From: Parvibaculum sedimenti
GTDB taxonomy: Bacteria > Pseudomonadota > Alphaproteobacteria > Parvibaculales > Parvibaculaceae
Length of the DNA stretch: 64,000 nucleotides
Direction: 5' to 3'
Assembly (NCBI RefSeq): GCF_009184905.1
Contig: NZ_WESC01000004.1
Location: forward strand, 186,001-250,000
The position numbers were made by a program, and so were the translations under genes. This document shows positions 1 to 64,000 of the stretch, in pieces. The notes below the pieces were generated by a model. It ran no database searches and was not told the DNA's origin. It saw nothing but the letters and a program-made list of their open reading frames with translations. The first letter of the stretch is position 1. The number at the start of each line of letters is the position of its first letter.

Positions 1-170
1 CATGGGCCTTTATGACAATTGTAGCCGAGACGAACCGCGAGGCGTAGGCCTTTGCGGAGCTCGCGCTCCCGGCTTTGCGAGGGCATTTTCCCGGATGGAA
101 AGCCGCTCTATAGTCGCCGCTCACCTGCCTCCCACAAGCCAGTTCCAGGCCTGCGTCGGGTGCCGAGGCC

Positions 171-1022
171 ATGATGCAAAGCTTTCTCCTGACCCATGAG
201 CTCGCCGTCCGGCTCGCCTTCTTTGGCGGGCTGCTGGCGCTCCTCGCCACATGGGAGCTTGCCACGCCCTGGCGCCCTTCCGTTCTGCCGCGCCTTGCGC
301 GGTGGCGGACCAATCTGGGGCTGAGTGTCGCAGGCGCAGTTCTCGTCAGATTTGCCCTGCCTGCCGCCGCCATGGGCGTCGCCCTATGGTGTGAGGTGAA
401 GGAGATCGGGCTCTTCAACCAATTCGATGCGCCGGTCGCCCTCTCCCTGCCCCTCTCGCTTCTCGCCCTTGATCTGCTGATCTATGCCCAGCATGCGGCC
501 TTCCATTACGTGCCGCTCTTCTGGCGTATGCACAGGGTTCATCATGCGGATCCGGAAATCGACGTCACCACGGCGGTGCGCTTCCACCCGCTTGAGATAC
601 TCGCAAGCATGGGCATCAAGATGGCCGCGGTCGCCGCACTCGGCGTTCCGCCCGTGGCAGTGCTCATCTTCGAAGTGGCGCTCAATGCCATGGCCATGTT
701 CAATCATTCGAACGTCAAGCTTCCCCCCCGCATCGAACGCAGCTTACGCAGCGTCATCGTGACGCCGGACATGCATCGCATCCATCATTCGGTCCGCAGG
801 GATGAGCATGACATGAATTTCGGCTTCAACCTGTCACTCTGGGATCGGGCCTTTGGCACCTATCGCGAGAGCCCGCAGGGCGGCGCGGAAAATTTGCGGA
901 TCGGGCTCGACGCCTATAAAGGCGCGGAGCCCACGAGACTTTTCTGGAGTCTCGCCCTACCCTTCCTCGACGGAGCCCGCCCGGACACGGCGTCAGACGG
1001 ACAGCGCCAGGAGAATGCTTGA
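171..1022 (+). CDS. Sterol desaturase / fatty acid hydroxylase superfamily membrane protein
   Basis: A 283-residue integral membrane protein of the fatty acid hydroxylase (sterol desaturase) superfamily, which places an oxygen-activating di-iron centre at the membrane face. The histidine clusters are all visible: HAAFH (108-112), HRVHH (121-125), a histidine in NHSN (179) and HRIHH (202-206). Hydrophobic segments lie around residues 12-30, 52-72 and 88-106. The substrate cannot be read from sequence; lipid, carotenoid or sterol-like hydroxylation are all possible. Two ATG codons sit together (171 and 174) and either could be the start. Its stop codon overlaps the start of the phosphatase gene that follows (TGATG), so the two are probably co-transcribed. 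Confidence 0.85.
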   Translation: MMQSFLLTHELAVRLAFFGGLLALLATWELATPWRPSVLPRLARWRTNLGLSVAGAVLVRFALPAAAMGVALWCEVKEIGLFNQFDAPVALSLPLSLLALDLLIYAQHAAFHYVPLFWRMHRVHHADPEIDVTTAVRFHPLEILASMGIKMAAVAALGVPPVAVLIFEVALNAMAMFNHSNVKLPPRIERSLRSVIVTPDMHRIHHSVRRDEHDMNFGFNLSLWDRAFGTYRESPQGGAENLRIGLDAYKGAEPTRLFWSLALPFLDGARPDTASDGQRQENA

Positions 1023-1555
1023 TGAAACGACTTTGCCTGATGCGGCACGCGAAATCGGACTGGAGCGATCCCGCGAAGGACGACTTCGAACGCGCGCTGA
1101 ATGCGCGGGGTATCAAATCCGCGACATTCATGGCGGATTACATTGCCGCCTCCGACTACAAGCCCGACGCAGTGCTCTGCTCGACGGCGAAGCGCGCGAG
1201 GGAAACCTTTGTGCCGCTGCGCAAGCGTCTTCCCGCCGATTTACCGGTGATTTTTCGCGACGAGCTCTACCACGCCATGCCCGACGTGATGCTCAACGAA
1301 ATTCATCACGCGCCGGCCGACGCGCAGACATTGCTTGTCGTCGCGCATAATCCGGGCCTCGTCCTCCTTGCCATGGCCCTTGCCGAAGACCCGGAGGAAG
1401 AGGTTGCGCTCAAGGTCGCGAATGGCGTGCCCACTGGCGGCTTCATCGTCTTCGAATTCGATGTCGATGACTGGAAGGAGGTGAAGGAAGGCAAGGGCCG
1501 CACTGTCTTCTTCGGCAGGCCGCGCGACCTGATGGCGCCTGCGGAAAAGAATTGA
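1022..1555 (+). CDS. SixA-like histidine phosphatase
   Basis: A 177-residue protein of the histidine phosphatase (phosphoglycerate mutase-like) superfamily, close to SixA phosphohistidine phosphatases. The catalytic RH pair is in LMRHAKS (Arg8-His9), the substrate arginines are near STAKRAR (54-60) and the second histidine is in VVAHNPG (His109). SixA enzymes remove phosphate from histidine in phosphotransfer domains; the actual substrate here is unknown. The start is the ATG at 1022, overlapping the upstream stop, rather than the TTG one codon earlier. The two-gene overlap suggests a bicistronic transcript with the hydroxylase gene. Confidence 0.85.
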   Translation: MKRLCLMRHAKSDWSDPAKDDFERALNARGIKSATFMADYIAASDYKPDAVLCSTAKRARETFVPLRKRLPADLPVIFRDELYHAMPDVMLNEIHHAPADAQTLLVVAHNPGLVLLAMALAEDPEEEVALKVANGVPTGGFIVFEFDVDDWKEVKEGKGRTVFFGRPRDLMAPAEKN

Positions 1556-1558
1556 ACC

Positions 1559-2467
1559 CTATCGTATGTTCTGGCCGAAATAGCGGCGGCTGATGGCGGC
1601 GTAAGTACCGTCGTCAAGCAGGGCGCGTAACGCGATGTCGAACTCGTCGCGCAAGCCCTTGTCGGATGCTCGCAGCGCAATACCCACGCCCGCTCCGAAA
1701 AACTCCGGATTGGAATAATCGACACCCACCATCTGACAGCAGGATGCCTCATGGCCGTCCTTCAACCATCGCAGCAGAGCATTGCGATCGGCGAAGAGCA
1801 TATCCACACGCGCCTCTGTCAGCGCTTTTTCAGCCTCATCGAGCGATGCGGCGCCGATAATGACGACGCCCGGAAAATGCTGTTTGAGAAAAGCTTCATG
1901 GATCGATCCCGACTGGACGGCAATCCGTTTGCCAGCGAGGCTCGCCGCGCTTGCGGCCACGGACACGCCACTCTTTCGCGCCGCAAAATGCCCGGGCGTC
2001 GAATAATAACGCTGCGTGAAAATAATCCCTTCGCCCCTGGACAGCGCTTCACGCGCCGGTGAAGGGATAAGCATCGACGCCACCACGGCGTCGCCCTGGC
2101 CGCGCTGAAGAAGCGAAACAAGGCTCGCCCAGCCATGGGTCTCGAAGCGGCAATCGCGCTTCATGCGCTCGCAAAGGGCTCGGGCAAGTTCGATATCGAA
2201 GCCCGTCAGGCGTCCATCCGGCCCTCGATAGTTGAAGGGCGGATAATCGCCCTCGGTGAGGATGCGTAGGGAGCCGCGCGCGTCCGGCGCGGGCGAGGCC
2301 GGCACCTCCGCTTGCACCTGCGGAGTGGCAAGCGCTGAAGTCTCGGCCGGGGGCATGACGACCAGATCATGTGTCGTCCAGGGCAAGGGGGCGCCCTCGT
2401 ACATCCGGCCAAGCGCACCAGCCAGGGTAACAATCGCAATCAGATTGATGAAGAACACCGCGCGCAT
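1559..2467 (-). CDS. Periplasmic solute-binding protein, family 3 (amino-acid type)
   Basis: A 302-residue bacterial extracellular solute-binding protein family 3 member. The first ~20 residues (MRAVFFINLIAIVTLAGALG) form a signal sequence or membrane anchor, followed by an Ala/Pro-rich linker to about residue 62. The binding domain then begins with the family hallmark LRILTEGDYPPFNY and continues with GFDIELARALCERM. Proteins of this family bind polar amino acids or act as sensor-like orphan domains. No ABC permease or ATPase gene is adjacent, so this copy is an orphan here. I place the start at the ATG at 2467 because the longer frame lacks a signal peptide. It converges on the phosphatase gene with a 3-base gap. 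Confidence 0.8.
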   Translation of the reverse strand: MRAVFFINLIAIVTLAGALGRMYEGAPLPWTTHDLVVMPPAETSALATPQVQAEVPASPAPDARGSLRILTEGDYPPFNYRGPDGRLTGFDIELARALCERMKRDCRFETHGWASLVSLLQRGQGDAVVASMLIPSPAREALSRGEGIIFTQRYYSTPGHFAARKSGVSVAASAASLAGKRIAVQSGSIHEAFLKQHFPGVVIIGAASLDEAEKALTEARVDMLFADRNALLRWLKDGHEASCCQMVGVDYSNPEFFGAGVGIALRASDKGLRDEFDIALRALLDDGTYAAISRRYFGQNIR

Positions 2468-2694
2468 GGAACCCCGTCGACCCACGAATACGTGCTGGAG
2501 CGGGACGGGCTGCCGCCCGCGCGGTGCCAATCAGGGACGCTCCAGCATGCCCAACCGAACGGGAGCAAGGGCCGTGCCCACCCTTCTAGATGCTTCGATC
2601 TATTTCTATGATGAAATTATAAATTTACCATTTTGTCTCCAGTTCAGATTGTCTTGAGCATCCACCCGCGTGGGGTTCGAGCGGGTGGGGGCCC

Positions 2695-4662
2695 ATGGAC
2701 AACCGCGACGATTACACTTCGGGATTGGCGGAGGGTGCAGCCCGCTTGGCGGGCGTTGCAGAAGAGACGAGTCTCGGCCGGGCCGACCACAGGCCACTCA
2801 TCGGGGAACTGGCGATTGAAGCTGGCCTGATCGGACGGGAAAGCATTCAGAGCCTGCTCGGGCTGCAGAGACGCTGGGGCTCCCGGCTCGGCGAAATCAT
2901 GGTGAGCCTCGGCAAGGCGAAAAGCGCCGATGTCGCACGGCTCCTCGCGACGCAGAAGGGCCTGCGCTTCATCGACCTTGCGGCAGAGCCCGCCGATCCG
3001 ACGCTCGCCAATACCGAGGCGCTCGATTTCTACATTGCGGGCCGCTGCATGCCCTGGCGCTGGATTCGCCGCGAGCCGGTCTACGTCGCCGTCGACCCGG
3101 AGCGCGCCCGGCCCGCGATCGAAGCTTTCGAGGGGCGGCCATGCCTCATTCACATCGCGACGGACCGCGACATCGACCATGCGCTGCGCGAACTCTTCCG
3201 CGAAAAGCTGAACGACCGGGCGCGTTTCGAACTCATGACCAACGCGCCCGAAAGTTCGGCGAGCCGGCGCGTGAGCCTCGGGCAGCTGAAGCTCGTCTGC
3301 GCCTGCGCCTTTTTTTTCGCCCTCGCTTGCGCGATAGCGCCCACAGTCACACTCCTCCTGCTCAATATGATCCTCGGTTTCTGCTTCCTCGCCGTCGCTG
3401 GATTGCGTTTCATCTCGATCTTCATCGGCATAATCGCCGGGCCGACGCCGGAGGAACTCGCTTACGAAAAAGGCGGCGAGATCGCGGAAGCCGATCTGCC
3501 GGACTACACCGTCATCGTGCCTCTCTTCCGTGAAGGCACCGTCCTGCCGATCCTCGTCGATGCCCTGAGAAAAATCGACTACCCGGCATCGCGCCTCGAC
3601 ATCAAACTGGTTTTCGAAGAGAGCGATGCCGCAACCTATGAGACCGCAATGCGGCTTCAACTCCCCGGCAATTTCGATCTCATCCGCGTTCCCCACAGCC
3701 TTCCGCTTACCAAGCCGAAAGCCTGCAACTATGCGCTGCCTTTCGCGCGCGGAGAGTTCGTGGTCGTCTATGACGCCGAAGACATTCCCGCGCCCGACCA
3801 GCTCAAGCGTGCGGTAGCGGCCTTCCGGCTTGGCGATCCGAAGCTCGCCTGCGTACAGGCGCAACTCAACTACTACAACTGGTCCGAGAACTGGCTGACG
3901 CGCCAGTTCGCCATCGAATATTCCTCCTTCTTCGATCTCCTCCTGCCGACGCTCGCCAAGCTCGGCATGCCCGTGCCGCTCGGCGGAACATCCACACATT
4001 TCAGGACGACCCTGCTGAAGGAAGCTGGTGCCTGGGACCCCTATAACGTCACCGAGGACGCGGATCTCGGCATGCGCTTCGCGCTGCTCGGCCTCAGAAC
4101 GGGCATCATCCGCTCGACGACAGAGGAGGAGGCCAATTGCGAGCTGAACAACTGGCTCCGGCAGCGCTCGCGCTGGATCAAAGGGTGGATACAGACCTAT
4201 TTCGTGCGCATGCGCAGACCTCTCGCGCTCTATCGCGCGCTTGGCCTCCGGGGCTTCATCGGGTTCCAGCTCGTCATTGGCGGCTTCTCGCTCTCGAGCC
4301 TCGTCCACCCGCTCTTCTATGTCGCCGCACTCCTTTCCGCCGCATCCGGGCATCAGGTTCACGATCTTCTGGAGAATCTTCCGGTCACGGCTTTCAACGT
4401 GGCTGTGCTCGTCTCAGGCTTCGGCACCACGATGCTCGCAGGCATGGCAGCGACGGCGACACGCGGATTGAAACCCCTCGTGCTCGAAACGCTGATGATG
4501 CCCGCCTATTGGCTGCTGATCTCCGCCGGCGCCTATAAGGCACTCTTCCAGTTCATTCTGAGGCCGTTTCACTGGGAAAAGACGGTTCACGGTCTGAGCA
4601 GGCTCACCGAGGCCCAGTTGATAAAGGCCCGTTACACAGCAGATGACGAGCCCAAATCGTGA
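2695..4662 (+). CDS. Membrane glycosyltransferase family 2 with N-terminal MshEN (GspE-N) domain
   Basis: A 655-residue protein fusing two parts. Residues ~34-100 hold two tandem copies of the MshEN motif (GELAIEAGLIG and RLGEIMVSLGK, each followed by a helix ending in LxxQ), a fold known in type IV pilus ATPases to bind cyclic di-GMP. After a membrane segment pair near 205-250 comes a processive GT2 catalytic domain with the D-x-E-D site (Asp360-Asp363), TEDADLG (453-459) and the QxxRW signature (Gln490 to Trp494), then several membrane helices to the C terminus. This layout resembles XagB-type and cellulose-synthase-like enzymes that make or export a surface polysaccharide. Regulation by cyclic di-GMP is an inference. 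The start at 2695 is followed directly by plausible coding sequence. Confidence 0.85.
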   Translation: MDNRDDYTSGLAEGAARLAGVAEETSLGRADHRPLIGELAIEAGLIGRESIQSLLGLQRRWGSRLGEIMVSLGKAKSADVARLLATQKGLRFIDLAAEPADPTLANTEALDFYIAGRCMPWRWIRREPVYVAVDPERARPAIEAFEGRPCLIHIATDRDIDHALRELFREKLNDRARFELMTNAPESSASRRVSLGQLKLVCACAFFFALACAIAPTVTLLLLNMILGFCFLAVAGLRFISIFIGIIAGPTPEELAYEKGGEIAEADLPDYTVIVPLFREGTVLPILVDALRKIDYPASRLDIKLVFEESDAATYETAMRLQLPGNFDLIRVPHSLPLTKPKACNYALPFARGEFVVVYDAEDIPAPDQLKRAVAAFRLGDPKLACVQAQLNYYNWSENWLTRQFAIEYSSFFDLLLPTLAKLGMPVPLGGTSTHFRTTLLKEAGAWDPYNVTEDADLGMRFALLGLRTGIIRSTTEEEANCELNNWLRQRSRWIKGWIQTYFVRMRRPLALYRALGLRGFIGFQLVIGGFSLSSLVHPLFYVAALLSAASGHQVHDLLENLPVTAFNVAVLVSGFGTTMLAGMAATATRGLKPLVLETLMMPAYWLLISAGAYKALFQFILRPFHWEKTVHGLSRLTEAQLIKARYTADDEPKS

Positions 4663-4735
4663 GCTCGTTCCTAACGGATCGCTAAGGCTTTGCGGGGCAT
4701 TGTAGGGGAGGAATTCGAAGATCGGTTCAAGGCCC

Positions 4736-5281
4736 ATGACCACGCGCAAAACACCTCATCTGCCCTTGGGCAAGCCAGACACCGCCGCCTATGCCGACCT
4801 CGCGGTCCTCGTCCTTGAGGATTCGCCGCATCTGGTCGGTGTTGTCTGCGGCATTCTGAAATCCTTCGGGGTCGGCAGGATCCACGCCGCGCGAGACTCG
4901 GAGGACGCCCTCTTCATTCTCGCGAACCAAAGGGTCAATGTCGCCGTCATCGACGAGTTGAAACCGCCGCGCGACGGACTCTCACTGGTGCGGACAATTC
5001 GCACCGCCGCGGCCCAACTCCCCAATGAATTGCCGATCATCTACCTGACCGAAGTGCCGCATCAAGGCGCCATCATCGCGGCGCGCGATGCGGGCGTCAC
5101 GGAAGTCTTGTCGAAGCCTTTCTCGGCATCGCAGCTGATGACTCGCATTTCCTCGGCTATCCGCAATCCGCGTCCGCTGGTGCGGAGCGAAGATTTCGTC
5201 GGACCCGACCGGCGGCGACGCACCAAGGAACCCACGCAGCGGAAGCGACAGGCCGATATCGCCCCCGCGGGCGGCTCCTAG
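4736..5281 (+). CDS. Single-domain response regulator
   Basis: A 181-residue protein with one receiver domain (about residues 22-145) and no DNA-binding or enzymatic output. Phosphorylation residues are complete: acidic pocket Glu28-Asp29, acceptor Asp73 (VIDELKPPRDG), Thr105 and Lys127 (LSKPF). A basic tail of about 35 residues (PDRRRRTKEP) follows. Single-domain regulators usually act by binding a partner protein or in a phosphorelay. The gene lies 74 bases after the glycosyltransferase and may act with it, but no cognate kinase is adjacent. Its stop overlaps the stop of the convergent synthetase gene within the 4 bases CTAG. Confidence 0.85.
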   Translation: MTTRKTPHLPLGKPDTAAYADLAVLVLEDSPHLVGVVCGILKSFGVGRIHAARDSEDALFILANQRVNVAVIDELKPPRDGLSLVRTIRTAAAQLPNELPIIYLTEVPHQGAIIAARDAGVTEVLSKPFSASQLMTRISSAIRNPRPLVRSEDFVGPDRRRRTKEPTQRKRQADIAPAGGS

Positions 5282-6804
5282 CGGCAAGCGTCGCGATAGG
5301 TCTCGCGCAGCAGATTCTTCTGAACCTTGCCCATGGTGTTGCGCGGCAGGGTCTCGACGAAGTAGGCGCGCTTGGGAACCTTGTAATTCGCGATCGCATC
5401 CTTGAGCCGCGCGATGAGCGTCGCCTCATCGAGCATTCTGCCCTTGCGCAGAACGATCACGGCAACACCCGCCTCGCCAAAATCGCGATGCGCGACACCG
5501 ACGACGGCAGATTCATCGACCTCCGGCATTTCGTCGATCAGCGTTTCGATCTCTTTGGGATAGACGTTGTAGCCGCCGGAGATGATGAGATCCTTCGCTC
5601 GACCGACGAGATGCACATATCCATCTTCATCGATCTTCGCGACGTCGCCTGTCTTGAACCAGCCGCCCTCGGCAAACTCCTCGGCCGTCTTTTCCGGCAT
5701 GCGCCAGTAACCACCAAACACATTGGGGCCGCGCACCTGGAGTCCGCCGACCTCGCCCCGCGGCAGCTCTCGCCCCTCATCGCTCACGACGCGCACATCG
5801 ACGCCCGGCAGCGGAAAGCCGACCGTGCCGGCGCGTCGCTCGCCATCATAGGGATTTGATGTGTTCATGCCGGTTTCGGTCATGCCATAGCGTTCGAGAA
5901 TGGCCATCCCGGTCCGCGTCTTGAACTCATCGAAAGTCTCCGCAAGGAGAGGTGCAGAACCGCTGGTGAAAAGCCGCATATGCGCAACGACTTGCGCGTT
6001 GAAATCCGCACCGTCCAGAAGCCGCACATAAAAGGTCGGGACGCCCATGAAGACGCTCGCGCGCGGCAAATGCCGTAGCACTTCCGCACGATCGAACTTG
6101 CCGAGCCAGATCATGCGGGCGCCCGACAGAAGCGCGCAGTGGCACGCGACAAAGAGGCCATGCGCATGGAAGATCGGCAGCGCGTGGAGCAGAACATCGT
6201 CTCTCGTAAAGCGCCACGCTTCGCGCAGCGCAAGACCATTTGACGCCAGATTGCCGTGGCTCAACATCGCGCCCTTGGGCTTTCCGGTCGTGCCGGAGGT
6301 GTAGAGGATCGCCGCGAGGTCGGCGGACTCGCAAGCTGCCGCCGGCACGACATCTCGCGGCTTTGCGATATCCTCGGCAAAGCTCCCCTGCCCCTCAGCG
6401 TCGAGCGTCAATACATGCACCGTCCCGTAGCGCTCCGCAATCGCGCGCGTCTCCTCCTCCCGCGCGGGATCGCAAACGATCAGCGACGGCTCTGCATTGC
6501 CGACGAGATAGTCGACCTCATCCAACCGATAAGCCGTGTTCATAGGCAAGAACACATAGCCACCGCGCAGACAGGCGAGATAAAGGAGCAATGCCTCGGG
6601 CGACTTTTCCGCCTGCACAGCGACGCGGTCACCCTTCTTCAGACCAAGCCCCGCGAGAAGGCTCGCCGTACGCGCAACATCGACGCCGAGCTCCGCAAAG
6701 GTCCAGCTCGACCGCCCGACGCTCCGGTCGGGAACTTCGATTGCCAGCCTTCCGCTATCGGTGGGAAAGGAGGCTTCAATCAACGCATAAAGGGATTGGG
6801 ACAT
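5278..6804 (-). CDS. Malonyl-CoA synthetase-like AMP-dependent ligase
   Basis: A 508-residue acyl-CoA synthetase of the ANL superfamily. The ATP-binding loop YTSGTTGKPKG is at 168-178, the adenylate-binding YGMTETGMN and the hinge GRAKDLIISGGYNVYPKEIE follow, and the catalytic lysine is in the C-terminal NTMGKVQKN. The segments PIFHAHGLFVA and MGVPTFYVRLL are typical of MatB and ACSF3 enzymes, which activate malonate or methylmalonate to the CoA ester using ATP. Such malonyl-CoA could feed fatty acid or polyketide synthesis. Start chosen at 6804 because a GGAGG sits 7 bases upstream. No malonate transporter or decarboxylase gene is next to it. Confidence 0.8.
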   Translation of the reverse strand: MSQSLYALIEASFPTDSGRLAIEVPDRSVGRSSWTFAELGVDVARTASLLAGLGLKKGDRVAVQAEKSPEALLLYLACLRGGYVFLPMNTAYRLDEVDYLVGNAEPSLIVCDPAREEETRAIAERYGTVHVLTLDAEGQGSFAEDIAKPRDVVPAAACESADLAAILYTSGTTGKPKGAMLSHGNLASNGLALREAWRFTRDDVLLHALPIFHAHGLFVACHCALLSGARMIWLGKFDRAEVLRHLPRASVFMGVPTFYVRLLDGADFNAQVVAHMRLFTSGSAPLLAETFDEFKTRTGMAILERYGMTETGMNTSNPYDGERRAGTVGFPLPGVDVRVVSDEGRELPRGEVGGLQVRGPNVFGGYWRMPEKTAEEFAEGGWFKTGDVAKIDEDGYVHLVGRAKDLIISGGYNVYPKEIETLIDEMPEVDESAVVGVAHRDFGEAGVAVIVLRKGRMLDEATLIARLKDAIANYKVPKRAYFVETLPRNTMGKVQKNLLRETYRDACR

Positions 6805-7107
6805 GGGCTCGCCTCCGGAATTGCTGCCGCTCTTATAGCGCATCGAAGCGAAGCCGATACAAGCGTACATGCGAGTTCTACGTGTAGCGGCGGCGCCCGC
6901 TCCACCGCGAAGCTGGAGATGCCTGCATTTTATGTCTTTCTAAATCCCGTTGCGATGTGACGTGCCGATATGTGCAGTGTGAAAACTGCTTCAGTCGGAA
7001 TGGAACAGCTCTCCGTTTTTGTTTTGGCCTTTGCCTGCAAACATGCCGTTAAGCATAAGGTCCACGTAAGGGACCGCTTGCACCTCTCGCAAAGACATTA
7101 CAACGCC

Positions 7108-7440
7108 ATGAACGCTGCAAGACATCTCCGCCCCCTCGACGAGATCAAAGCCGAATATGTCGCCTCCGCCCTAGCCAAGAATGGCGGCAACGTCAGTCTG
7201 GCCGCGAAGGCCCTTGGCATAGGAAGATCGACGTTCTATCGACGTTTTGCCGATGTCGCCTCGCCGCCGACCATCGACGCGAAACTGCCGGTGCGAACGC
7301 TCGACGAGATCGATGCCGAATATGCGGCGCTCGCGCTTGAGCAAAGCAATGAAAACGTGAGCCTCGCCGCGCGCATGATGGGCATTGGCCGCACGACGTT
7401 TTACCGCCGATACAAGCATCTGATCGGCCGCGAGAGGTAG
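7108..7440 (+). CDS. Small DNA-binding protein with two tandem Fis-type helix-turn-helix copies
   Basis: A 110-residue protein built almost entirely from an internal duplication. Residues 10-47 and 65-102 align without gaps, 55 residues apart, with 25 of 38 positions identical (both start LDEI and end TFYRR). Each copy matches the Fis/NtrC C-terminal helix-turn-helix (NVSLAA followed by GIGR-TTFYRR). NtrC-type activators carry one such domain per chain and dimerise, so a covalent tandem could bind as a single-chain pseudo-dimer; this is inference. No AAA+ or receiver domain is present. The frame stays open to 6970, but the sequence before 7108 does not look like a domain, so the ATG at 7108 is preferred. 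Confidence 0.75.
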   Translation: MNAARHLRPLDEIKAEYVASALAKNGGNVSLAAKALGIGRSTFYRRFADVASPPTIDAKLPVRTLDEIDAEYAALALEQSNENVSLAARMMGIGRTTFYRRYKHLIGRER

Positions 7441-8350
7441 GTCCTGCGGAAACGCCCCAGGCCGTGAATGCCCGTTAGCGCACACTTACACCCGGCAATT
7501 CCCAAATTTTCATCAAAAATACCGGCATCGCGGGCCCGCGATGCCGGTATTTTGCTGAGATGTGTGAGTGATTGAACTTGTTTCTGCGCCGCGCCGCCCG
7601 CGCGCGTCAGAGACGAACGTGACAGCCGACAAGGGCGGGGGCCGAATGGCCGGCTGTCACGTTCAACCTGGCGCCTGTTTGGGCAAACGGTACGCCAGGC
7701 TATTTGAAAGCTCTCTGCAACTTACAATCAGGTCATGAGCGAGGGCCCCGAAGGAATGCCAGCTGCGCAAAATGAAAATGTGATGAGCCTGCTTATATGT
7801 CTACGCCATCACATTGCCCGCATCCTTGATACATAAGCGTCCCGCTCGGCGCGAATGCCTCAAAAACGCACTCCTGCAATCACTTTGTCTCACATTTGCT
7901 CAAATCGAATTTAGGTTGACGTATGTGTGCAGCCAATGACGGATGCATCATCTTTGATCGAAGAACAAAGAACATATTCCGAAATGACTTTCACGGGGCC
8001 TAGCGGATCCGGAACACAAAAATGAACTATCCATTTCGCGTTCCTTCCAATTCGTAGCAGAAGACTATCGAGACGAATTCTCAAATCGCACAGAACAACG
8101 AACAAGATATTGCACCTTTCGGCACTATTTCGCATACGGTAAACTCTTCAGTTTACAAATCATCATGTATAAGTTCCGCAAAATCCTTTCGAATTGCGAA
8201 AACGCTCTTCATATCTAGCGGAAATTATGGTGCACTTGAATTCGATTTGGGCTGCTTGGTGTCGCGCAAAATGAATTAGCTCTGTGCACACGATCTTCAC
8301 CAGACGGCGCGTCGAAAAGCGATGCATATAATTTCGGAAGCAAGTGAGCG
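7441..8350. other. Non-coding, AT-richer intergenic region with several inverted repeats
   Basis: About 910 bases without a convincing gene. Besides the palindrome at 7516-7553, it holds an inverted repeat with 14-base arms (7615-7628 and 7651-7664, 22-base spacer), directly followed by a compound hairpin (outer arms 7667-7673 and 7693-7699, inner arms 7677-7680 and 7685-7688), and a 6-base-arm hairpin at 8139-8156. From about 7700 to 8340 the sequence is clearly more AT-rich than its neighbours. It could contain a small RNA, a long leader of the response regulator gene at 8351, or remains of a lost insert. Short open frames inside (for example 7911-8135 minus) show no family resemblance. Confidence 0.55.
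7516..7553. terminator. Perfect 38-base palindrome, probable bidirectional terminator
   Basis: A fully palindromic 38-base sequence with 19-base arms centred at 7534/7535. It has a GC-rich core (GGCATCGCGGGCCCGCGATGCC) and A4/T4 ends that give a short U-run on either strand. It lies 75 bases after the stop of the double-HTH gene, where a terminator is expected. A perfect palindrome could also be a protein-binding site. Confidence 0.6.
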
Positions 8351-9256
8351 ATGTCCAACATGGAACTAGGACTTCACAACGGCTCGAAACACGCAGTCGC
8401 GGATGATGTCGATCATCATGTCGTCCTGATCGTCGATGACGACAACGCCATTGCCAAAGAGATGGCGGATGCCCTGCTCTCACAGGGCTTCCGGGTTCGC
8501 TATATGACGAGCGCCCGCGACGCTGCGGATTATATCGAAAGCGGCATGCCTGTTGCGGTCGTGCTCGTCGACATCAACATGCCAGGCACAAACGGCATGA
8601 TGTTCATTCAGGAGCTACGCCGCAAAATTCGACAGCCCATGCCCAAGATCATTGTGGTTTCGGGTCTGTCTCGTCCGGAAACAATCATCACGGCGCTTCG
8701 ACTCTCGGTTGCCGACTATCTTGTGAAGCCTGTCAAACCGAGCGAGCTCTTCGCATCCGTTGAGCGCGCCTTCGAAGCTTTTCTTTCCCATCAACTGCGG
8801 GGTATGGATGGGGACGCGATGGAGCTTCGCGGGGCGCCAGCGCTGCTCGATGAGGTCGCGCTGCCTGAGCCGATAGAGAATTTCGGACAGTCGGTTCAGT
8901 TTCTCGTCGCCATCAACGTCATCCGCACCCGTCTGGCCCTGGCCTATGGCATCGACGATCTTCAGATGCAGATGTTGATCGACCTCGCGTGGTGCCACGA
9001 ACGCAACAAGCGCGTGTCCGTCACCGGCCTCATCTCCGGCCTCGGCATCGCGCTTGCTACGGGCTATCGCAGGTTGAAGGCTATCGAAAAGCTCGATCTG
9101 ATCGAGCGACTGGGGGAGGCGAACGACAAGCGGCTCAGTTATCTGACGCTTACGCCAAAGGGCCGCCAGATCGTCGATGAAATGCACAAGAGTTGCCTGA
9201 CCAAGTTTCCGGAGCTTTACCAGGGCGGGATTCGGAGCCTTTCAAAAACCGCCTAG
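8351..9256 (+). CDS. Response regulator with C-terminal winged-helix (MarR-like) output
   Basis: A 301-residue response regulator. The receiver domain (about 24-145) has Asp29-Asp30, acceptor Asp74 (VDINMPGTNG), Ser104 and Lys126 (LVKPVKP). After a linker, residues ~205-290 form a winged helix of MarR type: helices around QMLIDLAWC, a recognition region near ATGYRRLKAIEKL, and a wing ending in LTLTPKGRQIVDEM. A receiver fused to a MarR-like domain is uncommon compared with OmpR, NarL or NtrC outputs. The next gene, a single-domain regulator, starts 5 bases after the stop. The convergent kinase gene at 9668-12337 is the nearest candidate partner. Confidence 0.85.
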   Translation: MSNMELGLHNGSKHAVADDVDHHVVLIVDDDNAIAKEMADALLSQGFRVRYMTSARDAADYIESGMPVAVVLVDINMPGTNGMMFIQELRRKIRQPMPKIIVVSGLSRPETIITALRLSVADYLVKPVKPSELFASVERAFEAFLSHQLRGMDGDAMELRGAPALLDEVALPEPIENFGQSVQFLVAINVIRTRLALAYGIDDLQMQMLIDLAWCHERNKRVSVTGLISGLGIALATGYRRLKAIEKLDLIERLGEANDKRLSYLTLTPKGRQIVDEMHKSCLTKFPELYQGGIRSLSKTA

Positions 9257-9261
9257 GCGCT

Positions 9262-9645
9262 ATGGTGTCCTCGTTGAAAGTGATGGTGGTTGAGGATGAC
9301 GAGACAGTTCTCGAGGAACTGCGCGACACCATAGAATCCGCAGGTCATACAGTGTTGGCCCTCACCACGGCGGAGAGCGCGCTCAGTTCCTTCCTCGACT
9401 GGTCGCCGGACTTCGTGGTGACGGACATCAACCTACCCGGACTTGGCGGCGGAGATTTTGCCCGCTTCGCGGCGAAGGCCAATGGGCGCGTCTCCTTCAT
9501 CCTCATCTCTGGCAGCAGCTCATCGATCGAGGTCGAAGGCGCGCGACCTGACGCCGTTCATCTGACGGCGCTGGTGAAACCCTTCAAGCCGCGAGATCTC
9601 GTCTCCCTCTTCGGAGAGGTAGACGGCGAGGCCGAACCGACATAG
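9262..9645 (+). CDS. Single-domain response regulator
   Basis: A 127-residue receiver domain protein. It has the acidic pair Glu11-Asp12 with Asp13, acceptor Asp55 (VVTDINLPGLGG), Ser near LISGSSSS and a conserved lysine in LVKPFKP. No output domain follows. The start at 9262 is 5 bases after the previous stop, so it is almost certainly co-transcribed with the winged-helix regulator. The gene ends 22 bases from the end of the convergent histidine kinase gene, suggesting that these regulators and the kinase form one signalling module. Confidence 0.85.
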   Translation: MVSSLKVMVVEDDETVLEELRDTIESAGHTVLALTTAESALSSFLDWSPDFVVTDINLPGLGGGDFARFAAKANGRVSFILISGSSSSIEVEGARPDAVHLTALVKPFKPRDLVSLFGEVDGEAEPT

Positions 9646-9667
9646 AACTTTTCGTCCCTTCGGGGGG

Positions 9668-12337
9668 CTATGCCGTTGCGCGCTGGACGCGCGGCATAAT
9701 CAGTGTGAAGCGGGCCCCCCCGCCTGTGTTCACGGCGTTGATGGCGCCGCCAAGTTCGGTCGCGATTCCGAAGGAAATGGATAGCCCCAGCCCTGTGCCG
9801 GAGCCCGGTGCCTTGGTGGTGAAGAAGGGTTCAAACAGCCGCCTCATATTGTCATCGGAGATGCCGGTTCCATTGTCCTCAACCGAAATCAGCACCTCTG
9901 AAGGGGTACGGCCCACCTGCAGCGAGATTTGCCCCGGCGTCTCATCGCCGGCTTTCTTGCGATCGCCAATGGCGTCTCGGGCATTGGAAATGAGGTTCAT
10001 GATGATCTGTTCGACCATGACCTGCTGAGCGGACACGAACGCATCCTCATCTGGATGTTTGACGTCAAAGTAAATCGCCGCGTCGAGACACATCGGTCGC
10101 GCGAGCGCCGCAATCGCGTCGATCACCGCATTGACAGAGAGAAGCTCCCGCGCGATCGGCGTCGCACGGCCGAAAATGCCAACATGAGAAATGATTTCGC
10201 TCGCGCGATCGATCTGGTGCTCAATTCGCTCGATGCGCTGCAGAATTTTCGGCGTGATTTCCGTCTCCGGCAATTTCTTCACGTCATACTTCAGATTGGC
10301 GGCCGCGAAGGTGATAGCCTGCAATGGCTGATTGATTTCATGCGCGAGCCCCGCTGCCATTTCGCCAAGCGTGGAGAGCTTCGCCGCCTGTACCAGTTTT
10401 TCCCTCATGACCTTGAGTTCGGTAATATCCATCGAGAATCCGATGACATCCCTGAATCCATTCTCGGCTGGCGCACCGACGATGGCACAATCGACGACCC
10501 AGACATATTCACCGTTCTTCTTCTTCACACGGTATTCACTGATGGACCGTCCATCCTTCTCGATGGTTTTCAGGAGGTTCGCGATAACTGCCTCCTTATC
10601 GTCGGGATGAATCCTGTCGAGCCAGGACCCCACATTAGGCACCTCATCCGGTGTCCAGCCGTACACCTTCTGCCTGGAAGGACTTGTCTGAAAATGGGCG
10701 ACCCTGTAGCCGGCATCTATGTTGACCTCATAGGCATAGATCACCAGAGGCGGCTCGGCCGCTATCTGTTCGATACGCCAGCGTTCACGATCGAGCTCTC
10801 TTTTCTCGCGCAGGAACTTGCGATGAACTGAAAGGAGGCGCGCCGCCATGTCGCGGGTCTCGCCAAATCTCGTAATCGACTTCGGGAACACGACGGCGCC
10901 GCTTTCGGTGCTTTTCTCGATGGCGTTGATCAAATCGCCTGAAATCTCCCGGCCCGTTCTCGACACGGAGACCGCTACGAGCGCAGCGAGGTTGAGGATG
11001 GCGATAGCCTGAAAAAGAAGGAAAACCTGTTGGCGCCGAAGAGAGGTCACGCCCTTTTCCAGGGACACAGCACTGACAAGGCGCCAATTCGTGCCTTTAA
11101 GCGGCGCCGACGCGAGCGCGAGGACGGATTCGCTCTCCATGACCATCGCGGGCACACCGAATATCAGCTTTCCAACCCGAACCGGCGAAAGCAATTGGTT
11201 CGCGGACGCAAGTTCAGCAACCCTCTGCTCCCAATGTCCCTCGATTGCGTTCCGCTTCAGAGCGACAACTTTCCCGTCCGCATCGAGCACCATGAGCGCC
11301 GAGTTCGACTGAACGAAGGTGGCGGCATCGAGTATCCGCTGGATATCAGATGTACTCACAATCGTGAATGTCACGCCGTGCCGACCACCAATCTCGAACG
11401 GTACCACCCATTGAAATTTCCGCGCGCCGCCTTCTGTCCCAGGCAAGGGTCGCATCGCAGGGAACTTGTACTGAAAGGTGTCCGCAATCCTTTCATCATG
11501 AATCTCGGCGCGCGTGCTACTGGCGATATCCACGATGTGGTCCGGCTTCACCTGCACGTAGAATCGCTCGAAACCGGTATTGAGCGTACGCGCCATTTCC
11601 CTGATCTGAGCGCCGTCCGCGCCGTCGAGGTATGCCTGAGTAAGCGCGCGAATATTCTGGAAATATCGATCGACCAGATCGTTGTAGCGCACCTCCGCCT
11701 CTCTCAGCACTCGCATAGTCGTCTGCTGTGACTCATCACTCAGCCGCTCATAGGCTCCTCGCGATGTCGTCCACAGGGCCACCACCGTCGGCAACAAGAC
11801 AAGGCTGAAAAACAGGACCACCACGGACTCGCGCAACGATATTGACGAGACCCCATGCTCGGTCGGGTGGATCCAGCGCCGCGTGAACAGGACGAAGAAG
11901 AGCACATCCGCAATGACGATATTGGCCACGCCATTCGCGCCCTGCTTCAGGACGACAAGCAGCATGGACAGAAGATCCATGCCCATTATCAGGCCATAGA
12001 ACAGAAAGAGCGCCGGCGCACCGATGAGCGACCAAAAGATCACGTCGCGTGCCGGCGCTGCGATCTTCGACCGGCGCGTGACAAAGACGTATTCTACGAT
12101 CCAGATGATCCATGCAAAGGGATGGTTCCAGAGGAGAACTGTCGCGGAGGCGGAAATCGTGATCGCAATCAGCCCACTCCGGCGACCGAACGCACGAAAG
12201 GCGAAGTAGCTGAAAACATTACCCAGCAGAATGTCGACGCCTGTGCCAAGCGAGAACCTTGCCATGTTCGCGGCGAAGCCGAGACATCCGCAGAGCACTC
12301 CCCACAATATCGGAGAGAGGGTCAACCTCTTCACCAC
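9668..12337 (-). CDS. Membrane sensor histidine kinase (multi-TM, extracytoplasmic sensor, PAS, HisKA, HATPase)
   Basis: An 889-residue sensor kinase. Residues 1-190 contain about six to eight membrane helices like a MASE-type sensor region. Residues ~190-430 form an extracytoplasmic domain resembling a double CACHE fold, closed by a membrane helix at ~436-458. A PAS domain spans ~525-640 (WTPDEV...RIHPDD, then DITELK). The HisKA motif is GLAHEINQPL with phospho-acceptor His666, and the ATPase has the N box (NLISNARDA), G1 (DNGTGIS) and G2 (GSGTGLGLSI). It starts with GTG at 12337, with GGAGAG upstream, 11 bases after the response regulator gene ahead of it. It probably senses a small ligand outside the inner membrane. 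Confidence 0.85.
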   Translation of the reverse strand: MVKRLTLSPILWGVLCGCLGFAANMARFSLGTGVDILLGNVFSYFAFRAFGRRSGLIAITISASATVLLWNHPFAWIIWIVEYVFVTRRSKIAAPARDVIFWSLIGAPALFLFYGLIMGMDLLSMLLVVLKQGANGVANIVIADVLFFVLFTRRWIHPTEHGVSSISLRESVVVLFFSLVLLPTVVALWTTSRGAYERLSDESQQTTMRVLREAEVRYNDLVDRYFQNIRALTQAYLDGADGAQIREMARTLNTGFERFYVQVKPDHIVDIASSTRAEIHDERIADTFQYKFPAMRPLPGTEGGARKFQWVVPFEIGGRHGVTFTIVSTSDIQRILDAATFVQSNSALMVLDADGKVVALKRNAIEGHWEQRVAELASANQLLSPVRVGKLIFGVPAMVMESESVLALASAPLKGTNWRLVSAVSLEKGVTSLRRQQVFLLFQAIAILNLAALVAVSVSRTGREISGDLINAIEKSTESGAVVFPKSITRFGETRDMAARLLSVHRKFLREKRELDRERWRIEQIAAEPPLVIYAYEVNIDAGYRVAHFQTSPSRQKVYGWTPDEVPNVGSWLDRIHPDDKEAVIANLLKTIEKDGRSISEYRVKKKNGEYVWVVDCAIVGAPAENGFRDVIGFSMDITELKVMREKLVQAAKLSTLGEMAAGLAHEINQPLQAITFAAANLKYDVKKLPETEITPKILQRIERIEHQIDRASEIISHVGIFGRATPIARELLSVNAVIDAIAALARPMCLDAAIYFDVKHPDEDAFVSAQQVMVEQIIMNLISNARDAIGDRKKAGDETPGQISLQVGRTPSEVLISVEDNGTGISDDNMRRLFEPFFTTKAPGSGTGLGLSISFGIATELGGAINAVNTGGGARFTLIMPRVQRATA

Positions 12338-12348
12338 ACGCTCTCCAA

Positions 12349-12726
12349 TCAGCTTCCGCGCAACAGCGGGAGGATGGCATCCATAAGCTCCTGCGGCGCC
12401 ACCGGTTTGCGCAGGAAATCAACCACACCGAGCTGCCGCCCAGCCTCGACATCTTCGGGCGAAATGAAGCCGGACATGACGACGAAGCTGAGCCTGCGGT
12501 CGGGAAATTTTTCTTTTATGCTCCTGATAAAATCGAATCCCGAGCGGCCGGGCATACGCAGATCCGTTACGACAACCCGAACCTTTTCCATCCGCCCCAG
12601 CTCATCCTCAAGCATTGCCGGCGTAAAAAGACCGATCGCCTTAACCCCCCGCCCCGACAGGTAATCGGCAACCTCATCGGCAATTTCGATTTCATCATCG
12701 AGCAACAGGACCTCGACCTCTTTCAT
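12349..12726 (-). CDS. Single-domain response regulator paired with the histidine kinase
   Basis: A 125-residue receiver domain: Asp10-Asp11, acceptor Asp55 (VVTDLRMPG), Ser near VVMSG and Lys107 (LRKPV). It precedes the histidine kinase gene by 11 bases on the same strand, so the two form an operon. Start chosen at the ATG at 12726; the GTG one codon upstream is also possible. Together with the two regulators converging from the other side, this locus has three receivers and one kinase. Confidence 0.85.
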   Translation of the reverse strand: MKEVEVLLLDDEIEIADEVADYLSGRGVKAIGLFTPAMLEDELGRMEKVRVVVTDLRMPGRSGFDFIRSIKEKFPDRRLSFVVMSGFISPEDVEAGRQLGVVDFLRKPVAPQELMDAILPLLRGS

Positions 12727-12950
12727 CACGCCTCAATAATCACATTTCACTCTTCACAAGAGGAAAAATACAAAATACACCATACGGAGCAACTATACCG
12801 AGCTCGATTTGCAGTATTTCATATTTGAGATACGCCGCAAGCTTTCGGCTGCGGGGTTTCCATGCCGATGATGACGTCGCGATCGAGCAGACGGCGCACT
12901 TGCTGATAGCTCGCATTCCCGGACATCGAAGAATGCGTGCAGGGGGCTGT

Positions 12951-14456
12951 CTAGTGACTTGCGAGCACCGCCTCCGTTGACGACGAGATATATTCTGCCA
13001 ACTCGCGCTCAACCTTCGCCAACGCACTCTCCCAATCACCCAATCGATCCTGACGGAAGAGCCTCACGGTTGGATACCAGGGGCAATCACGGCCCTCCAT
13101 CCTCCAACGCCATTCCGGCGAATGCTTGAGGATGACCCAGGTCGGACGAGCCATAGCGCCGCCGACATGGGCGAGCGAGGAGTCTAGCGTGATGATCAGA
13201 TCAAGATGCTCCGCGATGGCGGCCGTATCGAGGAAAGCGTCAGGCCCGGCGTCGAAGTCATCGCCAGGCGTCTCCACGCGCATTCCCCTTGGCAGGCTCG
13301 CCAATTGCTCCGTCCCCTCATTTTTCTGTAGACTGATCAGTCGGACATTCGGAAGCGCGGCGACACCTTCCAGATCTGCCAGCGGGAATACCCTGTGCTC
13401 ATCAATCGCCACTTTGCTACCGCACCAACTGACGCCGATTTTGAATCCATGATCGCCGATCCTTCTTCTCCACAGCTCCGCCCTGTCGGGATCGGCCCGC
13501 AAGTAGGGCACTTCGGCAGGAATGGTGCTCGCCGCCGTGCCAAAAGCCAGAGGCAGGCTCATGAGCGGCGAGTGATAATCGAAATGAACAGGCGTCGCGG
13601 TCTCGTCGATGATCTCGATAGTTGGGCTCAGAGTCCTGATAAATCCATGCAAGGAATTCTGGATGGACAGGATAACCCGCGCGCCGCGCTCCTCGGCGAG
13701 CTTGGCATATCGGCAAAACTGAATCGTGTCTCCGAGCAGATGCTCATGATAGATGAACAGCGTCTTGCCAGCGATGTCGACATCGGATGTCAAGGACGGC
13801 TGCGAATACGAGAGAACCTCTTTCAACTTTCGCAGACTCGGCCTGAGCTCATACAGCGGTAACCCTTCCTCATAACGGCCAAGGGCGAGCAGGCAGGTGC
13901 CTTTTCCAGCCTGCGCGTTGGTATAGGGCGGCAGAGCTGCGCTGGCGTTGTCGTAGCTCTCTATTGCCTCCTCGATGCGCGTCAGCGTCGTTAGCGCCTT
14001 CGCGCGATTGTAGTGAGCGTCGGCAAAATGCGGTGCAAGCGCGATCGCCTTGTCGAAAGCAAGCACGGCCTCCTCGTGACGGAGCAAAGGCAGAAGCACC
14101 ATTGCGCGCTGCATGTGCGCTGCCGGATTTTTCGGCGCGAGCGCGACCGCGGTTTCGCAACATGCCAGAGCCTCCGCATAGCGCCCAAGGCCACTGAGAG
14201 CAAAGGAAAGATCGAGATGCGCGTCCACGTTGGAGGGCGAAATCCGGGTCGCTTCAGTCAACATCTGCCGCGCTGGCTCGAACAATCGCATTTTGACGCA
14301 ATTGCTGCCGAGGAGGTAGAGCGCGCCAGCATTGCGCGGCGACGCCCTCAGAATGTCGAGCAGGACATCGTTCGCCTCCTTCAACTGCCCCCGCCTGGAG
14401 AACTCAAGCCCCCGGTTGAACTTCAGCGCTATGTCCATCTCGCTCCGAACGGCCAT
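12951..14456 (-). CDS. TPR protein with C-terminal GT9/GT41-like glycosyltransferase domain
   Basis: A 501-residue protein. Residues ~10-200 are five to six tetratricopeptide repeats (units such as NVDAHLDLSFALSGLGRYAEA and FADAHYNRAKALTTLTRIEEA). Residues ~225-490 form a GT-B-like domain seen in TPR-linked glycosyltransferases, with HEHLLGDTIQFCRY near its start, IGVSWCGS, and the late DLIITLDSSLAHVGGAMARPTWV segment that binds the nucleotide sugar in GT9-type enzymes. Such proteins often glycosylate proteins such as flagellin; the target here is unknown. Start set at 14456, with AGAGGA upstream. A terminator of the preceding operon lies between this gene and ialB. Confidence 0.75.
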   Translation of the reverse strand: MAVRSEMDIALKFNRGLEFSRRGQLKEANDVLLDILRASPRNAGALYLLGSNCVKMRLFEPARQMLTEATRISPSNVDAHLDLSFALSGLGRYAEALACCETAVALAPKNPAAHMQRAMVLLPLLRHEEAVLAFDKAIALAPHFADAHYNRAKALTTLTRIEEAIESYDNASAALPPYTNAQAGKGTCLLALGRYEEGLPLYELRPSLRKLKEVLSYSQPSLTSDVDIAGKTLFIYHEHLLGDTIQFCRYAKLAEERGARVILSIQNSLHGFIRTLSPTIEIIDETATPVHFDYHSPLMSLPLAFGTAASTIPAEVPYLRADPDRAELWRRRIGDHGFKIGVSWCGSKVAIDEHRVFPLADLEGVAALPNVRLISLQKNEGTEQLASLPRGMRVETPGDDFDAGPDAFLDTAAIAEHLDLIITLDSSLAHVGGAMARPTWVILKHSPEWRWRMEGRDCPWYPTVRLFRQDRLGDWESALAKVERELAEYISSSTEAVLASH

Positions 14457-14545
14457 CTCATCCTCTCTACCTTGCAGCATTCGCCAAAGCGTAGATCAGT
14501 CGGGAATTTACTTGATTATTCGGTCTCTCACCCGACGACGCCAAC

Positions 14546-14577
14546 AAAAAGAGCGGAATGAAGCTTTCATTCCGCTC
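14546..14577 (-). terminator. Rho-independent terminator after the CsgG/IalB operon
   Basis: On the minus strand a 12-base perfect stem (14551-14562 with 14566-14577) with a 3-base loop is followed by five Ts (14546-14550). It lies 43 bases beyond the stop of the IalB-family gene and separates it from the TPR-glycosyltransferase gene. Confidence 0.85.
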
Positions 14578-14619
14578 TCCGACGTTTCACCATGATCTGC
14601 ATGGAGCAGCGGCAAAGGA

Positions 14620-15243
14620 TCAGTCGATGCGCTTTATCGCTTCGCTGAAACCCTTGAGCGAAACCGTATAGGCCATAGCCTCGGTGTTCGGACCGAGGAC
14701 TGTCACCGAGACGCTCTTCATCGCCGAAAGGCGGGAGATTATATCCGGATCCATGGGGAAGAGCGCATTGCAGCCTTGCGGTGTGCATCTGTTGAAAGCG
14801 TATTTCCGCGGCTTGTCCTTGGCCTCAACCGTCAGCCCGCCAGGCAGGAGAACACCCAAGGGGACGTTCACAAAAGACACCGTGCCTTTGCCGTCTTGCC
14901 GGTGCGCAACGAACCAGGAAACCGCTGGCCTGCGCTTTTCCTGATCGACAAGAAGAATGCGCGCGAAGCAGGACTGTTTGTCCTTGGTCGGACAAACAAC
15001 CTTCCAGTCGCCGAAACTTTCGACATGTGCCGCAGGCATGGACTTTGCCGCAGCCTTCCTGGGGGCAGGTTTCCTGATAGCGGGTTTCTTGGCCAAACCA
15101 GGTGCTGTCACCTTTGCCGGAGGCGGGGGAGGTGGATCGTTCAGAACCCCAACTTCCGCCCGCACCGACCCAACGGGGACCAAAAACAAACCAGCCAACG
15201 CAACGACCATAGCCGCAACGCGGCCCTTGCCAAATGCTGTCAT
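14620..15243 (-). CDS. Invasion-associated locus B (IalB) family secreted protein
   Basis: A 207-residue exported protein of the IalB family. An N-terminal signal peptide (about 1-29, ending VRAEV) is followed by a linker rich in Pro, Ala and Lys (residues ~36-73, with a run of six prolines). The IalB domain starts at FGDWKVVC (about 77-84) and has the paired cysteines typical of the family (KQSCFA, NRCTPQGC). IalB proteins are periplasmic or surface proteins of alphaproteobacteria, first linked to host-cell invasion in Bartonella, with no defined biochemical activity. It lies 77 bases downstream of the CsgG-like gene on the same strand and is probably the last gene of that operon. Confidence 0.8.
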   Translation of the reverse strand: MTAFGKGRVAAMVVALAGLFLVPVGSVRAEVGVLNDPPPPPPAKVTAPGLAKKPAIRKPAPRKAAAKSMPAAHVESFGDWKVVCPTKDKQSCFARILLVDQEKRRPAVSWFVAHRQDGKGTVSFVNVPLGVLLPGGLTVEAKDKPRKYAFNRCTPQGCNALFPMDPDIISRLSAMKSVSVTVLGPNTEAMAYTVSLKGFSEAIKRID

Positions 15244-15320
15244 ACCAACTCCCCGTGTCCCCCGCAGCCTGGGTAATCAAACAAGTGCGGGAACAAGTCC
15301 GCGCACAAACCGCCGACGTG

Positions 15321-16733
15321 TCAGTTGTCGAACCACTGATATGAATCGGACGCCTTGAACTGATAGGTCCCCGGCTTCGTGGTCTTCAGATGGACCGGCG
15401 TCGACGTAAGCTCGCTGCTGCTGGAATTACTCAACGGCTGCGTCGAAGCAAGCGAACCCTGAACGACCGACGCATTGTCCTGATTGGAACTGGTCTGCGT
15501 CGTAGAGCTCGTCGTCTGATCCTGCTGCGGCATATCCGGACTCTTCAGAGGCGCATCCTCGGCGGGCAAGGACGACACAGCCGTGGCCGTCGATGTAACG
15601 GCGGGTGTCGCGGCCTGCTTCTCCGCAGGGGCCGGAAGCGCCGCCTGCTTCTCGGCCGGTGCAGGAACGGACGCCTGCTGCTCGGCTGGCGCAGGAGCAG
15701 CTACTTTCTGCGCAGGCGAAACATAACCCACGGGCGCGGCGCTGGTCTGGGGCCCGACAGCGGCGGAAGGCGCGGCATCGTTCATGGCGTTCGGCAGTTC
15801 ATTGGCTCCCGTCGCGCCCGCGTCCGCCGTGGCCACAGGATCCTTGCCGAGTTCTGCACGCAGTTCCGGCGTATCGCAATATTTGTCGGCGCCGGTGAGC
15901 GATGAAACCATGTCGTAGGCCGCAAGCTCGAGCAGCCAGCGCACGGCGGCCTGTACGGGCTCGTTGGCCTGAGAGCCGAGATTGAACTCGAAGATTTCCC
16001 TGGGACCCCAATTTGTGCCACCGCCCATCGCGAAGAAGCGGAACAGGCCAGCGGACAATTCACTGCCCACGATCTGCTTCGAATAGGAACGCGCCATCAC
16101 GAGCTCTGTCGTCTTCGTATTCGTGAGCATCAGGTCGGCGCCGACGCTGATGTAATATTTCCGGCTACCAGCCGTCAGGCCCGCGACGCCTGCCTCGGCG
16201 ATGTCGGACTTGATGCTCCAGTTCAATTCGGTGAGCGCGCCCGAGACGAAATGGGTCGAGCCCACGATCGCGCCGGCGGTGATGGGACGATAGGCGAATT
16301 CCTTGCCCTGGACTTCCACGGGCTTGCCCTCGCCGAGCTGCTTGTCCATCGCGCGTTTCATCTCCCATTCGGAGACGGCGGTGGAATTGCGATTGACGAG
16401 CCTGACACCTGTCTTGGCCAGCGCGATCACGAACATCATGTCGGGGCGCTGCGTGAGGATCGTCGAATGTGCATCGCCGCTCGCCTGCGCGCCAGACCCA
16501 TCGGTCAGATCGTTGACGGCGAGACGCAGATCGAGCCCCGGCGGAATATGATGCGCGAGGCAACGCAAGTGGCTCTCCATGGGCGTGAAGTTTGCCCGTG
16601 GGGCCGGCCCCTGCATCACAGTCGCCTCCTGCTTGATGTCTTGGGCTGCGTCGGGCATAGCGCATGCGGCCTGTGCCAGAGCCAGAGCGACGGCAGACGA
16701 CACTCCGATAAACCTGCGAATAGCGCCGAACAT
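15321..16733 (-). CDS. CsgG-like outer-membrane secretion channel with extended C-terminal tail
   Basis: A 470-residue protein whose residues ~45-285 match the CsgG family, the nonameric outer-membrane channel that exports curli subunits. The clearest parts are ITAGAIVGSTHFVSGALTEL (151-170), the constriction-to-barrel region TAGSRKYYISVGADLMLTNT (187-206), and ELSAGLFRFFAMGGG (225-239). The leader ends near Cys24 (AQAAC), an imperfect lipobox; lipidation is plausible but not certain. Residues ~290-470 are not found in E. coli CsgG: an Ala/Pro tail with three PAPAE[KQ]QA repeats, then a Ser/Thr/Gln-rich region ending in DSYQWFDN. It follows the small Asn/Gln-rich gene by 67 bases. Confidence 0.8.
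   Translation of the reverse strand: MFGAIRRFIGVSSAVALALAQAACAMPDAAQDIKQEATVMQGPAPRANFTPMESHLRCLAHHIPPGLDLRLAVNDLTDGSGAQASGDAHSTILTQRPDMMFVIALAKTGVRLVNRNSTAVSEWEMKRAMDKQLGEGKPVEVQGKEFAYRPITAGAIVGSTHFVSGALTELNWSIKSDIAEAGVAGLTAGSRKYYISVGADLMLTNTKTTELVMARSYSKQIVGSELSAGLFRFFAMGGGTNWGPREIFEFNLGSQANEPVQAAVRWLLELAAYDMVSSLTGADKYCDTPELRAELGKDPVATADAGATGANELPNAMNDAAPSAAVGPQTSAAPVGYVSPAQKVAAPAPAEQQASVPAPAEKQAALPAPAEKQAATPAVTSTATAVSSLPAEDAPLKSPDMPQQDQTTSSTTQTSSNQDNASVVQGSLASTQPLSNSSSSELTSTPVHLKTTKPGTYQFKASDSYQWFDN
15606..15695 (-). repeat. 30-base in-frame tandem repeats in the CsgG-like gene tail
   Basis: Three consecutive copies of a roughly 30-base unit encode PAPAE[KQ]QA plus two residues (protein positions about 347-376). 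The copies are near-identical at protein level and diverged at DNA level. Such in-frame units can vary in copy number between strains. Confidence 0.7.
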
Positions 16734-16800
16734 AGAATTTACCCCACTTTTGCAGTCGCTCCCGAGGCGAAGCCGACTTCGCGCAGTTTAAAATGCGTCA

Positions 16801-17211
16801 TTACGGATTCAGCGGATCCGGATTGAGCGTAAGATCGCGCTGGTTGGTTCCCGACTGGCTGGTGTCGGTTGACGTCTGCGTCGGATCCGTAACCTTGCCG
16901 CCGTCGAAGGTGACGGTGTTGTTGTCGCCGTTCAGAACAAGCGTGTTGTTGATCTGCACGACGTTATTCATGTTCGTGTTGGCTTGCTGATCGGAATTCG
17001 ATGTACCGGAGCCCGTTCCCAGGTTGCTCCTGCCCGAGTTCCAGTAATTGAAACGGAGTGCTTCTTTGTTGGTCCTGGATGATTCCGTGTTCAGCTTGAA
17101 AGAGAGCACGTAGGGGCGAGAGAACCCGTCCTCGTCCGCGCGTGCCTGCGCCGCGCAAAGCAACACGCCCGCCATGACAAAAAGCTGAGGCAACCGCCGG
17201 TAAGAACGCAT
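16801..17211 (-). CDS. Small secreted Asn/Gln/Thr-rich protein of the CsgG locus
   Basis: A 136-residue protein of unknown family with a clear signal peptide (1-25, cleavage after AARA-type ARA before DEDG). Residues 26-58 include a possible beta segment (YVLSFKL, ALRFNYW). Residues 60-105 are rich in Asn, Gln, Ser, Thr and Gly, and contain Q75-x-A-x2-N80-x5-Q86, the Gln-Asn-Gln spacing of a curlin repeat (Q-x-G-x2-N-x-A-x3-Q). The C-terminal 30 residues are Thr/Asp/Pro-rich. Located between the repeat protein gene and the CsgG-like gene, it could be a minor subunit, nucleator or CsgF-like accessory. I see no sequence match that would decide. GAGAGGT lies upstream of the ATG at 17211. Confidence 0.75.
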   Translation of the reverse strand: MRSYRRLPQLFVMAGVLLCAAQARADEDGFSRPYVLSFKLNTESSRTNKEALRFNYWNSGRSNLGTGSGTSNSDQQANTNMNNVVQINNTLVLNGDNNTVTFDGGKVTDPTQTSTDTSQSGTNQRDLTLNPDPLNP

Positions 17212-17234
17212 GTTTGGGACCTCTCAAGATAGTT

Positions 17235-17258
17235 GGGAGGGGCTGAATTGCCCCTCCC
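17235..17258 (-). other. Intercistronic hairpin between the repeat-protein gene and the small secreted gene
   Basis: A 9-base perfect stem (17235-17243 with 17250-17258) with a 6-base loop and no T-run after it. Its place just after the major secreted-protein gene suggests an mRNA-stabilising or partial-termination element that would raise subunit expression over the downstream accessory genes. Confidence 0.55.
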
Positions 17259-17283
17259 GGTTATCGTCAAACAACCGCAGGCA

Positions 17284-19383
17284 TTACTGGACGACGGGAA
17301 CCGTCGCCGTAATCGTATTGATGCGGTTGATCGCGGCCTGCGACGCGCCGTTGATAGCGCTCGACGCGCTGCCATACGCGATGGCGGCGTTGGTCAGGTA
17401 CTGCTGGGTATCATCCGAGATCTGGTTGATCGTGGTAATACCACTGACGCCCACGGCCGAGATCGTATTGACCGAGGCCAGAGCCAGCTGCGACACGTTG
17501 GACATCGATGCTGTCGAACCGGTGCCGTCGCCATTGGCCCAGGCGCGATTGTAGATATCCAAGATGTTGCCACCCTCGCCGGTATTCTTCGAGACCTGGT
17601 TGACCGTCAACTGCGTGTCGCCGTTGAGGATGCCACCAGAGATCGAGTTGACCGACAGCGAGGCCTGCTGTGTCACATTGTCGACATTGGCATGCGTACC
17701 CCATGCCACGGCCTCGTTTCCGTTCATGACCGCATAGTCGATGGCCGCCTGATCGATGCCACCCGTCGTCGTCGTGACATCGCCGGTCGAAATCGAATTC
17801 AGGACCGTGACTGCGGTTTGATCGAGTCCGTCGATCTTGGCAGTACCGCTGTCAGTCTGCGCCACGGCCACGTTGAAGCCATTATAGGTCTGGTAATAGC
17901 TCTGGTACGGGAACATCACATAGTCGTTCACGACCTGAGAGAATGTTCCGCTAATCGACAACGTCCCGTCGTTGGACACGTTGCCCGTCGCCGGGTTGTC
18001 CACCGCGAAGGTGTTCACGACCGTGCGCAGGTACTGCGAGTCGCCGGAAATGTCGACATTGCCAGCACCCGTGACATTGCCCGCGGGGTCCGTATTGAAC
18101 AGCGCACCGTTGTTGAAGTTGTTGAAGTAAACGTACCCATCCGTATAGGCGAAGTTCCAAACGGAAGGATTGGTCGTCGCCAGGATGGAGTTGGAGGTAT
18201 AAGGCGACGAACCATTGAAGAAGGCGTACTGGTTCGCATAGCCGCCATAGGCCACACCGAAGATGTTGCCACCGCCGAAGATGTTGCCGCCGCCATAGAT
18301 GCTCGACTTCGCTTCGACGATCACGTTACCGCCGAGATCGAAGCTGCCACTCTCGGTGCCGGTAGACAGCTGAGCGGTGTTGATCGAGGCCATTGCGACC
18401 TGATCGATGCCGGTGACCTTCGGATCGCCAGCAGGCATGTGGGGCAGACCGCCAGGTGAGTAGGCACCTGCGAAGTTCTGCGACCACATCTGGGCATAGG
18501 TGTTGGTATAGGGCCCGACGCTGAAAGCATACGGATCGCCGAGGTAGAAATGCTGATAGAGGTTTACGGAGATCGGCATTCCGTCGAGGCCTGAAACACC
18601 CGCGACGTTTACGCTGTTGGCAGCGTACTGAACCGAGTTGATCGGGTCACCAACCTGCAGCGTCGAAGTCGGATCCGCCGCGAGGGCGGCGTCAACGTCC
18701 GCCTGTGTTGCAGGAATATGCCCGTCGATAAGCGCACTGCCGCCGTTAAGCGCCGCAGCGACCTCGAAGTTGGTCACAGTCTGATGGAAGGAATAGACAT
18801 CGGCGTAGGCGAACGGGCCGAAGCCAGTGCCCTGATAGAGCTGTTGATAGATATCGGTCACGCCATTATAGGCGACGTTACCATCGACATACGGCGTGAA
18901 GTCGGCCTTCAGGAACGCGCCATTGACGAGATTGCTCCCGTATTGCGTACCACCGCCGGCCGCATCGCCCCAGTTCGTGACGGCAGCCATTTCATTCGAC
19001 ACGCCCTGATAGATATAGGCGTAGCTATATGCGCCGAGAATGTTGAAGTCCTGGTTGACCGAGACCGCCGCATTACCCAGGTTGACATTGTCAGCGGTGA
19101 TGACCGTCGAGACCACCAATGGCGACGAGGAAGAGCCGATGCTGTCCAGGTAGTTCGCGCCCTGCTGCGAGCCAAACGCATCCGCTCCATAAATCGGCGA
19201 ATGCACCGAATAGGAATTATCGGTGAACGCCACGAGGTAGTTGTCGATGTACTGGTTGTAATACACGCTGCCGAAGAGCGGATTAGGCCCCTGGTTGAGC
19301 ACGATGTTCGCATCCGCGTAGGCCCTGCCACTCATCAGAGCCACGGTCGCGACGCCGAGAAATAGCGTCTTTGACATCTTCAT
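17284..19383 (-). CDS. Large secreted repeat protein, candidate CsgG-dependent fibre subunit
   Basis: A 699-residue exported protein with a signal peptide (1-24, ARAYADA type). The mature chain is rich in Asn, Gly, Ser, Thr, Tyr and Ala, and almost devoid of Cys and Lys. It carries about eight copies of a motif Q-x-A-x3-[VIL]-[ND]-[ST]-[IFV], with the Gln near 73, 252, 328, 450, 522, 572, 632 and 682. In several copies a second short strand ending in [VI]-N-Q or similar follows 21-23 residues later (274, 595, 653), giving a strand-turn-strand pattern. The last four units are spaced 50-60 residues apart. I recognise no characterised family. Its place next to a CsgG-like channel makes a secreted beta-rich (possibly amyloid) fibre protein likely. 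Confidence 0.75.
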   Translation of the reverse strand: MKMSKTLFLGVATVALMSGRAYADANIVLNQGPNPLFGSVYYNQYIDNYLVAFTDNSYSVHSPIYGADAFGSQQGANYLDSIGSSSSPLVVSTVITADNVNLGNAAVSVNQDFNILGAYSYAYIYQGVSNEMAAVTNWGDAAGGGTQYGSNLVNGAFLKADFTPYVDGNVAYNGVTDIYQQLYQGTGFGPFAYADVYSFHQTVTNFEVAAALNGGSALIDGHIPATQADVDAALAADPTSTLQVGDPINSVQYAANSVNVAGVSGLDGMPISVNLYQHFYLGDPYAFSVGPYTNTYAQMWSQNFAGAYSPGGLPHMPAGDPKVTGIDQVAMASINTAQLSTGTESGSFDLGGNVIVEAKSSIYGGGNIFGGGNIFGVAYGGYANQYAFFNGSSPYTSNSILATTNPSVWNFAYTDGYVYFNNFNNGALFNTDPAGNVTGAGNVDISGDSQYLRTVVNTFAVDNPATGNVSNDGTLSISGTFSQVVNDYVMFPYQSYYQTYNGFNVAVAQTDSGTAKIDGLDQTAVTVLNSISTGDVTTTTGGIDQAAIDYAVMNGNEAVAWGTHANVDNVTQQASLSVNSISGGILNGDTQLTVNQVSKNTGEGGNILDIYNRAWANGDGTGSTASMSNVSQLALASVNTISAVGVSGITTINQISDDTQQYLTNAAIAYGSASSAINGASQAAINRINTITATVPVVQ

Positions 19384-19447
19384 GATTTGCCTACCCTTCT
19401 AAATGTGGACGAGGCCGCATCAGCCCCGCCCCGTTCCCAGTTAACTT

Positions 19448-20221
19448 TCAGAAATGAAGAGACAACCCGATAAGCAGGTTGTTGGAGTTGAGATTCGCGT
19501 TACCGCTCATCAGGATGGACCTCCAACGATAGCCAACATCGACACTCACACTGTCCCCGAGCGGTGCCCTGACGCCTAATCCAAGCTGATATGCAAAGTC
19601 CGTTTCGTTATCGCTGCCATCGACCCTGTCCGCGGTCGGTCCCGCCAGCGTTCCCGTTCCGGCTGCGGAGTAATCGACCCAGGCCACGCCGAGGCCGCCT
19701 CCCGCATAAGGCACAACCGGCCCCTCGATCGGCAGGTCGTACCAAAAGTTGGCGAGCAGAGTGACGACCGACACATCCCCCGACAGGCTGCCGTAATGAT
19801 CGACATACGGAGTGCTATCGGTCGGAAAGATATCGGACGGGCCTTCCCTACCGGTCGCGGTGATCGAGGAAAGATCGTATTTCGCATAGGCGAGTTCGAG
19901 TTCGCCGCGCAGATCGTCGCCATCCTTCAGGATGTCGTAGAAAAGCCGCGTACCGACCGCGCCGGAAATGATCCAGGAATTGTCGAAGTTGAAGTCGTAA
20001 ACGCCGACATCGCGGCTATCCAAATTGATGTTGTCGTAATTCTTCGATGAATCGAACGACAGCCAGCTCCAGCCGCCCGCGCCCGTCACGTAATAACCTG
20101 GCCCATGCAGAATATCAGTGCGCATGGTCCCGCTTGCTTCGCCGTTCTCCTCAGCCGCGAATGCGGACGAGGAGATCAAGGCGGCAAAGACCGCGAGAGC
20201 CAGAAAAAAACGAGATTTCAT
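19448..20221 (-). CDS. Outer-membrane beta-barrel protein
   Basis: A 257-residue outer-membrane protein. It has a signal peptide (1-22, ending SAFA before AEEN) and alternating beta strands through residues ~40-257, ending in the outer-membrane signature aromatic residue (GLSLHF). The pattern (GAGGWSW, GGGLGVAWVDY, LGLGVRAPLGDSVSVDVGYRW) fits the OmpA/OmpW-like eight-strand barrels. It is the first gene of the run that continues with the repeat protein (64 bases downstream), the small secreted protein, the CsgG-like channel and the IalB-like protein. It may anchor the secreted fibre or be a bystander porin-like protein. Confidence 0.8.
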   Translation of the reverse strand: MKSRFFLALAVFAALISSSAFAAEENGEASGTMRTDILHGPGYYVTGAGGWSWLSFDSSKNYDNINLDSRDVGVYDFNFDNSWIISGAVGTRLFYDILKDGDDLRGELELAYAKYDLSSITATGREGPSDIFPTDSTPYVDHYGSLSGDVSVVTLLANFWYDLPIEGPVVPYAGGGLGVAWVDYSAAGTGTLAGPTADRVDGSDNETDFAYQLGLGVRAPLGDSVSVDVGYRWRSILMSGNANLNSNNLLIGLSLHF

Positions 20222-20377
20222 ATTCCCCCCAGAACGTAGAATTGAGCTTCAGAATATGCTCCCCGAAGCGGTCATTCACCGAGACGCAACCATTCCAATT
20301 CGAGAGCGACCGCTATCCATAATCGACCAAACTGATACAGACGACTTTTGCTCCAGACCTCGTCTACCGTAGTCGGA

Positions 20378-21202
20378 CTATTTGAAAGCGATGATTTCAC
20401 GATGCAGTTTCACAGACTCCGTACGTGCCGCCTGCAAGTCTTCGCCCGCGATGTCCCTGAGAATTTTCATCGTACGAAACTGGAAATTTTGCGGATGCTG
20501 TGGCATCCCCATGACAAGGCGCATGCCACCCTTGTCGATGACCGGATAGCGCCGATTGATTGCAAAAAGCATGAGCTGCCAACACGCAATCGTCTGCGCG
20601 TAGAGCGCCGTCAGATAAGGAAGGTCCAGCGGAGAGCGCACCTTCGATGCGTGTATCAACGCAAACTCTGCCTCGGTTCGAAACGTTCCGATCATTCGTG
20701 AACGCAACATTTCGGGATACGGCGTCGCCCGTTGCACCAAATTTCGCAGCGCGCGCTCCGGATCGTGGACCGGAAGCGCATAGACGACATAACTGATGAT
20801 GATCGTGGTGAGATAGCCGATCGGATGGAGCGGATGGAGTGTCCGTTTGAACACACCCTGTCTGGCGGCCTCAATCTCCGCAGCGATGACGTCAAGAGAT
20901 CGAACGAGAATTTCCACCTTTTGCCCGCGTACGGTGAAATTCACCAGATTGCCGTTCGGGGAGCTTGCGATGCCCGGGCCGGCAAGATGCGCCACGGCGG
21001 CATTCAATTGCTCTTTGTTGATGGCGCCAAGACGGCTTTCGAAGGCAATGATGTCGTAATCGGAGCCTGCATCTGCGGTTCCAATCGCCCGCGATCCGCC
21101 AATTGCAACCGCACATACCCCGGAAACGCTACTCAACGCCGCTGCAACATCGGCGATCACCGGATCCTGCACCGGCGCCGTTCGGCTGGCGATATGCGGC
21201 AT
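20378..21202 (-). CDS. Nucleotidyltransferase-fold protein
   Basis: A 274-residue protein with a nucleotidyltransferase fold at its N terminus: GGSRAIG (35-41) followed by SDYD (47-50), giving the paired catalytic aspartates Asp48 and Asp50. The rest (about 110-274) is helical and resembles the C-terminal part of DUF4037-like or aminoglycoside-type nucleotidyltransferases. The substrate cannot be read. A strong GGAGGGGG precedes the ATG at 21202. The region is less GC-rich than neighbouring housekeeping genes, and the three genes 20378-22972 share one strand. Confidence 0.7.
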   Translation of the reverse strand: MPHIASRTAPVQDPVIADVAAALSSVSGVCAVAIGGSRAIGTADAGSDYDIIAFESRLGAINKEQLNAAVAHLAGPGIASSPNGNLVNFTVRGQKVEILVRSLDVIAAEIEAARQGVFKRTLHPLHPIGYLTTIIISYVVYALPVHDPERALRNLVQRATPYPEMLRSRMIGTFRTEAEFALIHASKVRSPLDLPYLTALYAQTIACWQLMLFAINRRYPVIDKGGMRLVMGMPQHPQNFQFRTMKILRDIAGEDLQAARTESVKLHREIIAFK

Positions 21203-21497
21203 GCTGCCCCCTCCGATATTCCAATCCCGCAGCGGACTGCAGACGGCGAAATGAATGAAGCCTCATCCCGCCGGATTCGAAGTATCAGATTTTCCGCTCG
21301 AGGAACCGCATGGATGCATCCAATTTGAGACAGAGTCCCTCGGCATCGGATTGCCGCGTTGTCGCAACTGGCCTAGCAATCCAAAAGCGTGTGACATATT
21401 GTAATTGTAAAGAATAGTAGCGAACTGGCGGCATTCTCGTTGCGTGCCGCTTGAAGAAACCGCCCGAAAAGCGGCGGAAAAATCCTCCGCACCGGAA

Positions 21498-22211
21498 TTA
21501 TTCCGGATGCTCACCGGCATTGCGGCGGCGCACCAAAACAAAATGAACGAAAAACGGAACGCGTTTCGCCAGCGCGTAGCCAGCCGGATCCACCTTCTCC
21601 ATTTCAGGCGCGGGCTCCGCCTCGATAAGCTGCTCTATCAGCAGACCGGCCTCATAAATCGCAGATGTAATCGCCCCCATCGGCCGTTGAACATGCTCGA
21701 CCGGACCACCGGCCCAGTCCCACCCTGGCCGGACTAGCCCGACCGCTCGATATCCAAATTTCTGAATGAAGCCGATGTGCAGAATCGGATGCTTCATCGA
21801 AACGATCATTTTCCCATCGGTTTTCAACATTTGCTCAAGACGGGAAAATTCGACCTTCAAGTCCTGCACATAGTGCATGACGAGATTTGACAGCACGAGA
21901 TCGAACTTTCGACCTGCCATTATCGCATCGAGATCGGATGATTTGCAGCTGTGGATCTCGCAGCCCGTTCCGACGCGCTTGATGGCCTGCTCGACCATTC
22001 CTTTGGATGGATCGAATGCGACAACGCGCGCTCCGGCCTTGTGCGCGTATTCGGTGTAAAAACCGCTACCGCACCCCGCGTCGAGAACATCAATGTCCTT
22101 GAGTGGGGGCAACAGCGAAATCGTCGCCGGGCGCTCGTAAAACTGATTGCCCGGTATTCGATCGATAACGGCAGAAAACTGCTCGGCGATCTGATCGTAG
22201 TCCGTCGTCAT
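21498..22211 (-). CDS. Class I SAM-dependent methyltransferase
   Basis: A 237-residue methyltransferase of the Rossmann class. Motif I is VLDAGCGSG (42-50), with a following acidic residue in VVAFDPSKGM, and a post-motif FDLVLSNLVMHYV typical of UbiE/TehB-like small-molecule methyltransferases. The substrate is unknown. AGGGGGC lies upstream of the ATG at 22211. It is followed downstream, after 295 bases, by the nucleotidyltransferase gene and preceded, 56 bases upstream, by the deaminase gene. Confidence 0.8.
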   Translation of the reverse strand: MTTDYDQIAEQFSAVIDRIPGNQFYERPATISLLPPLKDIDVLDAGCGSGFYTEYAHKAGARVVAFDPSKGMVEQAIKRVGTGCEIHSCKSSDLDAIMAGRKFDLVLSNLVMHYVQDLKVEFSRLEQMLKTDGKMIVSMKHPILHIGFIQKFGYRAVGLVRPGWDWAGGPVEHVQRPMGAITSAIYEAGLLIEQLIEAEPAPEMEKVDPAGYALAKRVPFFVHFVLVRRRNAGEHPE

Positions 22212-22267
22212 CTGCGCCCCCTGCTGGGCTGATGGTTACGCCGCCCCGTTCGACACAGAACCAGCGC

Positions 22268-22972
22268 TCACAAACCCGCACCCGGCACAACGCTCTCCGC
22301 CCGGCTCTCGTTCCCGTACAGCTTTTCCAGGATTGCAAACGACGCCTCCACAGGAACATTCCTGCGGCGCATGTCTTCGATCACGCCACCACGCGCGAGC
22401 CACTGACCGAAGACGACCGCGCCCGGCGAAACGGCGGACCAGGCACCGATCGACCTTCCAACACCATCAGGCGCGAGGTTGATGAGCCTCTCCATCAGCA
22501 GCGCGATAAGCAGGTCTTCGAGCAAACGAGAGCCCGGCGGCTGGATATCGCATCTGCCTGCCTGCATGTATTTGTTCGAACGAAACAAATCCATTCCGCC
22601 GGCCAAAGGGTCCCGCGAGGCGAAACACACACGGCCGACGCCCGCCATTCGAATGGCGCCAGCACACATCGGGCAAGGCTCGAGTGTCGAATAGAGCACG
22701 AAGTCTTGCAGCGCCGCCTTGTGCTTGACCGATCCTAAAGTCAGAATTTCAGCGTGAGCGACCGAGCTGCCTGCAAAGGGGTGTGTTGCATGGTCCGCAA
22801 GACGAAGGTTGTGCCCGCAAGCAACAACACGTCCTGACCGGTCGGCCAGCGCCGAACCAATCGGCAATGTCCCCGCGCGACAAGCCTGCCACGCCTGCTG
22901 AACAGCGACCTTCCAAGGCTCTGAAAGCGTTTGAAACAAGCCCGGCACGGCTGACTGCTCAGTTGGTTCCAA
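22268..22972 (-). CDS. Zinc-dependent deaminase of the cytidine deaminase superfamily
   Basis: A 234-residue protein with the zinc and catalytic motifs of nucleobase or nucleoside deaminases: H-A-E at 73-75 and PCPMC at 99-103. The order and spacing fit the guanine deaminase / TadA-like branch, whose members deaminate guanine, cytosine or tRNA adenosine. About 100 residues beyond the core (from ~135) are unusual. The only in-frame start is TTG at 22972; nearby ATG codons are in another frame. The substrate is not assignable from sequence alone. Confidence 0.7.
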   Translation of the reverse strand: MEPTEQSAVPGLFQTLSEPWKVAVQQAWQACRAGTLPIGSALADRSGRVVACGHNLRLADHATHPFAGSSVAHAEILTLGSVKHKAALQDFVLYSTLEPCPMCAGAIRMAGVGRVCFASRDPLAGGMDLFRSNKYMQAGRCDIQPPGSRLLEDLLIALLMERLINLAPDGVGRSIGAWSAVSPGAVVFGQWLARGGVIEDMRRRNVPVEASFAILEKLYGNESRAESVVPGAGL

Positions 22973-23255
22973 TACGGCATCCCATAAGGAATATTATATA
23001 TAGGGCTTTAATTCATCACGCTGATAGCAATAGAAATAACTCGCATAGCCAAGCCAGTCCAAGCGATCGACGACGCGATCCCGAAACAATTAATCATTGA
23101 ACCGCGCCGCGCTGCGTGGCAAGCCGCATGATGAATCTTTGACCACGCGCCTTAAAACGCGTTTTTGCTTTTCCAAAATCGGCCAACCGGCATGACTTTC
23201 TCGATACGCTGAGCGTATTCTCTGTGCCAGTTGCTTACTTACAGGGGCAGTTAAA

Positions 23256-23537
23256 TTGTTACTCACAAAACGACAAAAGACCCAGCTCTCCAAGATCGTC
23301 TTGCAGGTAGAGAAGCTGTTGAAGCAGTCTGAGGCCGCAGAGAAGCGTCAGCAGAAAAAGGCAAAAGCATCAAAGACCGCGAAGGGTCAAGGTCGCCGCA
23401 AGCGAGTGAAGCGCTCTCGCGTGGAAGCCGCCGAGATGCGCAAGGCCATTATCGCCGCACGCAAAAAGGGTGCAAAGGTTGCCGAGCTCGCCAAAAAATA
23501 TGGCGTCAGCACAGCATATATTTACATGATCAAGTAA
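23256..23537 (+). CDS. Small Lys/Arg-rich protein with C-terminal helix-turn-helix
   Basis: A 93-residue highly basic protein. Residues ~5-35 look helical or coiled (KIVLQVEKLLKQSEAAEKRQ), residues 30-55 are a Lys/Arg/Ala tail-like stretch, and residues 60-93 form a resolvase/transposase-type helix-turn-helix (RKAIIAARKKGAKVAELAKKYGVS). The start is probably TTG at 23256, preceded by AGGGGCAG. The combination suggests a nucleoid- or DNA-associated protein, but no family is certain. It stands alone between an AT-rich intergenic stretch and a structured region. Confidence 0.65.
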   Translation: MLLTKRQKTQLSKIVLQVEKLLKQSEAAEKRQQKKAKASKTAKGQGRRKRVKRSRVEAAEMRKAIIAARKKGAKVAELAKKYGVSTAYIYMIK

Positions 23538-23540
23538 GTG

Positions 23541-23686
23541 CCTGCGGCCGAAAGAACCGCAGTCCTTGGGCGTTGGCAGAACTGCCTCCGGAGGGGGCAG
23601 TAGCGGGCAGGCTACGCCTCGGCCAACGGAGAGGCACCGCATAAGGCCCGGGGGTGGCCCCGGAGCCAGCAAGTCCCTTCCGCAGG
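23541..23686. other. GC-rich structured intergenic region, possible ncRNA
   Basis: Between the Lys-rich HTH gene and tRNA-Gly. Complementary segments nest: 23541-23547 with 23680-23686 (7 bases), 23571-23577 with 23622-23628 (7 bases), hairpins at 23581-23601 (6-base arms), 23601-23614 (4-base arms) and 23648-23663 (6-base GC arms). A competing hairpin is at 23542-23562. I do not recognise SRP RNA, RNase P RNA, tmRNA or 6S RNA consensus elements. The strand is unknown. Confidence 0.35.
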
Positions 23687-23717
23687 TGCCCGCGGATAGC
23701 CCATAAATGCCGGAAAT

Positions 23718-23791
23718 TGGAGCGGGTGAAGGGAATCGAACCCTCGTCGTAAGCTTGGGAAGCTTCTGCTCTACCATTGAGCTACACCCGC
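23718..23791 (-). tRNA. tRNA-Gly (anticodon CCC)
   Basis: A complete cloverleaf on the minus strand. The acceptor stem GCGGGTG pairs with CACCCGC; the D arm is GCTC/GAGC, the anticodon loop TTCCCAA gives anticodon CCC, and the T arm contains GGTTCGATTCC. The 3' CCA is encoded (TCCA at the end). The anticodon stem has one mismatch at its outer pair (G27/A43). It decodes GGG glycine codons. Confidence 0.95.
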
Positions 23792-24001
23792 GCGCCGTCT
23801 GTTTAGCGCGAGGGCCGATGTCTGCGCAAGGGCCCCCAAGCAAGGATTCCGGAGCTTGCCTCCCCAGGCCGCGCATTGTGCGTGGCGACGATGAGGTTTT
23901 ACGCGTGGCAACCCCTCCGATCGCAAGAGGCCCGGAAACGCCATGCCACGCGGGCGATGGGCCCAAGGCAGCTATGTCGCACCTACCGGACGCCGCCTCC
24001 G

Positions 24002-24844
24002 TCACTCCACTCCGAGCAAGTACTTCCTGAATTCCCGAATCCGGTGGTCATCTTCATCAGTATGCTGAACGCGTATCGAACTTCTCAGCCTTTCTGGTTC
24101 CGCGCAGCTCAGTCCACATTCCCTGAAGACCGACTGAACGATGCCGGGATTTTCCACAATGTCCTCATAAAAATAAACCTTGCTCACATGTCGCGAAACA
24201 TAAGCGTTGTAATACTCCTCCCAGGTGCTGAAGGCATAAAGTGAGTGGAGTATCAGGCTGTTCGTGATCGCATCCGGCGGGACATGCCGCTTGGGCGCTT
24301 GATGCGACATCCATTGGTCGGTGGCGATCGCCTTGGTAAACGAAAACGCCTGCGCGATCCTGTCCCTTCGCTTGAGATAGAGGACCTTGTCAAATCCTAT
24401 GGACAGGAGGTCGAAGCCTCTCTCCTTCCAATGGATATATTGGTTCATCTGCACGTTTATCGAGAAGACGCCATTCGGCGTCGTCGTCTTGAACAGCACA
24501 TCCCTCATGAAATCCGGGAAGTGCAAATGCTCGATATTCCGTTTTTCCAGATAGAGGTCTAGCGCTCGCTGATTTAGCCATTCACGCGGCTCACCGAATT
24601 CGTTGCTGCTGGCCAGAAGACTGCAGAAATGCGTGGAGCCGCTTCGTTGGGTAGAAAAAATCGCGATCTTTTTCGTCGGCGGCCATGCGCGAGCTGGGCG
24701 GCTTTCCAGCGCAACAAGAGGCTCAACCAAGAGTTCGTCCGCGGTTTTCAGCTCCGGCATCTCGCTAAAATGCTCCGGTAGTTCATATGCACTTTGGAAA
24801 AAAGCGACGCACAACCGCCAGCTCAGGAAAATAACGCCGAGCAT
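24002..24844 (-). CDS. Stf0-like sulfotransferase
   Basis: A 280-residue sulfotransferase of the Stf0 type, which moves sulfate from PAPS to a carbohydrate or lipid hydroxyl (Stf0 itself sulfates trehalose in mycobacteria). The PAPS 5'-phosphate loop is STQRSGST (64-71) and the 3'-phosphate region is around KVLYLKRRDRIAQAFSFTKA (about 154-173). The N-terminal ~50 residues are not conserved, so translation may begin at a later methionine (Met29). Its acceptor is unknown; sulfated surface glycans or lipids are plausible given the nearby glycosyltransferases. Confidence 0.8.
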   Translation of the reverse strand: MLGVIFLSWRLCVAFFQSAYELPEHFSEMPELKTADELLVEPLVALESRPARAWPPTKKIAIFSTQRSGSTHFCSLLASSNEFGEPREWLNQRALDLYLEKRNIEHLHFPDFMRDVLFKTTTPNGVFSINVQMNQYIHWKERGFDLLSIGFDKVLYLKRRDRIAQAFSFTKAIATDQWMSHQAPKRHVPPDAITNSLILHSLYAFSTWEEYYNAYVSRHVSKVYFYEDIVENPGIVQSVFRECGLSCAEPERLRSSIRVQHTDEDDHRIREFRKYLLGVE

Positions 24845-24951
24845 AAAACTGAAATTCGGCCCACCCGCATCGAGCGTCAGGCGCGTTTAAAACAAGAAAA
24901 TCCCATCAACGCCTTCAAGTCAACGCGCCTGCTTCGTCGCGCGCCCGGATT

Positions 24952-25971
24952 TTACCAGCGGTTCTCAACCTCCTCCGCGAAACCGAGAAAATCCTTCACT
25001 TCGAACTTGCTGCCATCGTCGAGAATGACGAAGCCGGTAAAGCGCCCGAAGACCTGATGCTGGATCGAGCGCAGAAGCTTGAGATCGAAGATTGCGCTAC
25101 GGTCGATGATCGGTCTGAACTCCATCTCGAAGCGCCCGTCGCTGCTCGTGAAACTCCACGGCGCGCCGTCATAGGTGTCGGCCGGGATGTGAAAGGCAAT
25201 GTCGGCAAGCTTGTGCGCGCAGCCGTCGAGAAAGACCATGTTCTCGGTCGCGGCCGAGGTATCGCCAAAGCCATAGCCGATGTTGAATCCGAACGGGCGC
25301 CCGCTCACAAGGCCTGAGGTCGAACCCCAATACCACGTATTGTCATAGGTCCAGACGCCGCGCCCCCAGTCGAGAACGGCGAATGCGGATGCCGGCTCGA
25401 AGCGGAAGCTTTCGCCACCCATTGATATCTCGCCTTCGGCGGGCATGCAGTTGATCTTCTGATTGTAGTAGAAGGCGCGCGGCGCGCGGGGGAACGGCGT
25501 CGCGATGACCATACGATCCATCGGTGGCTGCGAGAGGCGCAACTCGCCCTTGAGCCCCCTGCCTCTGGCGAAGCCCGGACAATCGACGGAGAGACGCCGC
25601 CCGCCCGGCTCATGGCGAAAGGCGATCGACATCTTCGGATGGCCCTGCACGATATCGCCCGCGTCGGCGCTCTCAGGCAGCGCCATGCGACCCTTCGGAA
25701 AAGGAATCATGATGCTGTCGTTGATCGCCTTCGGCGCGCGAAAGTCGAGCCACGAGGCAGAGAGCAGGCCCATATAGCCATTGTCGGCAACGGTGAGCGC
25801 TATCCCGTATTCCTCCGTCAGCGCGCAGTAATAGTCCCACTCCTTGATGCGCAGCCAGGACGCCGCAATGTCGCCGCGCCGATAGCGTTTCACCTCGCTT
25901 TTGGCGAAGCCTGCCTCGCGCAATCGGCCCCTGTCGTCCAGAAGCTCTCCCGCCGTCAATTCGTGCTGCAT
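24952..25971 (-). CDS. DUF2804 family protein
   Basis: A 339-residue protein matching the uncharacterised DUF2804 family, related in fold to lipocalin-like beta-barrel proteins. Visible features include DYYCALTEEYGIALTVADNG near residue 45, a central FYYNQKINCMPAEG, and WGRGVWTYDNTWYWG. No signal peptide is seen. The start at 25971 has a run of Gs 4 bases upstream; the longer upstream frame is rejected. It diverges from the radical SAM gene with a 52-base gap, so the two may share a regulatory region. Function unknown. Confidence 0.75.
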   Translation of the reverse strand: MQHELTAGELLDDRGRLREAGFAKSEVKRYRRGDIAASWLRIKEWDYYCALTEEYGIALTVADNGYMGLLSASWLDFRAPKAINDSIMIPFPKGRMALPESADAGDIVQGHPKMSIAFRHEPGGRRLSVDCPGFARGRGLKGELRLSQPPMDRMVIATPFPRAPRAFYYNQKINCMPAEGEISMGGESFRFEPASAFAVLDWGRGVWTYDNTWYWGSTSGLVSGRPFGFNIGYGFGDTSAATENMVFLDGCAHKLADIAFHIPADTYDGAPWSFTSSDGRFEMEFRPIIDRSAIFDLKLLRSIQHQVFGRFTGFVILDDGSKFEVKDFLGFAEEVENRW

Positions 25972-26023
25972 GCTGCCCCCCCTTGGTGTTGAGCGCAGTC
26001 TAGCGAAGCTCGCGGATTTGTGA

Positions 26024-27016
26024 ATGGCGAAGCCGACGCCCGATGCTAGCTTGCGAGCCATGACCAGACTCATGACGACAGACTTTCCGGCAATGAAGTT
26101 TTCCCATCCCGACATAACGGCGAAGGGGGAACGCCGCGCCGCGGTTGACTTCCAGCAGCTCGATACGCTCTGGATCAACACAGGCACACTCTGCAACATC
26201 GAGTGCGCCAATTGCTATATCCACTCGAGCCCAACCGAAGATCGCCTGTCTTACATCACCGCCGCCGAGGTCACCGCCTATCTCGACGAGATCGCAACTG
26301 AACGGCTTTCAACGCGCGAAATTGGCTTCACCGGTGGCGAGCCCTTCATGAACCCGGATATCTTCGGCATGGTGGAGGACGTGCTTCGGCGCGGGCATGA
26401 GGCACTCATTCTCACCAACGCGATGCAGCCGATGATGCGCCCTCGCTGCCGCGAGGAACTGCGACGACTCAAGGCGACATATGGAGCATCGCTCAGGCTG
26501 CGCGTCAGCCTCGATCACTATACGGAAGAGCTCCATGAGCTGGAGCGCGGCAAGGGTTCCTTCGCGAGTACAATGGAAGGCTTGCGCTTCCTCGCGCGCG
26601 AGGGCTTCGCGCTGGCTGTCGCGGGCCGCATGAGGTCCGGCGAACAAGAAGCAGAAGAGCGGGCGGGCTTTGCCGCACTTTTCGCGCGAGAGAAGATTGC
26701 AGTCGACGCATCGAACCACGGCTCCCTCGTCCTTTTTCCCGAAATGGACGAGAAGGCAGAAGTGCCGGAGATCACCACGGCATGCTGGGGCATTCTGCAC
26801 GTAGATCCGGAAAGCCTCATGTGTGCCACGAGCCGCATGGTGGTGAAGCGCAAGGGCGAGGCTGCCCCTCGCGTCGTCGCCTGCACCCTGCTGCCGGACG
26901 ACCTGCAATTCGACCTTGGCTCGACGCTCGCCGAAAGCTTCCGGCCGGTGAAGCTCAACCATCGCCACTGCGCCAAATTCTGCGTGCTGGGCGGCGGAAG
27001 CTGTTCGGCGGCCTAG
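26024..27016 (+). CDS. Radical SAM enzyme with C-terminal cysteine cluster
   Basis: A 330-residue radical SAM protein. The [4Fe-4S] motif C-x3-C-x2-C is at Cys57, Cys61 and Cys64 (TLCNIECANCY), followed by GFTGGEPFMNP, the SAM-contacting GGE segment. The C-terminal third has a further cysteine set (CWG, MCATS, VACTLL, HCAKFCVLGGGSC), consistent with a second cluster as in SPASM-type maturases. The substrate is unknown. The start is uncertain: 26024, 26060 or 26072 are possible and none has a strong ribosome site. It diverges from the DUF2804 gene. Confidence 0.8.
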   Translation: MAKPTPDASLRAMTRLMTTDFPAMKFSHPDITAKGERRAAVDFQQLDTLWINTGTLCNIECANCYIHSSPTEDRLSYITAAEVTAYLDEIATERLSTREIGFTGGEPFMNPDIFGMVEDVLRRGHEALILTNAMQPMMRPRCREELRRLKATYGASLRLRVSLDHYTEELHELERGKGSFASTMEGLRFLAREGFALAVAGRMRSGEQEAEERAGFAALFAREKIAVDASNHGSLVLFPEMDEKAEVPEITTACWGILHVDPESLMCATSRMVVKRKGEAAPRVVACTLLPDDLQFDLGSTLAESFRPVKLNHRHCAKFCVLGGGSCSAA

Positions 27017-27155
27017 GCCCCGCCTGCAGACTGCTCCAAAACGGGACCATTGACCGTAATCAATGAGCGCTCGGCCTCGGATCGGCAATCTCTCCTTCAT
27101 CGGACGAACGGGAAGCGTTTTCGCTTCTGCGCCCATCGAAGGGAGAAGACAGAGA

Positions 27156-27569
27156 ATGAACATGAAATCGCTGTTGGTAGCCGGCGTCGCGGTGGCAAGC
27201 CTGATTGCCGGGTCGGCTTTTGCCGATGTCTACATGAAGGGTGAGGACGTCGCGAAGCTCATCGTCGGCAAGACAATCGAGGGCCAGTATCTGGCCTGTG
27301 GCGCCGGGCGTAACGACTTCCGCGAATATTACGATGCCAACGGCGCAATTCGCGGCGGCGAGCGCCCCTGCCAACAGGCAGGCAAGTGGAAGCACTATAC
27401 CGGCAAGTGGGACGTGAAGGACGGCAAGTTCTGCGTCTATCTCGGCTCGGATCGCACGAGCGGCTGCTTCGACTATCAGGTCGACGAGAAGGGCACTCTG
27501 CGCCGCTTCGACGCCAAGGGCGGCGATGTGAACTTCAAGATTTTTGACGGAAACCCGGATCACCTCTGA
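27156..27569 (+). CDS. Small exported protein of unknown function
   Basis: A 137-residue exported protein. The signal peptide (MNMKSLLVAGVAVASLIAGSAFA) is cleaved before DVYMKGED. The mature part has four cysteines (ACGAG, RPCQQ, KFCVY, SGCFDY), probably two disulfides, and alternating charged and aromatic residues suggestive of a small beta fold (EYYDANGAIRG, GKWKHYTGKWDVKDG). It recalls short periplasmic DUF995-like proteins, but I would not assign it. A GGGAGAAG precedes the ATG at 27156. A terminator follows. Confidence 0.7.
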   Translation: MNMKSLLVAGVAVASLIAGSAFADVYMKGEDVAKLIVGKTIEGQYLACGAGRNDFREYYDANGAIRGGERPCQQAGKWKHYTGKWDVKDGKFCVYLGSDRTSGCFDYQVDEKGTLRRFDAKGGDVNFKIFDGNPDHL

Positions 27570-27670
27570 GCTTCCGCCAGGGTTGCGCGGCCGGCCAACT
27601 TGACCCCCCGCCCCCCGGGGCCGGCCGCTGCAATCTCTCCACCAGACCGAGCCGGATCGCGATATGGCAT

Positions 27671-27704
27671 GAGGCGTGGCGCTATTTGCTCACGCCTCTT
27701 TTTT
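27671..27704 (+). terminator. Rho-independent terminator after the small exported gene
   Basis: An 8-base stem (27671-27678 with 27691-27698) followed by six Ts. It ends 3 bases before the stop of the convergent lrgB gene. A separate 10-base GC hairpin lies upstream (27587-27596 with 27619-27628). Confidence 0.85.
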
Positions 27705-27706
27705 CT

Positions 27707-28414
27707 TCAGCTTGCAAAGAACAGCCACAGCACCGGCAGGAGCAGCGCCGTCACGATGCCATTAATCGTCATGGCGACGCCGGAAAACGTGCCCGCCTTG
27801 AAGCTCACCTGAAAGGCACGCGCAGTGCCCATGCCATGCGCCGCAATGCCCATGGCGAAGCCCCGCGCGCGGCGGTCTGTCACACCGACCAGATTGAACA
27901 GGGCGCTGCCACAGATTGCGCCGACACCACCTGTGATGATGACAAAGGCGGCTGTGAGCGCTGGAATGCCGCCGATCTCCTGTGCGATGCCCATGGCGAT
28001 CGGTGTGGTCACAGATTTTGGCGCCAGCGAGCGGATCGTCTCGATGCTCGCGCCGAGTTCATAGCCGATCGCGACCGCCGAGATCACCGCGGTGAACGAG
28101 CCGACGACAAGCGCGGCGATCATGGGCAGAAGCACGCTCCTCACTTCGGCAAAATTGAGATAGAGCGGCACGGCGAGGCCCACTGTCGCCGGGCCCAGCA
28201 ACCAGAGCAGCAACCATCCGCCATGAGAATATTCGGCATAGCTCGTATGGCTCGCGATGAGGAGCACGATGAGCGGCGCCGCTGCGATCAGCACCGGATT
28301 GGCCAGCGGATTTCCGTTGAGCGCCTGCTGGAGGCGGCGTGCGGCGAAATAGGCGACGAAGGTCAGCGCGAGCCAAAGCGCACCGTGCGCGACGACAGGC
28401 CAATCGATGCTCAC
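27707..28414 (-). CDS. LrgB/CidB family membrane protein
   Basis: A 235-residue integral membrane protein of the LrgB family, partner of LrgA in a holin/antiholin-like pair; plant and bacterial relatives transport small organic acids. The family segment SLAPKSVTTPIAMGIAQEIGG is at about 128-148, and AAHGMGTARAFQV near 190-203. About seven to eight membrane helices are visible. It overlaps lrgA by 4 bases (ATGA), so the two are translationally coupled. Confidence 0.9.
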   Translation of the reverse strand: MSIDWPVVAHGALWLALTFVAYFAARRLQQALNGNPLANPVLIAAAPLIVLLIASHTSYAEYSHGGWLLLWLLGPATVGLAVPLYLNFAEVRSVLLPMIAALVVGSFTAVISAVAIGYELGASIETIRSLAPKSVTTPIAMGIAQEIGGIPALTAAFVIITGGVGAICGSALFNLVGVTDRRARGFAMGIAAHGMGTARAFQVSFKAGTFSGVAMTINGIVTALLLPVLWLFFAS

Positions 28415-28794
28415 GACTCCTCCTCCGCATTGCCGGTCAACTTCGCCGTCCAGTGAAAGGCAAGTGCGCCCGCGACGAGCGCGACGGCAGTCCCGCCCAG
28501 GAGCGCCGCGACGATGGGCAGAAGATCCTGCCGTACCAGTGCCGCATAGGCCATCACGCCGACGCCCGCGGGAATGTAGAAGAAGTTGAGATGGCCGAGC
28601 AGGAACTCGGCGGTACGGCGGATCGGCTGCGGTACGCGCCCCAGAAGCGCGAGACCGGCAAGCAGGATCAGAATGCCGAGGACGGTTCCCGGCACCGGCA
28701 GATGCAGTACCGATGCGACGAGCCCGCCCGCCGCGTTGCAGAGCACCAGCAGCAGAAAGGAGAGCGCGTAATGAAGGACGTTGCGCGCCGTCAT
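28411..28794 (-). CDS. LrgA/CidA family membrane protein
   Basis: A 127-residue protein with four membrane helices and the LrgA/CidA hallmarks LPVPGTVLGILILL (about 32-45) and FFYIPAGVGVM (about 71-81). Together with LrgB it forms a proposed export or murein-hydrolase control system. The ATG at 28794 lies 4 bases after the stop of the deaminase gene upstream (a GTG one codon earlier is also possible), so dcd-lrgA-lrgB are probably co-transcribed. That grouping is not functionally explained. Confidence 0.85.
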   Translation of the reverse strand: MTARNVLHYALSFLLLVLCNAAGGLVASVLHLPVPGTVLGILILLAGLALLGRVPQPIRRTAEFLLGHLNFFYIPAGVGVMAYAALVRQDLLPIVAALLGGTAVALVAGALAFHWTAKLTGNAEEES

Positions 28795-28798
28795 CACG

Positions 28799-29959
28799 TC
28801 AGAGCGGCTTGAAATGCTTGGAGAGCTTCAAGCCCTGACGTTGATAATTCGACCCGAGACCCTCGCCATAGAGAACGGCGGGCCGGTTCGTCAGACGCTC
28901 GAAGACGAGGCGGCCGATGATCTGCCCATGTTCGAGGATGAAAGGCACGTCATGGCTGCGCACTTCGAGCACGGCGCGGCTGCCAAGTCCGCCGGCTTCC
29001 TTGGCACCGAAACCCGGATCGAAGAAGCCCGCATAGTGAACGCGGAACTCGCCGACCAGCGGGTTATAAGGAACCATTTCCGCCGCATGGCTCGCGGGAA
29101 CATGAACCGCCTCGCGTGAGGCGAGAATGTAGAATTCGTCCGGGTCGAGAATGAGCCCTTCACCAGGGCGCACGCGCAGCGGATCCCAATAATCGAGCAC
29201 CTCATATTCGTCGCGACGATCGACATCGATAAGCCCCGCATGACGCTTGGCTCGATAGCCGACGAGGCCCGTTTCCTTGTCCGGCTGCAGATTGACGGTA
29301 AGGCCGAGTCCGCCATCGATATCGGCCTCGCCATCGACGAGGCGTGACTCCTCATGCAGACGCTTCAGTTCCGCATCCGAGAAGTTCGGCGTACCGCGGC
29401 GGAAGCGTATCTGCGCGAGGCGCGAGCCGGGACGCACAAGGATCGGGAAGGTGCGCGGCGAGATTTCGAGATAGAGGTGCCCCTTGTAGCCCGCGGCCAC
29501 TTGGTCGAACTCGGTCCCGAAGTCGGTGATGACGCGGGTAAAGACGTCGAGGCGGCCGGTCGAGCTTTTCGGATTGGCGGCAGCGGAGGTGCGCTCGGAA
29601 AGCGCGAGCGCTTCGACCAGCGGCACGAGGTAGACGCAGCCGGTTTCGAGCACCGCACCGTCGGTCAGGTCGATCTTGTGCAGTGCCAGTTCCTCGACGC
29701 GCTCCATGACGCCCTTGTCGGGGCCCGGCAGGAAGCTTGCGCGCAGGCGGAAGGCTTCGGTTCCAAGGCGCAGGTCGAGGCTTGCGGGCTGGATTTGGCC
29801 GGCTTCGATCTCCTTGCAGGCCCAGATTTCGCGCTCGCGGATCAGCGTCTGGATGCCATGAGCGGGAAGAATGCCGGTCGCATACACCTGCCCCGGCCCC
29901 GCATGGCGGAGTTCCGTGCCGTCATGGTCGGGAAAAAGATCGTCCGCCGCTCGTGTCAT
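28799..29959 (-). CDS. dcd: 2'-Deoxycytidine 5'-triphosphate deaminase, long alphaproteobacterial form
   Basis: A 386-residue dCTP deaminase-like protein made of two dUTPase/DCD-fold halves, as in the alphaproteobacterial family that is roughly twice the length of E. coli Dcd (193). Recognisable parts are IQPASLDLRLG (about 55-65), STGRLDVFTRVITDFG, PGSRLAQIRFRRG, and in the second half LIDVDRRDEYEVLDYW and PFILEHGQIIGRLVFERL. It converts dCTP to dUTP for dTMP synthesis. I chose the ATG at 29959; the longer frame extends into the divergent regulatory region of metZ. Confidence 0.85.
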   Translation of the reverse strand: MTRAADDLFPDHDGTELRHAGPGQVYATGILPAHGIQTLIREREIWACKEIEAGQIQPASLDLRLGTEAFRLRASFLPGPDKGVMERVEELALHKIDLTDGAVLETGCVYLVPLVEALALSERTSAAANPKSSTGRLDVFTRVITDFGTEFDQVAAGYKGHLYLEISPRTFPILVRPGSRLAQIRFRRGTPNFSDAELKRLHEESRLVDGEADIDGGLGLTVNLQPDKETGLVGYRAKRHAGLIDVDRRDEYEVLDYWDPLRVRPGEGLILDPDEFYILASREAVHVPASHAAEMVPYNPLVGEFRVHYAGFFDPGFGAKEAGGLGSRAVLEVRSHDVPFILEHGQIIGRLVFERLTNRPAVLYGEGLGSNYQRQGLKLSKHFKPL

Positions 29960-30107
29960 GCCGAAGCCTTGCCTTGCCGCCCGGCCCTCGTGGCCGGCCC
30001 CGCCCGTTATATGTCGCGGCAGGCCGCCCGGAAAGCCCCTGCCCGCTGCCCGCCCCCTCCCCCATGTCGCTTGACCGCCGGGGGCAATGAGACTTAAATG
30101 CGCGCCA

Positions 30108-30166
30108 CTTCGTGGTGATTTGAGCCGACCGGCTTGCGGCCACGTTAAACAAACCGCTAAAGAGGT
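30108..30166 (+). promoter_or_regulatory. SAM-II riboswitch upstream of metZ
   Basis: Matches the conserved SAM-II (metA element) aptamer of alphaproteobacteria. The P1 stem CGTGG (30111-30115) pairs with CCACG (30140-30144). The loop carries TGATTTG, followed by CCGGCTTGCGG and then the conserved GCTAAAG segment (30156-30162) that forms the pseudoknot. It binds S-adenosylmethionine and lowers expression of sulfur amino-acid genes. Its place 96 bases before the metZ ATG is as expected. Confidence 0.9.
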
Positions 30167-30177
30167 CGGGTTTCGCG

Positions 30178-30208
30178 AACCCCGATCCCTTGCCGGTCGG
30201 GGTTTTTT
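30178..30208 (+). terminator. Intrinsic terminator between the SAM-II aptamer and metZ
   Basis: A 10-base stem (30178-30187 with 30195-30204, one G-U pair), 7-base loop and a T6 run (30203-30208). An alternative pairing between 30164-30170 (GGTCGGG) and the 5' arm is possible. Its place between aptamer and start codon suggests transcription attenuation, rather than only the ribosome-site sequestration described for SAM-II elements. Confidence 0.8.
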
Positions 30209-30261
30209 GCATTCCGCGGTTTGCAAGGCCCGTAAGCGGGCACCACAAGGCAGGCACCATC

Positions 30262-31446
30262 ATGACAAAGCCCACGAAGTACCGTACCCGCACCTCCCTC
30301 GTTCACGGCGGCACCGTCCGCAGCCAGTTCGGGGAGACCAGCGAGGCGATGTTCCTGACCTCGGGCTATACCTACGAGACGATGGAAGCCGCCGAGCGCC
30401 GCTTCAAGAATGAAGAGCCCGGCTTCGTCTATAGCCGCTTCTCCAACCCCACCGTCCGCATGTTCGAGGAGCGCATGGCGCTTCTGGAAGGGGCGGAAGA
30501 CGCCCGCGCGACCGCGAGCGGCATGGCGGCGGTGACGGCGGCGATCATGTGCCAGCTCAGGGCGGGCGACCATATCCTCTCGTCCCAAGCGCTTTTCGGC
30601 TCCTGCCGCTACATCGTCGAGGATCTGGCGCCGCGCTATGGCATCGAGTCGACGCTGGTGGACGGCCGCGACCTCAACGCCTGGAAGGCCGGCCTGCGCC
30701 CCAATACCAAGGTCGTCTTCCTCGAGTCGCCCTCCAATCCGACGCTCGAAGTGATCGATATCGCGGCAGTGGCCGAGATTGCCCATTCGGTGGGCGCGAA
30801 GCTCGTCGTCGACAATGTCTTCGCGACGCCGATCCTGCAGAAGCCGCTGGAACTGGGCGCCGATGTCGTCGTCTATTCGGCGACCAAGCATATCGACGGT
30901 CAGGGCCGCTGCCTCGGCGGCGTGGTCCTCTCGACCAAACAGTGGGTCGACGACAATCTGGCGAACTACCTCCGCCAGACCGGGCCCTCGATCAGCCCGT
31001 TCAATGCCTGGGTCATGCTCAAGAGCCTCGAAACACTCGACCTGCGCGTGCGCGAACATGCCCGCAACGCCGACGCCGTCGCCCGCTTCCTCGAAGGCCA
31101 CGAAAAGACTGGCCGTGTGCTCTATCCGGGCTTGAAGAGCCATCCGCAGCACGACCTGGCCATGAAGCAGATGGAAATGGGCGGCAATATCGTCGCTTTC
31201 GAGGTGAATGGCGGCAAGGAGGCCGCTTTCCGCTTCGCCAACGCGCTCAAGGTCATCAAGATCTCGAACAATCTGGGCGACGCGAAGAGCCTGATCACCC
31301 ATCCGGCAACGACAACGCATCAGCGGCTCACACAGGAGCAGCGGGCGGCGCTTGGCATCGGCGAAGGCATGCTCCGCCTGTCGGTCGGGCTTGAGGATGT
31401 GCAGGACCTTATCGAGGATCTGGGTGCGGCGCTTGGTCGCGCCTGA
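30262..31446 (+). CDS. metZ: O-succinylhomoserine sulfhydrylase
   Basis: A 394-residue PLP enzyme of the Cys/Met metabolism (gamma-family) fold. The PLP lysine is Lys209 in YSATKHIDGQGR, with FVYSRFSNPT (55-64) and SGMAA (86-90) contributing to the active site and SLITHPATTTH near the C terminus. MetZ makes homocysteine directly from O-succinylhomoserine and sulfide, replacing MetB and MetC. The SAM-II riboswitch upstream strongly supports a methionine role. Start at the ATG at 30262, giving the normal family length. Confidence 0.92.
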   Translation: MTKPTKYRTRTSLVHGGTVRSQFGETSEAMFLTSGYTYETMEAAERRFKNEEPGFVYSRFSNPTVRMFEERMALLEGAEDARATASGMAAVTAAIMCQLRAGDHILSSQALFGSCRYIVEDLAPRYGIESTLVDGRDLNAWKAGLRPNTKVVFLESPSNPTLEVIDIAAVAEIAHSVGAKLVVDNVFATPILQKPLELGADVVVYSATKHIDGQGRCLGGVVLSTKQWVDDNLANYLRQTGPSISPFNAWVMLKSLETLDLRVREHARNADAVARFLEGHEKTGRVLYPGLKSHPQHDLAMKQMEMGGNIVAFEVNGGKEAAFRFANALKVIKISNNLGDAKSLITHPATTTHQRLTQEQRAALGIGEGMLRLSVGLEDVQDLIEDLGAALGRA

Positions 31447-31627
31447 TCTGTCGCGGCGCTGCGTTCATACGTTGTTAACAGAGAGTTAGCGGATTTGGGA
31501 TAATGTAACTCAACGAGGGAAGTTCTGCGGGCTACCTTCGGTTGGCGCGGTTGTTGTATGCGTACCCGGACACCCAGAAGGGCCCTCGGCACTCACGGGG
31601 GGCGCCCCTCTCCGCAAGGACTGCAAG

Positions 31628-32020
31628 ATGTACAGCGCTCAGACACACTCCATCCGTATTCAGGTCAACCCGACCTATCTCGAGGACCAGTCGGAACCCG
31701 AGCAGGATTATTTCGTCTGGGCCTATCACATCGTAATCGAGAATCGGGGCGACAGGACGGTGCAGCTCCGTTCGCGCTACTGGAAGATCACCGACTCGTC
31801 CGGCCATGTGCATGAAGTGCGCGGCCCCGGCGTCGTCGGCGAGCAGCCGGTGCTGAAACCCGGCGAGAGCTTCGAATATACGAGCGGTACGCCCCTCTCG
31901 ACGCCCTTCGGCATCATGTTCGGCACATATCAGATGGAAACCGAAAAGGGCGAGACCTTCAGCGTCGATATTCCGGCCTTCTCGCTCGACTGCCCCCACA
32001 TCCCGGCCCTGCCCAACTAA
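31628..32020 (+). CDS. apaG: ApaG family protein
   Basis: A 130-residue single-domain ApaG protein (immunoglobulin-like fold). Visible signatures: [14 protein letters not shown] (28-41), [10 protein letters not shown] (50-59), the [22 protein letters not shown] segment (66-87) and GIMFGTYQM. ApaG is linked to Mg2+/Co2+ effects and is widespread in proteobacteria; its molecular role is not settled. It lies 181 bases downstream of metZ and 63 bases before argE. Confidence 0.93.
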
Positions 32021-32083
32021 GGCGATTTCGCTCGCGGCGCCGTCTTGGTTATGATGCCGGTCCCTTCCTCACGGGACCAGGAC

Positions 32084-33253
32084 ATGGCCGCGAAACGCTA
32101 TTCCACGATCGAGATGATCGAGAAGCTCGTTTCTTTCGATACGACGAGCCGCAACTCGAATCTCGAACTCATTGCCTTCGTCGACGACTATCTGTCGGGT
32201 CACGGGGTCGCCTGCCGCCTGATCGCCAATGAGGACGACACCAAGGCCAACCTTTTCGCGACCCTCGGGCCTGCGGACCGCGCGGGCGGCATCGTGCTTT
32301 CGGGCCATACCGATGTCGTGCCCGTGGACGGGCAGGAATGGACGAGCGATCCCTTTTCCGTCGTCGAGCGGGATGGCAGGCTCTTCGGACGCGGCACCAG
32401 CGACATGAAGAGCTTCATCGCCTCGGCACTCGCCCATGTGCCGGACTTCCTCGAACGCGGACCCGAAACCCCCGTCCATTTTGCGCTTTCCTACGACGAG
32501 GAGGTCGGCTGCCTCGGTGTGCGCCCGATGATCGACAGCGTCATCCGCACACTACCCAAGCCGCAGATCGTCATTGTCGGCGAACCTTCGAGCATGAAGG
32601 TCGTCAATGCCCATAAGGGCATCCAATCCTATGTGACCACGGTGACCGGCCTCGAATTCCATTCGAGCCAGACGCATCAAGGCGTCAGCGCCATTCAGTA
32701 TGCGGCAGAACTGATCGGCTTCCTGATGAACCTCGCCGGGGAGTTGCGGGAACGCGGCGACGCCTCGGGCCGTTTCCGTCCGCCCTTCACCACGATCAGC
32801 GTCGGCCTCATCAAGGGCGGCAGCGCAGTCAACATCATTCCCGGCCATTGCAGCTTCGCCTGGGAATGCCGCGCCCTTCCCGACCTCGACCCGGAAGAAA
32901 TCATCACGCGCTTCAACGCGCATGTCATCAAGGACGTCCTGCCGCGCATGCGCGCCGTCTCACCCCACGCGAATGTCGAAACCGTCATGCGGGCGCGTTC
33001 GCCGGGCCTTGCGGCCGACGACGGCTCGCCCGGCGAGACGCTGGTGATGAAGCTGGCGCAATGCAATTCGCCGGAGGCCGTGTCCTACAACACGGAGGCC
33101 GGGCTATTTCAGCTTGCGGATATTCCGACCGTCGTCTGCGGTCCCGGGTCGATCGATCAGGCGCACAAGCCCGACGAATTCATCGAGCTTGCCCAGATCG
33201 CGGAATGCGACCGCTTCATGGTGCGGCTCGCCGAGCACGTCGGCGGCGAGTGA
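32084..33253 (+). CDS. argE: Acetylornithine deacetylase
   Basis: A 389-residue M20-family metallopeptidase-fold deacetylase. Metal ligands and catalytic acids are visible: SGHTDVVP (His75, Asp77), GTSDMK (Asp107) and YDEEVG (Glu139-Glu140), with a C-terminal GPGSIDQAHKPDEF supplying the last histidine. ArgE removes the acetyl group from N-acetylornithine to give ornithine. Start set at 32084, with CAGGAC upstream. Other arginine genes (argD, argF) lie a few kilobases away on the opposite strand. Confidence 0.88.
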   Translation: MAAKRYSTIEMIEKLVSFDTTSRNSNLELIAFVDDYLSGHGVACRLIANEDDTKANLFATLGPADRAGGIVLSGHTDVVPVDGQEWTSDPFSVVERDGRLFGRGTSDMKSFIASALAHVPDFLERGPETPVHFALSYDEEVGCLGVRPMIDSVIRTLPKPQIVIVGEPSSMKVVNAHKGIQSYVTTVTGLEFHSSQTHQGVSAIQYAAELIGFLMNLAGELRERGDASGRFRPPFTTISVGLIKGGSAVNIIPGHCSFAWECRALPDLDPEEIITRFNAHVIKDVLPRMRAVSPHANVETVMRARSPGLAADDGSPGETLVMKLAQCNSPEAVSYNTEAGLFQLADIPTVVCGPGSIDQAHKPDEFIELAQIAECDRFMVRLAEHVGGE

Positions 33254-33268
33254 CGCCGCCGCGTCAGA

Positions 33269-33883
33269 TCAGGGACGAATCGCCGGCGCCACATTGCGGT
33301 TCACTTCCGCGGTGAGGGCCGCGTCGAACTTCTGCGCGACGACCTGCATCAGATCCGAATAGGCCTTGTCGCGCTCATTGAGCGTCGCGCTTTGCAGAAT
33401 GGTCTGCGTAGCCGACGCGAAGGCGGTCGCGGTATAGGCAGCGTAGTCGCCTGGCTTGTCGCCCTGGATTGCGACATTAAGCTTGGCTTTCAGCGTGGCA
33501 GTGAGCTTCGTGTCCACCTGATCGCCGAAAAAACCCTCCACCCCGCCCTTGGTCGGCAAGCGCGTTTCGATCACGTTGCCGTCGAGGATGGTAAGCGTCG
33601 CGATGCCGCGCTTGCCCACCGCGACGAGGCGCGTATCGGCCCAGCGCTGCGCGATACCCGCCGGCGTCACAGAGTGAAGCTGCTCGACATTGGGCGCGCG
33701 TCCCGGCGGGTTGTAGCGGTCATCGACGGAGATGGAGGCAACGTCGAGCTTGATCGGGCGCCCGACGAAGCCGATGTCGGAGCGGGGCGCGGGCGGCGGC
33801 TCGTTCGCGCAGGCGCCGAGAAGGGCGACTGAGGCCATGAGCACGGCGGCGGCCATGTTGCGCGCGGAAAACTTCAAGCTCAT
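33269..33883 (-). CDS. Lipoprotein of unknown function
   Basis: A 204-residue predicted lipoprotein. The leader MSLKFSARNMAAAVLMASVALLGACANE ends in the lipobox LGAC (Cys25). The mature region is uniform beta/alpha with no motif I can name (for example DIGFVGRPIKLDVASISVDDRY and a basic Ala-rich middle). It overlaps the stop of hslO by 4 bases (ATGA), indicating translational coupling and membership of the argD-argF-hslO transcript. Probably inserted in the outer membrane facing the periplasm. Confidence 0.8.
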   Translation of the reverse strand: MSLKFSARNMAAAVLMASVALLGACANEPPPAPRSDIGFVGRPIKLDVASISVDDRYNPPGRAPNVEQLHSVTPAGIAQRWADTRLVAVGKRGIATLTILDGNVIETRLPTKGGVEGFFGDQVDTKLTATLKAKLNVAIQGDKPGDYAAYTATAFASATQTILQSATLNERDKAYSDLMQVVAQKFDAALTAEVNRNVAPAIRP

Positions 33884-34884
33884 TCCAGTCCCTCCTTCAG
33901 CGTATCCGCCGCGAAGAGATAAACCTCGCTGCAGAAATCGCAGGTCACCTCGATGGTGCCGTTCTGTGCCATCTCGTCGATCTCCGCCACGCCGAAGGAG
34001 CGGAGCACATCGGTCATCTTCTCGCGCGAGCAATGACAGCCGAATGCAACGTCAGCGGGCTCGAAGGCGCGCACTCCATCTTCATGAAAGAGGCGATAGA
34101 GAAGCTCCGTCGGCGCAAGCGCCGGATCGAGCAATTCGTGATCCTCAACCGTGCCGAGCAGGATCGAGGCGCGGTTCCAGTTCTCTTCCTCGTCGGTGAA
34201 CGGCCTTGCGTCCTCCGCGTCGCGATGGCCGGTGAGGCCGCCATCGCGGGCGATATGCTGGATCATGATCGCGCCGGCGCGCCATGACGTGCCACCATGG
34301 CCAGCCGCGTCGCGCTGGAAAAGCGGCCCTGCCGCGAGGCGGATGCGCGTCGCGATCTGTTCGGAACTCGCGAAATACTCATGCGCGGCTTCGGATAGGC
34401 CCTTGTTGCCCAGAGCGACGATGCCCTGATAGCGTTCCATGTCCGCGCCCTGGTCGATCGTCATGGCAAGATGGCCCTCGCCCAGAAGATCGGGCGTGGA
34501 AGTGTGGCCCGATGCAAGATATTGGGCGAGACGTTCCTCATCCATCAGCGCATAGCCGCGAAGCTGACCGAAGCTCCGATCCTCATCCGCCGTCCAGTAA
34601 TCCGCGACGAGCATGCTTACGGGGCCGTTGCCGTTGGTCTGCAGCGTGAAGCGTCCCTTGAACTTCAGCGCCGAGCCGATCATGGCGGTGAGCGCGAGCG
34701 CTTCACCCAGCATGCGCGAAACGGGTTCGGGATAGTTGTGGCGCGTCAGCACCTGATCGACCAGCGGCCCGAGCCGGATCACGCGCCCGCGTATGCCGAG
34801 CCCCTCGATCTGGAAAGGCAGCACAAGATCGTCGCGATGAGCCACAAGACGATCGGTCAGGGAGCGCAGCTCCATGTCACTCAT
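33880..34884 (-). CDS. hslO: Redox-regulated chaperone Hsp33
   Basis: A 334-residue Hsp33. The N-terminal substrate-binding domain includes EALALTAMIGSALKFKGRFTLQ (61-82 region) and GHLAMTID (137-144). The zinc/redox switch at the C terminus is complete: Cys283-x-Cys285 (GCHC) and Cys315-x2-Cys318 (CDFC). Under oxidative stress these cysteines form disulfides and the protein becomes an active holdase. It follows argF by 10 bases on the same strand, an argF-hslO arrangement common in alphaproteobacteria. Confidence 0.92.
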   Translation of the reverse strand: MSDMELRSLTDRLVAHRDDLVLPFQIEGLGIRGRVIRLGPLVDQVLTRHNYPEPVSRMLGEALALTAMIGSALKFKGRFTLQTNGNGPVSMLVADYWTADEDRSFGQLRGYALMDEERLAQYLASGHTSTPDLLGEGHLAMTIDQGADMERYQGIVALGNKGLSEAAHEYFASSEQIATRIRLAAGPLFQRDAAGHGGTSWRAGAIMIQHIARDGGLTGHRDAEDARPFTDEEENWNRASILLGTVEDHELLDPALAPTELLYRLFHEDGVRAFEPADVAFGCHCSREKMTDVLRSFGVAEIDEMAQNGTIEVTCDFCSEVYLFAADTLKEGLE

Positions 34885-34894
34885 TGAAAATTAC

Positions 34895-35836
34895 TCAAGA
34901 AAAACACCATGCCAACACGCCCTTCTGCGCGTGGAGCCTGTTTTCCGCTTCATCCCACACGACCGATTGAGGCCCATCGATCACATCCGCCGTCATTTCC
35001 TCACCGCGATGCGCCGGCAGGCAATGCATGAAGATCGCGTCCTTGCCCGCTGCCGCCATCAGCCGCTCGTTCACCTGATAGGGTGCAAGCAAATTGTGGC
35101 GATGTCGTGCCTTTTCCTCGGGCGTTCCCATCGAAACCCAGGTGTCGGTGGTTACGCAATCGACGCCCTTCACCGCTTCGAAGGGATCAGTGGTGGTGAC
35201 GATCTTCGCGCCCTTCGCCCGCGCCCAGGCCAAGGCGCCTGCATCGGGGAAAAGCTCCGGCGGACAGGCGAGCCGCAACTCGAAATCGAGCTGGGTGGCC
35301 GCGTGGATCCACGAAGTCACCATATTGTTGCCGTCGCCGACCCAGGCAACGGTGCGGCCCTTGATCGGCCCCTTATGCTCCTCGAAGGTCAGCACATCCG
35401 CCATGAGCTGGCAGGGATGCGACTTGTCGGTAAGGCCGTTGATGACGGGCACACTCGCATATTCGGCGAGATCCGTCAGATGCTTGTGGTCCGTCGTGCG
35501 GATCATGATCGCATCGACATAGCGCGACAAAACCCGCGCCGTGTCGGCGATGGTCTCTCCGCGGCCGAGCTGCGTGTCATTGCCGTTGAGGAGCAACGTC
35601 TCGCCGCCCAGCTGGCGCATGGCCACGTCGAAGGAAACGCGTGTGCGGGTCGAGGGCTTCTCGAAGAGCATGGCGAGAAGCTTGCCCTTCAAGGGGCTGT
35701 CCATATCGGGCTCGGCCTGCGGCTTGCCCTTGCGCAAGGCCTTCCGCGCCTTCGCGCCGTCGAGGATGGAGCGCAGTTCCACGGGCTCGACAAGGTCGAG
35801 ATCGAGGAAATCCCTGTGGGTCTTCAGCGCGTTCAT
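34895..35836 (-). CDS. argF: Ornithine carbamoyltransferase
   Basis: A 313-residue enzyme that makes citrulline from ornithine and carbamoyl phosphate. The carbamoyl phosphate site STRTR is at 62-66, HPCQ begins at His140, and the ornithine-binding [10 protein letters not shown] is near 274-283. DTWVSMG of the 230 loop is also present. Length is typical. The gene overlaps the end of argD by 4 bases and is probably translated from the same mRNA. Confidence 0.94.
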
Positions 35837-37047
35837 TGCGCACCTCCCGCCGCCTTGGCGGATGTTTGCGCCAGCTCCGCTTCGAGGGCCGTGCAGGCCC
35901 GGTCTAGGGCTTCCAGCGCTTCGTCGAGGTGGCTCTCGTCAATAATGAGCGGCGGCAGAAGCCGCACGACATTGTCGCCTGCGCCCACCGTCAGCAGATG
36001 TTCCTTGCGCAGCGCCTGAACGAGGTCGCTATTGGTGATGCGGCATTTGAGCCCCAGCATCAGCGCCTCGCCGCGCACTTCCTCAATGATCGACGGATGC
36101 TGGTCGACGAGCCCGGCGAGCTTCTGCTTGAGCTTCACACCGATCGACCGCACATGGGCAAGGAAGTCTTCCTGCATCATCATGGAGACGGCGGCGTCAG
36201 CCACCGCCATGGCCAGCGGGTTGCCGCCATAGGTCGAGCCATGCGTGCCGACCGTCATGCCACGCGCCGCATTCTCGGTCGCAAGACATGCGCCCACCGG
36301 GAAGCCGCCGCCCAACGCCTTTGCGACGCTCATGATGTCCGGCGTCACGCCTGCAAGTTCATGTGCAAAAAGCTTGCCCGTGCGGCCAAAGCCCGTCTGC
36401 ACTTCGTCGAGGACAAGCAGAATGCCCGCCTCATCGCAAAGCGCCCGGATCTTGCGCAGGTCTTCATTCGGCAGCACGCGAATGCCGCCTTCGCCCTGGA
36501 TCGGCTCTATGAGAATGCCAGCCGTGGCCGAAGTGATTGCCTTTTCCAGCGCCTTCATGTCGCCGAAGGGCAGATGCACGAAGCCCGGCATGTCGGGGCC
36601 GAAGCCTTCGAGATACTTCTTGTTGCCGCCCGCCGCGATGGTCGCGAGCGTACGTCCGTGGAATGCGCCTTCGAAGGTGATGAGTTCATTGCGCTCCGGC
36701 GCGCCGCCGACGAAATGATAGCGCCGCGCCATCTTGATCGCGCATTCGAGCGCTTCCGCACCCGAATTGGTGAAGAAGACGGTATCGGCGAAGGTCGCAT
36801 CGACGAGCTTGCGCGCGAGTTTTTCCTGTCCCGGAATCTTGTAGATGTTCGAGACGTGCCAGACCTTCTGCGCCTGTTCGGTCAGCGCGCTTACAAGCGC
36901 GGGATGGGCATGGCCGAGCGCGTTCACCGCGATGCCGGCGCCGAAGTCGAGATAGCGCTCGCCCGATGCGGTGAAGAGATAAGGTCCCTCGCCTCTCTCG
37001 AATTCGAGGTCGGCCCGCGCATAGGTCGGCAACACTGGGGTAATCAA
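35833..37047 (-). CDS. argD: Acetylornithine aminotransferase
   Basis: A 404-residue class III PLP aminotransferase. [17 protein letters not shown] (92-108), [12 protein letters not shown] (213-224) and the PLP lysine Lys243 (SVAKALGGG) are present. ArgD interconverts N-acetylglutamate semialdehyde and N-acetylornithine, and often also acts in lysine biosynthesis. The start is TTG at 37047 with AAGGACC upstream; no in-frame ATG is available nearby. argD, argF, hslO and the lipoprotein gene are linked by overlaps or very short gaps. Confidence 0.92.
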
Positions 37048-37371
37048 GATCAGGTCCTTCTCAATATTCCTTGGGTCCCTTGATGCTCAATGAAACGGCT
37101 GTCTGAGCATCGCGGGCCGGGCGACGATCGGGAGTTCCGAACGACAAGCTGGTCTTCCTCCGCGACGCCCTCATGGCACCGCGGTTCTTCCAGTCAGCGT
37201 CGTCGTTTCCCGTTCAGGATCATTCGATCTGTCTCGCGCCCAATAGAAAAAGCCGCCTGAGAAGGGCGGCGATCCGAGAAGTGACGCAGTATTACGGAGG
37301 CAAAAGAGCCTGTCAAATCCGGCCCGCCGGGGGCTTTACCCCCGGCCAGGCTCAAAACCGGCCCGAAAGCC
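37048..37371. other. Intergenic region between argD and the ABC-2 permease
   Basis: About 320 bases with no convincing gene. It should contain the argD promoter (minus strand, near 37060-37150) and the terminator of the permease gene. A GC-rich hairpin with arms near 37325-37348 sits just after the permease stop. Short open frames here look like chance. Confidence 0.6.
37247..37270 (-). terminator. Rho-independent terminator downstream of the ABC-2 permease gene
   Basis: On the minus strand a 6-base GC stem (37265-37270 with 37252-37257), 7-base loop, and a run of five Ts (37247-37251). It follows the permease gene by about 100 bases. Confidence 0.75.
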
Positions 37372-38193
37372 TCACCCCTTGAGCCGGTAGCCTCGCCGGA
37401 ACAGCCGGTCGCTGACGATCCAGAGGACGGCATTGACCGCTATGGTCAGGATGACCCCGATCTGAACCGAGCCGTCAGCATGGCCGGTGAAGCCATAGCG
37501 GAAGCCGTCGATGAGGTAGAAAACCGGGTTCCAATGGGTGATCCGATGGGCGAAAGCCGGGAGCTGGTCCACCGAGTAAAAGGTGCCCGAGAGAAAGGTA
37601 AGCGGCAGGACGATGAAATTCGTCACCGCCTGAAGGTGGTCGAATTTCTCCGACCAGATGCCGCCGAGCATGCCCAGCAGCGACAGCATCAGCGAGGCGC
37701 CCACGGCGAAGAAGAGCACCGCCCATAGATGCGCGATGCCCATGTCGACGAAGGGAAACATGCCCGCCGCCGTCACCAGACCAACGACCACGCCACGGGT
37801 GACGCCGGCCATGGCGATGCCGAAATTGAGTTCGCCGGGCGAAAGCGGCGGCATCAATATGTCGACGATATTGCCCTGCACCTTCGAGATCAGCAGCGAC
37901 GAGGAGGTGTTGGCGAAAGCATTCTGGATCATGGTCATCATGATGAGACCCGGCGCCAGAAACTCGATGAAGGGCACGCCATGCACAGCGGGGCGCAAGG
38001 AGCCCACCGAAAGCGCGAAGATTGCCAGATAAAGCAGCGTCGTGATGACCGGCGCGACGATCGTCTGAGTCAGGACTTTCCAGAAGCGGCGGACTTCCTT
38101 CAGATAAAGCGTCCATGTGCCGAGCCAGTTCACCGCACCGAAGCGGCGCACACCGCTTTCGGGAAAAGCCCTCTCGCCGCTTGTGATGCTCAT
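37372..38193 (-). CDS. ABC-2 type transporter permease
   Basis: A 273-residue permease of the ABC-2 family (NodJ/YadH-like). The N-terminal cytoplasmic segment FGAVNWLGTWTLYLKEVRRFWK is followed by six membrane helices, including PFIEFLAPGLIMMTMIQNAF and the C-terminal LPLTFLSGTFYSVDQLP...NPVFYLIDGFRYGF characteristic of the family. Such proteins export polysaccharide or drugs with an ATPase partner. No ATP-binding gene is adjacent in the window, so the partner is encoded elsewhere. Start at 38193, with GGGCAGGGG upstream. Confidence 0.88.
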   Translation of the reverse strand: MSITSGERAFPESGVRRFGAVNWLGTWTLYLKEVRRFWKVLTQTIVAPVITTLLYLAIFALSVGSLRPAVHGVPFIEFLAPGLIMMTMIQNAFANTSSSLLISKVQGNIVDILMPPLSPGELNFGIAMAGVTRGVVVGLVTAAGMFPFVDMGIAHLWAVLFFAVGASLMLSLLGMLGGIWSEKFDHLQAVTNFIVLPLTFLSGTFYSVDQLPAFAHRITHWNPVFYLIDGFRYGFTGHADGSVQIGVILTIAVNAVLWIVSDRLFRRGYRLKG

Positions 38194-38497
38194 CCCCTGC
38201 CCCTCTCTTCGGTCCCGATGCATGGCAGACATGTAGGCTCTCGGCGCCAAAGGGGCAATGCCCGCCAAGCCTCGCTTTTCTGTGGATAAGGAACTCCATC
38301 CAGAACGGCGCGGTTGCGGAAAACCGGCTCTATCTTGTATATTTATTGTCAGGGCCTACGAAATCTAGTGCAGTTCTACGCGGGGGCCCTTGCGGTCGCT
38401 CACCCTCGCAATCGAGCGCCGCGTGAATGGGGCCTCGATCGGTTGTCCGCGACCCGCGGACGGGACTGAGCATCGAGGCGAGGGGAAGGTGATCCAA
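38194..38497. other. Divergent regulatory region between the permease gene and gcrA
   Basis: About 300 bases without a gene. A plausible forward promoter for gcrA lies around 38312-38345 (TTGCGG with a TATATT-like -10). No GANTC site was found in it by eye, although GcrA targets often use methylated GANTC. Confidence 0.4.
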
Positions 38498-39016
38498 ATG
38501 TGGACCGATGAACGCGTCGAAATGTTGAAGAAGCTGTGGTCGGACGGGCTGAGCGCCAGCCAGGTCGCCAAGCAGCTTGGTGGTGTTACGCGTAATGCCG
38601 TGATCGGCAAGGTGCATCGTCTGGGCCTTTCCGGCCGCGCGACGCCGAGCCGTCCGGCACGCCCCCGTCCGCAAACGACAGCACGGGCAATGGCGCCGCT
38701 GCGCGGCCGTCCGGACCCGCTGGTGGTGGAACGCCGCGCCGAGGAACTGCGGAGCGAAGCGCATATCGAACGCGCCGAAATCGCGCGGATCGAGGCGGAA
38801 GCGCTTGAGCCTGCCCAGCGGGCGACCGTGCTCACGCTGACCGAGCACACCTGCAAATGGCCGATCGGCGATCCGGGCCGTCCGGGTTTCCACTTCTGCG
38901 GCCGTGGCGCGGACTCCAGCTCCCCCTATTGCACGGAACATGCACGGCTCGCCTACCAGCCCGTGCAGCCCCGTCGCAATCGGGACCGCACCCGCAAGGA
39001 CTCCTACGCCATCTGA
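38498..39016 (+). CDS. gcrA: GcrA cell-cycle regulator
   Basis: A 172-residue GcrA family protein. The N-terminal helix-turn-helix is unmistakable (MWTDERVEMLKKLWSDGLSA, residues 1-20, then the QVAKQLGGVTRNAVIGKVHR recognition part). The middle is Ala/Arg/Pro-rich, and the C-terminal sigma70-contacting part contains CKWPIGDPG, FHFCGRG and YCTEHARLAY. GcrA works with CcrM DNA methylation in alphaproteobacteria to time cell-cycle genes. Start at 38498, preceded by AGGGGAAGG. A terminator follows the stop. Confidence 0.95.
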   Translation: MWTDERVEMLKKLWSDGLSASQVAKQLGGVTRNAVIGKVHRLGLSGRATPSRPARPRPQTTARAMAPLRGRPDPLVVERRAEELRSEAHIERAEIARIEAEALEPAQRATVLTLTEHTCKWPIGDPGRPGFHFCGRGADSSSPYCTEHARLAYQPVQPRRNRDRTRKDSYAI

Positions 39017-39037
39017 GCGTTGCGAGGCCCAATAAAG

Positions 39038-39072
39038 AACCGGCGCCCCGTTTTCGGGTACGCCGGTTTTTT
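39038..39072 (+). terminator. Rho-independent terminator after gcrA
   Basis: An 8-base stem (39038-39045 with 39061-39068), a 15-base loop and a T-run to 39072, 22 bases beyond the gcrA stop. It separates gcrA from the convergent phoB. Confidence 0.85.
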
Positions 39073-39095
39073 GTTGTCTGCGTGATAGCGAGGCC

Positions 39096-39848
39096 TCAGG
39101 CCCGGAACTGCTCGTCGAGCGAATAGCCTGCCGACCGGACCGTGCGGATCGGATCCTTCTCGTTCTTCTCGTTGAGCGCCTTGCGCAGGCGGCCGACATG
39201 GACGTCGACGGTGCGGGCCTCGACATAAACATCGGAGCCCCAGACCGCATCGAGAAGTTGCTCGCGGCTGAAGACGCGGCCCGGATGCTGGATCAGGTGA
39301 TCGAGAAGCCGGTACTCGGTGGGGCCGAGATGGACTTCGCGCTCGCCGCGGCGTACGCGATGCGCGGCGCGGTCGATGACGATATCGCCGAAAGTCACCA
39401 GATCGTCGGTAAGCGCCGGGCGGATGCGGCGCATCACAGCGCGGATCCGCGCCAGAAGCTCCGTCATCGAGAAGGGCTTCGTCACATAGTCGTCGGCGCC
39501 GGTGTCGAGGCCGCGAATGCGATCGGCCTCTTCGCCGCGCGCCGTGATCATGATGATCGGCAGGTTACGAGTCTCGGGGCGGCCACGCAGGCGGCGGCAC
39601 AGTTCGATGCCGGAAATGCCGGGCAGCATCCAGTCGAGAAGGACGAGATCGGGCGTCACCTCGCGGATGAGCATCGCCGCCTCTTCGCCATCGGCGGCAG
39701 CCACGACCTTGTAGCCTTCCTTGTCGAGGTTGTACTGGAGGAGCGTCGAGAGCGCCTCTTCATCCTCGACGATCATCACCGTCGGCCTCATGCGGCGCTC
39801 AAAACCGACTACCGACTGCTCGCGTTCCTCGATGACCGCCATATCCAT
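39096..39848 (-). CDS. phoB: Phosphate regulon response regulator PhoB
   Basis: A 250-residue OmpR-family regulator. The receiver domain has Glu28-Asp29 (IVEDEE), acceptor Asp72 (LLDWMLPG), Thr102 and Lys124 (VTKPF). The winged helix spans ~150-247, with GPTEYRLLDHLIQHPGRVFS and VDVHVGRLRKAL. PhoB activates phosphate-starvation genes from Pho boxes. phoU precedes it by 24 bases and phoR lies upstream of phoU on the same strand. Confidence 0.92.
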   Translation of the reverse strand: MDMAVIEEREQSVVGFERRMRPTVMIVEDEEALSTLLQYNLDKEGYKVVAAADGEEAAMLIREVTPDLVLLDWMLPGISGIELCRRLRGRPETRNLPIIMITARGEEADRIRGLDTGADDYVTKPFSMTELLARIRAVMRRIRPALTDDLVTFGDIVIDRAAHRVRRGEREVHLGPTEYRLLDHLIQHPGRVFSREQLLDAVWGSDVYVEARTVDVHVGRLRKALNEKNEKDPIRTVRSAGYSLDEQFRA

Positions 39849-39872
39849 CCGATCCTCGTCCTGATCCTGTCG

Positions 39873-40583
39873 TTAAGCTCCGACAGACGTAGAGCTTGTC
39901 TTGTCGCCCTTGGGTCTGTCATCGGCGACGGGGATGCCCGTCACCACATAGCGCACGGTCTCGGCGATGTTCGTCGCGTGGTCGCCGATACGCTCGATGT
40001 TCTTCGCAATGAACAAAAGATGGGCGCAGACGCCGATGGTCCGCGGATCTTCCATCATGTAGGTCAACAACTCGCGGAAGACCGAGTTGTACATTTCGTC
40101 GATTTCCTCGTCGCCGCGCCACACTTCCAGGGCGGCCTGGGCGTCGCGGTTTGAAAAGGCGTCAAGCACACTCTTGAGCTGGCCCTGGGCGAGACGGCCC
40201 ATACGGGCGATGCCCTGAATGAGGCGCACGGGCGTATCGAAGTCGCCCTGAATGACCAGGGCGCGCTTGGCGATGTTCTTGGCCAGATCGCCGATGCGCT
40301 CGAGGTCGGTCGAAATCTTGATGGCGGCGATCGCTTCGCGGAGGTCGGATGCCATGGGCTGGCGCAGCGCGATGACGCGCACCGCGCGCGCTTCGATCTC
40401 GGCTTCCAGCGTGTCGATTCGGCGATCTTCCTGCACGGTGCGTTCGGCAAGCTCGCTATCGCGGCGCGAGACGCTTTCGATGGCGCCTGCCAGCTGCGCT
40501 TCGGTCAGCCCACCCATCTGGGCGATGCTCGCGGTGATGCCGTCGAGCTCTTCCTGGAAGGACTTCACTGTGTGATCGGTCAC
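39873..40583 (-). CDS. phoU: Phosphate signalling protein PhoU
   Basis: A 236-residue protein made of two three-helix PhoU repeats (about 15-105 and 120-215). Each has the family signature E/D-x3-D and R-x-G-D (DLERIGDLAKNIAKRA near 92-107 and NIERIGDHATNIAE near 196-209). PhoU links the PstSCAB transporter to PhoR. Start is GTG at 40583 with a GAGGAG upstream; the longer frame extends into the promoter region. A Pho-box-like site lies 112 bases upstream. Confidence 0.92.
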   Translation of the reverse strand: MTDHTVKSFQEELDGITASIAQMGGLTEAQLAGAIESVSRRDSELAERTVQEDRRIDTLEAEIEARAVRVIALRQPMASDLREAIAAIKISTDLERIGDLAKNIAKRALVIQGDFDTPVRLIQGIARMGRLAQGQLKSVLDAFSNRDAQAALEVWRGDEEIDEMYNSVFRELLTYMMEDPRTIGVCAHLLFIAKNIERIGDHATNIAETVRYVVTGIPVADDRPKGDKTSSTSVGA

Positions 40584-40694
40584 GCCTCGTCTCCTCTTGC
40601 CCTCAAGCCGGCCCCGCGGCCGGTTTCCGCCCCGTCGCGCATCGTTATGCGGGGGCAAACTAATGCGCCGGTACAAATAGTACGTGACGCTTGG

Positions 40695-40712
40695 GTGTCA
40701 CTTTTATGACAT
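40695..40712 (-). promoter_or_regulatory. Candidate Pho box upstream of phoU-phoB
   Basis: An 18-base match, ATGTCATAAAAGTGACAC on the minus strand, to the Pho-box pattern of two seven-base half sites with an AT-rich 4-base spacer. First half site near-perfect, second matching in 5 of 7 positions. Suggests autoregulation of phoU-phoB. Confidence 0.55.
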
Positions 40713-40776
40713 AAGCCATTTTACCCCCGAAATCTGCGATCTGCCGAGTGGGTAGGCGCAAAATAAAGGGCAGGCC

Positions 40777-42135
40777 TCAGGCGGCGGGCTTGGCCTCGCC
40801 GGCGGCGGGAATCAGGACCGAAAACACGGTGCCCCTACCGACTTCGCTGTCGACCGCAAGCGTACCCTGATGACGGTTCACGATGTGCTTCACGATCGCG
40901 AGCCCCAGTCCCGTTCCGCCCTTGGCGCGGCTGGCTGCGGCGTCCACCCGGTAGAAGCGCTCGGTAAGGCGCGGCAGGTGTTCGCGGGCGATGCCGGGAC
41001 CGAAATCGCGGACGGTCAGCCGCACGACGGGCTTTCCGGCCTTGGCGTCAGGCGCGAGGTTGATCTCGACGCGCTTGCCTGAGCGGCCATAGCGCAGCGC
41101 ATTGTCGGCGAGGTTCTGCACCACCTGTCCAAGCTCGTCGCGATCGCCGCGCACCTTGGGCAGGTCCGGCGCCGCCGTAACGACGATTTCGACCGCATTT
41201 TGTGCCGCCAGCGGCATTAACCCGTCCGTCACATCGTTTACGACGCCGAGAAGATCGACCACGCTGTCGGGGCGGACATGCTCTCTCAACTCGATGCGCG
41301 ACAGCGACATAAGATCCTCGATCAGACGGCGCATGCGGCCCGCCTGATCCGACATGATTTCAAGGAACCGCTCCTGTGCCTGCGGATCGTCCTTCGCATG
41401 ACCTCGCAGCGTGTCGATGAAACCGGAAAGCGAGGCGAGCGGCGTCTTCAGCTCGTGGCTGGCATTGGCGATGAAATCGACGCGCATGGCCTCGACGCGG
41501 CGCATATCAGTCACGTCGCGCAGCAGCACCAGAACCGGGCGGTCGCGGCGGCGGCGCGCCGGATCGACGCCCGGCACCGCCGCTGCGGCCTCGGTATCGA
41601 TCGGCGAGATATAGGCATCGTAGTGGCGCTCGACCGGCACGGGAACGCTGTATTCGACGCTGCGCGCCGCGCCACCCCGCATCACCTCCTCGATCGCGGT
41701 GATGAGCGGCGCACTGCGGATGGCCGTCGCGACATGCTTACCGACGGGCGAGGGCCCCAGGATCGGCGTCGCCGCACGGTTGGCAAGCGCCACCCGCCCG
41801 GTACCGTCAAGAATAATGAGCGGATCGGGCAGTTCATTCAGGATGGTGAGGCCCGCTCCGGAGCCCAGCAGGGCGGCGGCTGAAAGCGGCTGTGTCGTCG
41901 CTGTCCGCATCATCGTCCCTCTTGCTTCGCCCGTGAGAATGCTCTGAAGGACCGCTACCCCGGCAAGTACGACGAAGGCAATGAGCGAGGACCACAGACC
42001 CAGCGCGCCCACGGAACCCAGAACGACGAAGACGATGGCCGCGGCGGCGATGAAGGTACGGGTGCTGTTCCAGCGTCCGGCGAATTCGCGCGCCTTCTCC
42101 CGCATCAGGTTCGCATCTCCGTCCGTGGTCGCCAT
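40777..42135 (-). CDS. phoR: Phosphate regulon sensor histidine kinase PhoR
   Basis: A 452-residue kinase. Two membrane helices lie at about 27-48 and 50-66, a PAS-like domain at 95-210, then the HisKA motif FIANASHELKTPL with His227 and the ATPase domain (NLADNALRYG, DFGPGIA, KGGTGLGLAIVKH). The short periplasmic loop and PAS layout are typical of PhoR. The gene lies 193 bases upstream of phoU. In most alphaproteobacteria pstSCAB sits between phoR and phoU; here it does not. Start set at 42135. Confidence 0.9.
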   Translation of the reverse strand: MATTDGDANLMREKAREFAGRWNSTRTFIAAAAIVFVVLGSVGALGLWSSLIAFVVLAGVAVLQSILTGEARGTMMRTATTQPLSAAALLGSGAGLTILNELPDPLIILDGTGRVALANRAATPILGPSPVGKHVATAIRSAPLITAIEEVMRGGAARSVEYSVPVPVERHYDAYISPIDTEAAAAVPGVDPARRRRDRPVLVLLRDVTDMRRVEAMRVDFIANASHELKTPLASLSGFIDTLRGHAKDDPQAQERFLEIMSDQAGRMRRLIEDLMSLSRIELREHVRPDSVVDLLGVVNDVTDGLMPLAAQNAVEIVVTAAPDLPKVRGDRDELGQVVQNLADNALRYGRSGKRVEINLAPDAKAGKPVVRLTVRDFGPGIAREHLPRLTERFYRVDAAASRAKGGTGLGLAIVKHIVNRHQGTLAVDSEVGRGTVFSVLIPAAGEAKPAA

Positions 42136-42424
42136 ATCTATTCGCCCGCCTCGTCTCGCCACACGCAACCCGACACCAGAATTCCGACTCAAGCGGCTCT
42201 GTTAGCATCTGAGTATGCCATTCGCGATGACAATACGATGAAACTCTTCAACCACCACGGCCTCTGAAATCCCTGTTTTCGGGCCCGGGGCCCGCCCGCT
42301 TCAAAAGCCAGCGCCGGGCGACAGCCCATTTCGCCATATTCGGGTTGATGACATTCGTCCGGTTTTCCGTAAATTCGATCCATTGGCGCGGTTCGCGCGG
42401 GTTCGCTTCGAGAGGCCATTTCAA

Positions 42425-43285
42425 ATGACCGATATCAAAGGCAAGACAGCGGTGATCACTGGCGCCGCCAGCGGCATTGGCCGGGCGACCGCCGTTGCGC
42501 TGGCACGGGAAGGCGCCCGCGTCGCCGCCGTCGACCTCGACCGGGCTGGCCTTGCGGAAACTGCATCGCGTATCGCCGCCATCGGAGGCGAGGTCACGAC
42601 CTATCTTATCGACGTCGCCTCGCGCGATGCCGTCTACGCCTTCGCGCACGAAGTGGAGAGCGCCTTCGGCGGCGCCGATATTGTCATCAACAATGCGGGC
42701 GTCGCCCAGGTCGCCACGGTCGAGGAACTTGCCTATGAGGACTTCGAATGGGTGATGAACATCGACTTCTGGGGCATGGTCTACGGCACCAAGGCCTTCC
42801 TGCCGCAACTTCGCGCCAAGGGCCAGGGCCACATCGTCAATGTGTCGAGCGTCTTCGGCCTTTTCGCCGTACCGACGCAGGCGGCCTATAATTCCGCCAA
42901 ATTCGCCGTGCGCGGCTTCACCGAGGCCTTGCGCCACGAGATGCGCGGCTCGGGCATCGCCGTTTCCTGCGTCCATCCAGGCGGCATCAAGACCAACATC
43001 ATGCGCAATGCGCGCTTCCTTCAGAGTGTGCAGACGACGGTGCGCGAAGAGGCTGCCACCGGCTTCGACAGGCTCGCCCGCACCACGCCCGAACGCGCCG
43101 CCGAGGTCATCATTTTCGGCATCAAGAAGAACAAGGGCCGCATCCTCATCGGCCCTGATGCGAAAGTTCTCGACATCATCCAGCGCCTCATGCCGGCGTC
43201 CTATGGGCGGATCCTCTTTCGTGGCCCCAACAACGGCGGCCTCGGCATGCTGACCAGCGGCGAGGCGCCCAAGACGACCGTCTGA
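42425..43285 (+). CDS. Short-chain dehydrogenase/reductase
   Basis: A 286-residue classical SDR. Cofactor motif GAASGIG (13-19), NNAG (89-92), catalytic Ser141 or 142, Tyr155 and Lys159 (YNSAK). Residues after ~190 form a longer substrate-capping region. Asp36 and Asp38 after the second strand (VDLDRAG) favour NAD(H) over NADP(H), by family rule. It reduces or oxidises an alcohol or ketone; the substrate is unknown. An alpha/beta hydrolase gene follows after 48 bases, suggesting a shared catabolic role. Confidence 0.88.
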   Translation: MTDIKGKTAVITGAASGIGRATAVALAREGARVAAVDLDRAGLAETASRIAAIGGEVTTYLIDVASRDAVYAFAHEVESAFGGADIVINNAGVAQVATVEELAYEDFEWVMNIDFWGMVYGTKAFLPQLRAKGQGHIVNVSSVFGLFAVPTQAAYNSAKFAVRGFTEALRHEMRGSGIAVSCVHPGGIKTNIMRNARFLQSVQTTVREEAATGFDRLARTTPERAAEVIIFGIKKNKGRILIGPDAKVLDIIQRLMPASYGRILFRGPNNGGLGMLTSGEAPKTTV

Positions 43286-43333
43286 GGCCCGGTTGGGTTT
43301 CCGCCCCCCGATGGACTAATCTGTCGCAAAGAA

Positions 43334-44245
43334 ATGAAAAACAGCGGAAGCGTCATGTCGTCATCGGCCTCCGGCCTCATTGGTCCCAGTTCGCAATTCT
43401 ATTTCTCCCAGCGCCTTCGGCTTCACTATGTCGACTGGGGCAACGAGAACGCGCCGCCGCTGCTGCTCGTTCATGGCGCGCGCGACCATTGCCGCAACTG
43501 GGACTGGGTAGCGGCCGAACTGCGCGACCGCTACCACATCATCGCCCCCGACCTGCGCGGCCATGGCGACAGCCAGTGGATGGTGGGCGGCACTTATGAA
43601 ATGAACGATTACGTCTACGATATCGCGCAGCTCATCCATCAGAAGGGATTGGCGCCGCTGACCATCCTCGCCCATTCGATGGGCGGGGCCGTTGCTTTGC
43701 GCTACGCCGGGCTCTACCCCGACACGGTCAAGAAGCTCGTCGCCATCGAAGGACTCGGTCCCTCGCCCAAGATGCTGGCGGAGCGCACGAAGGACAGCAT
43801 CGACGAGCGTCTTCGTAAATGGATCGACGAAATGCGCGCCATGTCTGCGCGCCAGCCGCGGCGCTACGCCTCGATCGAGGAGGCATGGAAGCGGATGCAG
43901 GCGGAAAACCCGCACCTTTCGCCGGAACGCGCGCGACACCTCACCATTCACGGCGTCAACCAGAACGAGGACGGCAGCTACAGCTGGAAATTCGACAATT
44001 ATCTGCGCGTCCTTCCGCCTTCAGGCTTCGACCCGCAGATGGCAACCTGCCTCTGGGCGCGCATCGATTGCCCGACGCTGCTCGTTCGCGGCAAGGAAAG
44101 CTGGGCGAGCGATCCCCTCGCAGATGGCCGCGCCGCTCATTTCCCGAATGCGCGCGTTGCCAATATTGATGGCGCGGGCCACTGGGTGCACCACGACAAG
44201 CTCGACGAGTTCATGAGCGTCCTGAACGAATTCCTGAACGAATAA
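43334..44245 (+). CDS. Alpha/beta hydrolase
   Basis: A 303-residue alpha/beta hydrolase-fold protein. The oxyanion HG pair is at 47-48 (LVHGARDH), the nucleophile Ser115 in AHSMGG, and the catalytic histidine in GAGHWVHHDK near 279-288. It resembles epoxide hydrolase/esterase-type enzymes acting on small esters or lactones. Translation may instead begin at the ATG at 43355, with CGGAAGCG upstream. The stop is separated by 2 bases from the convergent DUF1330 gene. Confidence 0.85.
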   Translation: MKNSGSVMSSSASGLIGPSSQFYFSQRLRLHYVDWGNENAPPLLLVHGARDHCRNWDWVAAELRDRYHIIAPDLRGHGDSQWMVGGTYEMNDYVYDIAQLIHQKGLAPLTILAHSMGGAVALRYAGLYPDTVKKLVAIEGLGPSPKMLAERTKDSIDERLRKWIDEMRAMSARQPRRYASIEEAWKRMQAENPHLSPERARHLTIHGVNQNEDGSYSWKFDNYLRVLPPSGFDPQMATCLWARIDCPTLLVRGKESWASDPLADGRAAHFPNARVANIDGAGHWVHHDKLDEFMSVLNEFLNE

Positions 44246-44247
44246 TC

Positions 44248-44664
44248 TTATTCGGGAATGGCGTCGCCGCGGCAGGGGATGAGCGCTTGCCAGGCAAGAC
44301 CCGCCTCGCGATGAGCCAGCGCCGCCTGATAGTCCGGCATGGCAATCATCTCAAGAAAAGCCTTGCGCGACGGGTAGCGTATGATGGCGACCATATCCCA
44401 TTCGTCGGTCTCGCTGCCGATGAGCGGCGCGGAACTCGGCGAGCCCCAGAAGAAGCGGCCGCCGACCGCCTTGATCTTCTCCATCGCGACCAGCCCGTAA
44501 AGCCCATAGGCGTCCTGGCCAGAAAGCCCGCCTGCGTCGCGACCGTCTTTATATTCCGCCTTGTCGCGGAACTTGAGCAGATTGAGCATGCCGATGGGCG
44601 CCGTCTGGTCGGCCTTCATGAAGGCCTCGAGTTGCGGCTCGGTAGGCTCAATGGCTCGTGTCAT
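44248..44664 (-). CDS. DUF1330 family protein
   Basis: A 138-residue protein related to the DUF1330 family (dimeric ferredoxin-like fold). Recognisable parts are APIGMLNLLKFRDKA (22-36), YGLYGLVAMEKIKAVGGRFFW, and EWDMVAIIRYPSRKAFLEM. Function unknown. The ATG overlaps the stop of the TetR gene upstream by 4 bases, so regulator and this gene form one unit. Confidence 0.8.
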   Translation of the reverse strand: MTRAIEPTEPQLEAFMKADQTAPIGMLNLLKFRDKAEYKDGRDAGGLSGQDAYGLYGLVAMEKIKAVGGRFFWGSPSSAPLIGSETDEWDMVAIIRYPSRKAFLEMIAMPDYQAALAHREAGLAWQALIPCRGDAIPE

Positions 44665-45347
44665 TTCCTGTCCTTCTTTTTCGTGGCGCGCTTCAGCGCA
44701 GCGAGAGTTTCCGTCGACACCGGCGCGGTCAGGAAACCAACAATCGAGTCGAAGAGATTGGCGAGGAAAAGCGCTCGCGCCACCGTGTCAGTCGCTGCCC
44801 CATGGTGGCGCGTCCAGATCGCGAGCGAGCTCACGGTCATTTCGACAAGGAACCGCTGGCGCTGGATGGCGATCTCCGGCGGCAGGTCGCCCAGCGCCGC
44901 CGTCAGCAGCGACGCCGTCTGCCGGATGCCCGCGAAGTCGCTCCGCAGCGCAATAGCGGGCAGATCGATTTCAGGCTCGTTGAGCACCTGCGCGAGGAAG
45001 CGCACGAAGCGGACGCCCTCTTCCGAATCGAGAAGCTCGGCCATTGGCAGGAATGTGGCGGAGACGACGGCGCGGAGATCATGCTCGCCGCTCTTGCGCA
45101 TCAATTCGTCGAGATAGGCAACCCGCCGCTCGTCGATCGCCTTCACGCGATGTTCGAGGATCGCCTCCAGCAATGACGCCTTCGAGCCAAAATGGTAATG
45201 CAGCGCCGATTCATTGCGCTGACCTGCCGCCTCATTGATCTGCTTCAGCGTGACGCCATGAATGCCGTGCTCGCCGAAGAGCTTCTCTGCGGCGAGGATC
45301 AGCCTTTCGCGCGTGTCACCGCGCCTGGTCGTTTCTTTTTGCTGCAT
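44661..45347 (-). CDS. TetR family transcriptional regulator
   Basis: A 228-residue TetR regulator. The helix-turn-helix is at about 13-60 (RERLILAAEKLFGEHGIHGVTL then SALHYHFGSKASLL). The C-terminal part is a ligand-binding helical bundle. It probably represses itself and the overlapping DUF1330 gene. The divergent tamA start is 75 bases away, so they may share promoters. Confidence 0.88.
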   Translation of the reverse strand: MQQKETTRRGDTRERLILAAEKLFGEHGIHGVTLKQINEAAGQRNESALHYHFGSKASLLEAILEHRVKAIDERRVAYLDELMRKSGEHDLRAVVSATFLPMAELLDSEEGVRFVRFLAQVLNEPEIDLPAIALRSDFAGIRQTASLLTAALGDLPPEIAIQRQRFLVEMTVSSLAIWTRHHGAATDTVARALFLANLFDSIVGFLTAPVSTETLAALKRATKKKDRK

Positions 45348-45422
45348 ATGTCCACACTAATGTTACTCATTAAACAGGTCAAGGCGGCTTCGGAAGGCGC
45401 TCAATCCCTGTATGATCGCATC

Positions 45423-47393
45423 ATGCTTCGATCGGGATTGCACGTCCTCGGGCGCTGGCGGGGGCGTTTTCTTTGCGCAGCCGCCAACCGGCCCCAGTCT
45501 GGACCGGGCCAGCACCGGCCTCCAAGGGAAAGCCGACGGCTGCGGATAGTCCTTGCCGCGCTACGCCATGAACTCGCGCCTGCCACGGGCATTGCGCTCC
45601 TCTCCTGCCTCGCGGCGGTCTCCATCTTCTCACCACTCCGCGCCGCGCCGCCGGAAGCACAGACAAACACCACGGCGAAACAACCCTCCACACTCGCCTT
45701 CGGCACACGCGTCGAGGGAACGAAAATCCCCGACGACCTGCGCGCGACACTCACCGACAATATCCAGCTCGGCAAGGGCAAGGCCCCCTCGCCCGCGACG
45801 CTCGGCCAACTGCGCCGCCGCGCCACGGAGGACGCAGCAAGACTCAACGACGTGTTGCGGTCCGAGGCTTATTATAACGGCCGTGTCGATGTCGAGATCG
45901 AGGAGGCGCAGGGTGGCCGCCTCGACGTCGCCTTCAGGGTGACGCTCGGCCCCCGCAGCATGATTCGCAGCTTCATCATCCAATATACCGACAGCCCTTG
46001 CGACATGGCCTCGCTGCCGAAGGACGGCACGGCGCTCGGCCTGAAGTCCAACCGCGCGGCACGGGCCCAGCGCGTCATCGACCTGACCGCCGCCGCCATG
46101 AGCTTTCTCGAAAATCACGGCCATCCGCGACCGAAGCTCGCGGAGCGCAAGGTCATCGTCGATCTCGCCGCCAATCAGGCCGACATCACGCTGACCATTA
46201 AGGCGGGCCCGCCCGAACGCTTTGGCGATCTCACCATCGCGAATGAAGGCCGCACGAAGGACGACTATGTGCGCTCGCTCACGAAGTTCAAGCCGGGCGA
46301 TCCCTATGATCGCAGCAAGGCCGACGCCACCGTATCCGAACTCCGCAAGACCGGCCTCTTCGATCGCGTGACGCTCGATGCCGTCGATACATCTGGCGAC
46401 ACCGTGCCGCAAAAGCTCACCCTCACCGAGCGTCCCCACCGCTCCGTCGGCGTGGGTGCGCGCTGGTCGTCGGATCAGGGAGCCGGCGTCACCACCTTCT
46501 GGGAGCATCGCAATTTCTTCAGCGCAGCGGAAAAACTCCATCTCGATCTCACCATCGCGCAGGAGTTGCAGCTTCTGGGCGCGCATTTCAGCAAGCCGCA
46601 CTTTCTGCGCGACGACCAGACCCTGCTCGCGGATTTCGAGGTCGCACATGAAATCACCGACGCCTATCACGAGAACCGCGTAAAGACGGCGGCGGGCATC
46701 GCGCGGAAACTCCGCGAAACCCTCAATGCAAGCGCAGGCCTCTCTTTTGAAATAGAGCGCACGACCGACAGCACGGGCTACCACGCCTATGAACTCTTCG
46801 GCATTCCGATGACCGGGCGCTATGACGGCAGCAACGATCTTCTCGATCCGACGAAAGGCATGCGCCTCGGCCTTGCGCTCACGCCCTATGCGGGCAGCGC
46901 CGATGGCGCGGCGACGACTTTCGTGAAACTCGACGCAACGGGCTCGACCTATTTGAGTTTCAGCCGCAAATTCACTCTCGCGTTGCGCGCCCGCTACGGC
47001 TCCATGCTTGCGCAGCAAACGGGCGATGTGCCGGGCTCGATCCGCTTCTATGCCGGCGGAGGCAGTTCCATCCGCGGCTATGGCTATCAGCTCGTCGGCC
47101 CGATCAATGCCAAGAAGGAGCCTCTCGGTGCGCGCTCCGTCTTCGAGGCAAGCGCGGAGACACGATATCGCGTCAGCCGCGACATCGGCCTCGTCGCCTT
47201 TCTTGATGCGGGCAATGCCTGGTCCACACCTACGCCGAAATTCAGCGAACAATTGCGGCTCGGCGCCGGCGTCGGCGTCCGCTACTACACGGTCGTCGGG
47301 CCCATCAGGGCCGATATAGGCATTCCACTCAACAAACGGCCCGGCATCGACGATTCTTTCCAGCTCTATTTCTCGCTCGGACAGGCTTTCTGA
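45423..47393 (+). CDS. tamA: TamA-like outer-membrane assembly protein
   Basis: A 656-residue BamA-family protein. A signal-like segment (LLSCLAAVSIFSPLRAA) ends at about residue 75, later than usual because the N terminus is extended; the start at 45423 is a best guess. POTRA domains follow to about residue 370 (for example FGDLTIANEGRTKDDYVRSLTKFKPGDPYD), and the 16-strand barrel occupies the rest, with GGSSSIRGYGYQLVGP as the conserved RGY loop (lid lock) and a C-terminal aromatic (SLGQAF). With TamB it assembles outer-membrane proteins or moves lipids. The stop overlaps the tamB start. Confidence 0.88.
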   Translation: MLRSGLHVLGRWRGRFLCAAANRPQSGPGQHRPPRESRRLRIVLAALRHELAPATGIALLSCLAAVSIFSPLRAAPPEAQTNTTAKQPSTLAFGTRVEGTKIPDDLRATLTDNIQLGKGKAPSPATLGQLRRRATEDAARLNDVLRSEAYYNGRVDVEIEEAQGGRLDVAFRVTLGPRSMIRSFIIQYTDSPCDMASLPKDGTALGLKSNRAARAQRVIDLTAAAMSFLENHGHPRPKLAERKVIVDLAANQADITLTIKAGPPERFGDLTIANEGRTKDDYVRSLTKFKPGDPYDRSKADATVSELRKTGLFDRVTLDAVDTSGDTVPQKLTLTERPHRSVGVGARWSSDQGAGVTTFWEHRNFFSAAEKLHLDLTIAQELQLLGAHFSKPHFLRDDQTLLADFEVAHEITDAYHENRVKTAAGIARKLRETLNASAGLSFEIERTTDSTGYHAYELFGIPMTGRYDGSNDLLDPTKGMRLGLALTPYAGSADGAATTFVKLDATGSTYLSFSRKFTLALRARYGSMLAQQTGDVPGSIRFYAGGGSSIRGYGYQLVGPINAKKEPLGARSVFEASAETRYRVSRDIGLVAFLDAGNAWSTPTPKFSEQLRLGAGVGVRYYTVVGPIRADIGIPLNKRPGIDDSFQLYFSLGQAF

Positions 47394-50300
47394 TGGCTCG
47401 CGCGCAATCGCCCAATCTCAGCCATACGACGGGCCTTGTTCGCGCCATTGGCGCCATCGCGCTCGGCATCTTCGCCATGCTGCTCGGCCTCGTCGCAATT
47501 ATGGTCGTCGCGCTGCAAGTGCCGGATGTCCGCGAGCGGCTGCTCGCCCTCGCGCTCGGCGCGGTCAATCAGGGCGGCACCCGAGTCGAAATCGGCGAGA
47601 TCGGCGGCGCATGGCCCCAGCACCTCGAAGTCCGCAACGTTACCCTCAGCGACGCCGAAGGCGTCTGGCTTTCGCTTGAGGAAGCGAAGCTCGACTGGCA
47701 TCCAGCCTCGCTTCTCATCGGCACGTTCCACGTCGAAAATCTCTCCGTCGTGGCGCTCGGCATTTCGCGCAGCCCCGCGAGCGACACGCCCTCCACCTCC
47801 AGCGGCTTCAGTCTCCCCACGCTTCCCGTCGCGATCCGCATCGATGCAGCAAAGGCCGAGCGGCTGACGCTCGGCAAGCGACTCACCGGCATCGCGGAGA
47901 AGGGCATGCTGGCGCAACTCGACGCGACAGCGCAGCTCGGGTTCAGCGCAAACCGTCTCTCGCTGACACTTGCCGCGCAGCGCACCGACCGCGTGCCCGG
48001 CAAGATAGACGCGACGATTTTTTTCGACCGCCGCACTCAGGAACTCGATGCGAACGTCTTTGCCGAAGACGGCAGCGTGGCCAAGCCCGGTCTTATCGCC
48101 ACGCTCGGACATGTCGCGGGCGCAGAGCATGTAACGCTTACGGCACGGGCGCGGAACGACAATGGCAAGGTAACGGGCGAAGCCAAACTTGACGCTGGCA
48201 GCGCGCTCTTCTTTTCGGCCAATGCGCAAGGCAGCTGGAACCGGACGCTCGCCCTTGGCACAAGCATGAGCGCCGAAGGCAATCTCGTCTCCAATGCGCT
48301 TTCCGATCTGGGCCGCGCTCGCCGTGTCGAGCTCGCGACGAATATCGCTCTCGACCCAGACGACACACTGACATTGAAAGACTTCCGCCTCGACGCAGCT
48401 CCTTTCGCGCTTATAGGCGGCGCGCGATTGACCGACGCCTTCGGCTCCGCATCGCGCGACCTCGCTGCCGATGGAACGCTTTCAGGCCTCGACCGCTTCG
48501 CAGGCAAGTCGGGCAACGCCGCACTCGCATCGCTCGAATGGCACATCGCGGGCCAGATCGACACCGCGTCCAACCTCGCCCATATCACGGAAGCCACACT
48601 CGCCACGCCCTCTGGCAAGCTCATCCTTTCGGGAGATGTTTCGCTCGACGGCACCAGCGTGAAGGGCGGGGCCGAGGCGACACTTACCGACCTCACGCCC
48701 TATGGCGATCTCGTCGGGCAAAGCATGAGGGGCGCCGCGCAGATTACCCTCTCGCCCTTCGCGCGCGCTCCGGATGGCGACGGCGCAGGCGACCTCGTCA
48801 TCAAGACTAGCGGCGTCGATCTCAACGATGCGACGCTCAACCCGTTTTTTGGCGGCGATGTCGCGATCGATGCTTCGCTCATCCTGCCGAAGGCGGGCGG
48901 CTTCGCCTTTCCCTCCATCGCGCTTACGCCTTCGACGGGTGCCTATCGCTTCCACGCGTCCATCGCGCAAAGCGCCAACGACGTTCTTTCCGGAGAAGCG
49001 CATTTCGAAACCGGCGAAATCGCGACGCTGCTTCCCGGAGAGGACGTTGCGGGCCGTTTCGCCGCTGACGCCACGCTGGCCGGTAGCCTCTCCGCTCCCC
49101 GCGGGGCCGTGAAGGCGCGGCTGGCCGATGGCTCACTCTATGGCTTCGGCACAAAACTCGCGTCGCTCGATCTCGCTGCCGATGAAGGAGGCGCCGGCCC
49201 CGTCGCCTTCCGCTTCGAAGGACCGGATGGCAAGGCCGCGCTCGACGCCACGCTCGCGCTTCCGAAGGAAGGCGGTGCGAGGCTCGATACTCTGAAGGCC
49301 GATCTCTTCGGTACGTCGCTCGACGGCGCGCTCGCTATCTCCAATGATGGGCTTCTTTCCGGTACGCTCAAGGGAGAGCACACATCGCTGAAACTCTTCA
49401 CAGCGGTGACCAGCCTCGACATCGGCGGAAACGGCACGGTCTCGCTCACCGTCGAGCCCCGCGACGGCAAACAGCACGCGGCGCTTACCGTCGATACGCA
49501 GCGCATGACCGTCGATATGATCGACAGGATCGAATTCGACCGCGCCGCGCTCTCCGTGAAAATCGACGATCTTTTCGGGGCCATGGACATCGACGGAACA
49601 TTCACAGCGCCCACCGGTCAGGTGGGCCTCACACGGCTCGATGTGACGCGGCTGACGGCAAAGGGCCCGCTCGCCAGGCTCGCGCTCAACCTCGATGCCG
49701 CAGGCACACGCGAGTCCTACAAGGTCGAACCTGTGTCCCTTTCCGCTGCTGCGATCTATGCGGAAAAAACCGAAACGATTTCCGTTTCGAAATTCGACCT
49801 TGCTCTCGGCGCCGCGTCGCTCGCGCTTGCGAAGCCCGCAAATATCGACGTTCGCGGCGGCGTCGATGCAAAGGCGGTGACATTTGATGCGAAGGGGCCT
49901 TCCGGCAGCGGCGCGATAAAAGGCGGGCTTGTCTTGCAGTCTCGCACGGTGCGCCTCAACGTCGAAGCGAACACACTGCCGCTCGAACTCGTGAGCCCCT
50001 TGCTCCTCAGCGAAACCGCGCATGGCTTGGGCGATGCGCAGCTCGCGCTCGACAGCGGCAAGGGAACGGGCTCGCTCTCGCTCAAACTCTCGAAACTCAC
50101 CCTCGCTCAGGCAGATGAAACGGAACGCCCGGCCTTCGACGCAACGCTCGACGGCACCTGGGCGCGGGGCCGCCTCGATCTCTCCGCCAATGCTATGGGC
50201 GTCTCGACACGGCCATTCGAACTCAAGGCCTCGCTTCCCGTCAGCCGCGCTTCCGACAGCGCGTGGCCCGCGCTTGCGAAACGGGGTGCCGTATCGGGCA

Positions 50301-51592
50301 GCCTCGACTGGGAGGGGCCAGCCGCATCGCTGGTGGCGCTCGCCGATCTGACGACGCAGCAGCTCGGCGGCGATGCGAAAGTCGCGCTGCGAGCGAGCGG
50401 CGACATTTCAGGCCCGCTGATCAATGGCCAAGCGAGCGTCACGAATGGCACTTACGAGAATTTCGACAGCGGCACGGTATTGCGCGACCTCTCGCTTTCG
50501 CTCACCGGACGCAACAGCCAGACCGTGAACTTCACCCTCGATGCGAATGACGGGGCGAAGGGCCATGTCGCGGCGAGCGGCGAAATCCATCTCGCAAAAG
50601 GCGCCTTCCCCGCCATTTCCGCCAACGCGACATTCGACAATGCACATCTGGTGCGACAATCCGAAGCGGATATCGCAGTCAACGGCGCGCTCGAACTTGC
50701 GGGCGCGACCTTCCCGCCCGGACCCGACGCGCCATTGAGCCTCAAGGGTAAGCTCACGACGACGCTCGCCCAGATCCGCATTCCCGAAAATCTGTCGAGC
50801 AGCGTCGCACAAATCGATGTTGTCGAAATCAATGGCGCCCCCTCACGCATCGCGGCCGTCGGCCGGTCGACGCCGGTGCCCATCGACCTCGATGTCGCAC
50901 TTGGCTTCGGCGAGCCGCTCAAGGTCAGCGGACGCGGACTCGACTCGCTGTGGGACGGTGACCTCAGGATCGACGGAACGGCGATGGATCCGCGCATCGA
51001 CGGCGCACTGACAAGCCGGCGCGGCACACTCGATTTCGCCGGCAAGACCTTCACCCTGACCAAGGGTGCCGTCCATTTCCTCGACCGGCCCCCCATCGAT
51101 CCCGACATTGACACTACGCTCACCTACAAGCGCACGGACCTCACCGCGTATGTCGCCGTCACCGGTCGCAGTTCCGCGCCGCAGGTGACACTCACCTCCG
51201 ATCCCGAACTCCCGCGCGACGAAATCCTCTCGCGCATCCTTTTCAACAAGGGGGCGGGCGAACTCTCCGCCATGGAGGCGGTGCAGCTTGCCAATACACT
51301 CGCCCAACTCTCCGGCAAGGGTGGGCTAAGCGGCGCAGGCATTCTCGGTTCCGTGCAGAATACGCTCGGCCTCGACGTGCTCAGAATCGATCAGGCCGAG
51401 TCGGGTGCGACCACAGTCGCCGCGGGCAAATATATCCAGAAAGGCATTTACGTCGGCGTGGAACAGGGCGCTCTGTCGAGCGACAGCTCCGTGAAGGTCC
51501 AGATCGAGGTGACGCCGCAGATCACCGTCGACACACGCATAGGGCAGAGCACCGGCGGAGACGTCGGCGTCAACTGGAAGTGGGACTATTAG
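47393..51592 (+). CDS. tamB: TamB-like translocation/lipid-transfer protein
   Basis: A 1399-residue protein. A membrane anchor lies at about 16-42, followed by a very long beta-taco repeat region and the C-terminal TamB domain (DUF490), visible in GRGLDSLWDGDLRIDG...TSRRGTLDFAGKTFTL and DPELPRDEILSRILFNKGAGELSAMEAVQLANTL. The end is TGGDVGVNWKWDY. TamB bridges inner and outer membranes and partners TamA; related AsmA-like proteins carry phospholipids. ATG overlaps the tamA stop by 1 base. Confidence 0.9.
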   Translation: MARAQSPNLSHTTGLVRAIGAIALGIFAMLLGLVAIMVVALQVPDVRERLLALALGAVNQGGTRVEIGEIGGAWPQHLEVRNVTLSDAEGVWLSLEEAKLDWHPASLLIGTFHVENLSVVALGISRSPASDTPSTSSGFSLPTLPVAIRIDAAKAERLTLGKRLTGIAEKGMLAQLDATAQLGFSANRLSLTLAAQRTDRVPGKIDATIFFDRRTQELDANVFAEDGSVAKPGLIATLGHVAGAEHVTLTARARNDNGKVTGEAKLDAGSALFFSANAQGSWNRTLALGTSMSAEGNLVSNALSDLGRARRVELATNIALDPDDTLTLKDFRLDAAPFALIGGARLTDAFGSASRDLAADGTLSGLDRFAGKSGNAALASLEWHIAGQIDTASNLAHITEATLATPSGKLILSGDVSLDGTSVKGGAEATLTDLTPYGDLVGQSMRGAAQITLSPFARAPDGDGAGDLVIKTSGVDLNDATLNPFFGGDVAIDASLILPKAGGFAFPSIALTPSTGAYRFHASIAQSANDVLSGEAHFETGEIATLLPGEDVAGRFAADATLAGSLSAPRGAVKARLADGSLYGFGTKLASLDLAADEGGAGPVAFRFEGPDGKAALDATLALPKEGGARLDTLKADLFGTSLDGALAISNDGLLSGTLKGEHTSLKLFTAVTSLDIGGNGTVSLTVEPRDGKQHAALTVDTQRMTVDMIDRIEFDRAALSVKIDDLFGAMDIDGTFTAPTGQVGLTRLDVTRLTAKGPLARLALNLDAAGTRESYKVEPVSLSAAAIYAEKTETISVSKFDLALGAASLALAKPANIDVRGGVDAKAVTFDAKGPSGSGAIKGGLVLQSRTVRLNVEANTLPLELVSPLLLSETAHGLGDAQLALDSGKGTGSLSLKLSKLTLAQADETERPAFDATLDGTWARGRLDLSANAMGVSTRPFELKASLPVSRASDSAWPALAKRGAVSGSLDWEGPAASLVALADLTTQQLGGDAKVALRASGDISGPLINGQASVTNGTYENFDSGTVLRDLSLSLTGRNSQTVNFTLDANDGAKGHVAASGEIHLAKGAFPAISANATFDNAHLVRQSEADIAVNGALELAGATFPPGPDAPLSLKGKLTTTLAQIRIPENLSSSVAQIDVVEINGAPSRIAAVGRSTPVPIDLDVALGFGEPLKVSGRGLDSLWDGDLRIDGTAMDPRIDGALTSRRGTLDFAGKTFTLTKGAVHFLDRPPIDPDIDTTLTYKRTDLTAYVAVTGRSSAPQVTLTSDPELPRDEILSRILFNKGAGELSAMEAVQLANTLAQLSGKGGLSGAGILGSVQNTLGLDVLRIDQAESGATTVAAGKYIQKGIYVGVEQGALSSDSSVKVQIEVTPQITVDTRIGQSTGGDVGVNWKWDY

Positions 51593-51598
51593 AAAGTC

Positions 51599-51964
51599 TC
51601 AGTAGGACGAACGGGGCGGGAAACCGTCGTCCACGCTACCGCGCTGGCCGCCGGGTGCGATCTTGTTGCCGCTGTTTAGCAGCTTCTGCCGCCGGGCTTC
51701 TTCTTCCTGACGCCTCATCTTGTACTGGTCGGCATACATCTCGGCGTCGTGCTGGGCCTTCGTGTCGTAACGGGGATCCTGATCCGAACGGTTGTTCACG
51801 GGCGGAGAATCGGCCTCGTCCTTGAGTTCATAGACCTTGTGACCTGCCTGCCCCGCCGACTCCGACGGAGCGGTGTCCTGTGCGAATGCCGACGAAACCG
51901 CCAAAACCGTGGCAAAACTCGCCACGCCCAGGGCCAACAGAGGCCTCGCGATTCGATTCTTCAT
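51599..51964 (-). CDS. Small exported protein of unknown function
   Basis: A 121-residue exported protein with a signal peptide (MKNRIARPLLALGVASFATV then AVSSAFA, cleaved before QDTAPSE). The mature part is hydrophilic, with an acidic, Asp-rich middle (SPPVNNRSDQDPRYDTKAQHD) and a helical Arg/Glu stretch (YKMRRQEEEARRQK). No family recognised. It converges on tamB with a 6-base gap, and its upstream region is shared with the divergent ferredoxin gene. Confidence 0.7.
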   Translation of the reverse strand: MKNRIARPLLALGVASFATVLAVSSAFAQDTAPSESAGQAGHKVYELKDEADSPPVNNRSDQDPRYDTKAQHDAEMYADQYKMRRQEEEARRQKLLNSGNKIAPGGQRGSVDDGFPPRSSY

Positions 51965-52296
51965 GATCTCAGCACCTTTTTTCAGGACCGTTTGCGGCCT
52001 CAATATAGGAATGCGCCGCCGTCTCGCATAGTTGCATTTGCATCACGGTTGCATTCGTTCAGTTGCACCCCAGGGAACGACACTATCCGCTTACGGATGA
52101 TAACGAATCGCAGCCTCCGCCGTCCCGTTTGGCTGGACTATCTGTCGCACCCGTCACTGGGCTTGCGGACATTGTGACGCAGCGTCAACTTTCGCGTCAT
52201 AGATCACATTTCTCCTATGGGTATTGCCTGCGTGAGAACAAGCCGCTCGAACGGCCAACCGCCAGGCAACAGGAAACCGCGGGAAGTGAAGTCGCG
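51965..52296. promoter_or_regulatory. Divergent promoter region with TTGCA repeats and an imperfect palindrome
   Basis: About 330 bases without a gene. Four direct TTGCA[TC] repeats begin at 52032, 52038, 52049 and 52063, and a 13-base palindrome TGACGCAGCGTCA lies at 52177-52189. Either could be an operator for the exported-protein gene (minus) or the ferredoxin gene (plus). Confidence 0.45.
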
Positions 52297-52617
52297 ATGG
52301 CGAAGATTAAATACATCGAATGCGACGGGACCGAGCATCAGGTCGATGTTCCCAATGGCCTCTCCGTGATGGAAGGCGCCATCCGCTACACCATTCCGGG
52401 CATTGACGGGGATTGCGGCGGGGCCTGCGCCTGCGCCACCTGCCACGTCTATGTCGAGAATGGCTGGATGGAGAAGCTCGCACCGATGGAAGACCTCGAG
52501 CGCGACATGCTCGACTTCGCCTTCGACGTCAAGGAGAACAGCCGCCTTTCCTGCCAGATCAAGGTGGACGAAACGATCGACGGTCTCGTCGTTCGCACGC
52601 CCGCCCGCCAGTACTGA
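52297..52617 (+). CDS. [2Fe-2S] ferredoxin
   Basis: A 106-residue adrenodoxin/putidaredoxin-type ferredoxin. The cluster ligands are C-GGACA-C-AT-C (spacing C-x5-C-x2-C, near 39-48) plus a fourth cysteine in SRLSCQI near 86. It carries one electron at a time to a P450 or non-haem oxygenase. The next gene, 91 bases downstream, is a di-iron ferritin-like protein and is the most direct candidate acceptor. Start at 52297 with GGGAAGTGA upstream. Confidence 0.9.
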
Positions 52618-52707
52618 CGTTGACGTGAGATAGCGGACGCTCGCGCCCGCAGAGCTTCACCGGCCGCCGACAAGAACAACAAGCGGCCCCATGACGGAGG
52701 AAGGTCT

Positions 52708-53814
52708 ATGAACGCTAAGGCAGAGGCAAAAATCGTCCAGAAGGGCGATTGGAAAGTCAGCATGACGCCGGACGACATCTATCGTCACCCGATGGATATC
52801 GCATGGCACTTCGCTTACGAGTTCGGCGAGGAAAAGGTCGCCGATCTCTACAAGCGCGCGAAGCAGAACCAGTGGGATTCCGACGACCTCCTGCCCTGGG
52901 ACACACCGGTCGATCCCTCGAAGCCGCTCATCAACAACGAGCAGGACATCTACCACAAGATGTCTTTCTTCAAGAAGCTGTCGAAGTCGCAGCAGGAAAC
53001 CTTCACCGCTCATTCGACGGCGCAGCTGCTCTCGCAATTCCTGCATGGCGAACAGGGCGCGTTGATGACGGCGGCCTGCGTCACCCATTCGGTGCCCGAC
53101 TCCGGCGCCAAGCTCTATGCCGCAACCCAGACCATGGACGAAGCGCGCCATGTCGAGGTTTATTCGAAATATTGCGACAAGATCGCCATGGTCTATCCCA
53201 TGTCGCCCTGGCTCAAGGCGCTCATCGATGCGACGCTTCAGTCGGATCGCTATGAGAAGGTCATGATCGGCATGAACATGATCGTCGAAGGCCTCGCTCT
53301 CGGCGCCTTCAACAACATGTACCGCTCCACGACCTGCCCGCTGCTGAAGCAGCTCACCTTCAACGTGATGCGCGACGAGTCGCGGCACGTCTCCTTCGGT
53401 CACGTCTTCCTCGGGCCGGTCATCAAGACACTGCATCCCGACGATGTGGAAGATCTCGCCGAATTTGCCTTCAACGCGGTCAATATCCTCGTTCAGGCGC
53501 AGACGGCGGGCACGATCGCCAACAAGGTCGATCCGGGTTTCATGGAGGTGCTGCAGAATAGCGGCATCGACGCCGATGACTTCTTCAAGGGCCTCGCGGA
53601 AGCGGCCGACGAAGGCATCGCCCAGACGCTGCCTCCGGGGCAGGTCCACGCGCTGAAAGATCTGATGATGCCCGCCATCGCCCGCGTCGGCCTGCTCACG
53701 CCGACCGTACTGAAGAAGTACGAGGAAGCCGGCATTCCGGTGTTCGACGATCCGCGCGTTCTCAACGCCATGGAAGGCGGCCACCCGACCGGCGAAAGTG
53801 CCGCCGCCGAGTAA
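52708..53814 (+). CDS. Ferritin-like di-iron protein, candidate oxygenase
   Basis: A 368-residue protein with a four-helix di-iron carboxylate site. The ligand set is complete: Glu115 (HGEQGAL), Glu145 and His148 (DEARHVE), Glu194 (VEGLALGAF), Glu224 and His227 (DESRHVSFGH). This is the pattern of the ferritin-like superfamily that includes R2-type oxidases and hydroxylases. No radical-forming tyrosine assignment is attempted. A ferredoxin gene precedes it and a strong terminator follows. I infer an oxygenase or hydroxylase; an aldehyde-deformylating or N-oxygenase role is not excluded. The substrate is unknown. Confidence 0.8.
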   Translation: MNAKAEAKIVQKGDWKVSMTPDDIYRHPMDIAWHFAYEFGEEKVADLYKRAKQNQWDSDDLLPWDTPVDPSKPLINNEQDIYHKMSFFKKLSKSQQETFTAHSTAQLLSQFLHGEQGALMTAACVTHSVPDSGAKLYAATQTMDEARHVEVYSKYCDKIAMVYPMSPWLKALIDATLQSDRYEKVMIGMNMIVEGLALGAFNNMYRSTTCPLLKQLTFNVMRDESRHVSFGHVFLGPVIKTLHPDDVEDLAEFAFNAVNILVQAQTAGTIANKVDPGFMEVLQNSGIDADDFFKGLAEAADEGIAQTLPPGQVHALKDLMMPAIARVGLLTPTVLKKYEEAGIPVFDDPRVLNAMEGGHPTGESAAAE

Positions 53815-53825
53815 GCGACATGCGG

Positions 53826-53859
53826 CCCGCCCCGGCACGATGCCGGGGCGGGACTTTTT
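53826..53859 (+). terminator. Strong Rho-independent terminator after the di-iron gene
   Basis: A perfect 12-base GC stem (53826-53837 with 53841-53852) with a 3-base loop and T5 (53855-53859). It ends 16 bases before the ATG of the PAS gene, so most ferredoxin/di-iron transcripts should stop here. Confidence 0.9.
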
Positions 53860-53875
53860 CGACGGGACGACAAAG

Positions 53876-55057
53876 ATGACGAGCAGCAGCGAAATCGGCG
53901 ACGCAAAGACGGGCGAAAGCTTCCGCGCCATTGTGGAGGGCTTGCCGGAAGCGGTAGTCGTGTCGACGCCGGAGGGGCTGATTACCTATTTCAATCCCGC
54001 CGCCGAAAAGCTTTTCGGCTTTGCCGCCTCCGAGGTCGTCGGCAACAACGTCACCATGCTTGTGCCGCGCAATTCGCGCCGCCATGCCGATCCGCTGAAA
54101 TGGCTCACGAGGTGGGCGGCGGAGCCGGAACACACGCAGTCGCGTTTCCTCGATCTCATCGGCACCACGAAGGCGGGTCACGAGATGCCCGTCGATGTCC
54201 GTGTCTCGGAAACGGTGCTTAATGGCGAACGACGCTTCCTCATCACCGTGCGCGACAACACGGCGCGGCGTGAGGAACAGGCCGCCTTCAAGGAGGCGCA
54301 TCTCAAGGCATCACGCATCCTGATGATCGCGGAGGATGGCATTGTCTCCGCCGATGAAGATCAAAAAATCACATTCTTCAATCTCAAGGCCGAGGAAATC
54401 TTCCGCTACCGCGCGGAAGAAGTTCTGGGAAAGCCGCTCGACATGCTTCTGCCTGAACGCTACCGCGCACATCATGGCGATCAGGTGCGCGGCTTCGGCA
54501 CGGGCAAGATCGCGTCGCAGCTTATGAGCCAGCGCGGCGAGGTCGTGGGCCTTCGCAAGAATGGCGAGGAGTTCCCGCTCGAGGCGACGATCACCAAGGT
54601 TTCCGTCGGCGGACACATCACCTATACGGCGCATCTGCGCGACATCACCGAGCGCAAGGCCGCTCAGGCTCGCCTCCGGGAAAGTGAACGCCGCTTCCGC
54701 GCGGTTTTCGATCACGCTTTCGAGGCCATCGGCCTCTTGAGCCCGGATGGCACGGTGCTGGAAATCAACCGCGCAGGCCGCGCGCTCACGGAAGGCATTT
54801 CGAGCCTTGAAGGCCTGCCGCTCTGGGAACTGCCCTGGGCGGGCGGCGAATTCGCCACGGACGATTTCGCCCGTCAGCGCCTCAAGGCCGCGATTGCCGC
54901 CGCCGCAAAAGGCGAGACCGTGCGCTACACCGCGGAAATCAAGAAAGGCGACGAAGTTCACAAGATCGACCTTTCGCTCGTGCCCGTGAAGGATGAGAGC
55001 GGAAAGGTGATCTACATCGTGCCCGAAGGCCGCGACGTGACGGGGCAGGCCTTCTAG
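53876..55057 (+). CDS. Triple-PAS protein without an output domain
   Basis: A 393-residue protein of three PAS/PAC domains at about 14-125, 145-260 and 265-390. Each has the PAS and PAC signatures (ITYFNPAAEKLFGF, KITFFNLKAEEIF, VLEINRAGRA; and RDNTARR, RDITERKAAQ, GRDVTG). No histidine kinase, cyclase or HTH follows, unlike most proteins with this domain set. It could bind haem, flavin or a small ligand and signal through a partner. Start at 53876 immediately after the terminator of the di-iron gene. Confidence 0.8.
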   Translation: MTSSSEIGDAKTGESFRAIVEGLPEAVVVSTPEGLITYFNPAAEKLFGFAASEVVGNNVTMLVPRNSRRHADPLKWLTRWAAEPEHTQSRFLDLIGTTKAGHEMPVDVRVSETVLNGERRFLITVRDNTARREEQAAFKEAHLKASRILMIAEDGIVSADEDQKITFFNLKAEEIFRYRAEEVLGKPLDMLLPERYRAHHGDQVRGFGTGKIASQLMSQRGEVVGLRKNGEEFPLEATITKVSVGGHITYTAHLRDITERKAAQARLRESERRFRAVFDHAFEAIGLLSPDGTVLEINRAGRALTEGISSLEGLPLWELPWAGGEFATDDFARQRLKAAIAAAAKGETVRYTAEIKKGDEVHKIDLSLVPVKDESGKVIYIVPEGRDVTGQAF

Positions 55058-55079
55058 GCCAGCCCCGCTTTTGCCTTGC

Positions 55080-56108
55080 TCAGACGTTCGCCGGATCGAC
55101 GATCTTCACGATGAGCTTGCCGATATTCTCGCCGTCAAAAAGCTTGTTGACCGCGACCGGCGCCTCCTCGAGCCCATCGACGATAGTTTCGCGATGCTTG
55201 ATCTTGCCTTCAGCCACCCATTGCGCGAGTTGCATGGAGCCTTCGGCATATTTCGACATGAAGTCGATGACGATGAAGCCGCGCACCGTGATGCGCCGCA
55301 TGAGGATCGGCGAGAAGTCGGCGCGCATCGGCTGGTCGGTATTGTAGCCAGAGATCATTCCGCAAAGCGGCATGCGACTGAAAAGGTTCATGCGCGCCAT
55401 CACGGCTTCCATGATCTCGCCGCCGACATTCTCGAAATTGACATCGATGCCATCAGGGGTCGCCTCTACGAGACGCTCTTTCCAGTCCGCCGCCTTGTAG
55501 TCGACCGCCGCATCGAACCCGAGATCCTCGACGAGGTGACGGCATTTTTCCTTGCCGCCCGCAATACCGACTGCGCGGCAGCCCTTGATCTTCGCGATCT
55601 GACCGACGACGGAACCGACCGCGCCGGCGGCCGCGGAAACGACAACGGTTTCGCCGGCCTTTGGCTGGCCGAGTTCGAGCAATCCGAAATAGGCGGTGAG
55701 GCCCGTAATGCCGCAAGCGCCCATCATGGCGGTGAGCGGCACGGGCAGGCCCTTGGGAATCACACCCATACCCGTCTCGACCGTCTCACCTGCGATGGTG
55801 TAGTCCTGCCAACCGACGAGGCCCGTCACCTGATCGCCGACCTTGTAGGCGGATGAATTCGACTTCACGACGATACCGATACCACCGCCGCGCATGACCG
55901 CGCCAAGCTCGACGGGCGGCATGTACTGGTCCATGTCACTCATCCAGATGCGGTTCGTCGGATCGAGGCTCAGATAGACATTGCGCACCAGCGCCTGGCC
56001 GGGGCCAGGCTCCGGGATCGGCGCTTCGACCAGATCGAAATCGGATTTCCTGATGCGCCCCTGTGGCCGCGCCTTCAACCTGAACTGGCGGTTGATGTCG
56101 TTCTTCAT
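55080..56108 (-). CDS. NADP-dependent zinc-free medium-chain oxidoreductase
   Basis: A 342-residue medium-chain dehydrogenase of the leukotriene-B4 dehydrogenase/CurA type, which lacks the catalytic zinc and reduces enones or aldehydes with NADPH. The N-terminal domain starts NRQFRLKARPQGR; the Rossmann part has VVSAAAGAVGSVVGQIAK (about 155-172) and GIAGGKEKC, the typical NADP-binding region. It overlaps no neighbour, but is 16 bases from the sulfatase gene upstream and so is probably its co-operon partner. Confidence 0.85.
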   Translation of the reverse strand: MKNDINRQFRLKARPQGRIRKSDFDLVEAPIPEPGPGQALVRNVYLSLDPTNRIWMSDMDQYMPPVELGAVMRGGGIGIVVKSNSSAYKVGDQVTGLVGWQDYTIAGETVETGMGVIPKGLPVPLTAMMGACGITGLTAYFGLLELGQPKAGETVVVSAAAGAVGSVVGQIAKIKGCRAVGIAGGKEKCRHLVEDLGFDAAVDYKAADWKERLVEATPDGIDVNFENVGGEIMEAVMARMNLFSRMPLCGMISGYNTDQPMRADFSPILMRRITVRGFIVIDFMSKYAEGSMQLAQWVAEGKIKHRETIVDGLEEAPVAVNKLFDGENIGKLIVKIVDPANV

Positions 56109-56124
56109 TTTGTGCTCCCTCGCC

Positions 56125-58041
56125 TCACGGCATTACGATTTCGAACCAGAAGTCGAAGACATCGAGGAGTTCGACGAGATCGTCGAATGCCTTGCCATTG
56201 CCTTCGACCGAAGCGGTATTGGCCGCGACAAGATCGGCGAGCGTCTTTTCGCGCAGCACGATGTCGGCGAGCCCCATCCGCGTGAGCTTGATGCTCGCAT
56301 CGGCCTTCGGATCGATGCGGTCACGGCGATGGTGAAGCACGCCGTTTTCGACGCTGAGAAGAAATGTCTCGCCTGTATCGGTGAAGCCGAGATTGAAGGC
56401 GAAGTGGCGCGCGCCCGCCTTTGGCCCGTTGAGACGCACGGAAAGCGAGTCAAGAATCCGCTCGACCGGCAAAGTCCGTACCTGTCCGGCAGCACCGGGG
56501 CGCGGCGTGGGCGAGGCCGGACGCGGATTGCGAAGTTCCATCGCGGCCGTGAGATAGAAGGCGCGCCACGGCCCCGATTCCGCCTGATAACCAAGCTGTT
56601 CCAGCGCATCGGCCTGCAGGTGCCGCGCGTCCGCGTTGGCGGGGTCCGAGAAGACGAGATGGTTCACGACTTCCGCCACCCAGCGATATTCGCCCTTGTC
56701 GAAACATTCACGTGCCTTCCGCAGCACGGCGGCCGGGCCCCCCATGAACTCGACATAGCGCTTCGCGGCATCGACGGGCGGCAGCGGATGGAGATGCGCC
56801 GGGTTGCCATCGAACCAGCCGAGATAGCGCTGATAGACAGCCTTCGCATTGTGATTGAGCGTGCCGTAATAGCCCCGCGTATACCATTCGGAGGCGAGCG
56901 TCGGCGGCAGCGCGATCTCTTCCGCGATTTCAATGGGCGTCAGCCCGTGGTTCGCGAGGCGCAGCGTCTGGTCATGCACATATTTGTACATGTCGCGCTG
57001 CTTTTCGAGGAAGGCGATGGCGACATCGCGGCCCCAGCGCGGCCAGTGATGGCTGGCGAAAAGCACTTCGGTCTTGCCGCCGAAAATGTCGATCGCCTCG
57101 TCGATATAATGGCTCCACGACTTCGCGTCGCGCACCTGGGCACCGCGCGGCGTATAGAGATTATGCATGTGGCAGGAGCAGTTCTCCGCCATGCAGAGCG
57201 CCTTCATCTGCGGAAAGAAGAAGTTCATTTCCGCAGGTGCTTCGCTATCGGGCGTCAGCTGGAAAACGATCTCGACGCCATCGACATTGAGCGTCTCGCC
57301 GGTGTGGGTGATGATTTCATTCGGCGGCACGAGGCTCACCTGACCGAGAGATACAGTCTTGCCAAGGCCCGCATCGACATGGCCCTTCGGCCCGCGCGGC
57401 AGCAGCGCGCCATACATATAGGTCGCGCGGCGGCCCATCGCATTGCCCGCGAGCACATTCTCGCTCACCGCCTCTTCGAGGAAGCCTTCCGGCGCAATGA
57501 TGCGAATGTCGCCCCGCGCGATATCCTCATCGCTCAGAACGCCCTTGACGCCGCCATAATGATCGACATGGGAATGGGTGTAGATGACCGCAACGACGGG
57601 CCGTTGCCCCCTGTGCTCGCGATAGAGCGCGAGCGACGTCCGCGCCGTTTCAGACGAGATCAGCGGATCGATGACGATGATGCCCGTCTTGCCTTCAATG
57701 AAGGTGATGTTCGAGAGGTCGAAGTTGCGGACCTGATAGATGCTCTCGGAGACCTTGAAGAGGCCGTGGATCGAATTGAGCTGTGCCTGCCGCCAGAGGC
57801 TCGGATTGACGGTCGCGGGCGCCGGGCTACCTTCCTCAATGAAGGAAAAGGCTGACATGTCCCAGACGGGAAAGCCCGCTTCGTTCAGCGATTTCGCATC
57901 GGGGATCGTGGCAATGAAGCCGCGCCGCGCGAGCTCGAAATCTTCGCCCGTTTCCTTCGGCAATTGGCCATGCAGGTATCCATGCGCCCGGCAGGTGGCC
58001 TCGCTCGCTTCCTTGGGTGCGTTCGCTTGCGGCTTGTTCAT
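56125..58041 (-). CDS. Alkyl/aryl-sulfatase, metallo-beta-lactamase type (SdsA/BDS1-like)
   Basis: A 638-residue sulfatase of the SdsA1/BDS1 family, which cleaves primary alkyl sulfates such as dodecyl sulfate by a zinc-dependent mechanism. Metal motif H-x-H-x-D-H is at 156-161 (THSHVDHYGG). The middle holds a helical dimerisation domain and the last ~130 residues are the SCP2-like lipid-binding domain (near GFTDTGETFLLSVENG). No signal peptide is visible, unlike SdsA1, so it may be cytosolic. Start at 58041 with GGAGAGACG upstream. Suggests alkyl sulfates can be used as carbon or sulfur sources. Confidence 0.85.
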   Translation of the reverse strand: MNKPQANAPKEASEATCRAHGYLHGQLPKETGEDFELARRGFIATIPDAKSLNEAGFPVWDMSAFSFIEEGSPAPATVNPSLWRQAQLNSIHGLFKVSESIYQVRNFDLSNITFIEGKTGIIVIDPLISSETARTSLALYREHRGQRPVVAVIYTHSHVDHYGGVKGVLSDEDIARGDIRIIAPEGFLEEAVSENVLAGNAMGRRATYMYGALLPRGPKGHVDAGLGKTVSLGQVSLVPPNEIITHTGETLNVDGVEIVFQLTPDSEAPAEMNFFFPQMKALCMAENCSCHMHNLYTPRGAQVRDAKSWSHYIDEAIDIFGGKTEVLFASHHWPRWGRDVAIAFLEKQRDMYKYVHDQTLRLANHGLTPIEIAEEIALPPTLASEWYTRGYYGTLNHNAKAVYQRYLGWFDGNPAHLHPLPPVDAAKRYVEFMGGPAAVLRKARECFDKGEYRWVAEVVNHLVFSDPANADARHLQADALEQLGYQAESGPWRAFYLTAAMELRNPRPASPTPRPGAAGQVRTLPVERILDSLSVRLNGPKAGARHFAFNLGFTDTGETFLLSVENGVLHHRRDRIDPKADASIKLTRMGLADIVLREKTLADLVAANTASVEGNGKAFDDLVELLDVFDFWFEIVMP

Positions 58042-58168
58042 CGTCTCTCCCTCATGTTCCGGTACCTTTACGGCTCTTGCCGGGAGAGTAGAACGAGGGT
58101 CGCCCAAAACGTAATACTTATTGCGCGAAAAACGCCGCTCTGAACCTCACATTTTCGGCGAAATGCGT

Positions 58169-60025
58169 TCAGGGCTGCTTCACGTAACGGCCCGGCGCCG
58201 GCTCAAGCGGCGGATAATCGGCAGCGCCCATGGCGGGCGGCGCGACCTTGTCACCGCCATGCGTATCGAGCCAGTCCACCCAAGCGGGCCACCACGAACC
58301 CTCGCTTGTCGGCGTCACCTCGACCCAGCGCTCGGAGTCGACATGCTTGTCCGTCGCGTTTCGATGCGCAAGGCGGTAGTGCCGATGCGGGTGGCCGGGC
58401 TCGCTGACGATACCCGCATTGTGGCCGCCGCTCGTGAGCACAAAGGTCACATCCGTGTCCGCGATGAGGTTGATCTTGTAGACGGACCGCCAGGGCGCGA
58501 CATGGTCCGTCTCTGTCGCAACGGCGAAGAACGGCGCACGAATATCCGTCAGCGCCACCGGCGCACCGAGCGCCGCAAAGCGCCCCTCGAAAAGTTCGTT
58601 GTCGAGGAAAAGGTGCCGCAGATATTCGCTATGCATGCGATAGGGCATTCGCGTCGCGTCCGCGTTCCATGCCATCAGATCGTTCATGGGTTCGCGCTCG
58701 CCAAGCAGATATTCCTGCACCGCGCGCGACCAGACGAGATCGCGCGAGCGCAGCATCTGGAAAGCGCCCGCCATCTGCTTCGTATCGAGGAAGCCCTTGT
58801 CCCACATGAGGTCTTCGAGAAGCGCAAGCTGGCTCTCATCGACGAAGAGAAGCAGCTCGCCCGCTTCCGTGAAATCGGTCTGCGCCGCAAGGAGCGTAAC
58901 GCTGTTGAGCGGGCCGTCGCCGTCCCGCGCCAACCATGCGGCGGCGATCGAGAGCAGCGTGCCGCCGAGGCAGTAACCTGCGGCATTGATCTGGCGGTCA
59001 GGCACCACGGCGCGAACGGCATCAATCGCGTCGAGAATACCAAGTTTCAGATAGTCGTCCATGCCGAGATCACGATCCTCGGCGTCGGGGTTCTTCCACG
59101 AGATCATGAAGACGGTGTGGCCGCGATCGACGAGATATTTGACCAGCGAGTTCTGCGGCGACAGATCGAGAATGTAGTACTTCATGATCCATGCCGGCAC
59201 GATAAGGATCGGCTCTGCGCTCACCGTTTCGGTGGTCGGCTTGTACTGGATGAGTTCGATCAGCCGATTGCGGAAGATGACTTCGCCCGGCGTCACCGCC
59301 ACCGCCTCGCCCGGACGGAAAGCCTCGGCGCCCGCAGGCCCCTGCCCCCTGAGCCCACGCTGCAGGTCGTCCGCCATGTTCATCGCGCCTTGCAGCAGAT
59401 TCTGCCCGCCTGTCTCCAGCGTCTTTCTCAGCACCACCGGATTGGTGAGGATGTTGTTCGATGGCGACATCATGTCGAGCGCCTGGCGCGCCATGAAGGA
59501 AACGACATTCTCATGATGGCGGTCGACGCCGCGCACCTCGGTCGTCGCGACATGCCACCATTGCTGCGTCAGCAGAAACCCCTGATAGAAGCAGTCGAAG
59601 GGCGGCTTGCGCCACGCCGGATCGTCGAAGCGATGGTCCTGCGGCAGGGGCTCGATGCAGGCATCCATCTTCTTGCCGCTCAGGCTCTGCATGGCGTGGG
59701 TCGCAAGCCGCGCGGTCTTCGTCACGGCCTTGGTCGCCAGTTCCTGCTGCTTGCCGGGCGAGCTTGCCAGATGCAGCGCCCAGTCGAGCGCGGCGAGGCC
59801 GGCGCTGGCGGGCGAAATGCCAAGCGACGACTGCGCGACGGTCGCGCGCAGGAGCCGATCGAGGCTCGACCAATTGTGATGATGCAGGGCCAGCGGATCG
59901 GGCGCAGAACGGCGCGATGCAGCGGGTGCGGCAGGCGGCACGTCATCAATGAGTTTTCGCGGATTGCGCTTCGACGCCTTGAGCGCGGGGCGTTTACGGG
60001 CTGGTTGTTTCGGGCCTTGCGCCAT
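58169..60025 (-). CDS. phaC: Class I polyhydroxyalkanoate synthase
   Basis: A 618-residue PHA synthase. The N-terminal PhaC domain (about 120-280) includes PFDCFYQGFLLTQQWW and EVIFRNRLIELIQY. The lipase-like box GYCLGG carries catalytic Cys352, followed by the aspartate in TETDHVAPW and the histidine in SGGHNAGI. It polymerises hydroxyacyl-CoA into storage polyester. Length and the C-terminal EGSWWPAWVDWLDTHGG are typical of class I. The first ~50 residues are Lys/Arg/Pro-rich and variable. No phaA, phaB or phasin is adjacent. Start at 60025 with GGAGG upstream. Confidence 0.9.
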   Translation of the reverse strand: MAQGPKQPARKRPALKASKRNPRKLIDDVPPAAPAASRRSAPDPLALHHHNWSSLDRLLRATVAQSSLGISPASAGLAALDWALHLASSPGKQQELATKAVTKTARLATHAMQSLSGKKMDACIEPLPQDHRFDDPAWRKPPFDCFYQGFLLTQQWWHVATTEVRGVDRHHENVVSFMARQALDMMSPSNNILTNPVVLRKTLETGGQNLLQGAMNMADDLQRGLRGQGPAGAEAFRPGEAVAVTPGEVIFRNRLIELIQYKPTTETVSAEPILIVPAWIMKYYILDLSPQNSLVKYLVDRGHTVFMISWKNPDAEDRDLGMDDYLKLGILDAIDAVRAVVPDRQINAAGYCLGGTLLSIAAAWLARDGDGPLNSVTLLAAQTDFTEAGELLLFVDESQLALLEDLMWDKGFLDTKQMAGAFQMLRSRDLVWSRAVQEYLLGEREPMNDLMAWNADATRMPYRMHSEYLRHLFLDNELFEGRFAALGAPVALTDIRAPFFAVATETDHVAPWRSVYKINLIADTDVTFVLTSGGHNAGIVSEPGHPHRHYRLAHRNATDKHVDSERWVEVTPTSEGSWWPAWVDWLDTHGGDKVAPPAMGAADYPPLEPAPGRYVKQP

Positions 60026-60163
60026 GGAGCCTCCGGCATTGGCGCCGGAACATCCGGCGCGAAACTCCCCCCATTTCACATCCTACCCGTGATGTTTCAA
60101 TGAACAAGGCTTCGCTTGGGCTGAAACGCCGCATCGGAGCATCCCCTCGGCGACTGGCGCCGG

Positions 60164-60583
60164 TCAGTCCATATATTGTTCGTTGCCGACGAAGCCGATG
60201 CGGGTGACGCCGAGCCTCTGCGCGGCGGCCAGCACCCGTGCCACATAGTCGTATTTGACCAGTCGGTTGGGCTTGAGATGGATTTCGGGTTGGGGCGTCT
60301 CTGCTGCCGCCGATTTGAGATATTCGTCGAGCTTTGCCGTATCGGGCACCGCGACGCCGTTCCAGAAAACGGTGCCGTCGAAATCGAGTTCGAGATCGAC
60401 CACCTTCGGCTCCCGCTGCGGCGTCTGCACGTTGCGCGGCATGTCGAGCTTCACGGCATGGGTCTGAATCGGAATGGTGATGATGAGCATCACCAGAAGC
60501 ACGAGCATCACGTCGATCAACGGTGTCGTGTTGATCTCCATCATCGGCTCGTCGTCCTTGCCGCCTCCGATGTTCATCGCCAT
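60164..60583 (-). CDS. exbD: ExbD/TolR family protein (second copy)
   Basis: A 139-residue ExbD/TolR-type protein. One membrane helix (about 20-41) contains the catalytic aspartate (NTTPLIDVMLVLLVMLIITI), the remainder is periplasmic. It lies 25 bases after the other exbD copy. Working with an ExbB-type stator it uses the proton gradient to drive a TonB or related protein. Two ExbD copies may form a mixed complex. Confidence 0.88.
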   Translation of the reverse strand: MAMNIGGGKDDEPMMEINTTPLIDVMLVLLVMLIITIPIQTHAVKLDMPRNVQTPQREPKVVDLELDFDGTVFWNGVAVPDTAKLDEYLKSAAAETPQPEIHLKPNRLVKYDYVARVLAAAQRLGVTRIGFVGNEQYMD

Positions 60584-60608
60584 GCTCGTATCTCCCCCGG
60601 AGCCAACA

Positions 60609-61040
60609 TTACTGTGCCACGCCGCGATCGGGCTCGGTGATGAATGCGACCTTCTCGATGCCGCCGCGCTGGCAATCGACGATCACCTTGCCGATGAACT
60701 CGAAGCGCACTTCCTTGTCGCCGCGCACATGAATCTCGGGCTGCGGCTGCTTCGCCGCCGCTTCCTTGATCTTCGCCAACAGCGCCGCGTTGTCGGCCAT
60801 TTTGACGCTGCCCCAGTACACCGCGCCCTCGCGATCCACCGCCACGACGATGTTCTCGGGCTTGGTCTGCGTCGCCACGTTCGAAGCCTTGGGCAGGTCG
60901 ACCGGCACGGTCTGGATCGCCACCGGAATGGTGATCAGGAAGATGATGAGCAGCACCAGCATCACGTCCACCAGCGGCGTCGTGTTGATCGCGGAGATGA
61001 CGTCGTCCTCGTCTCCGCTGCTGCCAATATTCATCGCCAT
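60609..61040 (-). CDS. exbD: ExbD/TolR family protein (first copy)
   Basis: A 143-residue ExbD/TolR-type protein with an N-terminal cytoplasmic stub, one membrane helix (about 20-43) carrying the conserved aspartate in NTTPLVDVMLVLLII, and a periplasmic part (PQPEIHVRGDKEVRFEFIG). It follows the exbB gene by 46 bases and precedes a second copy that differs in the periplasmic part. Confidence 0.88.
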   Translation of the reverse strand: MAMNIGSSGDEDDVISAINTTPLVDVMLVLLIIFLITIPVAIQTVPVDLPKASNVATQTKPENIVVAVDREGAVYWGSVKMADNAALLAKIKEAAAKQPQPEIHVRGDKEVRFEFIGKVIVDCQRGGIEKVAFITEPDRGVAQ

Positions 61041-61086
61041 GCCGTCATTCCCCGAACGTCAACCGAACCGCCTTCGCGTCGCCTTC

Positions 61087-62004
61087 TCAGCCCTTCGTCA
61101 ACAGGCGCGTCTCGACTTCCGCCGCGAAGCGCCGCACCTGATCGAGCGCGGCCTTGTTGCGGCGGATGAGCCAGTTGTAGCCAAGCACTGCCGGCACGGC
61201 GACGGCGAGGCCGATGGCCGTCATGATCAGCGCTTCGCCAACGGGCCCTGCAACCTTGTCGATCGAGGCCTGGCCCGCGAGGCCGATCTGGATCAGGGCG
61301 TGATAAATGCCCCAGACCGTGCCGAAAAGACCGATGAAGGGCGCCGTCGAACCAACAGTCGCGAGGAAGGCGAGACCGCCCTGCAGCCCGGATGCAACGC
61401 CATCGATGCCGCGGTTGAGCGCTGCGGTCGTCCAGTCGATCAGCGTCACCTGCGCCGCCAGGCCACGGCCATGCTGCTCCGACGCCGCGATGCCCTGTTC
61501 CGCAACGGCGCGGAAAGCCGAATTCTTCGCGAGCGTGTCCGTCGCCTCCTTGAGGCTTGAAGACCTGGCAAAGCTCTTCTGGGCCGCGCGAGCCTGAGCG
61601 AAAAGGCCGCGCTGTTCCCAGAGCTTGGTGAAGAGGATGTACCAGCTACCCATCGACATCAGCGCGAGGATGAGCAGCGTGACTTTCGCCACGAGGTCGC
61701 CCTGCGCCCAGAGCGCGGCCAGACCATAGGGATTGGCAGCCGGCTCCGCCGCCGTCTCGGCAAGCGGGCTTTCCGCGCCGGGCACGGCAGCGGGTGTTGT
61801 CGCATCAGTCGTGGCAGGCGCCGCTGGCGCTTGTGTTCCCGCCGCGGCGGCGGGGGCGGCCGGAGCTTCCGTTTCGGCGCGCAACGGTGTCGACAGCGCG
61901 AGGCTCAGCGCCACCAGCGCACCCGCCGACATCAGCGTCAGCGCCCGCAGCCGCGAACCAAAGCAGGCCTCACCCGCATTGCGCGCCATACTTCCAGTCG
62001 TCAT
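61087..62004 (-). CDS. exbB: MotA/TolQ/ExbB proton channel family protein
   Basis: A 305-residue ExbB family protein. A leader (about 25-43, SAGALVALSLALSTPLRA) and an Ala/Pro-rich stretch (44-95) precede the core three membrane helices: AKVTLLILALMSMGSWYILF (about 106-125), VGSTAPFIGLFGTVWGI (about 217-233) and EALIMTAIGLAVAVPAVLGYNW. The extended N terminus with signal sequence is known in ExbB forms that carry a periplasmic extension. No tonB gene lies in the window. Start at 62004 with GGAGTG upstream. Confidence 0.88.
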   Translation of the reverse strand: MTTGSMARNAGEACFGSRLRALTLMSAGALVALSLALSTPLRAETEAPAAPAAAAGTQAPAAPATTDATTPAAVPGAESPLAETAAEPAANPYGLAALWAQGDLVAKVTLLILALMSMGSWYILFTKLWEQRGLFAQARAAQKSFARSSSLKEATDTLAKNSAFRAVAEQGIAASEQHGRGLAAQVTLIDWTTAALNRGIDGVASGLQGGLAFLATVGSTAPFIGLFGTVWGIYHALIQIGLAGQASIDKVAGPVGEALIMTAIGLAVAVPAVLGYNWLIRRNKAALDQVRRFAAEVETRLLTKG

Positions 62005-62292
62005 GGGACACTCCGAACAATTGTTAGACATTCCCGGCGCGGATCAATATCCACCTGCCGCATCCTCCTGATGCGCCCGATCGCCGGACGCCCCCTTTTA
62101 TTTTCGTTGGCCGCGCCCGCAACATGAGCAGGAAAACCCGGCGCAGCATTTCGCCCTCCTTCATTGACCTCGTCAATGCGGAAAGTCGCCGGCCGCCTCG
62201 GCAGGCGGCTGTTGGGGTGGCTACGGACGGAGAATGGAGGGTCCCGCGCGCGGTGTCAGGCGGCGGAGGGTGCAGAGGCGCCTATTTCCACG

Positions 62293-62448
62293 TCAGCGTC
62301 GTGGTAAATCCTCGTCATCATAAAGGATGCGCTCGGCGGCACCGTCGAGATCATCATACTGCCGCGACTTGAGCGACCAGAGAAAGCCGAGCAGGCCAAG
62401 AAAGCCAAGAAGCAGCGCCGCGGGCATCAGATAGACAAGGATATCCAT
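62293..62448 (-). CDS. ccoS: Cytochrome cbb3 oxidase assembly protein CcoS
   Basis: A 51-residue protein with one membrane helix (MDILVYLMPAALLLGFLGLL to about residue 24) followed by WSLKSRQYDDLDGAAERIL. This is the CcoS pattern (hydrophobic helix, then W-x-x-x-S-x-Q-Y-D-D-L). CcoS helps mature the cbb3-type cytochrome c oxidase used at low oxygen. The ATG overlaps the stop of the upstream copper ATPase gene by one base (TAATG), confirming translational coupling. It is too short for standard gene tracks. Confidence 0.88.
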   Translation of the reverse strand: MDILVYLMPAALLLGFLGLLGFLWSLKSRQYDDLDGAAERILYDDEDLPRR

Positions 62449-64000
62449 TAGTCTGCCTTCCGAACCCGCCCGAGGCGCAATGAATTCAGTGTGACCGTAA
62501 TAGACGAGGTCGACATCGCCACCGCAGCGATCAGCGGCGTCACAAAGCCCGCGAAAGCGAGCGGGATCGCGACGGCATTATAAGCGAGCGCAAGCCCGAA
62601 GTTCTCGAAAACCAGCCGCCGCGATTTTTTTGCCACCTCGACCGCCTCGATCACTGCCCCGAGCTTCGCACCCTGGAAGATGAAATCTGCCGCCGTCTGG
62701 CTGATATCCGAGGCGTCCGCGGGCGACATGGAGACGTGCGCCACGCGGAGGGCAGGCGCATCGTTGAGACCGTCGCCGACCATCAGCACCTTGCGGCCCT
62801 CGCTCGCGAGTTCCTTCAGCCGCGCGATCTTTGCATCGGGCCGGGCGCCTGCACGCCAGACGGAAATGCCGAGCGCTTCTGCCGCGGCGCGAGCGGCAGG
62901 CTCGCGATCGCCCGATAGAAGCTCGATGGAGAAACCGAGCACCTTGAGCGCGCGAACAGTTTCGATTGCGTCGGGGCGAAGCTGATCCATGAAGCGGAAG
63001 CAGCAGGGCCGCGCGATCCCACGGCGCAGCCAAAGTTCCGGGCCGCCATGCGCATTGCCGTCAAAGTCCGGCGCGCCGACCCATTCGCGGCTGCCGAGAC
63101 GCACCACTTCCTCGCCCAGCCGGCCTTCGAGACCCTGCCCCGGCTCCTCACGAATATCGGTGAGAACGGGGAGCGGCTTCGTGCCTGCACTTTCGACGAG
63201 CGCGCGCGAGAGGGGATGGCGGCTGGAGCGCGCCAGTGCCGCTCCGACCGCAAGATCGGTAGCAGACACCACGCTGTCGACGAGACGGGGACGACCGACA
63301 GTCAATGTGCCGGTCTTGTCGAAGACGATCGTGTCCACTTCCGCCAGACGTTCGAGCCCGTCCGGAGCCTTGAGCAAAATGCCATGCTTGAGCAGCCTGC
63401 CGGTCGCGACGACCTGCACCACGGGCACCGCGAGCCCCAGCGCGCAAGGGCAGGTCACGATCAGAACCGCAATCGCATTGGTGAGCGCGGTGACGAAGCC
63501 CGCCCCCATGGCAAGCCAGAAGAGCACGGTGGCAAGCGCCAGGATATGAACGGATGGTGCGTAAATACGGGCTGCGCGATCGGCGATGCGTACATAGGCG
63601 GAGCGGCCCTGCTCGGCAGCCTCCATGAGCCGCACAATCTCGGCAAGCAGAGATTGGTCATCGCGCGCTGTCACAGTGACCTGCATGGGCGCGGTGATGT
63701 TCATGGTGCCAGCAAAAACATGTGCGCCGGGGCGGACCACTTCCGGCAGGCTCTCGCCTGTGACGAGGCTCGTATCGACGTCGCTGATACCGGAGGCGAC
63801 GACACCATCGGCAGGCACGCGGGCACCCGCCGCGACGGCGACCAGCATGCCCGGCTCAAGCGCTTCGACGGGAACGGAGCGCTGCGACCCGTCGGCCTCC
63901 ATCACCGTCGCCGCGACAGCCCGGAGCCCGAGCAGGTTCTGCGCAGCCTCGCAGGCGCGGTTGCGTGCCTGAACGTCGAGATAGCGTCCGATCAACAGGA
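62448..64000 (-). CDS. ccoI: Copper-type P1B ATPase CcoI/FixI (C-terminal part, cut by window edge)
   Basis: The 3' portion (more than 515 residues) of a P1B-type metal ATPase for cbb3 oxidase assembly; the gene continues past base 64000. Visible: the actuator TGESLP, the metal-transport CPC in TCPCALG, the phosphorylation site DKTGTLT, the nucleotide-binding domain, and the hinge MVGDGLNDAPAL. The N-terminal metal-binding and first membrane helices are missing only because of the window. It is coupled to ccoS. CcoI loads copper for cytochrome cbb3 oxidase. Confidence 0.88.
   Translation of the reverse strand, partial: LLIGRYLDVQARNRACEAAQNLLGLRAVAATVMEADGSQRSVPVEALEPGMLVAVAAGARVPADGVVASGISDVDTSLVTGESLPEVVRPGAHVFAGTMNITAPMQVTVTARDDQSLLAEIVRLMEAAEQGRSAYVRIADRAARIYAPSVHILALATVLFWLAMGAGFVTALTNAIAVLIVTCPCALGLAVPVVQVVATGRLLKHGILLKAPDGLERLAEVDTIVFDKTGTLTVGRPRLVDSVVSATDLAVGAALARSSRHPLSRALVESAGTKPLPVLTDIREEPGQGLEGRLGEEVVRLGSREWVGAPDFDGNAHGGPELWLRRGIARPCCFRFMDQLRPDAIETVRALKVLGFSIELLSGDREPAARAAAEALGISVWRAGARPDAKIARLKELASEGRKVLMVGDGLNDAPALRVAHVSMSPADASDISQTAADFIFQGAKLGAVIEAVEVAKKSRRLVFENFGLALAYNAVAIPLAFAGFVTPLIAAVAMSTSSITVTLNSLRLGRVRKAD

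Follow-up and report, generated by a model that had tools for sequence, protein, structure and literature searches.

Gene arrangement of the locus

The window, a stretch of 64,000 nucleotides from the genome of Parvibaculum sedimenti, contains a run of five minus-strand genes. In order, they encode an outer-membrane barrel protein, a secreted repeat protein of 699 amino acids, a 136-residue protein, a channel of the HfaB/CsgG family, and an IalB-family protein; all features of the window described below lie on this strand. The successive genes are separated by gaps of 64, 72, 67, and 77 bases, and each is preceded by a purine-rich stretch that, read by eye, resembles a ribosome site. The five genes (14620-20221) likely form a single operon. 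A terminator-like site on the same strand, where the barrel gene ends, counts against the export reading proposed below, although a consensus scan showed no excess of such sites (three, with 5.7 in shuffled sequences). Promoter-like sites numbered two, with 2.4 in shuffled sequences. The GC content amounts to about 0.53-0.60 over most of the interval from 10 to 25 kb, with higher values of 0.63-0.64 in the channel gene; no clear island edge is seen by GC within this interval. The earlier sequence-only reading, which centered on the 699-residue protein, had left out this gene context, with the channel gene and the 136-residue protein downstream of the 699-residue gene.

The first gene (19448-20221) encodes a 257-residue outer-membrane β-barrel protein (Pfam OMP_b-brl, 1.8e-13) and lies 64 bases upstream of the 699-residue gene. 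The barrel protein is found in two of 40 genomes, the second match (5e-6) covering part of its length. The last gene (14620-15243), located 77 bases after the channel gene, encodes the IalB-family protein (Pfam IalB, 1.1e-20). IalB-type proteins are matched in 25 of the 40 genomes at an identity of 34% or less outside the gene itself, and two of these matches are further copies in the P. sedimenti genome.

The HfaB/CsgG-type export channel

The channel gene (15321-16733) encodes a diverged outer-membrane export channel of the HfaB/CsgG family, as identified with NCBIfam and Pfam. The best match is the NCBIfam model holdfast_HfaB (NF037935; 4e-44), whose score of 150.8 bits stays below the curated cut-off of 300, while the Pfam CsgG model is matched at 3.6e-9 with 36.7 bits, above its cut-off of 20.8. 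The channel domain is followed by a long C-terminal tail (15321-15833), which spans about 170 residues and is enriched in Ala, Pro, Ser, and Gln. Compared with 60 other sequences, the channel keeps 47 of 72 conserved columns, and four invariant columns are changed. The lipobox retains its cysteine (C24) and reads QAAC where the eleven other sequences listed show L[TA]GC; across the 60 others, the corresponding columns hold Leu in 88% and Gly in 85%. Because conserved and invariant columns have been lost and the lipobox is atypical, the diverged channel gene could be decaying.

In a tree of HfaB sequences, the window channel forms a lone end branch with a length of 1.88 and no firm sister. HfaB matches, at about 35-42% identity, occur in 36 of the 40 family genomes, P. 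sedimenti included, which carries a second HfaB (region L032, 8508-9482) about 40% identical to the window channel. In the tree, the sampled sequences of the family cluster with the second copy and apart from the window channel. No low-charge partner is located within 1.5 kb of the second HfaB, and the same applies to two HfaB genes from the same genus (L033, L075). Models of HfaA and HfaD gave no match in the P. sedimenti genome and did recover the Caulobacter control.

The channel further matches the PHROG phrog_20175 (1.8e-31), which places HfaB-type proteins on record in viruses of prokaryotes. For phages, PMC7029224 describes clusters of the curli type that contain CsgG and CsgF, and the word CsgG also occurs in two marine-phage papers (PMC9004378, PMC9599517).

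The 699-residue secreted protein

The open frame of the 699-residue protein (17284-19383) was confirmed from the ORF listing, and the coordinates, strand, and length given in the sequence-only reading are correct. The protein has a low-complexity composition dominated by Gly, Ala, Asn, Ser, Thr, and Gln and is near charge-free, containing seven Lys, four Arg, and no Cys. Its residues 1-23 (19315-19383) form a putative Sec-type signal peptide as judged by eye, with a basic start, a hydrophobic core, and an AYA/D end.

Searches with the 699-residue protein found no family in NCBIfam and Pfam at E values up to 1, nothing in PHROGs at E values up to 0.1, and no match among the PDB sequences of solved structures; an autotransporter domain (Pfam) and an RTX motif are both absent. 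A protein search of 98 genomes, including that of P. sedimenti, matched the protein in its own genome alone, and no homologue was found in the phages or plasmids searched. Scans of genome contigs and viral contigs, which reach close relatives only, did not recover the 699-residue protein, and the genome-contig scans run with it and with the channel gave no confirmed relative; a scan of this kind need not show HfaB-type matches of about 35-42% identity. For the mature protein, a single-sequence AlphaFold2 prediction made without relatives reached a mean pLDDT of 30.3 and a pTM of 0.20, values too low for the model to inform on the fold.

Units and statistics of the Q/N repeat

The sequence-only reading had proposed that the 699-residue protein carries an eight-fold repeat of the form Q-x-A-x3-hydrophobic-N-[ST]. 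As claimed, the Gln residues at positions 73, 252, 328, 450, 522, 572, 632, and 682 are each followed exactly seven positions later by Asn, or by Asp for Q73. Ala is present at +2 in six of the eight units, the exceptions being 73 and 450, and the full motif is found in five. The pattern Q.A....[ND] occurs six times (mean 0.66, maximum 5 in 5000 shuffles), and the strict motif five times (mean 0.02, maximum 2 in 5000 shuffles). With a correction for the look-elsewhere effect, Q.A....N ranks first among all three-residue patterns, and its score is reached by 7.3% of 300 full shuffles and by 9.0% of 300 block shuffles, so the bare motif taken alone is borderline. The best single 20-residue self-match of the protein, with a score of 45, falls inside the shuffle range (maximum 52, n=100).

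We further performed a leave-one-out analysis that left out the Q and N columns; the remaining seven units served to score each unit, which was compared with 569 other positions. Units 522, 572, 632, and 682 outrank all 569 positions, and units 252, 328, and 450 are each beaten by one position only, while Q73 is outscored by 13. With the anchors kept, the scores of units 252, 328, 450, and 682 are reached in 1.5-3.5% of 200 shuffles, and that of Q73 in 98%. We accept seven units because their flanking, non-anchor columns rank them at or near the top. The repeat is real, though smaller than claimed: units Q522 (17785-17838), Q572 (17635-17688), and Q632 (17455-17508) are strong and the best of the set; Q682 (17305-17358), at the C-terminus, is moderate to strong; Q252 (18595-18648), Q328 (18367-18420), and Q450 (18001-18054) are moderate; and the claimed unit Q73 (19132-19185) is not supported.

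A second strand ending in [VI]-N, described for several units at 21 to 23 residues after the Gln, is seen in three of the eight, as VN at +22 in Q252 and at +23 in Q572, and as IN at +21 in Q632; unit 522 shows I-D instead. It is a weak trait, since five of all 35 Gln residues in the protein that have enough sequence downstream carry it.

The seven supported units are unevenly spaced, at 50-122 residues, and share 3-10 of 20 residues in pairwise comparisons. A seven-unit model, which was built from these very units, scores 132 bits on the 699-residue protein and at most 11.3 bits on 300 shuffles. The sequence-only reading had also suggested an HMM search of genomes; such a repeat model, run on 40 family genomes and 385 class genomes, found the 699-residue protein and nothing else.

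It is highly improbable that the repeat represents a by-product of low-complexity composition, carried without structural meaning by a young or decaying orphan gene. The finding of the gene in one genome only, the self-match inside the shuffle range, and the 7-9% of shuffles reaching the bare motif are in keeping with such an origin, but the ranking of seven of eight units at or next to the top by their non-anchor columns, the score of the seven-unit model (itself built from the units), and an open frame of 699 codons argue against it.

The 136-residue secreted protein and its probable role as a small partner

The 136-residue secreted protein (16801-17211) features a weak HfaA/curlin-like hairpin, and its gene adjoins the channel gene, as small partners do in other HfaB loci. 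The curlin/HfaA-like stretch, LVLNGDNNTVTF (16906-16941), was located in hhalign alignments, and the profile similarity of the protein is centered on it. The hhalign score reaches 28.2 against one small-partner group (s3) and 20.9 against HfaA-type rows, in both cases above all 60 shuffles; both are weak profile similarities. A by-eye likeness of the N-terminus to other small partners found no support for two further groups (s2, s4), the scores being reached by 39 and 17 of 60 shuffles, respectively. At E values up to 1, NCBIfam gave nothing for the protein, the HfaA model (NF037934, cut-off 50 bits) included, and among 40 genomes of the order it was found in that of P. sedimenti only. It may also resemble the CsgF pore plug.

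Comparison with curlin

Of the systems that use channels of the CsgG family, curli and holdfast are the two known to have been studied in their biology. With the curlin CsgA (PF07012, type VIII secretion), the 699-residue protein shares a channel of the CsgG family and a Gln/Asn repeat with small hydrophobic residues. The two differ in the distance from Gln to Asn, which is 5 in curlin and 7 in the 699-residue protein, and in the distance between units, which is about 23 residues in curlin compared to 50 or more. The PF07012 pattern S-x5-Q-x-G-x2-N-x-A-x3-Q is absent from the 699-residue protein, and the curlin family model does not match it either; this model is silent throughout the genome and detects the E. 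coli control. The sequence-only reading was thus right to set the repeat apart from that of curlin, and the Gln-to-Gln spacing of 11 it quoted for curlin agrees with an excerpt of PMC10192328. The data also agree with its further proposal of a distinct repeat type, as the 699-residue protein is the only one that the repeat model matched across the searched genomes; at the sequence level, the repeat may represent a type of its own, separate from curlin. Within open-access literature, the titles and abstract openings covered name neither the Q/N repeat nor HfaB partners beyond HfaA and HfaD.

The adjacent CsgG-family channel, the curlin-like hairpin of the 136-residue protein, and the Gln/Asn repeats, whose intervening residues are small and hydrophobic ones, would also suit a curli-like amyloid, with the 699-residue protein as the main subunit polymerizing head-to-tail via its Q/N repeats and the 136-residue protein as nucleator or anchor. 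We regard this as unlikely, as the curlin family is unmatched in the genome and the units, with their uneven spacing and low identity, contrast with the curlin repeats, which are 23 ± 5 residues long in the part of PMC10192328 consulted.

Low-charge partners of HfaB genes in the class

We surveyed 54 regions around HfaB matches from the same class, including the second copy of P. sedimenti, of which 53 gave a channel match. Each was searched for low-charge, N/Q/S/T-rich frames of at least 120 residues, and a frame was considered near when located within 1.5 kb of HfaB. This filter was set by hand with the 699-residue protein in view and then left unchanged; the passing of that protein is hence no independent result, while the contrast between near and far frames in the other loci is independent of it. 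A passing frame lies within 1.5 kb of 40 of the 53 HfaB genes, and 13 have none. Passing frames make up 75 of 581 frames near HfaB and 1 of 1016 far from it, counts that are not mutually independent, as the sample comprises several regions per genome, near-identical pairs, related genomes, and overlapping frames. In the window, the 699-residue frame is the sole passing frame among 161. When ten partners were compared with NCBIfam, two exceeded the HfaA cut-off, one exceeded the HfaD cut-off, two were HfaD-like below the cut-off, and five had no meaningful match; none of the ten exceeded a Pfam cut-off. The finding made for the 699-residue protein belongs to a class of loci, not to a family.

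The same class of loci includes unnamed large HfaB partners of about 1730 residues (L035, L038, L039) and about 1000 residues (L110, L111). Like the 699-residue protein, they are encoded beside HfaB and a small secreted protein, contain little Lys and Arg, and are long and repetitive. Their repeats, which are GN-x-[AST]-x-[NS]-like (39 units in seven proteins), are unlike those of the 699-residue protein. The small partners of L038, L039, L110, and L111 carry a WQF stretch near the N-terminus, and neither the large nor the small protein of L038 has an NCBIfam or Pfam family. One genome (G053; L036, L077, L078) holds several HfaB copies, with four matches and five tree rows, and the low-charge proteins beside them are related and carry repeats of the SATAVxNN type; the arrangement looks like a duplication of an export locus. 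Short secreted GYYD proteins lie beside remote HfaB genes in three genomes of one distant family (L063, L068, L072), and a GYYD stretch also occurs in the small partner of L038 (GYYDGFDTN).

We compared the 699-residue protein directly with these partners. In hhalign comparisons, all six partner groups score within the range of 30 shuffles each, and for unit HMMs from three partner groups the real score is reached by 232, 158, and 96 of 300 shuffles. In the reverse direction, the seven-unit model was applied to 37 partners, HfaD included; for none do five or fewer of 100 shuffles reach the score, the best value being 13. A likeness of the C-terminus of the 699-residue protein to L078 was striking by eye, and a register test with Asn on Asn gave a z of 4.7 for the FD group, but this was weakened by masking. 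Masking Asn, then Asn and Ala, and then a third column changed the FD-group z from 4.8 to 3.4, 2.4, and 2.7. For the pooled set, the z of 4.0 fell to 2.3, 1.3, and 2.1, and registers other than this one scored equally well or better. At no individual site did the score in the register test rise above the 95% point of the maxima obtained from shuffles. Another register, against the partners of about 1730 residues, kept a z of 4.0-4.5 under masking and was not counted as homology. With unit HMMs and profiles at shuffle level and the register score lowered by masking, homology to the partner repeats was rejected.

Alternatively, the 699-residue protein could be a secreted surface protein that lies near the channel by chance and whose way out of the cell is a different one, such as with the upstream barrel protein. 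The barrel gene 64 bases upstream, the diverged channel, and the lack of homology to the HfaB partners tested are in keeping with such a route; the clustering of low-charge frames beside HfaB genes and the absence of an autotransporter domain and an RTX motif from the 699-residue protein oppose it, and OMP_b-brl is, to our knowledge, not an export family. We consider another route quite unlikely.

Comparison with HfaD and predicted fold

Among the known systems, HfaD (NF037936), which occurs with HfaA and HfaB in Caulobacter, is likewise a low-charge secreted protein rich in N, Q, S, and T, and its gene, like that of the 699-residue protein, has genes for a channel of the HfaB family and for a small secreted protein beside it. 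The surface localization of HfaA and HfaD in Caulobacter depends on HfaB according to an excerpt of PMC6707917. In contrast to these likenesses, the 699-residue protein is not matched by the HfaD model at E values up to 1 and has no profile similarity to HfaD above shuffles. Moreover, the order of its locus (large protein, small protein, channel) is unlike that of the HfaD locus, and the genome contains no HfaA by model.

For the HfaD family, chosen as the functionally closest counterpart, a structure was predicted for L112 (3260-4504) from an alignment of ten sequences (A2). L060, the one of the ten tested against the HfaD model, scores 338.8 bits (cut-off 100) and is 56% identical to L112; three of the ten rows are 22-23% identical to L112. 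The L112 model reaches a pLDDT of 86.5 and a pTM of 0.84 and consists of strands almost throughout. With a threshold of E 0.001, Foldseek retrieved nothing from the PDB for this model, and a second structural aligner placed CsgA first (Z 14.8, rmsd 9.0, 199 residues aligned), level with SufB-SufC-SufD entries and ahead of many β-helix proteins. A sequence search with L060 found no solved structure. From the predicted model, HfaD is most likely a β-solenoid. Since the 699-residue protein shares setting and composition with this HfaD-family partner of HfaB, the solenoid or stacked arch envisaged in the sequence-only reading is plausible for it, only by analogy with the HfaD-family prediction.

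Proposed role and implications

On balance, we favor, with modest confidence, a reading in which the locus is a dedicated export system of the HfaB/CsgG type and the 699-residue protein is its large substrate, exposed at the cell surface and probably serving in attachment. The export reading is supported by the HfaB/CsgG identity of the channel, the tightly spaced genes on the same strand, the clustering of low-charge frames near HfaB genes, the match of the 136-residue protein to one group of small HfaB partners and to HfaA-type rows, the β-solenoid predicted for an HfaD-family protein, and the HfaB dependence of HfaA and HfaD localization in Caulobacter. It is weakened by the lack of sequence similarity to other partners, the uninformative fold prediction, the divergence of the channel, the 13 HfaB genes lacking a passing frame within 1.5 kb, and the finding of the locus in one genome only.

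We postulate that the 699-residue protein would cross the inner membrane via Sec and then pass, unfolded, through the HfaB-type pore. Outside the cell, it would fold into a mainly β-stranded rod, probably resembling a solenoid, with the Q/N repeats stacked upon each other. The 136-residue protein and the channel would hold this rod at the cell surface, where it may serve adhesion or matrix anchoring. The protein would thereby take the role that HfaD has in the holdfast, with a sequence that bears no detectable relation to HfaD.

More tentatively, the locus may represent a substrate class of the CsgG/HfaB route that is unrelated to curlin, HfaD, and the partners compared here, and that combines its own Q-x-A-x3-hydrophobic-N repeat with a diverged channel and a small anchor. 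If true, the channel family would not be tied to a single conserved family of substrates but would have recruited low-charge solenoid adhesins anew, time and again. If the locus works, the channel would select its substrates by composition and unfoldedness, not by a shared family, and HfaB genes would serve as a marker of unrecognized surface adhesins in the class, with near-charge-free N/Q/S/T-rich frames beside HfaB as the candidate rule.
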